37,863 nucleotides of DNA, from contig NKIM01000044.1 in NCBI GenBank assembly GCA_002255955.1, forward strand, positions 1 through 37,863, given 5' to 3'. This document shows positions 1-37,863 of this stretch, one piece after another (the first letter of the stretch is position 1; every line of letters starts with the position of its first letter). The notes beneath the pieces are model-generated. The model ran no database searches and had not been told where the DNA came from. It was given only the letters and a program-made list of their open reading frames with translations. The stretch is from Burkholderiales bacterium PBB2. GTDB taxonomy: Bacteria > Pseudomonadota > Gammaproteobacteria > Burkholderiales > Burkholderiaceae_C. A program made the position numbers and the translations under genes.

Positions 1-1924
1 GGAGGCTGCCGGTCTGGTGAAGTTCGACTTCTTGGGCCTGGCCACGCTGACGATTCTGGAACTGGCCAAGGACTTCATCGTCGCGCGCTACCCGGACCAG
101 AAGAACTTCGCCTTCGAGACCATTCCGCTCGACGACCGGCGCACCTACAAGCTGTTCTCGGATGGTTTGACCGAGTCCGTGTTCCAGTTTGAATCGACCG
201 GCATGCAGCGCATGTTGAAGGACGCGAAACCCTCGCGACTGGAAGACCTGATCGCCCTGAACGCGCTCTATCGACCCGGTCCCATGGACCTGATCCCGAC
301 CTTTGTGGCGCGCAAGCACGGCAAGGAAGTGGTCGAGTATCCGCACCCCTTGACCGAGCCTGTGCTGGCCGAGACCTACGGCATCATGGTCTACCAGGAG
401 CAGGTGATGCAGACCGCCCAGGTGCTGGGCGGTTACAGCCTCGGCGGCGCCGACATGCTGCGCCGGGCCATGGGCAAGAAAAAGGCCGAGGAGATGGCCG
501 AGCACCGGGCCATCTTCCGCAAGGGCGCGGCCGTCAATGGCCTCGACGAGAAACAGGCCGACGAAGTCTTCGACCTGATGGAGAAGTTCGCGGGCTACGG
601 CTTCAACAAGTCGCACGCCGCCGCCTACTCCTTGCTGGCGTACCACACGGGCTGGCTCAAGGTTCATTTCACGGCCGAGTTCTTCGCCGCGAACATGACG
701 ATTGAAATGGACGACACCGACAAGCTCAAAGTCTTGTTGAATGACGCCAAGCTCTTCGGCATCGATTTCGAGCCGCCGAACGTCAACCTCGGTGTGCACC
801 GTTTCGAGCCCATCATGCCGGGCGACGGGGTGTTCCCGAACTGGGCAGCGCCAGGCACGCCGGGCGGCCGGCCCAAGCGCATCAATTACGGCCTGGGCGC
901 CATCAAGGGCACGGGCAAGGGCGCGATCGACTCCATCGTCGCGGTGCGCCAGAAGGACGGCCCCTTCAAGAGCTTCTACGATTTCTGCTGCCGCATCGAC
1001 CGCAAGGCCTGCAACAAGCGGGTGGTGGAAGCGCTGATCAAGGCCGGCGCTTTCGACAGCCTGGAGCCCGACCGCGCCCGCCTGCTGGCCAGCGTGGCGC
1101 GCGGCTACACCCATGCCGAAACCCAGGAGGCCAATGCCGACCAGGGCGGCCTGTTCGACTTTGGCGACACCCATGGCTCGTCCACCGCCGAGCCCGATCT
1201 GGTGGACGTGCCGTCCTGGAGCATCAAGGAGCGGCTGACGCTGGAGAAGACGGCCATCGGCTATTACCTCAGCGGCCATCTGTTTGACCAGAGCGGCGAC
1301 GAGGTGCGGCGCATGGTCAAGCGCCGCATTGCCAATGTCGAGGCCGCCGCGCTGAGCCGCGAGGTGGTGATGCTGGCCGGCATCGTCAGCGATCTGCGCG
1401 TGATCAACGGCAACCGCGGCCGCGTTGCGATCTTCAAGCTCGACGACAAGAGCGACATCATCGAAGCCGTGGCCAACGAGGAACTGCTCAATCTGCACAA
1501 GGAGCTGCTGGTCGACGACGAGCTCTTGATCCTGCAGGGCAAGGTGCAGATCGACCGCTTTGCTGGCGGCTACCGCTTCAATGTCCAGGCCATCTGGGAC
1601 CTGGCTGCGGCACGCACGCGATTTGGCCGTTACTTCTACGTGCCGGTCGGCGCGACCCTTCCGGATCTGAAGGAGGTGGTCAAGCAATGGCCGCCGCGCC
1701 AGGTGCAGACCGAGCAGGGCGTCACGTTGCAGGGCCTGAAGATCCAGACCCACCATTTCTTGCAGGGCGAGCATGAGGGCGCCGAGTTCCGGCTGGAGCT
1801 GGGCGAAGACAGCCGCTTCTGGCCCTGCGACGAGGCCTTGGCGCGCCTGAGTCAGTTTGGCGGCCCGGTGAAAGGCCAGGCCAAGCCCTTGCCGCAGGCG
1901 CAAATCATTTACGACGCCGGTTGA
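1..1924 (+). CDS. dnaE: DNA polymerase III alpha subunit, C-terminal part (5' truncated by window)
   Basis: The replicative polymerase subunit of DNA polymerase III. The reading frame is already open at base 2 (E-A-A-G-L-V-K-F-D-F-L-G-L), so the gene begins outside the window and the internal GTG at 17 is not the start. About 640 residues are visible. The frame shows the tail of the palm region, the fingers segment with GYGFNKSHAAAYSLLAYHT, a helix-hairpin-helix stretch around FDSLEPDRARLL, and a C-terminal OB-fold/tau-binding region. The PHP domain and catalytic aspartates are outside the window. It ends with TGA at 1922. Length and motifs match housekeeping DnaE rather than the error-prone DnaE2/ImuC type, but that distinction was made by eye only. 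Confidence 0.97.
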   Translation, partial: EAAGLVKFDFLGLATLTILELAKDFIVARYPDQKNFAFETIPLDDRRTYKLFSDGLTESVFQFESTGMQRMLKDAKPSRLEDLIALNALYRPGPMDLIPTFVARKHGKEVVEYPHPLTEPVLAETYGIMVYQEQVMQTAQVLGGYSLGGADMLRRAMGKKKAEEMAEHRAIFRKGAAVNGLDEKQADEVFDLMEKFAGYGFNKSHAAAYSLLAYHTGWLKVHFTAEFFAANMTIEMDDTDKLKVLLNDAKLFGIDFEPPNVNLGVHRFEPIMPGDGVFPNWAAPGTPGGRPKRINYGLGAIKGTGKGAIDSIVAVRQKDGPFKSFYDFCCRIDRKACNKRVVEALIKAGAFDSLEPDRARLLASVARGYTHAETQEANADQGGLFDFGDTHGSSTAEPDLVDVPSWSIKERLTLEKTAIGYYLSGHLFDQSGDEVRRMVKRRIANVEAAALSREVVMLAGIVSDLRVINGNRGRVAIFKLDDKSDIIEAVANEELLNLHKELLVDDELLILQGKVQIDRFAGGYRFNVQAIWDLAAARTRFGRYFYVPVGATLPDLKEVVKQWPPRQVQTEQGVTLQGLKIQTHHFLQGEHEGAEFRLELGEDSRFWPCDEALARLSQFGGPVKGQAKPLPQAQIIYDAG

Positions 1925-2063
1925 CGGTGATTCTTGCAGGCGCATGACGCGGGCCACCGCATGCCTGCCCTGTGGCGGCTGGGCTGCAGGCCGTGGTGTT
2001 TTGCCCGCTTCTCGAGGCTTCGTCCGGGCTGGAATTCAGCGATGATGTGACGCGATTCACACC

Positions 2064-3359
2064 ATGGCTGCGTCCACCTTGTCCTCCCCCCGCACCGGTC
2101 TCATCCTCACAGGCGGTGGCGCCCGAGCCGCCTACCAGGTGGGGGTGCTGGCGGCCATTGCCCAGCTGCGCCGGGATGCCGGCCTGGGTGGCCCGCAGAC
2201 CTCGACCCCGTTTCCGGTGGTGGCCGGCACCTCGGCTGGTGCCATCAATGCCGCCACCCTGGCCTGCAATGCCGATGATTTCGACGCGGCGGTCGATGGC
2301 CTGGTGCACCTCTGGCAGAACCTCCATGTGGACCAGGTTTACGCCGCCGATGCCTTTGGCGTGATTCGCACCGGTGCGCGCTGGATGACCATGATGAGCC
2401 TGGGCTGGGCCGTGGCCCGCTGGCGCCGCACGCGGCCCAACAGCCTGCTCGACAACTCACCCCTGGGGCGCTTGCTGAACCGCTGGATCCGCATGGATCG
2501 GCTCGATGCCATGCTGGCCGCCGGCCATATGCAGGCCCTGGCCATCAGCGGATCAAGCTACACCTCGGGCCAGCATGTCACCTTCTACCAAACCCATCTG
2601 CCCTTCGAGCCCTGGCTGCGCTCGCAGCGCATCGCCGTGCGGGCCAAGCTCAGCATCGATCATCTGATGGCCTCCTCGGCCATTCCCTTCATCTTCCCGG
2701 CCCAGCAGCTGGATCTGGATGGCCAGCTCGAATGGTTCGGCGACGGCTCCATGCGCCAGAGCGCGCCGATCTCGCCGGCCGTGCATCTGGGCGCCGACCG
2801 GGTGCTGGTGATCGGCGCCGGTCGCATGCACGAGCCCCCAGGCCGGCGCCAGACCCTGGTCAGTGGCCACCCGAGCATGGCGCAGATTGCCGGCCATGCT
2901 TTGTCCAATATCTTTCTCGATGCGCTGGCGGTCGATGTCGAGCGCCTGCAACGCATCAACAACACCTTGTCGCTCTTGCCGCCGGACGCGCTGCAGGCCA
3001 CGCCGCTGCGGCCCATCGATGTGCTGGTGATCGCGCCCAGCCGCCGCCTCGATGAGCTGGCGGCCGAGCACCAGGGCAGCCTGCCGCCGGCCATCAAGGG
3101 CTTGCTGCGCAGCGTCGGCGTGGCGGGTGAGGGCAAGGGCGCCAGCGGCTCGGCGCTGACCAGCTATCTGCTGTTTGAACCCTCCTTCACCGGGGAGCTG
3201 ATCCATCTGGGCATGAGCGACACGCTGGCGCGCCGTGTTGAGGTGCAGAACTTCTTTGGCTGGCCCACCCAGGCGCCGGCCTTTGATCCGGCCGCCATGC
3301 GTCGCCGGCAGGCGGGCTTTGCGGCCGCCGCAGCGGCTGCCGCGCCTGTGGCGGCCTGA
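2064..3359 (+). CDS. Patatin-like phospholipase family protein
   Basis: Predicted serine lipid acyl hydrolase of 431 residues. The N-terminus carries the patatin oxyanion-hole motif (GGGARAAYQVG, residues 17-27). The nucleophile elbow G-T-S-A-G puts the catalytic serine at residue 57. The D-G-S motif in WFGDGSMRQ puts the dyad aspartate at residue 227. No signal peptide or membrane segment is seen, so it is probably cytosolic or peripheral to the inner membrane. The C-terminus is alanine-rich. It follows dnaE by 139 bp in which I see no clear terminator, and it converges on the histidine kinase gene two bases downstream. Substrate unknown; bacterial relatives cleave phospholipids or storage lipids. 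Confidence 0.9.
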   Translation: MAASTLSSPRTGLILTGGGARAAYQVGVLAAIAQLRRDAGLGGPQTSTPFPVVAGTSAGAINAATLACNADDFDAAVDGLVHLWQNLHVDQVYAADAFGVIRTGARWMTMMSLGWAVARWRRTRPNSLLDNSPLGRLLNRWIRMDRLDAMLAAGHMQALAISGSSYTSGQHVTFYQTHLPFEPWLRSQRIAVRAKLSIDHLMASSAIPFIFPAQQLDLDGQLEWFGDGSMRQSAPISPAVHLGADRVLVIGAGRMHEPPGRRQTLVSGHPSMAQIAGHALSNIFLDALAVDVERLQRINNTLSLLPPDALQATPLRPIDVLVIAPSRRLDELAAEHQGSLPPAIKGLLRSVGVAGEGKGASGSALTSYLLFEPSFTGELIHLGMSDTLARRVEVQNFFGWPTQAPAFDPAAMRRRQAGFAAAAAAAAPVAA

Positions 3360-3361
3360 TT

Positions 3362-4591
3362 TCAGGCCAGGGGCAAGTCCACCTCAGCGCACAGGCCGCC
3401 CTCGGCGCGGTTGCTGAGCTTCAAGCGACCACCCTGGCGCTCGATCAAATCTCGCGCGATGTACAGCCCCAGCCCCGTGCCGCCGGTGTGGCGGTTGCGG
3501 GAGGATTCCAGCCGGTAGAAGGGCTGGAACACCGCCTCCAGCTGCTCGGTGGGGATGCCAGGCCCTGGGTCCTCGATACGCACCCGCACGCGCTGGTCCT
3601 CCAGCACCACGCTGACCTCGGCACTGCCGCCGTAGCGGATCGCATTGCCCAGCAAATTGCCGAACACACGGCGCAGCGCGCTGGGCTGGGCCCGCACCCG
3701 GGCCGGCGGGCCGCTGCAGTGCACGGCATGGCCTTGCTCGCTGAGGTCGTCGCTGAGGGCGGTCAGTAGGGCGCTCAGATCCTGGATCTGCGCCGCCTCG
3801 GTCGAGGCCAGGCCATCGCCCTGGAACAGCTCCAGCACCGAGTCGATCATGGCGCTCATCTCGACGATATCGCCCACCGCCGCGCGACGCGGGCCTTCTT
3901 CCAGGCTCAAGGTCTCCAGGCGCATGCGCAAGCGGGTCAGCGGCGTGCGCAAATCATGCGAGATGGCCGCCACCAGCAGGCCGCGCTCGCTGAACTGCTG
4001 GCGCATCTGCCGGGCCATCTGGTTGAACAGCCGCGCTGCTTCACGCACTTCGAAGGTGCCGCTGCCTTCATCCAGCTGAGGCAGGGGCGCGCGGCCCTTG
4101 ACCGCGTCGCCGAGGCCGGCTGAGGCCTGCATCAGCCGCCGCATGGGCTGGGCCAGCCAACGCGAGCCCAGCCATGCGGCCAGCGCCATGACCAGCAGCC
4201 GCACGCCGTAGTCCAGCGCGGTTTGCGCGGCATTCAGGCCGGGCGGGCGAGGGCCGCCAGGCCCTGCGCCGCGTGGCGGGCCAGAGGGTTCCTCCAGCAT
4301 CTGCAGGCCGCGCGTGGGCGGCAGGGAAGGAAAGGTGGGCAGGCGGCCTGGTTCGCCCGGGCCGGCCCCCGGGCCTGCCGCTCGATGCGGTGGTGGCGGC
4401 GGCGGCGGGTGAGCTCCGAAGCCCTCGGCTTGCTGCAAACCAGGTGGCGAGGCGTCGGAGAAGTGCAACCAGCGCACGGTGGCAAAAGCCAGCACATGGC
4501 TCAGCACCAGGCTCAGCCAGAGCAGCAGGAAGAGCCGCTTGGCCAGGCTGTCCTTGAACAGCGCCGCCGAGGCGCGCTGCGCCCAGCTCAT
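3362..4591 (-). CDS. Sensor histidine kinase with HAMP domain
   Basis: Inner-membrane sensor of a two-component system, 409 residues. A first membrane helix lies at about residues 20-40 and a second at 130-148. The periplasmic loop between them is short (about 85 residues) and strikingly rich in Pro and Gly, including H-P7-H at 61-69. HAMP follows at 148-200, then the H box ISHDLRTPLTRLR with phospho-acceptor His212. An N box (NLLGNAIRYGG) and G boxes (DPGPGIP, GGTGLGLYIARDLIE) form the ATP-binding domain. The ATG overlaps the stop of the upstream response regulator (ATGA), so the two are translationally coupled. The signal is unknown; the dioxygenase-like lipoprotein gene just upstream in the same operon is the best contextual clue. 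Confidence 0.93.
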   Translation of the reverse strand: MSWAQRASAALFKDSLAKRLFLLLWLSLVLSHVLAFATVRWLHFSDASPPGLQQAEGFGAHPPPPPPPHRAAGPGAGPGEPGRLPTFPSLPPTRGLQMLEEPSGPPRGAGPGGPRPPGLNAAQTALDYGVRLLVMALAAWLGSRWLAQPMRRLMQASAGLGDAVKGRAPLPQLDEGSGTFEVREAARLFNQMARQMRQQFSERGLLVAAISHDLRTPLTRLRMRLETLSLEEGPRRAAVGDIVEMSAMIDSVLELFQGDGLASTEAAQIQDLSALLTALSDDLSEQGHAVHCSGPPARVRAQPSALRRVFGNLLGNAIRYGGSAEVSVVLEDQRVRVRIEDPGPGIPTEQLEAVFQPFYRLESSRNRHTGGTGLGLYIARDLIERQGGRLKLSNRAEGGLCAEVDLPLA

Positions 4592-5325
4592 GGGGTGCCG
4601 CCTTTCACCACCTGCGGTGTGGCATCGAAGAGATAGCCCTCGCCGCGCAGGGTGCGGATCAGGCGAGGCTCGCGCGAAGAGTCGCCCAGCTTTTGGCGCA
4701 GGCGCGAGATGCTCAGGTCCACGCTGCGGTCGTTGACGTCCACGCCGGGCGCGCGGGTCAGCTCGATCAGCTGTTCGCGGCTGAGCACGCGGCCGGGCCG
4801 CTCGACCAGGGCGCTGAGCATGCGGAACTCGGCCTGCGACAAGGCCATCACCACGTCCTCCGGTGAGATCAGCTGGCGCAGCATGCGGTCGAAACGCCAG
4901 CCCTCGAACTGCAGCAGGCGGGCCGAACCGAGGCTGGCGCCCTGAACGTCCTCGGGCGCACCGGCTTTCTTGATGCGCCGCATCAGGGCGTGGATGCGGG
5001 CCACCAGCTCGCGCGGCTCGAAGGGCTTGCCCAGGTAGTCGTCCGCACCCATTTCCAGGCCCAGCACGCGGTTGATCGGGTCACCGTGAGCGGTCAGCAT
5101 GATGACCGGCGGCCCGCCGCGCTGCTGCAGCCATTGGCACAAGCTCAGTCCGCCCTCGCCCGGCAGCATCAGATCGAGGATGACCACATCGAAATGCTGG
5201 CTGGCGATCAGGCGGCGCATCTCCACACCATCGGCGGCCGTCTGGGCGTGGATGTCGAAGCGCAGCAGATAGCTTTGCAGGCTGAGGCGAATCTCTTGGT
5301 CGTCATCGACCACCAGGCAGTCCAT
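4588..5325 (-). CDS. OmpR/PhoB-family response regulator
   Basis: DNA-binding partner of the kinase gene that follows. The 245-residue product starts MDCLVVDDDQEIR. The receiver domain has acidic residues at 7-9, phospho-acceptor Asp51 in VVILDLMLPGEGG, Thr78 and conserved Lys100 in DDYLGKPFEPRE. The C-terminal winged helix includes VDLSISRLRQKLGD and ends RTLRGEGYLF, as in OmpR-type regulators. I chose the ATG at 5325 because GAGGAG lies six bases upstream and the receiver begins directly after it. Alternatives are ATG at 5346 and at 5382; the latter would overlap the dioxygenase stop codon by ATGA. The frame stays open far upstream through the dioxygenase gene, but that extension is not coding. 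Target genes are unknown. Confidence 0.93.
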   Translation of the reverse strand: MDCLVVDDDQEIRLSLQSYLLRFDIHAQTAADGVEMRRLIASQHFDVVILDLMLPGEGGLSLCQWLQQRGGPPVIMLTAHGDPINRVLGLEMGADDYLGKPFEPRELVARIHALMRRIKKAGAPEDVQGASLGSARLLQFEGWRFDRMLRQLISPEDVVMALSQAEFRMLSALVERPGRVLSREQLIELTRAPGVDVNDRSVDLSISRLRQKLGDSSREPRLIRTLRGEGYLFDATPQVVKGGTP

Positions 5326-5378
5326 CACCGGCTCCTCGGGCGTCATAGGTGCTGCCGAGCCTACCTCAGCCGCCCGCT

Positions 5379-6317
5379 TCATGCGCCCACGCCGACGTTC
5401 AGGGTCGCGGCATAGCCCTGGCTGACGCTGCCGCTGACGCTGGCCAGCTGGCTGCTGACGCCGTCGCTGAAGACGTTGTCGGTCGCAAAGCTGATGCGGG
5501 CGAAGTTGCTGCTGCTGGCGTTGTAACCGGTGGCGCTGCTGTAGACCTGCTGGCAGATGGCTTCGGGGAAGGCGATCTGCGAGGTGCGCAGCTTGTTGGC
5601 ATAGCCGCTGGCCAGGGCCTGGCTGCGGTAGACCTCGAAATGCATATGTGGCATGCGACCGTCGTAGCAGCCGGGGAAGATGGTGTCGAAGACCACCAGG
5701 CCGTCGCTGCCGCTGGTCTGCACGCCGCGCAGATAGTTCTGGTCTGTGACGCCGCTGGAGTACATGGAGTAGCGGCCCTCCCGGTCGCAGTGCCAAAGGT
5801 AGACGGCATAACCCGAGAGATCGGCGCAGCTGCTGCTGTTGCTGTTCTGCAGGCGCAGGGTCAGCGTCAGCGGCACGCCGCCGGCCAGGCCGCTGGCGCC
5901 GGCAATGCTGCTGCGGATGTCGCGCCGCACGATGCCGCTCAGGGCGAGCGCATTGGCGATGCTGCCATTGGCGCTGTTGGAGCCGTCGCCCGGATAGGGG
6001 CCGGCCGTTTCCTCGGGAATCAGGGGGCAGGCGCTGTTGTTGCTGCCGCTGCCTGTGCTGCCACCCGAACTTCCACTGCCGCTGCTGGAGCTGGCACTGC
6101 TGCCGTCCGAGCCGCCACCGCCTCCGCAGGCCACCAGGCCCAGGCTGCTGGCCGAGCCCGCCACCGCGGCGAACCAGGCCAGGGCCCGGCGGCGCTGCAG
6201 GCGACCGGCTTCGAGGCGGGCCAGATCGTGTGACAGGCCGAGGTCGTGATCCTCGCGGGGGGCGCGAGTGGCGTGGGCGGCGGTGATGAGCGGTGAGGGC
6301 GAAGGATGACGCGACAT
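5379..6317 (-). CDS. Secreted intradiol ring-cleavage dioxygenase-like lipoprotein
   Basis: 312 residues related to protocatechuate/catechol intradiol dioxygenases, non-heme Fe(III) enzymes that cleave catechols between the two hydroxyls. The core has the ligand pattern Tyr183 (GRYS), Tyr218, His224 and His226 in CYDGRMPHMHFEVYR. The N-terminus has an Arg-triplet (42-44) before a hydrophobic stretch and a lipobox-like LVAC with Cys64, suggesting Tat export and lipid anchoring. A Ser/Gly linker (about 65-95) precedes the domain. The start at 6317 is supported by AGGAG eight bases upstream; longer frames reach back to 6608 without support. It leads an operon with the response regulator and kinase. 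Whether it cleaves an aromatic substrate is not known. Confidence 0.85.
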   Translation of the reverse strand: MSRHPSPSPLITAAHATRAPREDHDLGLSHDLARLEAGRLQRRRALAWFAAVAGSASSLGLVACGGGGGSDGSSASSSSGSGSSGGSTGSGSNNSACPLIPEETAGPYPGDGSNSANGSIANALALSGIVRRDIRSSIAGASGLAGGVPLTLTLRLQNSNSSSCADLSGYAVYLWHCDREGRYSMYSSGVTDQNYLRGVQTSGSDGLVVFDTIFPGCYDGRMPHMHFEVYRSQALASGYANKLRTSQIAFPEAICQQVYSSATGYNASSSNFARISFATDNVFSDGVSSQLASVSGSVSQGYAATLNVGVGA

Positions 6318-6447
6318 GACGGAAACTCCTGCAGCAAGGCGTGGGCGTGGGCGGAACGGCCGGGGCATGCACCCTGGGGCTCGGCCGGGCAGCGGGGGCT
6401 GCCTGCAGGCCATTGGAGCGCCCTCGTTTGTCGGCGGTTCAGTCAGT

Positions 6448-6467
6448 TTGTGTCGGGGTTGACACAA
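6448..6467. promoter_or_regulatory. Inverted repeat upstream of the dioxygenase operon
   Basis: TTGTGTC, six bases, then GACACAA: a perfect 7-bp inverted repeat about 130 bp upstream of the dioxygenase start. Size and position suit a dimeric regulator's operator, possibly the response regulator encoded downstream. It could also be a weak hairpin. No T-run follows, so it is not a terminator. Confidence 0.35.
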
Positions 6468-6475
6468 CAGCTCGC

Positions 6476-6832
6476 TCAGGGAGCACTCGTGCTGGCCGCG
6501 GGCTCGCGGTCCAGCCAGGCCTGGCCTGCGACGCGCAGGCCTTGCTCCGACAGCTGCCGGGCCAGAGCCGGGCCGATGCCACGCACGCGCTGCCGCAGGT
6601 CGCCCCAACCCTCAAAGGCCTGCTGCTGGCGCGCCTGCAGCAGGCGCTCGACCAGGGCCGGGCCCAGGCCGCGCAGCGATTCCAGCTGGGCGCGGCTGGC
6701 GGTGTTGAGTTCCAGCGGCTTGGGGCTGGGATCGCTCTGGGCGCTCGCCAGGGTTGGCCTTGCCAGGCAGGCCACAGCCAGGCCGCACATCAGCAGCTGG
6801 CGGCGAGAGGGGGCGGCGTCCATCGGCGTCAT
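6476..6832 (-). CDS. ComEA-like helix-hairpin-helix protein
   Basis: Small exported protein of about 118 residues. An N-terminal signal-like segment (RRQLLMCGLAVACLARPTLASA) is followed by a ComEA-type repeat: LELNTASRAQLESLRGLGPALVERLL and then a second hairpin, LRQRVRGIGPALARQLSEQG. Such (HhH)2 domains bind DNA backbone non-specifically; ComEA relatives act in DNA uptake in the periplasm. I used the ATG at 6832. A GTG at 6862 would overlap the stop of the upstream ABC transporter gene (GTGA) but would spoil the signal peptide. The gene lies directly downstream of that transporter and is probably co-transcribed. A role in competence is inferred from the fold only. Confidence 0.8.
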   Translation of the reverse strand: MTPMDAAPSRRQLLMCGLAVACLARPTLASAQSDPSPKPLELNTASRAQLESLRGLGPALVERLLQARQQQAFEGWGDLRQRVRGIGPALARQLSEQGLRVAGQAWLDREPAASTSAP

Positions 6833-6858
6833 CTCGTGCTCGCGCCTCGCCCCGGGGC

Positions 6859-8646
6859 TCACTCGCCGTTCTGTGCCCGCACCATGGCGGCATAGGCGCC
6901 GTCGCGGGCCAGCAGCTCGGCGTGGCTGCCCGATTCACTGACGCGACCCTGGCTCATGACATGGATCTGGTCGGCGCTGCGGATGGTGGACAGGCGGTGG
7001 GCGATCACGATCAGGGTCTTGCGGCCCTGCCACATCTCCAGCGCCTGCTGTACGGCGCGTTCGCTCTCGGTGTCCAGGGCCGAGGTGGCTTCGTCGAAGA
7101 CCCAGATTGGCGCGTCGCGGTAGAGCGCGCGGGCAATCGCCAGGCGCTGCCGCTGGCCGCCGGAGAGCTTGCTGCCGTTGGCACCGATGAGGGTGTCCAG
7201 GCCTTCGGGCAGCTGCTGCACAAAGTCCCAGAGGTGGGCGGCGCGCAGGGCTTGCTCGAGCCGCGCCGGGTCGCGCGGCTGGGCGTAGGCAATGTTTTCG
7301 GCCACCGAGGCATCAAACAGCACGATGTCTTGCGACACCACGGCGAACTGGCGGCGCAGATTGGCTCGCTTGAGCTCGGCGATGTCCACGCCGTCGAGCA
7401 AGACCTGACCCTGGTCGGGCGTGCCGAAGCCCAGCAGCAGGTGGATGATGGAGCTCTTGCCCGCGCCGGAGGATCCGACCAGGGCGGTGGTCTGGCCCGG
7501 TGAGAAGTGCAGGTTCAGCCCGTCCAGCGCGGGGCGCTCGCTGCCCGGGTATTGCAATCGAACTTCGTTCAACTGCAGCTCGCCGCGGCATTGCTGCAGC
7601 TCACGCTGGCCACGGTCGGGCTCGGCCGGCATGTCCAGCAGCTCCAGGCAGCCGCGTGCAATCACCAGGGCATTGGTGATGGGCTGGGCCAGATCGCTGA
7701 GGTGGCGCAAGCGCGAGGTCAGCAGCAGCAAGGCGGTGACGAAGGCGGCGAACTCACCCACGCCGGTGTTGGCCTGGCGCGCCTGCAGCAGGGCCACGCA
7801 GATGATCAGGGACAGGCCGACGCTGGCGATCAGCTGCGACAGCGGCTGGCTCAAAGCGCCGGCGGCCACCGCCTTGAGGCTGCTGCGCTGCAGCTCGCGC
7901 GCGCGATCGGCAAAGCTCTTGCGCTCATGCTCGACCGCATCGAAGCTGCGCACCACGCGCCAGGCGCGGGTGATGTCGTCGACCTTGTTGACCAGCTGCA
8001 GCTGGGCCTCGTAGCTGCGGCTGGACATGGCGCGCACACGCTGGTTGACCTTCTTCACCACCACGGCCATCAGCGGCGTCACCACCATGGCCAGCAGGGT
8101 CAGCTGCCAGTTCATGTAGAGCAGGGTGCCCAGCATGGCCAGGGCCGGCAGGCCGTCGCGCAGCACGGTGATCAAGGTGTTGCCCAGCAGCGAGAGGATC
8201 TGCTGCGGATCGTTGACCACCTTGGTCACCGCCGTGCCCGGTTGCAGGCTGGTGAAGACGCGCGCATCGGCCTTGAGCAAGGCCTCCAGCAGGGCGGCGC
8301 GGAAATCCATGACGCTGCGGCTCAGCGTCCAGTGAAACAGGTACTGGCCGAGGAAGCCGAACAGGCCGCGCACCGCGAACAGGCCGATCAGCGTCACCGG
8401 CACCCACCAGACGCTGAAGGCATCGCGGGCAAAACCATCGCCGAACACGTACTTGATCAGCTGCGGGATCAGCGGCTCGGTGGCCGCGGCGCCGATATAG
8501 GCCAGGATGGTCAGCGCCAAGCCGCCGCGGTAGGGCCGCACGAACTGGCGCAGTCGCTGTGCGATCTCGCGGTCGGCTTGTGGGGCGCGGTCGGTGGCTT
8601 CAGCGGGCGGCGTGCTGGGGGAGGGCTCGGGAACAGGCGCGGTCAT
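6859..8646 (-). CDS. msbA: Lipid A export ABC transporter, MsbA-type (fused permease/ATPase)
   Basis: 595-residue half-transporter that flips lipid A-core across the inner membrane as a homodimer. The N-terminal half carries about six membrane helices starting near residue 40. The C-terminal ATPase has Walker A GSSGAGKSS (Lys397), signature LSGGQRQRLAIARAL and Walker B IWVFDEATSALD (Glu519), followed by the switch histidine in VIAHRLSTI. Length and motif order match MsbA. The close neighbourhood of LPS-related genes (glycosyltransferases, lapAB) supports that identity over other exporters of the family. It is divergent from the GT4 gene with only 38 bp between the starts, which must hold both promoters. 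Confidence 0.82.
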   Translation of the reverse strand: MTAPVPEPSPSTPPAEATDRAPQADREIAQRLRQFVRPYRGGLALTILAYIGAAATEPLIPQLIKYVFGDGFARDAFSVWWVPVTLIGLFAVRGLFGFLGQYLFHWTLSRSVMDFRAALLEALLKADARVFTSLQPGTAVTKVVNDPQQILSLLGNTLITVLRDGLPALAMLGTLLYMNWQLTLLAMVVTPLMAVVVKKVNQRVRAMSSRSYEAQLQLVNKVDDITRAWRVVRSFDAVEHERKSFADRARELQRSSLKAVAAGALSQPLSQLIASVGLSLIICVALLQARQANTGVGEFAAFVTALLLLTSRLRHLSDLAQPITNALVIARGCLELLDMPAEPDRGQRELQQCRGELQLNEVRLQYPGSERPALDGLNLHFSPGQTTALVGSSGAGKSSIIHLLLGFGTPDQGQVLLDGVDIAELKRANLRRQFAVVSQDIVLFDASVAENIAYAQPRDPARLEQALRAAHLWDFVQQLPEGLDTLIGANGSKLSGGQRQRLAIARALYRDAPIWVFDEATSALDTESERAVQQALEMWQGRKTLIVIAHRLSTIRSADQIHVMSQGRVSESGSHAELLARDGAYAAMVRAQNGE

Positions 8647-8684
8647 AGCTCCGGATTGTCGCCGCTGTTCCTATACTGCCGGGC

Positions 8685-9857
8685 ATGACGCAAGCCTCCC
8701 GTTCCGCATCCGCCACAAGCCCGAGCTCCCCTTTGGATGCGGGACCCACGGAGGCGGCAGGCCCTGCAACTGCGGGCCTGCGCGTGATGCACTTCGTCAC
8801 CGGCGGTTTTTCTGGGGCCACCCAGGTTGCGGTGGACTTGGCTCTGGCCGGTCTGGAGCGCTCGGGCATGCCGACCTTGCTGGTGCTGCGCCGCAAGCGC
8901 AACACCGATGAGGCGCGGGTGCAGGCCCTGCGTGCACGCGGCTTGCAGGTGGAGGTGGTCGCGGGCTGGTCACATCTGGCCACCTTGTGGGCGCTGTGGC
9001 GCTTGTGCCGGCAGTGGCAGCCCGATGTGATGCTGGCCCATGGTTTCCCGGAGCATCTGCTGGGGCGCTGGGCCGGATGCTGGGCCGGCGTGCCGAGGCT
9101 GGTGCAGGTGGAGCACAACACGCGCGAGCGCTACAGCACCTGGAAGCTCTGGCAGTCACGGTGGCTGGGCGTGCGCACGGCGCGCATCATTGGCGTCTCC
9201 GAGGGGGTGAGGCAGCGGCTGCTGGCCCTGGGCGCGCCGGCTGATCGCACGGTGGCAATTCCGAACGGCATCGAGCTGCAGCGTTTTGCCCGGGCCGAAG
9301 CGCAGCCCTTCGAGTCGCGCGAGCCCAGCGTGCTGATGTCGGCGCGCTTCTCGCGGCAGAAGGATCACCTGAGCCTGGTGCGGGCTCTGGCCCTGCTGGC
9401 CCAGCGAGGTTTGAAGCCGCGCCTGCGCCTGGCCGGCGCGGGCAAAAGTAGCTATCGCGAGGCGGTCGAGCGTGAGGTGCGTGCCCTGGGACTTTCAGAC
9501 CAAGTGGAGTTGCTGGGGCATCATGCCGACATGCCGGGCCTGCTGATGAGCCAGCAGATTTTTGTCCTGTCCACGCATTGGGAGGGCATGCCCCTGGCCC
9601 TGCTCGAGGGCATGGCGGCCGGCTGCGCCTGTGTGGCGGCCGAGGTGCCGGGGGTGGAAGGCGTGTTGCAGCATGAGCAGACCGGTCTGCTCGTGCCGCA
9701 TGAATCGCCGCAGGCGCTGGCCGATGCGCTGGAGCGCCTGCTGCGCGATCCGGCGCTGGCGGCGCGGCTGGGCCGCCAGGCCCGGGCCCAGGCGCTGCAA
9801 GCCCATGGCTCGGGCCTCATGTTGCAGCGCTATCTGGACATGATCCGGGCGCTCTGA
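8685..9857 (+). CDS. Glycosyltransferase family 4 protein
   Basis: 390-residue GT-B fold glycosyltransferase. The N-terminal domain begins RVMHFVTGGFSGATQVAVDLA near residue 33. The C-terminal nucleotide-sugar domain shows SVLMSARFSRQKDHLSLVRAL and the E-x7-E motif within HWEGMPLALLEGMAAG, which is diagnostic for GT4. No membrane segment is seen. It starts 38 bp from msbA on the opposite strand and converges on the DUF707 gene. Given the setting it most likely adds a sugar to LPS core, O-antigen or another surface glycan; donor and acceptor are not visible. The first 30 residues are low-complexity (Ser/Ala/Pro), so a later start is possible. Confidence 0.88.
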   Translation: MTQASRSASATSPSSPLDAGPTEAAGPATAGLRVMHFVTGGFSGATQVAVDLALAGLERSGMPTLLVLRRKRNTDEARVQALRARGLQVEVVAGWSHLATLWALWRLCRQWQPDVMLAHGFPEHLLGRWAGCWAGVPRLVQVEHNTRERYSTWKLWQSRWLGVRTARIIGVSEGVRQRLLALGAPADRTVAIPNGIELQRFARAEAQPFESREPSVLMSARFSRQKDHLSLVRALALLAQRGLKPRLRLAGAGKSSYREAVEREVRALGLSDQVELLGHHADMPGLLMSQQIFVLSTHWEGMPLALLEGMAAGCACVAAEVPGVEGVLQHEQTGLLVPHESPQALADALERLLRDPALAARLGRQARAQALQAHGSGLMLQRYLDMIRAL

Positions 9858-9868
9858 CTGCTTGGGCT

Positions 9869-10708
9869 TCAGCCGACGGTCTTGCGCGCCTGGCGGCGTT
9901 GACGGCGCCGGCTGTTGACCAGGCCCAGCCACATCTTCAGGCGCAAGCGCCAGTGAGCCTGGGTCTTGGCGATCACGCTGTTCAGCTGGTATTTGCTGGT
10001 GAAGCGCTGGTCGCCGAGCTGGTAGCGCTCGAGCAAGGCCTGGCCGTCGCGGCGCGGGTCGAGCTCGGGGTTGTTGCGGTACAGGTCGCCGCCCAGCGGT
10101 CGGGTGTGCTTGACCGGCGTGGCGTCGAGGATGGCGATGGCGTCATCGCGCCCTTTGCCGGCCAGCGTGGGCCAAACCCAGTCCAGGCCCCAGCCGCTGC
10201 GGCTTTCGCCAAAAGTGCTCACGCAGGCGCGCAAGGCCTGGCGCTCGAACAGGGGCGCCATCACCTCCACAAAGCCGACATGGCGCATCACGTACTCGGG
10301 CTTTTGCAGCAGGGTGCTCCAGCTGTAGTACGAGTCGGCCGTCAGGGCCGGTTGGGCCAGGGCCAGATTGAAGCCGTGGAAGAGGGCGAACATGCGGTTC
10401 AGCGTTTCGGTGCTGGCCGAGAGGTCGTCATCGGGGAACCAGAAGGCTTCGTACTGCTGGATCAGCTCGGAGTTCTCGCGCAGCAGGTCGGCAATGCAGG
10501 ACCATTTCGGGCCGCGGCGCATTTCGTAGTGATCGGCGTCTTCCTTGTGGAGATCGGGCTGCTGGCCGTAGTAGCTGATCAAGAGGTCGAAGTCGCGTGC
10601 GCCGTCGGCGATCCAGCCGCGGTGTAGGGACGCATCGCCGGCGCGCAGGATGATCAGGTTCTTGCGGCGCAGCGGGGCAGGCTTCAAGGCGGTCTGCAAG
10701 GTGCTCAT
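9869..10708 (-). CDS. DUF707 family protein, glycosyltransferase-like
   Basis: 279 residues. The sequence shows hallmarks I associate with DUF707: an early FDLLISYYGQQPD segment, GPKWSCIADLL, an acidic FWFPDDDLS motif, LAQPALTADSYYS, FVEVMAPLF, and SGWGLDWVWP followed by VKHTRPLGG. The acidic DDD resembles the metal-binding motif of GT-A glycosyltransferases. Its ATG overlaps the stop of the UDP-galactopyranose mutase gene (ATGA), which argues that the two proteins work together on galactofuranose-containing glycan. That link is inference; no enzymatic activity can be read from the sequence. The C-terminus is a short basic tail (RRRQRRQARK). Confidence 0.85.
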   Translation of the reverse strand: MSTLQTALKPAPLRRKNLIILRAGDASLHRGWIADGARDFDLLISYYGQQPDLHKEDADHYEMRRGPKWSCIADLLRENSELIQQYEAFWFPDDDLSASTETLNRMFALFHGFNLALAQPALTADSYYSWSTLLQKPEYVMRHVGFVEVMAPLFERQALRACVSTFGESRSGWGLDWVWPTLAGKGRDDAIAILDATPVKHTRPLGGDLYRNNPELDPRRDGQALLERYQLGDQRFTSKYQLNSVIAKTQAHWRLRLKMWLGLVNSRRRQRRQARKTVG

Positions 10709-11811
10709 GCGCGGGCCTCCAGCAGGTCTTCGGCCGCCTTCAATGCCGTGGCGACGATCTGGTCCATGTTGTAGTAGCGGTACTGGGCCAGGCGGCCAAC
10801 GAAGGTGACGCCGGTCTGGGCCTGCGCCAGGGCCTCGTAGCGCTTGAACAAGGCTTCATTCTCGGGCCGCGGGATGGGGTAGTAGGGGTCGCCCTCGTCG
10901 GTCGGGTACTCGCGCACGATGGAGGTGCCGGCATGCTGCTCGCCGCTCAGGTGCTTGAACTCGGTGATGCGGGTGAAATCGTGGTCGTTGGGGTAGTTGA
11001 CCGTGCCCACCGGCTGGAACTGCGCGGTCTCCGGCAGGTGCTGGTGCTCGAAGCGCAGGCTGCGGTAGGGCAGCGGGCCATAGCAATGTTCGAAATAGGC
11101 ATCGATGGGGCCGGTGTAGACCACATGGGCTTGCGGGTGCAGCTGGCGCTCGTCCTTGAAGTCGCAGCCCAGTTGCACGCGGATGCCCGGGTGGTCCAGC
11201 ATGCGCTCGAACATGCGGGTGTAGCCCTCGTTGGGCATGAACTGGAAGCTGTCGCTGAAGTAGCGGTCGTCGTCATTGCTGCGCGTGGGGATGCGCGCGG
11301 CCACGCCGGCCGAGAGTTCGCTCAGGTCCAGGCCCCATTGCTTGCGTGTGTAGCCGCGGAAGAACTTGTCGCACAGATCGGGGCCCACCGAGTTCAGCAC
11401 CACGTCCTCGCTGGTCTTGATCGGATCGCGCGGTTGGCGCACCTGTTCCAGATAGCCCGCCACTTCGTCCTCGCTCAGCGAGAGGCCGTAGAGCTGGTTG
11501 ATGGTGCTGCGGTTGATCGGGATGGGCAGCAGCTGTGCGCCCACCTGGGCCAGCACGCGGTGCTCGTAGAAGCGCCAGTCGGTGAAGCGTGAGAGGTACT
11601 CGAACACCCGCTTGCTGTTGGTGTGGAAGATGTGGGGGCCGTAAGGGTGGATCAGCACGCCTTGGGCGTCGCGCTGGTCGTAGGCGTTGCCGCCGATGTG
11701 GGGGCGGCGGTCGATCAGCAGCACGCGGTGGCCGGCCTCGGCCAGCTGGCGGGCGCAGACGGAGCCGGCAAAGCCGGCGCCAACGATCAGGTAGTCGATT
11801 TCAGTGCTCAT
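10705..11811 (-). CDS. glf: UDP-galactopyranose mutase
   Basis: 368-residue flavoenzyme that interconverts UDP-galactopyranose and UDP-galactofuranose, supplying Galf for surface polysaccharides. The FAD-binding motif is at the N-terminus (YLIVGAGFAGSVCARQLAE), followed by IGGNAYD and HPYGPHIFHT, typical of Glf. KQWGLDLSELSAGVAARIPTR and YYPIPRPEN are also family features. I took the ATG at 11811 (MSTEIDYLIVG); the frame runs on upstream to 11859 but nothing supports that extension. The gene overlaps the DUF707 gene by ATGA. Galf synthesis implies a galactofuranosyltransferase, which could be one of the neighbouring uncharacterised transferases. Confidence 0.96.
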   Translation of the reverse strand: MSTEIDYLIVGAGFAGSVCARQLAEAGHRVLLIDRRPHIGGNAYDQRDAQGVLIHPYGPHIFHTNSKRVFEYLSRFTDWRFYEHRVLAQVGAQLLPIPINRSTINQLYGLSLSEDEVAGYLEQVRQPRDPIKTSEDVVLNSVGPDLCDKFFRGYTRKQWGLDLSELSAGVAARIPTRSNDDDRYFSDSFQFMPNEGYTRMFERMLDHPGIRVQLGCDFKDERQLHPQAHVVYTGPIDAYFEHCYGPLPYRSLRFEHQHLPETAQFQPVGTVNYPNDHDFTRITEFKHLSGEQHAGTSIVREYPTDEGDPYYPIPRPENEALFKRYEALAQAQTGVTFVGRLAQYRYYNMDQIVATALKAAEDLLEARA

Positions 11812-11908
11812 GGTTCTGTGCTTCCGGGTGGGGCCGTGGGGGCAGGGCCGGGGCTTCAATTCAGGATCGGGTGGGACAGCGGGGCGGGCACAGGTGCCGC
11901 AGCGGCGC

Positions 11909-12637
11909 TCAGCGCTGGCGCCAGCTGTGCCAGCTGTAGGCGGCCTTGAGGCAGAACTTGTGCCATTTGATGGCCAGGCTGCCTTCGCCGGCTTTCTGGC
12001 CGATGCTGCTTTGCTCGCTGCTCTCGTCCAGGTGGATGGCGGCCGGCATGATGCCGCGCACCTTCAGGTGGTTTTCCCACCAGTAACGCAGGTCCACATC
12101 GACCGGTCGGCCGAAGGGCAGGCGCTGCGCCAGCAGCTTGGCCGCACCGCTGCGGCTGACCACATAACCGGCCGTCAGGCTGGGGATGCGGCGGTAGTCG
12201 ACCAGGCTGAAGCCGGGGCACAGCGGGGCTTGGGCGCGCAGCTTCTCGCGCTTGCCGAGGTCGGACCGGCCGATCAGCTTGATCATGTCCCAGCCGGCCG
12301 GCAGGGCTTCGATCGCGGTGATGACCTGGGCGAACTCGTCTTTCAAGCGGATGTCGTCTTCCAGCACCACCAGCGCGGGGGCGTCGGAGTCCAACAGCAT
12401 TTGCCAGCAACGCAGGTGGCTGGCGTAGCAGCCTTTCTCGCCGTTCACCAGGGGCTTGTGAAATTGGCGGGCGTTGAGCTCGGGCGAGTAGAAACGGGCC
12501 TGCTCGTCCGCGGACAAGGCGGTCCAGCGCGTGGCCTCGAAGCGCCGGCCGTCCAGACCCAGGCGGGCGAACTCGCCCTCCATGCGCTGGCGGCGTTCCT
12601 GGTCGCTGTCGAGGTTGATGAAAATGATGGGCAGCAT
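11909..12637 (-). CDS. Glycosyltransferase family 25 protein
   Basis: 242 residues beginning MLPIIFINLDSDQERRQRM, the characteristic opening of GT25 (LPS galactosyl/glucosyltransferases such as LgtB/LpsA). KGCYASHLRCWQ and the acidic ALVVLEDDIRL follow, the latter being the likely nucleotide-sugar/metal site. GYVVSRSGAAKLL is also typical. I used the ATG at 12637; the open frame extends to 12853 into the next gene and the extra residues look non-coding. It lies 17 bp downstream of another glycosyltransferase gene and about 100 bp upstream of glf, within one transcription unit. Donor and acceptor cannot be told. Confidence 0.88.
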   Translation of the reverse strand: MLPIIFINLDSDQERRQRMEGEFARLGLDGRRFEATRWTALSADEQARFYSPELNARQFHKPLVNGEKGCYASHLRCWQMLLDSDAPALVVLEDDIRLKDEFAQVITAIEALPAGWDMIKLIGRSDLGKREKLRAQAPLCPGFSLVDYRRIPSLTAGYVVSRSGAAKLLAQRLPFGRPVDVDLRYWWENHLKVRGIMPAAIHLDESSEQSSIGQKAGEGSLAIKWHKFCLKAAYSWHSWRQR

Positions 12638-12654
12638 GGTCGAGGGCAGACGAG

Positions 12655-13377
12655 TCACTCGCGCCAATGCTGGGCGATCCAGGGCGCTGGCTTGGCGTGG
12701 CGCCAGTTGCCATTGGTGCGGCCTTCGAGGGCGTCCGGCGGGTTCATCACGCCGTGGAAGATCAGGATGCGCGCGCCGTGCGGGATGAAGGGCTCGCGCC
12801 AATAGCTGCTCGGCCAGAAGGGGATGCAGTGGTATTTGTAGCTGGCACACCAACTGGCATCCCAGTAGCGGACCTTGCCCTGCTTGTGCAGCACAGCGGT
12901 CAAGAAAGCTTGCTCGTTTCGGAAATCGGCCTTGGCCTGAGCCTGGTTCTCGCGGAACTGCTGCAGCACATCGGCATGCGCGCCCAGCTCGAAACGGTAG
13001 ACCGAGGAGTTGCCGGTGATGCGCCAGGGGCGCTTCCAGTCGTGGATGATCAAGAACTCGCCTGGCACCTCGAAGAAGGGCGTGATGTCATCGACGATCA
13101 CCACATCGAGGTCCAGGAACAGGGCCGTGCCCTTCAGACCATGCAGATCGGCTTCGAAGGTGGTCAGCTTTTTCCAGCCGCGCTCGGGTTCGCCGTTGGG
13201 CAGGGTCAGCTCGGGGATGGGCAGGCATTGCACCTCGGCGCGGATGCCTTCGCTGCGGTCCGTCAGACAGACGAAGTTGAACTCGCCCTTGAGGTGGCGC
13301 CGCACCATGGCATAGAGCCGGTTGACGTATTCGGGGCCGTACTTGGTGCCCCATTTCATGCACAGGATGTGGCGCAT
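12655..13377 (-). CDS. Putative glycosyltransferase with DxD motif
   Basis: 240 residues starting MRHILCMKWGTKYGPEYVNRLYAM. The sequence resembles GT8-like/nucleotide-diphospho-sugar transferases: FVCLTDRSEGI, GWKKLTTFEADLHGLKG, and a D-x-D in LFLDLDVVIVDDI that would bind metal and sugar nucleotide. KADFRNEQAFLTAVL and the C-terminal ILIFHGVMNPPDAL fit the same fold, the latter with a probable active-site His. No membrane helix is seen. It starts 47 bp after lapB and is followed 17 bp later by the GT25 gene. Family assignment is from motif appearance; the sugar is unknown. Confidence 0.78.
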   Translation of the reverse strand: MRHILCMKWGTKYGPEYVNRLYAMVRRHLKGEFNFVCLTDRSEGIRAEVQCLPIPELTLPNGEPERGWKKLTTFEADLHGLKGTALFLDLDVVIVDDITPFFEVPGEFLIIHDWKRPWRITGNSSVYRFELGAHADVLQQFRENQAQAKADFRNEQAFLTAVLHKQGKVRYWDASWCASYKYHCIPFWPSSYWREPFIPHGARILIFHGVMNPPDALEGRTNGNWRHAKPAPWIAQHWRE

Positions 13378-13424
13378 TCGGGTCTGGTTTCCTTGTGCGT
13401 GAGGAAAAATTCGGTTCGCGGTCG

Positions 13425-14582
13425 TCAGAGTTCTTCGACGTGGCGCGGCGGGTAGGTGTCCCAGTTGAGGCAGCCCGGGCATTGCCAGAAGTAGTGCTGG
13501 GCTTCAAAGCCGCAGGCGGCGCAGCGGTAGCGCTGCAAGGGGCGCGCGGCGCGCTCCAGTGCGGTGTTGACGAGCTGGGCTTCGTCTTCGCTGAGCTGGC
13601 TGTGGGACTGCTGCAGCAGGCCGCGCGCGGCCGAGAGATTGCCTTGCTCGCGCAAGTGTTCTTGCAGGCGCTGGCGCTGGGCCGGGCCGTCGGGGTCCAG
13701 CTTGGCGATGGCCGCCAGCAGATGCATGCCGGGCGCCCGCTGGTACTGGGCGCTCAGCGCCGCCAGCGCGCGTGAGCGCGTGTCCGGCTGGCCCTGGGCC
13801 AGGGCCGCATCGGCGTAGTCCCGTGCCACCAGATTGAAGGCCTCGGGGTTGAGCGTCAGCAGCTCGGCATAGGCGGCCATGGCGGCCTCATGCTGGCCGG
13901 CTCGGGCCAGCATCTGGCCGCGCAGCACATGGGCGCGCGCCGACTGCGGCGATTGCTGGCGTGCTTCATCGAGCAGGCGGCCGGCTTCAAGCAGGTCTTG
14001 CTGGGCCTGTGCGGCCAGGGCCAGTTCGCAAAGGTAGTGGGCAATCCGAGCGGAGAAGGAAGCGGTGCCGCTGCGCTCCAGCTCACGCGCCACCTCGACG
14101 GCACGGCGCCAGTCGCGCGAACGCTCGAACAGCGAGAGCAGGGCCAGCTGCGCTTCGTTTTCGTAGGGCGTGCCGCGCAGGGCGAGGTAGGCCGCCTCGG
14201 CGCGATCGAACAGGCCGGCTTTGAAGAAATCCTGCGCCAGGGCCGACTGCGCGCGTTCACGCTCGGCCCGCGGCAGGTCGCCGCGTTGCAAGAGGTGCTG
14301 GTGCACGCGCACCGCGCGCTCGTACTCGCCGCGGCGACGGAACAGATTGCCCAGAGCGAAATGCAGCTCGGTGGTGTCGGGGTCGTTCTGGACGGCCTCG
14401 ATGAAGGCGTCGATGGCCTTGTCCTGCTGCTCGTTCAGCAGCAGGTTCAGGCCCTTGAAATAGGCCTTGGGCGCATCGCGCTGCTCACGTTTCCACTGGC
14501 GGGTGTCCAGTTTGGAGGCCAGCCAACCCAGCGCGAAGGCGATCGGCAGGACCCAAAGAAGCCAGCGAAATTCAAATTCCAT
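13425..14582 (-). CDS. lapB: Lipopolysaccharide assembly protein B (LapB/YciM)
   Basis: 385-residue TPR protein anchored in the inner membrane that, in E. coli, recruits FtsH to degrade LpxC and so limits LPS synthesis. One N-terminal membrane helix (RWLLWVLPIAFALGWLA) is followed by several TPR units (for example AIDAFIEAVQNDPDTTELHFALGNL). A C-terminal rubredoxin-like knuckle has two CxxC pairs (CAAC, CPGC) and ends NWDTYPPRH. All are LapB hallmarks. The gene overlaps the 3' end of lapA by 11 bases. Placing it just ahead of glycan genes fits coordinated envelope synthesis. Confidence 0.95.
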   Translation of the reverse strand: MEFEFRWLLWVLPIAFALGWLASKLDTRQWKREQRDAPKAYFKGLNLLLNEQQDKAIDAFIEAVQNDPDTTELHFALGNLFRRRGEYERAVRVHQHLLQRGDLPRAERERAQSALAQDFFKAGLFDRAEAAYLALRGTPYENEAQLALLSLFERSRDWRRAVEVARELERSGTASFSARIAHYLCELALAAQAQQDLLEAGRLLDEARQQSPQSARAHVLRGQMLARAGQHEAAMAAYAELLTLNPEAFNLVARDYADAALAQGQPDTRSRALAALSAQYQRAPGMHLLAAIAKLDPDGPAQRQRLQEHLREQGNLSAARGLLQQSHSQLSEDEAQLVNTALERAARPLQRYRCAACGFEAQHYFWQCPGCLNWDTYPPRHVEEL

Positions 14583-14880
14583 CGTGCAGGGCGGGGCCGT
14601 TCAAAGGGTCGTTGGGGCTGGTGCTGGCCGGCGGCGTGCTGCCATCGGGGTTCGGGGCGATGCGCTTGGCCACGCGGCGGTGCTTCCACCAGGCCGGCAC
14701 CATGGCCAGCACACCCACGGCGCAACCGAGGCCAAAAGCCAGCAGCACGATGATCACCAGAGGGGCACGCCATTCGTGGCCGAAGAACCAGCGCACGACG
14801 CTCTCCTGGCTGTTGTTCAGCGCGAAGGCGAAAAGCGTGAAGAAGAGGAAGGCCCGCAGGAGCCAGACAAGGATTCGCAT
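14572..14880 (-). CDS. lapA: Lipopolysaccharide assembly protein A domain protein (LapA)
   Basis: 102 residues with two membrane helices: LVWLLRAFLFFTLFAFALNN near the N-terminus and APLVIIVLLAFGLGCAVGVLAMVP in the middle. N-N-S-Q-E-S-V between them is typical of LapA (DUF1049). The C-terminal cytoplasmic tail is proline-rich. It overlaps lapB by 11 bp; the lapA-lapB order is conserved in proteobacteria, where the two proteins act together on LPS homeostasis. Confidence 0.92.
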   Translation of the reverse strand: MRILVWLLRAFLFFTLFAFALNNSQESVVRWFFGHEWRAPLVIIVLLAFGLGCAVGVLAMVPAWWKHRRVAKRIAPNPDGSTPPASTSPNDPLNGPALHDGI

Positions 14881-14978
14881 GGAGCGATGATTCTAGTGCG
14901 TGGCCGCGGGCTGCCACGCTGCTGGCGCGAGACACTGTGGCGGCGCGAGAGGGCGCCCGCCGCAGGTCAATGGGGAAC

Positions 14979-15299
14979 TCAGACCTTGGCGGCTGCCGCG
15001 TAGTCGGCGGCTGCCGAGCTGTTGGCGTCCACCGCCTCGCGTAAGGCCTTGCCGGGCTTGAAATGCGGCACCAGCTTTTCGGGGATCAGCACCTGCTCAC
15101 CGCTGCGTGGGTTGCGGCCCATGCGCGGCGGGCGGCGGTTGACCTGGAAGCTGCCGAAGCCGCGAATCTCGATGCGGTGGCCGCGTGCCAGGGCGTCGGA
15201 CATGGCGTCCAGAATGGTCTTGACGGCGAACTCGGTGTCGCGCTGGGTCAGCTGGCCAAAGCGGTCGGCCAGCAGTGCAACGAGGTCGGATCGGGTCAT
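14979..15299 (-). CDS. ihfB: Integration host factor beta subunit
   Basis: 106-residue nucleoid protein that pairs with IHF-alpha and sharply bends DNA. It starts [21 protein letters not shown]. The DNA-binding arm contains [25 protein letters not shown] with the intercalating proline context, and [16 protein letters not shown] closes the fold. The C-terminus adds an alanine-rich tail beyond the usual ~94 residues. It lies downstream of rpsA as in most proteobacteria, but a strong hairpin terminator sits only about 35 bp before the ATG and no strong ribosome-binding site is visible. Its expression may therefore depend on read-through or on a promoter inside the hairpin region. Confidence 0.95.
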
Positions 15300-15334
15300 G
15301 GGATGCGGGGTCCAGTGGGCTCAGGGGTTCTCAT

Positions 15335-15372
15335 AAAAAAGGCCCGCACTCCTTGCGGAGGCGGGCCTTTTT
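15335..15372 (-). terminator. Intrinsic terminator between rpsA and ihfB
   Basis: On the minus strand GGCCCGC-CTCC, loop GCAA, GGAG-T-GCGGGCC forms a long GC stem with one bulged T and a GNRA-type tetraloop, followed by TTTTTT. The plus strand also has a T-run, so it can act in both directions. It would attenuate read-through from rpsA into ihfB. Confidence 0.85.
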
Positions 15373-15391
15373 GGCATTGAGGCTTTGCGGT

Positions 15392-15540
15392 CTCAGCCAG
15401 GTCGCGGGTATCGCGACTTGGCCTTCGCTAGCCACAAACTCCTTCCGGAGCTTGTGTGCGAGCTCAGCCATTTCGCTGGTATTGCGAATTGGCCTTCGAC
15501 AGGCATGAGTCCCTTCCGGGACTCATGTCCGGTCTCAGCC
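15392..15540 (-). repeat. 71-bp tandem repeat with four RNA hairpins after rpsA
   Basis: CTCAGCC recurs at 15392, 15463 and 15534, giving two tandem units of exactly 71 bp; the last CTCAGCC contains the rpsA stop codon. Each unit encodes two hairpins in the minus-strand RNA. One (15433-15456 and 15504-15527) has a 10-bp stem and GGAA tetraloop; the other (15397-15421 and 15468-15492) has a 9-10 bp stem and a loop containing ATACC. Loops are conserved while stem bases differ in matched pairs, so pairing is kept. Probable roles are mRNA 3'-end protection of rpsA or attenuation, like REP/BIME elements. Confidence 0.8.
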
Positions 15541-17241
15541 CTGGTTGTCCAGCTTGGCGCGCAGCAGGGCGCCCAGGCTGGTCGTGCCGGCGTTTTCACG
15601 CTCGGCCGAGGCCGACAGGCGCTGCATGGCTTCTTGGTTGTCGGCGTTGTCCTTGGCCTTGACCGACAGCTGGATGTTGCGGGTCTTGCGATCCACATTG
15701 ATGATCAGGGCGGAGACTTCGTCGCCTTCCTTCAGCACATTGCGGGCGTCTTCGACGCGATCGCGGCTGATTTCGGAAGCGCGCAGGTAGCCCAGCACTT
15801 CGTCAGCCAGCTCGATCTCGGCGCCACGGGCGTCCACAGTCTTGACCTTGCCGGTCACGATCTGGCCGCGGTCATTGACCGTGGTGTAGGTCGTGAACGG
15901 GTCGCTGTCCAGCTGCTTGATGCCCAGGGAGATGCGCTCGCGCTCGACGTCCACGGCCAGCACCAGGGCTTCGACTTCCTGGCCCTTCTTGAAGTTGCGC
16001 ACAGCAGCTTCGCCGGTTTCGTTCCACGACAGGTCGGACAGGTGCACCAGACCGTCGATGCCTTGGGCCAGGCCCACGAACACGCCGAAGTCGGTGATGG
16101 ACTTGACCGGACCCTTGACGCGGTCGCCGCGCTTGACGGTTTCAGCGAAATCTTCCCAAGGATTGGCCTTGCACTGCTTCATGCCCAGGGAGATGCGACG
16201 CTTGTCTTCGTCGATTTCCAGGACCATGACTTCGACTTCATCACCCAGGGTGACCAGCTTCGAAGGCGCAATGTTCTTGTTGGTCCAGTCCATTTCGGAC
16301 ACGTGCACCAGACCTTCGATGCCCGGCTCGATTTCCACGAACGCGCCGTAGTCAGCGATGTTGGTGATCTTGCCGAACAGGCGGGTGCTGGTCGGGTAGC
16401 GGCGAGCCACGCCGAACCACGGATCGTCGCCCAGCTGCTTCAGACCCAGCGAAACGCGGTTCTTCTCAGCATCGAACTTCAGGATCTTGGCGGTCAGTTC
16501 CTGGCCGACGGTGACCACTTCGCTCGGGTGACGGACACGGCGCCATGCCATGTCGGTGATGTGCAGCAGGCCGTCGATACCGCCCAGGTCCACGAAGGCA
16601 CCGTATTCGGTGATGTTCTTGACCACGCCCTGAACGATGGCGCCTTCGGCCAGCGTTTCCAGCAGCTTGGCGCGCTCTTCGCCCATCGAAGCTTCGACCA
16701 CAGCACGGCGCGACAACACGACGTTGTTGCGCTTGCGGTCCAGCTTGATGACCTTGAACTCCATGGTCTTGCCTTCGTACGGGCTCATGTCCTTGACCGG
16801 ACGTGTGTCCAGCAGGGAACCCGGCAGGAAGGCGCGGATGCCGTTGACCAGCACGGTCAGGCCGCCCTTGACCTTGCCCGACACGGTACCGGTCACGAAG
16901 TCGCCCGACTCCAGTGCGGTTTCCAGCGACAGCCACGAGGCCAGACGCTTGGCCTTGTCGCGCGACAGGATGGTGTCGCCGTAGCCGTTTTCGATGGCGT
17001 CGATCGCCACCGAGACGAAGTCGCCGATTTGAACTTCCAGCTCGCCCTGGTCGTTCTTGAATTCTTCGATGGGCACGTAGGCTTCGGACTTGAGGCCTGC
17101 GTTCACAACCACAAAGCTGTGTTCCACACGCACCACTTCGGCGGAGATGACTTCGCCGGCGCGCAGGTCAGAGCGCTGCAGCGATTCCTCGAACATGGAG
17201 GCGAACGATTCGCCGAAAGATGCGGTTTGGGTTTGGGACAT
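15535..17241 (-). CDS. rpsA: 30S ribosomal protein S1
   Basis: 568 residues, the usual size (E. coli 557), with six S1/OB-fold RNA-binding repeats. Recognisable S1 signatures include [62 protein letters not shown] and [22 protein letters not shown]. The protein binds mRNA leaders and delivers them to the 30S subunit. It starts [18 protein letters not shown] at 17241, 156 bp downstream of the aroA-cmk stop. S1 is known to repress its own translation in E. coli; the leader here holds palindromic repeats described separately. A run of hairpins and a terminator follow the stop codon. Confidence 0.98.
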
Positions 17242-17327
17242 GGTGTTTCCTGTGCCAGCGGATCAAGGCGTTTGACCGGCGGACGATGGGTGCTGGGCCT
17301 TGCGGCTTCGCGGGTTAGGTTGTAGAC

Positions 17328-17370
17328 AAGACCGGTCTTGATGAACTGACGTTCGGAAGGGAAGACCGGT
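17328..17370 (-). promoter_or_regulatory. Palindromic repeats in the rpsA leader
   Basis: AAGACCGGTCTT at 17328-17339 is a perfect 12-bp palindrome, and AAGACCGGT recurs at 17362-17370. Both lie 90-130 bp upstream of the rpsA start. They could be a regulator site or part of a structured leader used in S1 autoregulation. No convincing -35/-10 pair was identified. Confidence 0.35.
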
Positions 17371-17397
17371 CCGGCGTGGACATGAGTCGTTTGCGGA

Positions 17398-19425
17398 TCA
17401 ACGCTGGTCTGCAAACGACCCCGCTTGGGCCCACCAAGCCAGCACCAGATCCTTTGATTCCTCAATGGACAGGGCCGAGTTGTCGAGCTCGCGCGCATCT
17501 GCGGCAGGGGCTAAAGGCGAGGCCTTGCGGGATTTGTCCTGCAAGTCACGCGCCTCCAAATCTTGACGCAAGCCCGCGATGCTAGCCGAAATCCCCTTGG
17601 AAATCAATTGCTTGTAGCGCCGCTCGGCCCGTGTGGCGGCGCTGGCGGTCAGGAAAACCTTGAGCGGTGCGTCGGGGAAGATGGCCGTGCCCATGTCGCG
17701 GCCATCGGCCACCAGGCCCGGCAGGCGGCGGTAGTCCAGCTGCAGCTGATGCAGGGCGTGGCGCACCTCGGAGTGCGCTGCCACCTTGGAGGCGAGCAGA
17801 CCGGTGGTTTCCAGGCGCAGGGCGTCGGTGATGTCGTCGTCGCCCAGCAGCACGCGGCCACGGCTGAAGTGCAGGTCCAGGCGTGCGGCGATGGCGGCCA
17901 CGGCCTGGCCATCGTCCAGATCGGCGCCTGCCCGCTGGGCGGCCAGGCCGCTGGCGCGGTAGAGCATGCCCGAGTCCAGCACCACATAGCCCAGGGCCTG
18001 CGCCACCTCATCGGCCAGCGTGCCCTTGCCCGAGGCGGTGGGGCCGTCGATGCAGATGACCGGGATGTCCTTGCTGCGTGCCTTGGCCACGCTGAACAGG
18101 GTTTCGAAATAGTCCGGAAACGTTTTGGCCACGCAATGCGGCTCCAGGATGCGCACCGGCACCGAGGGCGTGGTCTTGCCGACCACCAGACCGTTGAAGG
18201 CGGCCAGCGAGAAGCACATGGCCACGCGGTGGTCGTCGTAGGTGTGGATGGCGGCGGCCTGCCAGCTCTGCAGCGGGTGCACGCGCAGCCAGTCCGGGCC
18301 TTCTTCCACCGTGGCGCCCAGCTTGCGCAGCTCGGTCGCCATGGCGGCGATACGGTCGGTTTCCTTGACTCGCCAGCTGGCGATATTGCGCAGGGTGGTC
18401 GGCGAGTCGGCGTACAGCGCCATCACCGCCAGGGTCATGGCCGCGTCGGGGATGTGGTTGCAATCGAGCTCGATGCCGCGCAGCGGCCAGCTGCCACGGC
18501 GCACTTCCAGCCAGTTGGGGCCGGCTTCCACGCGCGCACCCATGGCTTGCGCCGCTTCGACAAAGCGCACATCGCCTTGCAGCGAGGCACTGCCCACGCC
18601 TTCGATGCGCAGCGGCGCTTCGGTGGCAGCCAGTGCACCCAGGGCCACAAAATAGGAGGCCGAGGACGCATCGCCCTCGACATGAACCGCCCCGGGCGAG
18701 CGGTAACGGCTGCCGGCGGGAATCGTGAAGCGTTGCCAGCCTTCGCGCTCGACGGCGATGCCGAAGCGCTTGAGCAGTTCCAGCGTGATGTGGATGTAGG
18801 GTTTGGAGATCAGCTCACCGAGCACCTCGATGACGATGGGCTGCTGCTGCGCCACCAGGGGCAGGGCCAGCAGCAGGGCGGTCAGGAACTGGCTGGAGAC
18901 ATCGCCGCGCACCTGCACCGGGGCGCTGAAGTCCAGGGCCGAGGGGCCGCTCAGGCGCAGCGGCGGATAGCCTTCCTGGCCCAGGCACTCGATCTGGCAG
19001 CCGCGCGCACGCAGGGCATCGACCAGGTCGCCAATCGGGCGCTCATGCATGCGCGCCACGCCGCTCAGCTCGAAGCTGCCGCCTTGCGTGGCGGCCAGCA
19101 GGGCCAGGGCAGCGGTCAGCGGCCGCATGGCCGTGCCGGCATTGCCGAGGAAGAGCTGGGCGGCGTCGACCTTCAGCTGACCACCGATGCCGGTGACCTG
19201 CAGCACACCGTGGTCCGAGGTTTCCAGGCGGCAGCCCAGGGCCTTGAGCGAATCGAGCATGACGGCGGTGTCGTCGCTGTCCAGCAGGTCGTGGACTTCG
19301 GTCGTGCCCTCGGACAGGCCGGCCAGCAGCAGCACGCGGTTGGAGATGCTCTTGGAGCCCGGCAGGCGCACGGTGCCGGCGGCACTGCGCAGCGGCGGCA
19401 GGTCGAGGAAAGGGATCTTGTACAT
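17398..19425 (-). CDS. aroA-cmk: Bifunctional EPSP synthase / cytidylate kinase fusion
   Basis: 675-residue fusion. Residues 1 to about 445 are 5-enolpyruvylshikimate-3-phosphate synthase, the sixth shikimate-pathway step. Motifs are [20 protein letters not shown], the active-site loop [14 protein letters not shown], and [12 protein letters not shown]. From about residue 455 it is CMP/dCMP kinase with P-loop [10 protein letters not shown] (Lys467), LDSGMLYRA and [16 protein letters not shown]. The connecting stretch is [18 protein letters not shown], with no stop codon or frameshift between the domains. Separately encoded aroA and cmk genes usually sit side by side before rpsA, so the fusion keeps that order; the same fusion is known in other Burkholderiales. 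It follows tyrA by 73 bp in a run of aromatic amino acid genes. Confidence 0.97.
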
Positions 19426-19477
19426 GGCGGACGGACGAGAAAAGCGGTGGTGCCGCCCGCGGCGCGGGCCGGCCTAT

Positions 19478-19510
19478 TACTTGGGCACTACTTGGGCGCT
19501 ATTTGGGTAC
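19478..19510. repeat. Triplicated 11-bp repeat at the tyrA stop
   Basis: TACTTGGGCAC, TACTTGGGCGC and TATTTGGGTAC stand head to tail (19478-19488, 19489-19499, 19500-19510). On the minus strand the third copy holds the tyrA TAG stop and the other two supply TAG and TAA. Because 11 is not a multiple of three, the stops fall in all three frames. Confidence 0.8.
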
Positions 19511-20377
19511 ACGCGGCGCGGCCAGCTGCCACTGGCTGCGGGCATCCGAAATCAGGCGGATGCGGGCTTCCAGCGCGGCGGCGTCGTCATTCTTGAGCAG
19601 CGCTTCCAGCGCGTCGAGCGCCTGGCGGAAGCGCTGCGATTGCACCAGCACCTCGGCCTTGTTGGCCATGAGGATGTCGCGCCAGACCGTGGGTTCGCTG
19701 GCGGCGATGCGGGTGAAATCGCGGAAGCCTGGGCCAGCCAGGCTGAGGTAGTCGCGGCCGGCCGGTTGGGCCGCCACCGACTGGAAAAAGGCGAAAGCCA
19801 GCAGATGCGGCAGATGGCTGACGGCGGCGAAGGCCGCGTCGTGGTTCTGCGGTGTCATCTTGAGCACCTGCGCACCCAGGGCCGACCAGACATCAGTGGC
19901 TTTTTGCACCAGGGCCGGTCGGGTCTGCGGCAGCGGGGTCAGGATGACCTGGCAGTCCTGGTACAGATTGGCATCGGCGTTCTGCACCCCGCCCGATTCC
20001 TTGCCGGTGATCGGGTGGGCCGGCACAAAGGAATCGATGTGCTTGCCCAGGGCTTGCTGCGCGGCACTGACCACATCGCATTTGGTCGAGCCCACGTCCA
20101 TCAGCAAGACCTTGGGGTTGATCAGATGGCGGATGGCTTTGAGCGAGGTCTCGGTGGCCGAGACCGGCACCGCCAGCAGCACAATGTCGGCGCCCGACAC
20201 GGCAAGCAGGGCCGACTCGGCCACCTGGTCGATCACGCCCAGGCGTTTGGCCATTTCGGTGGTGGAGGGCGATTTGCTGTAGCCCACCACATGCTTGACC
20301 AGGCCGGCCTTTTTCATGGCCAGGGCAAAAGAGCCGCCCATCAGGCCGCAACCGATCACGCCGAGTTGGTTGAACAT
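19499..20377 (-). CDS. tyrA: Prephenate dehydrogenase
   Basis: 292 residues. The NAD(P)-binding fold opens at the N-terminus with GVIGCGLMGGSFALAMKKAG. LLMDVGSTKCDVV and the substrate loop PAHPITGKESGGV are classic for prephenate/arogenate dehydrogenases, as is the helical C-terminal half (HLPHLLAFAF, SLAGPGFRDFTRIA). It oxidises and decarboxylates prephenate to 4-hydroxyphenylpyruvate on the way to tyrosine. I chose the ATG at 20377; the open frame extends upstream to 20521 inside pheA without support. It lies 14 bp after pheA, so both chorismate branches are co-transcribed. No ACT domain is present, so allosteric control by tyrosine is not evident. Confidence 0.95.
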   Translation of the reverse strand: MFNQLGVIGCGLMGGSFALAMKKAGLVKHVVGYSKSPSTTEMAKRLGVIDQVAESALLAVSGADIVLLAVPVSATETSLKAIRHLINPKVLLMDVGSTKCDVVSAAQQALGKHIDSFVPAHPITGKESGGVQNADANLYQDCQVILTPLPQTRPALVQKATDVWSALGAQVLKMTPQNHDAAFAAVSHLPHLLAFAFFQSVAAQPAGRDYLSLAGPGFRDFTRIAASEPTVWRDILMANKAEVLVQSQRFRQALDALEALLKNDDAAALEARIRLISDARSQWQLAAPRVPK

Positions 20378-20391
20378 TGGGGCTGGCTCCC

Positions 20392-21498
20392 TCAGGCTTT
20401 CAAGGGGTAGGCGCCGATGACCTTGAAGAAGGCGCAGGACTCGCGCAGCTCGGTCAGGGCCGCGGCCACATGGGGCTCGGACGGGTGGCCGTCCAGGTCG
20501 ATATAGAAGTAGTAGTCCCACTGGCCGGTGCGGGCCGGGCGCGATTCCAGGCGCGTCATCGACACGCCGTGGGTCTTCAGCGGCACCAGAAGGTCGTGCA
20601 TGGCGCCGGGGCGGTTGGGCACCGAGACGATCAGGCTGGTGCAGTCGCGGCCGGTGGCCGGCGGCGTGGCCATGGTCTGCGGCAGGGTGATGACGGCAAA
20701 ACGGGTGCGGTTGTAGGCCTCATCCTGCACCGCATGGGCCACGATGTGCAGGCCAAACAGGGTGGAGGCGCGCTCGCTGGCGATGGCGGCATAGGCCGGG
20801 TTGGTGGCCGCGAGGCGGGCGCCTTCGGCATTGCTGGAGACGGCGCGGCGCTCGGCGTTCGGCAGGTGCTTGTTCAGCCAGTTCTGGCATTGGGCCAGGG
20901 CTTGCGGATGAGCCAGCACAGCCTCGATGTCCTGCAGGCTGTTGTCCTTGCGCAGCAGGTTGTGCCGGATCAGCAGGCTGACCTCGCCGACCACATGGGT
21001 GGGGGTGTGCAGGAACAGGTCCAGCGAGCGGGTGACCACGCCCTCGGTCATGTTCTCCACGCCGACCACGCCGTACTGGGCGCTGCCCGAGGCGGTGGCA
21101 TGGAAGACTTCGTCGAAGCTGTTGCAGTAGATCAGGTCGGCCGCGCCGCCGAAGTACTCGATGGCGGCCTGTTCGCAGAAGGTGCCAAATGGCCCCAGCA
21201 CGGCCACGCGCTGGGGTGATTCCAGGGCCAGGCAGGCCGACATGATCTCGCGCCAGATGGCACTGACGTGCTCGTCCTTCAGTGGCCCGCGGTTGGCCTG
21301 GCGGATCTTCTCGATTACCTGCGCCACACGGTCGGGGCGGAAGAAGGGCGAGCCTTCGCGGCGCTTGACCTCGCCGACCTGCTCGGCCACGCGGGCGCGG
21401 CGGTTCAGCAGGTCCAGCAGTTGCTGGTCCAGCGCGTCGATCTGCTGACGCAGGGTGCCCAGTTCGGGCAGCGGGGTGCTGCCGTCCGTATCAGCCAT
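20392..21498 (-). CDS. pheA: Bifunctional chorismate mutase / prephenate dehydratase (P-protein)
   Basis: 368 residues. An AroQ-type chorismate mutase domain (about 15-95) begins [20 protein letters not shown]. The prephenate dehydratase domain (about 97-275) starts [15 protein letters not shown] and carries YNRTRFAVI with the T-R-F catalytic motif. A C-terminal ACT domain ([18 protein letters not shown], then [18 protein letters not shown]) binds phenylalanine and gives feedback inhibition. It converts chorismate to phenylpyruvate. Its first eight bases overlap the 3' end of serC; tyrA follows after 14 bp. serC-pheA order is widespread in beta- and gammaproteobacteria. Confidence 0.97.
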
Positions 21499-22621
21499 AT
21501 TGAGCCTCGAAATCCTTCAGGTAAGCCACCAGGGCTTGCACGCCCTCCAGGGGCATGGCGTTGTAAATCGATGCCCGCATGCCGCCCACCGACTTGTGGC
21601 CTTTGAGTTGCAGCAGGTTTCGCGCCTTCGCACCGTTCAGGAAGGATTCGTTCAGCTGCGGCGTGTCGTACGCGCCGCGCAGGTAAAACGGGACATTCAT
21701 ACGCGAGCGGCACTCGGCCGCCACGCGGTTTTCAAACATCGAGGAGGCATCGAGCGCTGCGTAGAGCAGGGCGGCCTTCTCGATATTGCGCTGTTCGATG
21801 GCAGCCACGCCGCTCCGCTCGCCATGGCGGAAAGCCTTGAGCCACTGGAACACCAGGCCTGCCACGTAGATGCCAAAGGTCGGCGGCGTGTTGTACATGG
21901 AGTTCGCCTCGGCCACGGTCTTGTAGTCGAAGGCCGAGGGGCAGATGGCCATGGCGTGCCCCAGCAGGTCTTCGCGCACGAACACCAGGGTCAGGCCGGC
22001 CGGACCGATGTTTTTCTGCGCACCGGCAAAGGCCAGGCCCACGCGCGACCAGTCGATGGCGCGCGAGAGCACGTGCGAGGAGCAATCGACCACCAGCGGC
22101 GCCTCGCTGCCGAGCGCACGCAGATCGGGGAGCTCGTGGAACTCCAGCCCGTCGATTGTTTCGTTGGAGCAGATGTGCACATAGGCCGCATCGCGGCGCA
22201 ACTGCCAGCTGCTGGGCGAGGGCAGGCTGCGGTAGCCGCCCGGGCCGCCGTCGGCAGCAATCTGGACATCGGCATAACGCCGGGCTTCCTGGGCGCTTTT
22301 CTTAGACCAGGAGCCGCTGACCACCGCATCCACCTTGCCCAGACCCTGGCGACCGGCCAGATTCATGGGCACGATGGCGTTCTCGGCCAGGCCGCCGCCC
22401 TGCATGAACAGGATGCGGAAGTGGCTGGGGACTTGCAGCAGCTCGCGCAGATCGCGCTCAGCGGTTTCGGCGATCTCGGTGAACTCGCGGCCGCGATGGC
22501 TCATCTCCATCACGCTCATGCCGGAGCCGTGCCAGTCCAGCATCTCGCCGGCCACGTGCTGCAGCACGGCTTCGGGCAGGGCGGCCGGGCCGGCGGAAAA
22601 ATTGAACGGGCGGGAGCTCAT
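21491..22621 (-). CDS. serC: Phosphoserine aminotransferase
   Basis: 376-residue PLP enzyme making 3-phosphoserine from 3-phosphohydroxypyruvate, also used in pyridoxine synthesis. It begins [29 protein letters not shown] and [19 protein letters not shown] follow, and the PLP-binding lysine is Lys203 in [11 protein letters not shown]. The C-terminus has [17 protein letters not shown], typical of SerC. The ATG at 22621 was chosen by family alignment from memory; the frame runs further to 22732. It overlaps pheA by eight bases and is separated from the upstream DUF2059 gene by about 150 bp. Confidence 0.97.
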
Positions 22622-22769
22622 CGGTTCGGGCCTGGTCGGGTCACATCGAAATCTTGGGCGGCGAGGGCGAAGCTGCTGCCCTCGTTGCCGCTCCTCAGGG
22701 CGGTGCGCTGCTGACGGAGCGCCGCGCGACACATCCGCCCTTGAGGACTTCTGGCTTGCTGGCTGCGCT

Positions 22770-23387
22770 TTACTTCTTGGGCGCCGGCGTGGCCGGGGCC
22801 GAAGCGGGCTTGGCCGGAATGCCCAGCTGCTTGGCCACGCTTTGTTGCAGCGCCTTGAAGCGGGTGTCCAGCGTGTTGCCGGTGTCCGCCATCAGCTTTT
22901 CGGTCAGCGCCTTTTGCATTTCGCCGCCCATCTGGCTGAACTTCTTGTTCACGGGCGATTCCAGCCAGGCCAGCAGCTGCTTGAGTTCGTCTTCCGTGAA
23001 GCGTTCGTCGAGCATGGCGCCGACCGTGCTGGGGGCCAGCTTGATGGCGCGGTCGCGCAGCATGGGGCCGTTTTCTTCGGCGAACTTCTTGACTTCGGCT
23101 TCGATGGCCTTGGCCGTGGCTTCGCGCTTTTCCGGGGGCAGCTGCTGCAGGGCGGCACTGGCGCCTTGCATCAGATTGCCCAGCGGGCCTTGCAGCACTG
23201 CGCGCGACAGGTTCTCGATGCCGGGTTGCTGCACTTGCAGCAATTTGGCGATCAGCTCTTTCTTGGCGGGCGACGAGGCAGCCGCCGGTGCGCTTTGCGC
23301 GTGGCTCAGGCTGGCACCGACGAGCAGGGTGGCTGCAGCAGCCACGGCCTGGATGGCCTTCATGGCCTTGATGGACTTGGAGTTCAA
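22770..23387 (-). CDS. DUF2059 domain protein, exported
   Basis: 205 residues with an N-terminal signal peptide ([22 protein letters not shown]). The body is helical, with the DUF2059-type segment [26 protein letters not shown] followed by [22 protein letters not shown] Pro/Ala tail ends the protein. It lies just 2 bp after the gyrA stop codon, so it is transcribed with gyrA or from a promoter inside it. Molecular function is unknown for the domain; location is most likely periplasmic. Another cassette-borne gene in this window (34091-34606) shows a similar pattern. Confidence 0.85.
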
Positions 23388-23389
23388 GC

Positions 23390-26068
23390 TTATTCCTTGG
23401 TGGAGTCGTCGCTGGCGGCGGCGTCGTCGGCGCCGGTGGAGTCGCCGTCTTCGGGGTTGGAACTGGCTTCGGCGTTGCTGTTGTCAACCGCATCGTTTTC
23501 CACGATGCGCTGCAAGCCGGAAAGCTTGCTGCCGTCGTCCAGGGCAATCAGGGTCACGCCTTGCGTGGCGCGGCCCAGTTCACGGATCTCCGACACCCGG
23601 GTGCGCACCAGCACGCCGCGGTCGGTGATCAGCATGATTTCGTCGTCCGGGCGCACCAGGGTGGCGGCCACCACACGGCCATTGCGCTCGCTTTGCTGGA
23701 TCGCGATCATGCCCTTGGTGCCGCGGCCATGGCGGGTGTACTCGACGATGGCGGTGCGCTTGCCGTAGCCGTTTTCGGTGGCGGTCAGCACACTCTGGTT
23801 TTCGTCTTCGGCCACCAGCATGGCGATCAGACGTTGCTCGGGTTCCAGCATCATGCCGCGCACGCCGCGGGCGGTGCGGCCCATCGGGCGCACATCGTCT
23901 TCGTCAAAGCGCACGGCCTTGCCGCCATCGCTGAACAGCATCACATCGTGCTTGCCGTCGGTCAGCGCGGCGCCGATCAGGTGGTCGCCGTCGTCCAGGT
24001 CCACGGCGATGATGCCGGCCTTGCGCGGGTTGCTGAAGTCCTTCAACGAGGTCTTCTTAACCGTGCCCATGGCCGTGGCCATGAAGATGAAGTGATCTTC
24101 GGGGAAGACGCGGAACTCACCGGTCAGCGGCAGCACGACGGTGATCTTTTCGTCCTGCTGCAGCGGGAACATGTTGACGATGGGCTTGCCGCGCGAGGCG
24201 CGCGAGCCCTGCGGCACTTCCCAGACCTTGAGCCAGTAGACGCGGCCGCGGTTGCTGAAGCACAGGATCCAGTCGTGGGTGTTGGCGATGAAGAGCTGGT
24301 CGATCCAGTCGTCATCCTTGGTCTGCGTGGCCTGCTTGCCGCGACCGCCGCGTTTTTGCGCGCGGTATTCGCTCAGGGCTTGGCTCTTGATGTAGCCGGT
24401 GTGCGAGAGCGTCACCACCATGTCGGTGGGCGTGATCAGGTCTTCGGTGCCCAGTTCCTGGGCGTTGTGCTCGATGGTACTGCGACGAGCGCCGACCTTG
24501 GTCTGGCCGAACTCTTGGCGAACCTGCACCAGCTCTTCGCTGATGATGGCGGTGACGCGGGCGGGCTTGGCCAGGATGTCCAGCAGATCGGCGATCTGGG
24601 CCATCACGTCCTTGTACTCGCCGACGATCTTGTCCTGCTCGAGGCCGGTCAGGCGCTGCAGACGCATCTGCAGAATTTCGCCAGCCTGGTCGTCGGACAG
24701 GCGGTAGAGGCCGTCGTCCTGCATGCCGTACATGGCCGGCAGGCCCTCGGGTCGGAAGGCATTGCGGCCGCCGGGCGTGTCGCCCTCGGCACGCGACAGC
24801 ATCTCGCGCACCAGCGAGGAATCCCAGCTCTTGGCCATCAGCGCCGCCTTGGCGACCGGCGGCGTCGGCGAGGTCTTGATGGTCTCGATGAACTCATCGA
24901 TATTGGCCAGAGCCACGGCCAGGCCTTCCAGCACATGGCCGCGCTCACGCGCCTTGCGCAGGCTAAAGATGGTGCGGCGGGTGACGACTTCGCGGCGGTG
25001 CTCCAGGAAGACCGTGATCAGGTCTTTCAGATTGCACAGCTTGGGCTGACCGTCGATCAGCGCCACCATATTCATGCCGAAGGTGTCTTGCAGCTGCGTC
25101 TGCTTGTACAGATTGTTCAGCACCACTTCGGGTACTTCACCGCGCTTGAGCTCGATCACCACGCGCATGCCGGACTTGTCGCTCTCGTCCTGGATGTGGC
25201 TGATGCCTTCGATCTTCTTCTCGTGCACCAGCTCGGCAATGCGCTCGAGCAGGGTCTTCTTGTTAACTTGATACGGGATCTCGTCAACGATGATGGCCTG
25301 GCGGTTGCCGCGGTCGATGTCCTCGAAGTGGACCTTGGCGCGCATCACCACCTTGCCGCGGCCGGTGCGGTAGCCGTCGCGCGCGCCGGACAGGCCGTAG
25401 ATGATGCCGGCGGTCGGGAAGTCGGGCGCCGGAATGATCTCCATCAGTTCGTCGATGGTCGCTTCCGGGTTCTTCAGCGTGTGCAGGCAGGCGTCCACCA
25501 CCTCATTGAGGTTGTGCGGCGGAATATTGGTAGCCATGCCCACGGCAATACCGGTCGAGCCATTGACCAGCAAATTGGGAATGCGGTTGGGCAGAACCAG
25601 GGGTTCTTTTTCCGAGCCGTCATAGTTGGGCCCGAAATCGACGGTTTCCTTGTCGATATCGGCCAGCATTTCGTGGGCGATTTTGTCCAGGCGGATTTCG
25701 GTGTAACGCATGGCCGCGGCGTTGTCGCCGTCCACCGAACCGAAATTGCCTTGGCCGTCGACCAGCATATGGCGCATGGAAAAGTCCTGCGCCAAGCGGA
25801 CGATGGTGTCGTACACCGCGGTGTCACCGTGCGGGTGGTACTTACCGATCACATCGCCAACGATACGGGCCGACTTCTTATAAGGCCGGTTCCAATCGTT
25901 GTTGAGTTCGTGCATGGCGAACAGCACGCGCCGGTGCACGGGCTTGAGGCCGTCCCGTGCATCGGGCAGGGCGCGCCCCACGATCACGCTCATCGCGTAA
26001 TCGAGATATGAACGCCGCATCTCCTCTTCGAGGCTGATCGGCAATGTTTCCTTGGCGAACTGGGTCAT
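23390..26068 (-). CDS. gyrA: DNA gyrase subunit A
   Basis: 892-residue topoisomerase II subunit that cuts and rejoins DNA. It begins [20 protein letters not shown]. The catalytic tyrosine is Tyr122 in AMRYTEIRL, in register with E. coli. The quinolone region reads HGDTAVYDT, so position 83 is Thr and position 87 Asp. Thr83 is wild-type in several Gram-negatives and is not by itself a resistance mutation. The C-terminal beta-pinwheel includes the GyrA box QKRGGRGKQ, and the protein ends in an acidic tail. I used ATG 26068; an ATG at 26107 adds 13 unlikely residues. It is divergent from the ompA-family gene. Confidence 0.98.
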
Positions 26069-26331
26069 GCGCTTGTGCTCGGCTCCATGTTTGAGATGGG
26101 CCTGCATCGTTGAGGACAGAAGCCGCCGATTCTAAAGGCCTGCGGCTGTAGCACCTTTGCAACATTCGTCACTGACACGGCATAGGAGGCCGCCACAATA
26201 CGGCGCTATCGGTGCCCTATGGCACAATCGATGAGTTCCTAGGAGAAACCCGTATCAGGGTATCTTTGAGGTTTTTGTTCAAGTACTGGGCACTCGCAGT
26301 GCAACTGCGGCATTCCTTGAGAGGAGAATTC

Positions 26332-26982
26332 ATGAAGAAATTGAACCGCGTGGCATCGCTCTTCGCCGTCGCCGCTTTTGCTGCGTCTGGCGCAATGGCG
26401 CAGACCGTCGACAACTGGCGCGCCACCGATGGCACCGTGTGGAAGAACGGTAGCAACGAACACTGCTGGCGCGATGCCAACTGGACCCCGGCCACCGCCG
26501 CCAAGGAATGCGACGGCGCACTGAAGCCCGCCCCCAAGGCTGAGCCGGCCCCTGCCCCGAAAGCTGCCGCTCCTGTGACCCCGCCACCGGCACCGAAGCC
26601 CGCCGTGGTGCCGCCGAAGCCGGTCAGCGAAAAGGTGACCTACGCTGCTGATGCTTTCTTCGACTTCGACAAGGCTGTGCTGAAGCCCGAAGCCAAGGCC
26701 AAGCTGGACGACCTGTACAGCAAGACCAATGGCGTGAACCTGGAAGTCATCATCGCCGTCGGCCACACCGACTCGGTGGGTTCGGATGCCTACAACCAGA
26801 AGCTGTCGGTGGCACGTGCTGAAGCCGTCAAGGCCTATCTGGTGAGCAAGGGCGCTGAAAAGAACCGCGTGTACACCGAAGGCAAGGGCGAGAAGTCGCC
26901 TGTGGCCGACAACAAGACCGCCGAAGGCCGCGCCAAGAACCGCCGCGTGGAAATCGAAGTGGTCGGTACCCGCAACAAGTAA
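26332..26982 (+). CDS. OmpA family outer membrane/peptidoglycan-binding protein
   Basis: 216 residues. The signal peptide is MKKLNRVASLFAVAAFAASGAMAQ. A short Cys-containing segment (SNEHCWRDANWTPATAAKECDG) could form one disulfide. A Pro/Ala/Lys-rich linker (about 62-100) leads to an OmpA C-terminal domain with GHTDSVGSDAYNQKLSVARAE and GRAKNRRVEIEV, the residues that grip diaminopimelate in peptidoglycan. There is no eight-strand OmpA barrel, so it is a short periplasmic relative tethering to the wall. GAGGAG lies five bases before the ATG at 26332. About 260 bp separate it from the divergent gyrA start; the leader upstream of the ATG carries no supported gene. A terminator follows. Confidence 0.93.
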   Translation: MKKLNRVASLFAVAAFAASGAMAQTVDNWRATDGTVWKNGSNEHCWRDANWTPATAAKECDGALKPAPKAEPAPAPKAAAPVTPPPAPKPAVVPPKPVSEKVTYAADAFFDFDKAVLKPEAKAKLDDLYSKTNGVNLEVIIAVGHTDSVGSDAYNQKLSVARAEAVKAYLVSKGAEKNRVYTEGKGEKSPVADNKTAEGRAKNRRVEIEVVGTRNK

Positions 26983-27018
26983 GTCCTGAGTCGGGCGCGC
27001 TGCGCGCCCTCTCAAATC

Positions 27019-27054
27019 AACCCCGCAATGCTTCGGCAGATGCGGGGTTTTTTT
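27019..27054 (+). terminator. Intrinsic terminator after the ompA-family gene
   Basis: CCCCGCA (27021-27027) pairs with TGCGGGG (27041-27047), with an inner TGC-TTCG-GCA hairpin, followed by seven T residues. It lies about 40 bp past the stop codon and about 60 bp before ubiG. Confidence 0.9.
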
Positions 27055-27115
27055 ATGCCGGCTTGGTTGGTGCCCGCCAAGGTGCCGGTAATTCTTTGTT
27101 GCTACCATCTGCGCC

Positions 27116-27817
27116 ATGATCAATGCTGACCCTCAAGAGCTCGCCAAATTTGGCGAACTCGCCCACCACTGGTGGGACACCGAAAGTGAATTCAAGCCGC
27201 TTCACCAGATCAACCCGCTGCGCTTGGATTGGATCTCGTCTTATTGCCCACTGGCTGGTAAACAGGTGCTGGATGTGGGTTGTGGTGGCGGCATCTTGAC
27301 CGATTCCATGGCGCGCCGTGGTGCCAAGGCGCTCGGTATCGACCTCGCCACCAAGGCGCTCAAAGTGGCGCAGTTGCATGCGATGGAGGCCGGAACCGAG
27401 GGCGTCGACTACCGCGAGATCGCGGTGGAAGCGCTGGCCTTGGAGCGGCCGGCCAGTTTTGACGTGGTGACCTGCATGGAAATGCTGGAGCATGTGCCCG
27501 ACCCGGCTTCCGTGGTGCAGGCCTGTGCGGATCTGGTCAAGCCAGGTGGCTGGGTGTTTTTGTCCACCCTCAACCGCAATGCCAAGTCATTTTTGCAAGC
27601 GATTGTGGGCGCGGAGTATGTGCTCAAGATGCTGCCCGCCGGCACCCACGAATACGCGCGCTTTTTACGCCCCGCTGAATTGGCGCAGTTCTGCCGCGAT
27701 GCGGGCTTGGACCTGCAGGCCAGCCGTGGCTTGGGCTACAACCCGATCAATCAGCGTTACAGCTTGAGTGCCGATACCAGCGTCAATTACATGCTGGCCT
27801 GCCGCAAGTCCTCATGA
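27116..27817 (+). CDS. ubiG: Ubiquinone biosynthesis O-methyltransferase
   Basis: 233-residue SAM-dependent methyltransferase carrying out both O-methylations in ubiquinone synthesis. It begins with [23 protein letters not shown] cut by the usual DP motif, the UbiG opening. The SAM site is [16 protein letters not shown], with [15 protein letters not shown] next. [12 protein letters not shown] and [14 protein letters not shown] are also UbiG features. Its TGA overlaps the start of gph (ATGA), a coupling known in related species. It sits between the ompA terminator and gph. Confidence 0.96.
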
Positions 27818-28518
27818 GCAGTGTTTGCATGGCGGAAATGAAGCCCGGCCTGCCTTGGTTGGGCGCGAAGGCGGTCTTGTTTGATCTCGATGGGACCTTG
27901 GTCGACAGTGCGCCCGATCTGGCGGGGGCGCTCAACGAGATGCGCGTGGCTCGGCAGTTGCCTCCATTGCCGCTGGCGATGTTGCGCCCCATGGTCGGCG
28001 CAGGTGCTCGTGGCATGTTGGGCGTGGGTCTGACAGTCACACCTCAAGACGAGGAATACGAGGCTTTGCGGGTCGAATTTCTGGATCGTTACCAGGCTCG
28101 ACTGACTCAGGAAACCGCCTTGTTTGATCGAGTCGGTGAGTTGCTCGACGGTCTGTCCTCCGCCGGTCTGGCCTGGGGTGTGGTGACCAACAAGGCGGAG
28201 CGTTTCGCGCTCCCCTTGACCGAGGCCTTGGGTCTGAAGCAGCGTGCCCTGGCGGTGGTGGGTGGGGACAGCACGCCGCATGCCAAGCCGCATCCCGCGC
28301 CTTTGCTTGAGGCGGCGCGGCGTGGCGGTATTGCCGCCGAGTCTTGCATCTATGTCGGTGATGATGAGCGGGACATCGTTGCGGGTCGTGCAGCCGGCAT
28401 GCGTACGGTGGCTGCAGCCTGGGGATATCTGGGGCAGGGCGAGCCGGTTGAAGCCTGGAACGCAGATATTGTTCTAAATTCTCCGATCGAGCTCTTGCAA
28501 GTGCTGGGCTTGGCCTAA
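27814..28518 (+). CDS. gph: Phosphoglycolate phosphatase (HAD superfamily)
   Basis: 234 residues. HAD motif I is [16 protein letters not shown] (nucleophile and acid/base aspartates), motif II GVVTNKA, Lys of motif III in [10 protein letters not shown], and motif [15 protein letters not shown] cap domain (about 35-100) separates motifs I and II. It hydrolyses 2-phosphoglycolate, a by-product of DNA end repair and oxygenase activity. The first ATG at 27814 overlaps the ubiG stop; an alternative ATG at 27829 also precedes the domain. The stop codon TAA doubles as part of the ssrA -10 box. Confidence 0.92.
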
Positions 28519-28521
28519 AAT
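28494..28521 (+). promoter_or_regulatory. ssrA: Probable ssrA promoter inside the gph 3' end
   Basis: TTGCAA (28495-28500) and TAAAAT (28516-28521) are spaced 15 bases apart, or 16 if CTTGCA is used. The -10 begins at the gph TAA stop codon. The mature tmRNA starts 10 bases downstream, leaving room for a short 5' leader removed by RNase P. Confidence 0.6.
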
Positions 28522-28531
28522 GAACAGCTCT

Positions 28532-28903
28532 GGGGCCGACTAGGTTTCGACGTGGGTGCGGATCCGGAGTAGGGCATGCCGAGCACCAGTCCGCTCGTAA
28601 AACCACTGGAAACAAAGTAACTGCAAACGACTCTACGTTCGCACTCGCCGCTTAATTGCGCGTGAGCTTCTCAACGGTTGGCCAATGGGCCGGGCTCAAG
28701 CCGCAAGGCTGAAAGCTGAGAAGTCATTCACATTGGCTGGTTGTCCGCCGGGTCACTCGGCAGGCAACAAGATTCAGTGACTGGCGGGAAAGTTAGCGTG
28801 CCGCTGCGCGAACTGACCGTGAGATTCAAATCAGACGGCTACGCATGTAGAACTGCCCGGTGATGGCTTGCGGACGGGGGTTCAATTCCCCCCGGCTCCA
28901 CCA
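28532..28903 (+). ncRNA. ssrA: Transfer-messenger RNA (tmRNA)
   Basis: 372-nt RNA that rescues stalled ribosomes and tags their products for proteolysis. The 5' end GGGGCCGAC pairs with CGGCTCCACCA at the 3' end to form the tRNA-like acceptor stem, with CCA encoded. A T-arm GGGGG-TTCAATT-CCCCC lies at the 3' end. The resume codon is GCA at 28623 and the tag reads A-N-D-S-T-F-A-L-A-A before TAA at 28653, ending in the ALAA degron. The region between the tag and the T-arm forms several pseudoknot-capable stems. The 3' end is the likely integration site of the downstream recombinase. Confidence 0.97.
28870..28903 (+). other. Probable attachment site (attL) in the ssrA 3' end
   Basis: The tmRNA T-arm and acceptor stem end, directly followed 183 bp later by a tyrosine recombinase gene pointing away, is the usual layout of an ssrA-integrated island. 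The exact core cannot be set because no second copy was found in the window. Confidence 0.45.
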
Positions 28904-28944
28904 TTTAACGATTTCAGGACGTCCACGACGGGCCCGAAAAATCC

Positions 28945-28983
28945 AAAAGGCCTAAGTGAATCAAGCACTTAGGCCTTTTTCTT
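28945..28983 (+). terminator. ssrA: Intrinsic terminator downstream of ssrA
   Basis: AAAAGGCCTAAGTG (28945-28958) pairs perfectly with CACTTAGGCCTTTT (28966-28979) around a 7-base loop, with T-runs on both strands. It ends tmRNA transcription and insulates the recombinase gene. Confidence 0.9.
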
Positions 28984-29027
28984 TTGCTCGGCGCATCTTG
29001 TGAAGTCCCCTGACCTCCGATTGGAAA

Positions 29028-29086
29028 TGCAGTAACTTTTGCAGTAACCTGAAAAAAGCACGCGATCTGCGTCAGGAGTTACTGCA
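29028..29086. promoter_or_regulatory. Repeated TGCAGTAAC sites before the recombinase gene
   Basis: TGCAGTAACT (29028-29037), TGCAGTAACC (29040-29049) and the inverse AGTTACTGCA (29077-29086, touching the ATG) form two direct and one inverted copy of a 10-bp site. They could be recombinase arm-binding sites or an autorepression operator. Confidence 0.45.
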
Positions 29087-30384
29087 TGGCTCGCAACCTG
29101 ATCCCCTCTGATCTGTCGATCCGGACCATCAAGCCGGGTGATCCCCGCAAGCGTCTGAGCGATGGCGACAGTCTGTATCTGCTTCTGTTTGTTCGCGGAG
29201 GCTCGCATGGCTGGCGTCTGGACTACAGCTATCAGGGGCGGCGCAAAACGCTGAGCTTGGGCACGTATCCGGATACTGGTTTGTCGCTGGCCCGGCAGAA
29301 GGCCGACGACGCGCGGCGATTGGTGGCGCAGGGTTTGGACCCCAGTGAGGTTCGGACGGAGGCCAAGGCCGAGGCCTCGCGTCAGCGCGAGGCGGAGTGG
29401 CGTGGCCACGCCGGTTTGCCGCCGATTGGATCGTTCGAGGCTGTCGCCCGAGAATGGTTGGATACGGTCCACCAGGCCAAGGTCAGTGAAGGGCATGCCA
29501 AGCGCACCCAGATTCGGCTTGAGCAGGATGCCTTTCCCTGGATCGGCAGGCGCCCGATAGGGGAGATTGAGCCACCGGAACTCCTTCAGTGCCTGCGGCG
29601 GGTCGAGGCGCGCGGTGCGATCGAGACGGCGCACCGGATCAAGCATGCCTGCGGCCAAGTCTTCCGGTATGGGATCGCGACGGGGGTATGCCGGCGTAAC
29701 CCGGCGGCTGACCTGCAGGATGCACTGAAACCGGTTCAAGTCAGCCACCATGCAGCGATCACGGAGCCGAAGTTGGTCGGAAAGCTAATGCGCGACATCG
29801 ACGCGTATACCGGGCAGCCCGTCACCCGGGCAGCCTTGCTTTTGTCGCCTTTGCTGTTGCTGCGCCCTGGCGAACTGCGACACATGGAGTGGGCGTGGAT
29901 CGACTTTGAAGGTGCAACTTTGACGGTGCCCGCGGTGACGATGAAGCGCAGCAAGGCAGACAAGGCGGGCGGGCCGCCTCACATCGTTCCGTTGGCATCG
30001 CAGTCGCTGCGAATCCTGCGGGAACTGCATGAGATCACGGGAGCCGGTCGATTTGTGTTTCCGGCGCTGACGACCCGGCAGCGGTGCATGAGTGACAACA
30101 CGGTGCGCAGCGCCCTGCGCAGGCTGGGCTACGGCAACGATGAGATGACGGCGCATGGCTTCAGGGCTACGGCGCGGACGATGGTCGCCGAGCGTCTCAA
30201 TGTGGCCGCTGAGATCATCGAGGCTCAACTCGCGCACGCCGTGGCTGACTCTCTAGGTCGCGCCTACAACCGCACGCAGTTCCTTGATCAGCGGAGGAAG
30301 ATGATGCAGTCTTGGGCGAACTATCTGGACAAGATCCGTAAGGGTGCGGACGTGTTGCCGTTGCGAAGCAATGGTGCGGCCTGA
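29086..30384 (+). CDS. Tyrosine recombinase, P4-type island integrase
   Basis: 432-residue site-specific recombinase. An N-terminal DUF4102-type arm-binding domain (about 1-95) contains RLSDGDSLYLLLFVRGGSH and SLGTYPDTGLSLARQKADDA. A core-binding SAM-like domain follows (about 110-200), then the catalytic domain with Arg260 (LLRPGELRHMEW), His357 and Arg360 (HGFRATARTM), His384 and nucleophile Tyr394 (AYNRTQ). All catalytic residues are present, so it looks functional. Overlap of the start codon with an inverted TGCAGTAAC site suggests self-regulation. It lies immediately beyond ssrA, the expected integration target. AGGAG sits five bases before the ATG. Confidence 0.95.
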   Translation: MARNLIPSDLSIRTIKPGDPRKRLSDGDSLYLLLFVRGGSHGWRLDYSYQGRRKTLSLGTYPDTGLSLARQKADDARRLVAQGLDPSEVRTEAKAEASRQREAEWRGHAGLPPIGSFEAVAREWLDTVHQAKVSEGHAKRTQIRLEQDAFPWIGRRPIGEIEPPELLQCLRRVEARGAIETAHRIKHACGQVFRYGIATGVCRRNPAADLQDALKPVQVSHHAAITEPKLVGKLMRDIDAYTGQPVTRAALLLSPLLLLRPGELRHMEWAWIDFEGATLTVPAVTMKRSKADKAGGPPHIVPLASQSLRILRELHEITGAGRFVFPALTTRQRCMSDNTVRSALRRLGYGNDEMTAHGFRATARTMVAERLNVAAEIIEAQLAHAVADSLGRAYNRTQFLDQRRKMMQSWANYLDKIRKGADVLPLRSNGAA

Positions 30385-30670
30385 GCGCAGAGCCTCGACT
30401 CTCTCGATTGATACTGGGCATTGCCGCTTGCGCTCTGGCCTGAAGCGAATGGCAGTAGTCAGCTAATTCCTGAGGGTGGCCGAGCTTTCGCTATCCAGCG
30501 ATTGCCGTCCTTCGGATTTCTGAGGGGGCCGTCAGCAAAGTGCCCAAAGCTGAAGTTCGTCGAACCTTGGTACCAGGCTGTCTCCTGTCATTCGTTTCAG
30601 GCCAGACCGCGAACACCTACCGCTAAAAAGCTGACCTTCGAACTGCGAATACCGATGCGGCAAAGCAGTC
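30385..30670. other. Gene-free stretch between island integrase and integron array
   Basis: 286 bp with no supported gene, no clear promoter and no recognisable attC. A plus-strand open frame crossing it runs through the attC at 30671 and into the antisense of the next gene, so it was not accepted. It may be decayed cassette or island DNA beyond the last attC. Confidence 0.5.
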
Positions 30671-30748
30671 GCTCAACGTTCGCCATGAGCGGCATGACGC
30701 GGCAGGCGAAGCCTGCTGCGGCGTGTCCGCTCGATGAATGGGTTAGAC
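30671..30748 (-). repeat. attC site of cassette 6 (array terminus)
   Basis: 78 bp. The right end on the plus strand is GTTAGAC (R''), the left end GCTCAAC, i.e. GTTGAGC on the cassette strand, which fits GTTRRRY. The arms GCGGCATGACGCGGCAGGC and GCCTGCTGCGGCGTGTCCGC fold back almost fully around GAA. It abuts the stop codon of the HEPN gene. Confidence 0.85.
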
Positions 30749-30749
30749 C

Positions 30750-31919
30750 TCACGCCGCAATCTCTTTAAACGATTCTGTTTCCGGGCGAACCGCATCCTG
30801 TGGCGCCAGGCAGTCCTTCAGAATTTCTGCCCTAATGCGCTCGGCTTCGCTGGATATGTTGTCTCCCTTCTCGTTCAACGTGAACGCGTACTGGTGTACT
30901 TGGGCCGAGCCGGGCAGCTTCTCTGGAAGGTGCGATACCGAAACGTTTGCATCTCTGACGTCAATCATGAACTTTCGCCCAGCAAATGCCGTTTCCGACA
31001 TCAGGAACGTCTTAAGCGTCTCGTGCATCCACTGATCCGGCGGTAGCAGCACTCGACTGCTCTCGTAGCTTGGTCGTTCTGCCTCTCGTTGCTTTCTCGC
31101 AATAGCAACCTTCTGGCGCGTCTCGTCGATGTTCAGCGACGCCAGGAACTTCTCTAGCTCCTCAATTGAAGAGACAGCGGCCACCACGTCTTCACGGGTT
31201 GGCTCCGCTCGTCCATGTGCCGCTTGATTGCGAAGGCGCCGCGTGTTCTCAAGTCTGTCTCGAAGGCCGGAGGGCAGCTCAATGCCATTGACCTCAAGAT
31301 ATCGAGCCGAGACAGGGAGCGATGATAGGTATCGATCCCCCATTCCCACCTTTGCTCCAAACTGAAGAACCGTCTTCTCAAGGTATGCGATTGCTGAGAG
31401 GAGTGCACCTAGCGGGTGAACCTTCCCCAGCTTTTTGAGGTTCTCCAGCTCCGAGTCGTTTGATGGCTCTCGCATCTTGAGCGCGATGAGATCCTTCTCG
31501 TCCGCGAATTGAGCGAGAAGTTCGTCGAAGTCTTGGCTGTAGTGTTGTTTGACAACGGACCGGAAAAACTCGAGAGCAACATTCATGTAGAAGATTGCAG
31601 TCAGTTCGTTCGGGGAACCAAATCGATGTTGGAGAGCGTTGCGTTCGTCAATAAGTAATTCCAACTTGTTCAAGAAAGGAACGGCGATCTTCTTTGTCGC
31701 GAGAAGCTCGATGCATCCATGTATGGTGATCGTTTCCTTCGGGTTCTTGTAAATCGACTCGCCGCTGTCAAGCACCATATCCTTGAGTAGCAGTTCGACA
31801 GAGTTGGAGAGGTGGAGGATCACCAACTTCCTGTCGAGTTCACTCGTACCATTGAAGTGGGTGATGGAATGCCCGAGAAGTTCCATCGAGCTTTGGAAGA
31901 GTGGAGATTCGATCGCCAT
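30750..31919 (-). CDS. Cassette 6: protein with two HEPN-like RNxxxH motifs
   Basis: 389 residues, no signal peptide or membrane helix. I do not recognise a named family. Two helical segments each contain the R-N-x3-H signature of HEPN RNases: R93-N-A-L-Q-H98 in LLIDERNALQHRFG and R230-N-Q-A-A-H235 in TRRLRNQAAHGR. The N-terminal helix LHLSNSVELLLKDMVLDSG also resembles HEPN-type domains. HEPN proteins are metal-independent RNases, common in toxin-antitoxin, abortive infection and CRISPR systems. No antitoxin-like partner is in the cassette. The C-terminal 120 residues are unassigned. The stop codon lies one base from the attC, and the leader after the previous attC is about 50 bp with only a weak ribosome-binding site. 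RNase activity is inference. Confidence 0.75.
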   Translation of the reverse strand: MAIESPLFQSSMELLGHSITHFNGTSELDRKLVILHLSNSVELLLKDMVLDSGESIYKNPKETITIHGCIELLATKKIAVPFLNKLELLIDERNALQHRFGSPNELTAIFYMNVALEFFRSVVKQHYSQDFDELLAQFADEKDLIALKMREPSNDSELENLKKLGKVHPLGALLSAIAYLEKTVLQFGAKVGMGDRYLSSLPVSARYLEVNGIELPSGLRDRLENTRRLRNQAAHGRAEPTREDVVAAVSSIEELEKFLASLNIDETRQKVAIARKQREAERPSYESSRVLLPPDQWMHETLKTFLMSETAFAGRKFMIDVRDANVSVSHLPEKLPGSAQVHQYAFTLNEKGDNISSEAERIRAEILKDCLAPQDAVRPETESFKEIAA

Positions 31920-31968
31920 CGCGTTCTTTCTATTTGACGTGCTCGGTGCGCAAGCCGTATCCCATGAG

Positions 31969-32079
31969 GTCTAACGTTTTAGTTAACTGGCATGCGACAG
32001 AGTGACGACGCCGGGCGAAAATGAAATGAAGCCCAAAGCCCGTGCGCCGCAAAACGTCCGGTTGAGTGAATGGTTAGGC
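31969..32079 (-). repeat. attC site of cassette 5
   Basis: 111 bp from GTCTAAC (R' as GTTAGAC on the cassette strand) to GTTAGGC (R''). Arms TAGTTAACTGG and CCGGTTGAGTGAA give the L boxes; the central stem is imperfect. The apical region holds AATGAAATG, also found in the cassette 1 attC. Confidence 0.85.
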
Positions 32080-32111
32080 AGCACCGCCACCCACTCTGCA
32101 TGCCGGGTCAT

Positions 32112-32354
32112 TCAGTAAAGCTTCCATTCGCCACGGGAAGACTCCTCAGCCGGCCGTACGAGCTTGCGATCTCGTAGCTTGGTACATGCCCACCGCATGT
32201 CGTACTGCCAAGTGAAGAACATGTCGCCAGAGGCCCGCAAATCCTGCTCGTGATGCTTCCACAGATGCTGCGCAACTTGAACAATGTTGCTGCTGCCTCC
32301 ATTGGCGCGGAGTGCGTCAAGTACCCACTTCTGTAGATCGTCTCGATTAGCCAA
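32112..32354 (-). CDS. Cassette 5, second gene: small helical protein, function unknown
   Basis: 80 residues if started at TTG 32354 (M-A-N-R-D-D-L-Q-K-W), which has AGGAG five bases upstream. GTG at 32360 overlaps that site and is less likely, and the frame stays open to 32588 across the first gene. The sequence is helical with ALRANGGSSNIVQVAQHLWKHHEQD, then WQYDMRWACTKLRDRKLVRPAE and a short GEWKLY end, which looks like a winged-helix fold. It lies about 45 bp after a zinc-ribbon-like gene in the same cassette. DNA or RNA binding is a guess from the predicted fold. Confidence 0.7.
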   Translation of the reverse strand: MANRDDLQKWVLDALRANGGSSNIVQVAQHLWKHHEQDLRASGDMFFTWQYDMRWACTKLRDRKLVRPAEESSRGEWKLY

Positions 32355-32400
32355 GTTCACTCCTATGTTTGTCGCTGGAATCCGCGATGTGGCTTTCCGC

Positions 32401-32634
32401 TCAATAAGGTATTCCTGCCGCCCCTGTTTGGCAGTTGGGACACTTCCGCTGGAAGATGTCCGTCCCGTTTGCGCCGTAGACGTGGCTGCAATCCGCTCGC
32501 ATACAGACCATGCGATACGAGACTTGGCCATGATCAGTTCCGGGCACGCCTCGATGGCCGGTGCACAGTTGGTGGTTCCTGTTGACATAGCCGACTTGCG
32601 TGGTGTCGGTATTCCCGCTGGTGAACAGTTGCAC
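32401..32634 (-). CDS. Cassette 5, first gene: small zinc-ribbon-like protein
   Basis: 77 residues starting at GTG 32634 with AGGGAG five bases upstream. The pattern GYVNRNHQLCTGHRGVPGTDH followed by paired cysteines (C-x4-C, then CPNC) and DIFQRKCPNC suggests a zinc ribbon. It resembles a small conserved family of uncharacterised proteins I recall from proteobacteria with a near-identical GTDH and FQRKCP pattern; this could not be verified here. The start codon lies 17 bp from the previous attC. It probably works with, or is only co-transferred with, the gene that follows. Confidence 0.75.
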   Translation of the reverse strand: MQLFTSGNTDTTQVGYVNRNHQLCTGHRGVPGTDHGQVSYRMVCMRADCSHVYGANGTDIFQRKCPNCQTGAAGIPY

Positions 32635-32650
32635 TATTTCTCCCTGTGCT

Positions 32651-32776
32651 GCCTAGCGTTTGAGCTAAGCGGGCGACAGCGGCAGGGTGCCGGGCCCGCG
32701 AGGCTGATGATAAGCATGGCAGCCTCGCGGGCCCGGTGCCCTGCCGATGGTGCTCCGCTTGAGCGATGGGTTAGGC
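32651..32776 (-). repeat. attC site of cassette 4, altered R' core
   Basis: 126 bp, the longest in the array. The right end is GTTAGGC, but the left end is GCCTAGC, so the cassette-strand R' reads GCTAGGC instead of GTTRRRY. Long arms (CAGCGGCAGGGTGCCGGGC and GCCCGGTGCCCTGCCG) pair well. The altered crossover core may reduce excision of cassette 5's left boundary. Confidence 0.85.
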
Positions 32777-32785
32777 AGCAACACG

Positions 32786-33295
32786 CTACTTGCGCTCAAC
32801 GCCCTTCTTGCAGACGGCTGAAAACTTCCTCTTATCGGCTCGCAAATAGCGGTTGTCTATTGGCTCACCGCCCAGTTCGTATTCGCTAGTGTCAACGGAA
32901 TAGATCTTGAGCGCCCCGAGCTTGCCACCTTGGGTGGTGCAAGCTCTAGACCATTCCAGCGAATGACCGAGCTTACAAGTGAACGATTGGGGCTCGAATG
33001 GCTCGATTACCGTACATGAGATCTCGTTTGGATCCCATTTGCAGTCGGCCCAGCGGGCCTGCGAGTCTGCTGCGCTGTACAAAGCCCAGAACAGACTCGT
33101 ATCGTGTTTGGTCTTTCCCACGTAAGCCTTGTACTGTGTGCTCGCATCTGGTGAAGTTGTCGCGGGCGCTACCGCGTCGGTCGTAATTGCAAACGCCACA
33201 CAGGACCGCTGCGACAGAAGCTGATACTCGGTGTAACCAGCTTCGCAATCTGATCCAAAGAGCAGAGATAGGGAGTACACAAAAAAGCGGCGCAC
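32786..33295 (-). CDS. Cassette 4: uncharacterised Cys-containing protein
   Basis: About 169 residues from GTG 33295. The frame extends further right but crosses the attC at 33302, so the start must lie after it. A hydrophobic N-terminus (RRFFVYSLSLLFGSDC) may be a signal or anchor segment. The body is soluble-looking with six further cysteines, including WADCKWDPNEISC and FTCKLGHSLEWSRAC, suggesting disulfides, and ends SAVCKKGVERK. No family is recognised. A second in-frame GTG 15 bases downstream is an alternative start. Expression would come from the integron promoter. Confidence 0.65.
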   Translation of the reverse strand: MRRFFVYSLSLLFGSDCEAGYTEYQLLSQRSCVAFAITTDAVAPATTSPDASTQYKAYVGKTKHDTSLFWALYSAADSQARWADCKWDPNEISCTVIEPFEPQSFTCKLGHSLEWSRACTTQGGKLGALKIYSVDTSEYELGGEPIDNRYLRADKRKFSAVCKKGVERK

Positions 33296-33301
33296 GTTGC
33301 T

Positions 33302-33370
33302 GCCTAACGTTTGACATGAGAGGCATGACCCGGCTTGCCGGGGCATGTCCTCTCGATGGAAGGGTTAGGC
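33302..33370 (-). repeat. attC site of cassette 3
   Basis: 69 bp, GCCTAAC to GTTAGGC. Arms TGACATGAGAGGCATGAC and its partner GCATGTCCTCTCGATGGA pair around CCGGCTTGCCGG. It differs from the cassette 2 attC at only a few positions, mostly in matched pairs. Confidence 0.93.
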
Positions 33371-33377
33371 ATCGCCG

Positions 33378-33683
33378 CTAGATGAATTGCTTTACCAGCC
33401 AACCGAAGGCTAGGACCATGAGAGGGGCAAAGAAAGCCTTGGAAGCAATGACACCAATGACTTCACCGATTTCGGCGTTCGCATAGCGCTTCTCGTCATA
33501 GTCAATTCGAATCAAAACCTGCAGAGTAAGTGTTAGTCCAATTGCGGCGGGAATTGAAAGACTTGGCAGCGAAAACACTGGAACAACGAACCAACCCCAA
33601 AGAATTGAAAGAGCAAGCCCACTCACTATGGGTGCTACTACAAAGAGGGCGATGACGAGAACTACCAGACCCGTAATGGCCAT
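33378..33683 (-). CDS. Cassette 3, second gene: small membrane protein
   Basis: 101 residues with three or four hydrophobic segments: TGLVVLVIALFVVAPIVSGL at the N-terminus, LSILWGWFVVPVFSL, AAIGLTLTLQVLI, and a C-terminal AFFAPLMVLAFGWLV. A short soluble loop (RIDYDEKRYANAEIGE) lies between them. No family recognised. The ATG at 33683 has GGAAG upstream. The stop codon is 8 bp from the attC, and the other membrane protein gene ends 30 bp upstream, so the two form a mini-operon inside one cassette. Confidence 0.75.
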   Translation of the reverse strand: MAITGLVVLVIALFVVAPIVSGLALSILWGWFVVPVFSLPSLSIPAAIGLTLTLQVLIRIDYDEKRYANAEIGEVIGVIASKAFFAPLMVLAFGWLVKQFI

Positions 33684-33713
33684 GCAATTTCTTCCTTGAT
33701 CAAAGGCGTTGGT

Positions 33714-33923
33714 CTATTGCTTCGGAGGCTTCCAGAATGAACCGGCAAGCACGAATGATGCTGCCCAGGCTGGTAAGGTGACTAACAAACAGAGAACCCC
33801 TACTACAGCCCAGACGGCCCCGACATTGTTTGTCCAGTTTGGTGACAAGAAGGCTGCTCCGATTCCCGCTGTCGCTACCAGAGCACCTAGCCACCAAAGA
33901 ACTTGCCCAAGGCGAAAAAGCAT
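33714..33923 (-). CDS. Cassette 3, first gene: small two-helix membrane protein
   Basis: 69 residues, MLFRLGQVLWWLGALVATAG then a polar NWTNNVG hinge and AVWAVVGVLCLLVTLPAW, giving two membrane helices with a C-terminal SFWKPPKQ. I chose ATG 33923 because GGAGGAGGAG lies directly before it; an upstream TTG at 33938 sits within that site. The 80-bp leader after the attC is longer than in the other cassettes and holds TTTTCACTG-type sequence but no assignable promoter. Function unknown. Confidence 0.75.
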   Translation of the reverse strand: MLFRLGQVLWWLGALVATAGIGAAFLSPNWTNNVGAVWAVVGVLCLLVTLPAWAASFVLAGSFWKPPKQ

Positions 33924-34002
33924 TTTCTCCTCCTCCAAGATATAAGCACAGTTTTCACTGTGGGGTTCTTGCGGCGCTGAGTCCAGCTGAACCGACTGCG
34001 AT

Positions 34003-34071
34003 GCCTAACGTTTGACATGAGAGGCTCGACCCGGCTTGCCGGGGCGAGTCCTCTCGATGGAAGGGTTAGGC
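34003..34071 (-). repeat. attC site of cassette 2
   Basis: 69 bp, GCCTAAC to GTTAGGC, a near twin of the cassette 3 attC. Where that has GCATG/CATG in its arms this one has GCTCG/CGAG, so pairing is preserved. Confidence 0.93.
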
Positions 34072-34090
34072 AGCACCTCTCGTTGTACTT

Positions 34091-34606
34091 TCAGTTGGGG
34101 CATTGGGACAACAGCGCGCCGATGCGACCTTGGTATACCTGCCGAGAGCTTGCGGACTCCATGACCTTCTGTTTGATAAGTGCATCGCCGACCTTGGTGG
34201 CCGCAAATGACTCCAACTGCTTGTACTCAGCGTCGCTGAACTCAGGAAGTGAGGCCGGCAGGGGCATACCAACCTGTTGATAGATCTGAAGCGTCCCGTG
34301 CTGAACGTACTTTTTTCCCACCTTGCTAGCGAAGAAGCTCTCGGCTACTTGCAACTCAGAAGGCGTTACATACTGAGACAGCAACTGGTCGACTACATCA
34401 GAGAAGGCGCTAGGCGTGAGTGCGGCAACGCACTGACCGCGAACTTCAGATGCTTTGCCCGCTTTGACGGCGCGGGCGATAGATAGCTTCATGCCGACTA
34501 GAGCTGGCTCGGCGAAGGCCGCTATCGTTGACGGGGCTGGCGACTGGCATAGGGCTGAAGTTACGAAGCCCGTAAGGATGGCATAGAGGGCAAAGTGGAT
34601 ACGCAT
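34091..34606 (-). CDS. Cassette 2: exported DUF2059-like protein
   Basis: 171 residues from ATG 34606, the first ATG after the attC. A signal peptide (RIHFALYAILTGFVTSALC, then QSPAPS) is followed by a helical domain. TPSELQVAESFFASKVGKKY and SDAEYKQLESFAATKVGDALI resemble the E-L-x-x-x-x-x-F-x-x-S-x-x-G-K-K pattern of DUF2059, repeated twice. Two cysteines near the ends (RGQC, LSQC) could pair. Likely periplasmic; function unknown. The frame continues upstream into attC sequence and that part is not coding. Confidence 0.72.
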   Translation of the reverse strand: MRIHFALYAILTGFVTSALCQSPAPSTIAAFAEPALVGMKLSIARAVKAGKASEVRGQCVAALTPSAFSDVVDQLLSQYVTPSELQVAESFFASKVGKKYVQHGTLQIYQQVGMPLPASLPEFSDAEYKQLESFAATKVGDALIKQKVMESASSRQVYQGRIGALLSQCPN

Positions 34607-34614
34607 CTTGTGCT

Positions 34615-34726
34615 GCCTAACGTTTGAGCTAACCGGACCGTTGCGGTATGTGGCTAAAGGCCCAGAATGAAATGGCGGGCCTTTAGCCGCATGCCGCAAT
34701 GGGTCCGGTTGAGCGAATGGTTAGGC
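34615..34726 (-). repeat. attC site of cassette 1
   Basis: 112 bp, GCCTAAC to GTTAGGC. Arms TTTGAGCTAACCGGACC and GGGTCCGGTTGAGCGAA, then GCGGTATGTGGCTAAAGGCCC with GGGCCTTTAGCCGCATGCCGC, form a long imperfect hairpin with apical AATGAAATG. Confidence 0.93.
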
Positions 34727-34738
34727 GTCACCGCCAGA

Positions 34739-35263
34739 TTAAGGGACATAGGAAATGAGCGGCTTGTCGTAGTAAAGCCCGGCTAGGTTGGTAGTTGCCT
34801 GCTCCTCTGGAAGGACTCTAAGCTGGTGGTCACTGGACTTCATGGAAGAGGTTGAGTACGCGGAAGAGCCGACAAACGTAAGCCCGTGTAGATTTTCAAC
34901 TTTCCTGGTGAGCTCCAGGAAATACCTCCGGCCTGCAACGACCTCGATCTTTGCTTCTGAATCCCACGCTGCTGACAAGAAGAACTGCGGGTCCATCCTG
35001 GTTCTGAAGGTGTATGAACCTGGAGAAACCCTGACCACAGTGAAAGTTCCGTTTGTTAGGTTGGCCACCACCTTGTCATCAATGAGGACGTTAGGCCAAA
35101 CTCCTTTTCCCAGAGGGTGCGGCGTTCGCAAGATGTAAACCAAAGCGTGAGTCGAACTGGTCGGCTCTACAGTTGAGAACTGAAGACCACTCGGCGCAGG
35201 GACGGAGGCGCACCCAGCCATGAATGTTGCAACGAGAGCGAGTACTAGACGACGAGTATTCAT
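34739..35263 (-). CDS. Cassette 1: DUF2846-like lipoprotein
   Basis: 174 residues. The N-terminus MNTRRLVLALVATFMAGCAS is a lipoprotein signal with lipobox M-A-G-C (Cys18). The body has HALVYILRTPHPLGKGVWPNV cut by the usual linker, LIDDKVVANLTNGTFTVVRVSPG and YTFRTRMD, matching the DUF2846 pattern (YxxR ... G-K ... L-x-x-G ... PG-x-y). I chose ATG 35263; the frame extends right into attI sequence. Being the first cassette next to attI, it should be the best expressed. Likely anchored in the outer or inner membrane; function unknown. Confidence 0.75.
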   Translation of the reverse strand: MNTRRLVLALVATFMAGCASVPAPSGLQFSTVEPTSSTHALVYILRTPHPLGKGVWPNVLIDDKVVANLTNGTFTVVRVSPGSYTFRTRMDPQFFLSAAWDSEAKIEVVAGRRYFLELTRKVENLHGLTFVGSSAYSTSSMKSSDHQLRVLPEEQATTNLAGLYYDKPLISYVP

Positions 35264-35292
35264 GGTGAAAGCGAGACAGTAGTGAATGTGAC

Positions 35293-35399
35293 GCCTAACG
35301 TGTTGTCGGGATGCGAAGAGCAGGACATCCACCCCTGCGCGGCGCAGTTTGTGCCGCGCAGGGGGTTCGAGGCGCATTCTGCAGGGCTAACCGGTTAGG
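35293..35399. other. Putative attI region with hairpin
   Basis: GCCTAAC at 35293-35299 gives the GTTAGGC crossover site where cassette 1 begins. Beyond it lies a perfect 12-bp stem (35332-35343 with 35353-35364, 9-base loop) and the palindrome CTAACCGGTTAG (35387-35398), which offers two opposed GTTAG motifs. Position between first cassette and intI fits attI. It could instead be an attC-like relic, since the ends are only partly complementary. Confidence 0.55.
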
Positions 35400-35412
35400 G
35401 GCGCATGGGCGC

Positions 35413-35441
35413 TTGCACTGTCGTGATGAGTGCGCTAGGCT
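35413..35441 (+). promoter_or_regulatory. Promoter of intI
   Basis: TTGCAC (35413-35418), 17 bases, TAGGCT (35436-35441): a plausible sigma-70 promoter with ideal spacing, about 25 bp before the intI start. The LexA box overlaps the -10. Confidence 0.6.
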
Positions 35442-35455
35442 GTATGAAAACACAG
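35440..35455. promoter_or_regulatory. LexA box (SOS operator) of intI
   Basis: CTGT-ATGAAAAC-ACAG is a perfect CTGT-N8-ACAG LexA site, placed over the intI -10 region and about 10 bp before the start codon. SOS control of integron integrases is established for class 1 and Vibrio integrons. Confidence 0.88.
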
Positions 35456-35465
35456 TCGCCATGTG

Positions 35466-36545
35466 ATGGTCTCCCTGCCTGCCCCACCGCCTGTGCCCGC
35501 TGCCGATGGGGATGGCTGGGCGGGTGTGCCGCAGCCGCCTCGGCGCTTGCTGGATCAGGTGCGGGATCGGTTGCGTTATTTGCACTACAGCTTACGGACG
35601 GAGGAGGCCTACGTCCATTGGGCCCGGGCGTTTGTCCGCTTCCACAGCCTGCGTCACCCGCGCACTCTGGGTCAGGCCGAGGTGGAGGCCTTTCTCACCT
35701 GGCTGTCGGTGGACCGCGGGGTGTCGGCCGCCACGCATCGGCAGGCCTTGTCGGCGCTGCTCTTCTTGTACCAGCAGGTGCTGGGCCAGCGGCTGCCCTG
35801 GATGGACAGCTTGGCGCGCCCGCAGCGCAAGCCCCGGCTGCCGGTGGTGCTGTCGGTGGACGAGGTGCGGTGCGTGCTGGCCTTGTTGGAGGGCGGGCAC
35901 GGCGTGCTGGCCCGTTTGCTGTACGGCACCGGCATGCGCATCACCGAGGCCTTGCAGTTGCGCAGCAAGGACGTTGATTTTGAGCGCCAGGTCATCGTGG
36001 TGCGTTGTGGCAAGGGTGGCAAAGACCGCGTGGTGATGCTGCCCGCCGCCCTGGCACCGGCCCTCAAGGCCCAGCTGCAGCGTGCCCACCTGCTGTGGCG
36101 CGCCGATGGCGCTGTGGGGCATGCCGGCGTGCAGTTGCCCGACGCGCTGGCCCGCAAGTACCCGCGCGCCGAGCTGTCGTGGGCCTGGTTCTGGGTGTTT
36201 CCGCAGGCCGATCTGTCGGTGTGCCCGCGCACCGGGGTGGTCCGGCGCCACCACCTGTTTGACCAGACCTTCCAGCGCGCCTTCAAGCGCGCGGTGGATC
36301 AGGCCGGCATCCAGCGGCCGGCTACGCCGCACACGCTGCGCCACTCTTTCGCCAGCCATGTGCTGCAGTCCAGCGGTGACTTGCGGGCTGTGCAGGAGCT
36401 GCTGGGCCATGCCAATATTGCGACGACCCAGGTGTACACCCGCCTGGACTTTCAACACCTGGCCAAGGTATACGATGCCGCGCATCCGCGGGCCCACCTC
36501 GGCGGGCAGCGCAAACCTGCGCCCAAGACTTCCAAGAAAACCTGA
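35466..36545 (+). CDS. intI: Integron integrase IntI
   Basis: About 359 residues. It is a tyrosine recombinase acting on attI and folded single-stranded attC sites. The catalytic set is Arg158 ([13 protein letters not shown]), His289 and Arg292 ([13 protein letters not shown]), His315 (LLGHANI) and Tyr324 (TTQVYTRLD). An IntI-specific insertion is present between Arg158 and His289 ([20 protein letters not shown] and [11 protein letters not shown]), which separates it from XerC/D. The frame is intact. ATG 35466 is used; GTG 35463 is equally possible, and no clear ribosome-binding site is seen. The first 30 residues are Pro-rich and the C-terminus is basic. It converges on the chemotaxis gene 33 bp downstream. 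Confidence 0.96.
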
Positions 36546-36578
36546 CAAATCCCTGGAGGAGCGCCAGTCCTTGGGCTT

Positions 36579-37863
36579 CTAGTGCAAAAGACCTGCCAGG
36601 CTCGGTCCCGAGGGGCGGCCACCGCCAAAGTGGCCGCCATCGCCGGGCAATTTGAAAACGGACACCGCTTCCACCTGGTCATTCGCCAGGCTTTTGAGGC
36701 TGGAGGCTGCCGCGGCCATTTCTTCCACTAAGGCGGCGTTTTGTTGGGTGGTGCGGTCCATATGGCCCACTGCCTCGCCGACCTGGGCCACCCCAGCGGC
36801 CTGCTCGTTGCTGGCAGCACTGATTTCACCCATGATATCGGTCACCCTGCGGATGGAGGTGACGACTTCCGTCATGGTGCTGCCCGCCCGGTCCACCAAT
36901 GCAGTGCCTTGTTCCACGCGCTCCACGCTGGCATTGATGAGGACCTTAATTTCTTTGGCCGCATCGGCACTGCGGCTGGCCAGCGAGCGCACTTCGGACG
37001 CTACCACGGCAAACCCACGGCCTTGTTCGCCGGCACGTGCTGCTTCCACCGCCGCATTGAGTGCCAGAATATTGGTTTGGAAGGCAATGCCATCAATCAC
37101 GCTGATGATGTCTGCAATCTTGCGGGACGAGTCGTTGATGCCTTTCATAGTCTCCACCACCTGACTCACCACCTGGCCACCCTGAATGGCCACAGTGGAG
37201 GCGTTCATGGCCAACTGGTTGGCCTGGCGCGCGGAGTCTGCGTTCTGGTTCACCGCAGAGTTCAATTCCTCCATGGACGCGGCAGTTTCTTCCAGCGCGC
37301 TGGCCTGCTGCTCCGTGCGATTGGAGAGGTCGTGGTTGCCCTGTTCGATCTCGGCGCTGGCAGTCGCCACGCCTTCAGAGCCGGCGCGCACGGTAGACAC
37401 GACCTCTACCAGGCTGTTTTGCATGTCTTTAAGGGCCGAAAGCATCATGGCGGTCTCGCTTTTGCCCTCACTGCGGATGACCTGGGTCAGGTCCCCGCCC
37501 GCCACATTGCGCGCAATGCTGACGGCTTGATTCAGTGGTCCTGTTACCGCCCGAATCAATGACCAACCAATGGCGCTACCACCCGCCAGCGAAATCAACA
37601 CGATGACGGCAAATGCAGCGATCCCCGTGGAGTAGCGCTGACTGGCAGCCTCATGCTCTAATTTGACCTCGCTCAATTGGTAGTTGATGAGCTTATCGAC
37701 TGCCCTACCGATGGGGACGATAGTCTCATCCAGGTCCCGGATGAGCAGCGATATCTTGTACATATCGTTCTTGGCAAGGGCTGCGCTGAATTCTTGGATG
37801 GAGGGAGTCGCGTTGGTAATCAAGGTTTTTACCTCGGCCACATTTTTTTTCTCTTGCTGAGAG
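36579..37863 (-). CDS. Methyl-accepting chemotaxis protein (5' truncated by window)
   Basis: At least 428 residues; the frame is still open at the window's edge, so GTG 37841 is internal and the N-terminus is missing. Visible parts: the end of a helical periplasmic sensor (four-helix-bundle type), one membrane helix [20 protein letters not shown], a HAMP segment, and a long signalling coiled coil. Its hairpin tip reads [33 protein letters not shown], split by the conserved E-x-G-R tip. Methylation-site regions flank it. The C-terminus is Gly-rich and lacks the CheR-binding pentapeptide. Base use looks like chromosome background rather than cassette DNA. The ligand cannot be told. Confidence 0.95.

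Follow-up and report, generated by a model that had tools for sequence, protein, structure and literature searches.

Integron integrases are established to be under the control of LexA (Cambray et al. 2011, PMC3108266), chromosomal integrons have been put forward as the likely source of resistance cassettes (Ghaly et al. 2021, PMC8352920), and HEPN proteins carried on integron cassettes, among them the protein of PDB 3jrt, have been proposed to be RNases that induce dormancy (Anantharaman et al. 2013, PMC3710099). The window considered in the present work, by which is meant the whole stretch of DNA that was analysed, is contig C88 in its entirety (37,863 bases), from a 5.48-Mb draft genome with 90 contigs. 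It very probably carries a complete chromosomal integron of a Burkholderiales bacterium, adjoining a tmRNA insertion hot spot, with an intI gene repressed by LexA and with cassettes drawn from several sources. The parts of the integron and their order, the LexA box, the folds of the attC sites and the identity of attC1 with sites elsewhere were computed directly, and the integron (30671-36545) is real and probably functional; its design is ordinary, that of a device of a well-known type. The array carries six cassettes and eight genes, two of the cassettes bearing two genes each, and the cassettes are 612-1298 bp long with a G+C content of 51.5-57%, compared with 66% in bases 1-28500 of the window.

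The locus resembles a class 1 integron in the order of attI, cassettes and divergent intI, in the 63% identity of its integrase to IntI1 over 310 aligned positions, and in two attC sites, attC2 and attC3, that resemble the one found in a dfrB cassette. It differs in that its integrase is not IntI1, the near-identity that marks a class 1 mobile integron being absent at 63%, in that no qacE-delta/sul1 segment or resistance gene was read in the array, and in its chromosomal neighbours. With sedentary chromosomal integrons, represented here by the 59-site array of genome G028, from a different genus of the same family, it shares a chromosomal position, a divergent intI, the same attC architecture and, in attC1, a site identical to sites of that array; unlike them, it has only six cassettes and several attC families, and its IntI stands apart from its genus in the tree. 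The highly similar attC sites that a sedentary integron shows throughout its array were not found, for four of the six sites have a best in-array match of 71% or less, and only attC2 and attC3 are alike (94%).

Integrase and promoter region

The intI gene (35463..36545, plus strand) encodes an integron integrase of 360 aa and begins at a GTG, with an in-frame ATG directly after it. The reading frame is open and full length, and its product exceeds the cut-offs of both TIGR02249 (265 bits) and PRK15417 (435 bits), scoring 419.8 and 452.3 bits respectively. The IntI1 used for comparison is that of a Comamonas plasmid, and residues 30 to 328 also align with VchIntIA (PDB 2a3v, IntI4) with an E-value of 2.8e-75. 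The catalytic motifs (R, K, H-R, H and Y) match up with those of both reference proteins, and the stretch after KYPRA, which is a mark of integron integrases, is present in the alignment with IntI1. The protein is thus an integron-type tyrosine recombinase, and the claim of the original prediction that it is catalytically complete was upheld by its full length, its TIGR02249 score and these motifs.

Among 8,000 candidates scored from a database of 5.8 billion proteins, the closest relative of this integrase is 79% identical, and 33 relatives reach E<=1e-150. A quickly built, unrooted tree with 55 IntI rows and no outgroup, which includes 13 rows of the same genus as well as the second complete IntI of the same genome (contig C51, 65% identical), places the window's IntI in a smallest starred set of six rows (support 98) from which all other rows of the genus are missing; the rows nearest to it by tree path are L028, L029 and L052. 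When XerC was used as outgroup, its very long branch joined the window branch and distorted the tree, and the grouping was unchanged once the outgroup was removed. Inheritance of the integrase together with the host lineage is not what this quick unrooted tree displays.

Upstream of intI, the predicted LexA box CTGTATGAAAACACAG (35440..35455, unstranded) ends seven bases ahead of the GTG start. In a survey of 56 other intI loci, one of them the second intI of the same genome, of which 50 passed the filter and had 150 or more upstream bases scanned, the exact pattern CTGTN8ACAG was present at 33 loci, compared with 0.36% of mononucleotide-shuffled upstream regions. A putative attI site adjoins intI, with the core GTTAGGC at 35293..35299 (minus strand) located by alignment with relatives: of the eight that were aligned, three have GTTAGGC at the same place (L028, L030 and L076), L029 has GTTATGC and four have neither, and an attI-like region, which had been proposed, can be placed on this basis. 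A search of 30400-36600 for sigma-70-like promoters, which was confined to consensus sites, found none where 2.1 would be expected by chance, and Pc was not located.

We infer LexA binding, recombination and cassette expression at the integron. Under the proposed mechanism, LexA would repress intI, and DNA damage or incoming single-stranded DNA would lead to its derepression; IntI would then recombine an attC site, folded from its bottom strand, with the GTTAGGC of attI, and new cassettes would be placed first in the array.

The attC sites and the sources of the cassettes

The attC sites were evaluated with two covariance models, R1 and R2, both of which were built without any sequence from the window's genome. 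R1 comprised 19 rows from 32 attC candidates of other genomes, with 94% of cells paired, compared with 15-46% in slid controls; two of its rows were reversed (L016 and L027, whose intI lies on the minus strand), and the orientation of a third, L085, which lies downstream of its intI, is undefined. R2 was built from 18 attC sites of other genomes oriented by the strand of their intI, with the two reversed rows turned and L085 left out. The E-values of both models are rough, and the wider surveys of other genomes, like the count in the window's own genome, rest on R1. Applied to the window, R2 gave eight matches at E<=10, of which six, at 42.8-65.5 bits, lie on the minus strand and the other two are weak plus-strand mirror images of these sites (15.8 and 15.1 bits), with no further match at this threshold anywhere in the 37,863 bases; R1 returned the same six sites (34.3-59.8 bits) and five mirror matches. 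All six sites score best on the minus strand under R2, which makes this an array in a single orientation. A simple pattern scan of the window recovered four of the six, missing attC5 and attC6, and produced one false match, and in its control one of 20 shuffled windows attained the score of a real site. The six attC sites that had been predicted were all found where expected, and the check by covariance model rejected none of them. With the integrase, the attI core, the LexA box and the cassette genes also in place, the description of the locus as a complete SOS-controlled integron holds.

The sites, all on the minus strand, differ in length and score. The site nearest attI is attC1 (34615..34726, 112 bp, 65.5 bits with R2, the model used for all the scores that follow), and beyond it lie attC2 (34003..34071, 69 bp, 52.3 bits), attC3 (33302..33370, 69 bp, 51.8 bits), attC4 (32651..32776, 126 bp, 61.5 bits), attC5 (31969..32079, 111 bp, 44.9 bits) and, at the end of the array, attC6 (30671..30748, 78 bp, 42.8 bits). 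Pairing between the ends of attC6 is poor, since in the final attC of an array the outer bases derive from the old attI side. The core of attC4 is GCT instead of GTT, a form found in four of 118 surveyed attC sites, compared with 102 of 118 for GTT; this core counts against the preferred explanation, because it may have left cassettes 4 and 5 unable to separate. At least 41 attC sites over 12 contigs were counted in the window's own genome (R1, E<=0.001), the count being a lower bound from 150 scored candidates out of 12,208.

An indication of where a cassette came from is provided by attC1, which matches five sites in the array of G028 at 112 of 112 positions, all five exact copies being confirmed with R2. 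That array contains 59 distinct attC sites in about 100 kb (R1), all on one strand, and 35 of the 59 are at least 95% identical to attC1; among 102 other sites surveyed in the window's own genome, its genus and its family, the best match to attC1 is 90%, in G013, and no copy was found on plasmids. The cassette adjoining attI occupies the place of newest entry. Judged from the identity of its attC with five G028 sites, cassette 1 was therefore probably captured recently. The gene of cassette 1 was not found in the roughly 100 kb of G028 that was searched, and the donor was therefore probably an array related to that of G028 and not that array itself. Cassette 1 would on the proposed mechanism have been gained via IntI from a large chromosomal integron of a G028-like kind, and the other cassettes would have come from several sources. 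For cassette 3, attC3 has the same base at 65 of 69 positions as the attC of the dfrB cassette that the class 1 integron of NZ_CP043574 carries; attC2 resembles this site as well, and the differences among the three fall on both arms, in complementary pairs.

The cassette genes

Eight minus-strand genes were found in the six cassettes, in agreement with what had been predicted. Cassette 1 encodes a 174-aa lipoprotein-like protein (c1, 34739..35263; DUF2846, E 4.2e-10), and cassette 2 a protein of 171 aa (c2, 34091..34606) with a weak match to DUF2059 (E 6.3e-5, just under the curated cut-off) and a start that by eye is like a signal peptide. The first gene of cassette 3 (c3a, 33714..33923) encodes a 69-aa protein that appears membrane-like by eye and has no convincing family in profile searches, and the second (c3b, 33378..33683) a 101-aa membrane protein that matches PHROG 2169, a phage 'moron' membrane protein, at E 1.3e-10. 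The protein of cassette 4 (c4, 32786..33295, 169 aa) belongs to a rare family, with seven relatives among 36 candidates from a large protein database, and by eye is probably exported. Cassette 5 encodes a 77-aa protein with the motif CxxxxC...CxxC, zinc-ribbon-like by eye (c5a, 32401..32634), and a protein of 80 aa (c5b, 32112..32354) with a faint Mrr_N-like match at E 0.015, which is below the cut-off. Relatives of c5a are 66% identical in G141 and 48% identical on two plasmids; the G141 relative was rejected as a proven cassette, there being a fair attC just downstream of it and merely a weak one upstream.

Homologs of c1-c4 and c5b are absent from the loci fetched from relatives, a search of plasmid proteins gave no match to c1, c2, c3b, c4, c5b or the cassette 6 gene c6, and c3b, c4 and c6 are each found in none of the 298 other genomes of the family. 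No resistance family of Pfam or NCBIfam was matched by the cassette genes, the latter excluding the final frames of c5a and c5b, and this agrees with the claim that the array encodes no known antibiotic resistance. The accompanying claim that the cassettes are of unknown function is too strong for cassette 6, the function of which is partly predictable, and in part for cassettes 1, 2 and 3.

The gene of cassette 6 (c6, 30750..31919, minus strand) encodes a 389-aa tandem-HEPN protein with two RX4H motifs, identified from profiles and a family alignment. A HEPN helical fold was found for the N-terminal region, and for the second region by Pfam profiles only; the Pfam matches of c6 itself lie below Pfam's own cut-offs. 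Among the 30 rows of the family alignment, the RX4-6H motif is present in 29 at 93-98 (the other row being gapped) and in 28 at 230-235 (the other two having K for R), and c6 is probably an RNase. One relative of c6, in another genome, sits between two attC sites, both confirmed with R2, whereas the nearest attC match to the relative in G458 is more than 3 kb away. The family occurs in two of 320 other genomes of the class and in none of 378 others of the order, and none was found in viral contigs.

Like the cassette-borne HEPN proteins cited at the outset, c6 is a HEPN protein on an integron cassette; unlike them, its family has two HEPN regions, to which the long form adds a strand-helix part at the C-terminus. 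Sequences in PDB gave no match to the family in single (E<=1) or profile (E<=10) searches, and the absence of 3jrt from these matches does not thereby exclude kinship. PADLOC PDC-S19, a label for single-gene phage defence candidates, is matched through its model PDLC04951 by 27 of 30 family members at E<=0.001, but the c6 of the window covers only model positions 9-141 of 357; no paper under the name PDC-S19 was found in the literature searched. The payload as a whole would be mixed small proteins together with one tandem-HEPN protein that most likely acts as an RNase halting growth under phage attack or stress. A bolder proposal, which we consider rather unlikely, is that c6 represents a family of single-gene tandem-HEPN RNases, widespread but so far undescribed, which forms an integron-borne, travelling anti-phage defence, that residues 1 to 112, which are nearly invariant, combine with the second HEPN region into a composite RNase site triggered by infection, and that the whole array, with the phage-moron-like c3b, is a small defence store reshuffled by the SOS response.

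History of the locus and its meaning

The surroundings of the array introduce an alternative account of how it arrived. A tmRNA gene (28532..28903, plus strand) lies beside it and is followed by a phage-type tyrosine integrase (29086..30384, plus strand), of which a 95% identical copy occupies the same place in G009. Related integrases are found at the tmRNA gene in four of the 13 relatives examined (G009, the closest, and G005, G012 and G004), and the tmRNA site is therefore an insertion hot spot. The integron could be the cargo of an island that this integrase inserted in the tmRNA gene, moving within an integrative element, an account which is possible but somewhat doubtful. The tmRNA-linked integrase is only 286 bp from attC6, the starred split groups the window's IntI with other genera and separates it from the second IntI of its own genome and from the 13 rows of its genus, and G009 has an attC-like stretch in the same orientation, close to the end of its contig. 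That stretch, however, lacks one R box, and no copy of the tmRNA end (in words of at least 12 bases) is seen between the tmRNA gene and the end of the window's contig, which stops beside or inside an MCP gene, so that no right border is visible; an island with visible borders was rejected, no right end being found up to that point. A gene that by eye is DHH-like comes after the tmRNA gene in G003, G007 and G015; a search of the window's own genome, which had no positive control, did not find it.

Two further readings bear on whether the integron still works. It is improbable that the array is a frozen relic, once active and now fixed, whose integrase is intact only through slow decay: the altered core of attC4, the poorly pairing ends of attC6 and the lack of a located Pc would fit such a relic, but intI is full length with its catalytic motifs, the LexA box has been kept, and the attI-proximal attC is identical to sites of another genus. 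That this identity stems from mis-assembly or contamination and not from capture is very improbable, for although both genomes are drafts, attC1 is flanked by genes within a 37.9-kb contig, the G028 array belongs to a contig of 588 kb, contamination of the two genomes is 1.2% and 1%, and a search of the G028 array did not recover the gene adjoining attC1. The reading of the locus as an integron that acquires cassettes from several sources is the one we prefer; against it stand the GCT core of attC4, the unlocated Pc, the failure to find the cassette 1 gene in the part of G028 searched, the lack of c3b, c4 and c6 in the 298 other genomes of the family, and the Pfam scores of c6. The further claim of the original prediction, that the array is still active, is supported but not proven, because of the identity of attC1 with copies in another genus, the mixed families of the attC sites and the intact intI.

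Two testable ideas follow from this reading. One is that cassettes bear defence genes, for which cassette 6 points to the tandem-HEPN family. The other is that large arrays on the chromosomes of other genera stock small mixed ones; attC1 links one cassette to one donor type. In addition, a chromosomal array of the Burkholderiales uses an attC that is nearly the same as that of a dfrB resistance cassette.

Flanks of the array

The tmRNA gene and its adjoining tyrosine integrase (28532-30384) lie beside the array, and the content downstream of tmRNA varies among relatives, in some of which a gene resembling DHH by eye is likely the native tmRNA neighbour. Beyond intI, the MCP gene (36579-37863), situated at the end of the contig, has a G+C content of 59%, compared with 66% for bases 1-28500 of the window, and no match to it was found at E<=1e-150 among 17 genomes of the same genus.

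Integron components elsewhere in the genome

The genome carries at least 41 attC sites, spread over 12 contigs. Another complete intI, 65% identical to the window's IntI, is located on contig C51 (L138, L002), where it is accompanied by its own attC sites and has an exact LexA box upstream. Partial IntI matches close to contig ends at C60:664-819 (63% identical) and C48:2-256 (48% identical) may represent fragments, edge-cut genes or other recombinases.

Arrays and cassettes in other genomes

A Burkholderiales-like IntI (75%) is encoded, with five attC candidates, on QEUZ01000054.1 (L029), a contig filed under Chloroflexi and probably mis-binned there. At locus L187, a glyoxalase-family gene (9578-9997), flanked by two weaker attC matches, shares an array with the relative of cassette 6. 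The window's attC1 (34615-34726, minus strand) is identical to 5 of the 59 attC sites forming a large array at about 269.4-306.2 kb on contig C3 of G028, a genome from another genus of the same family.
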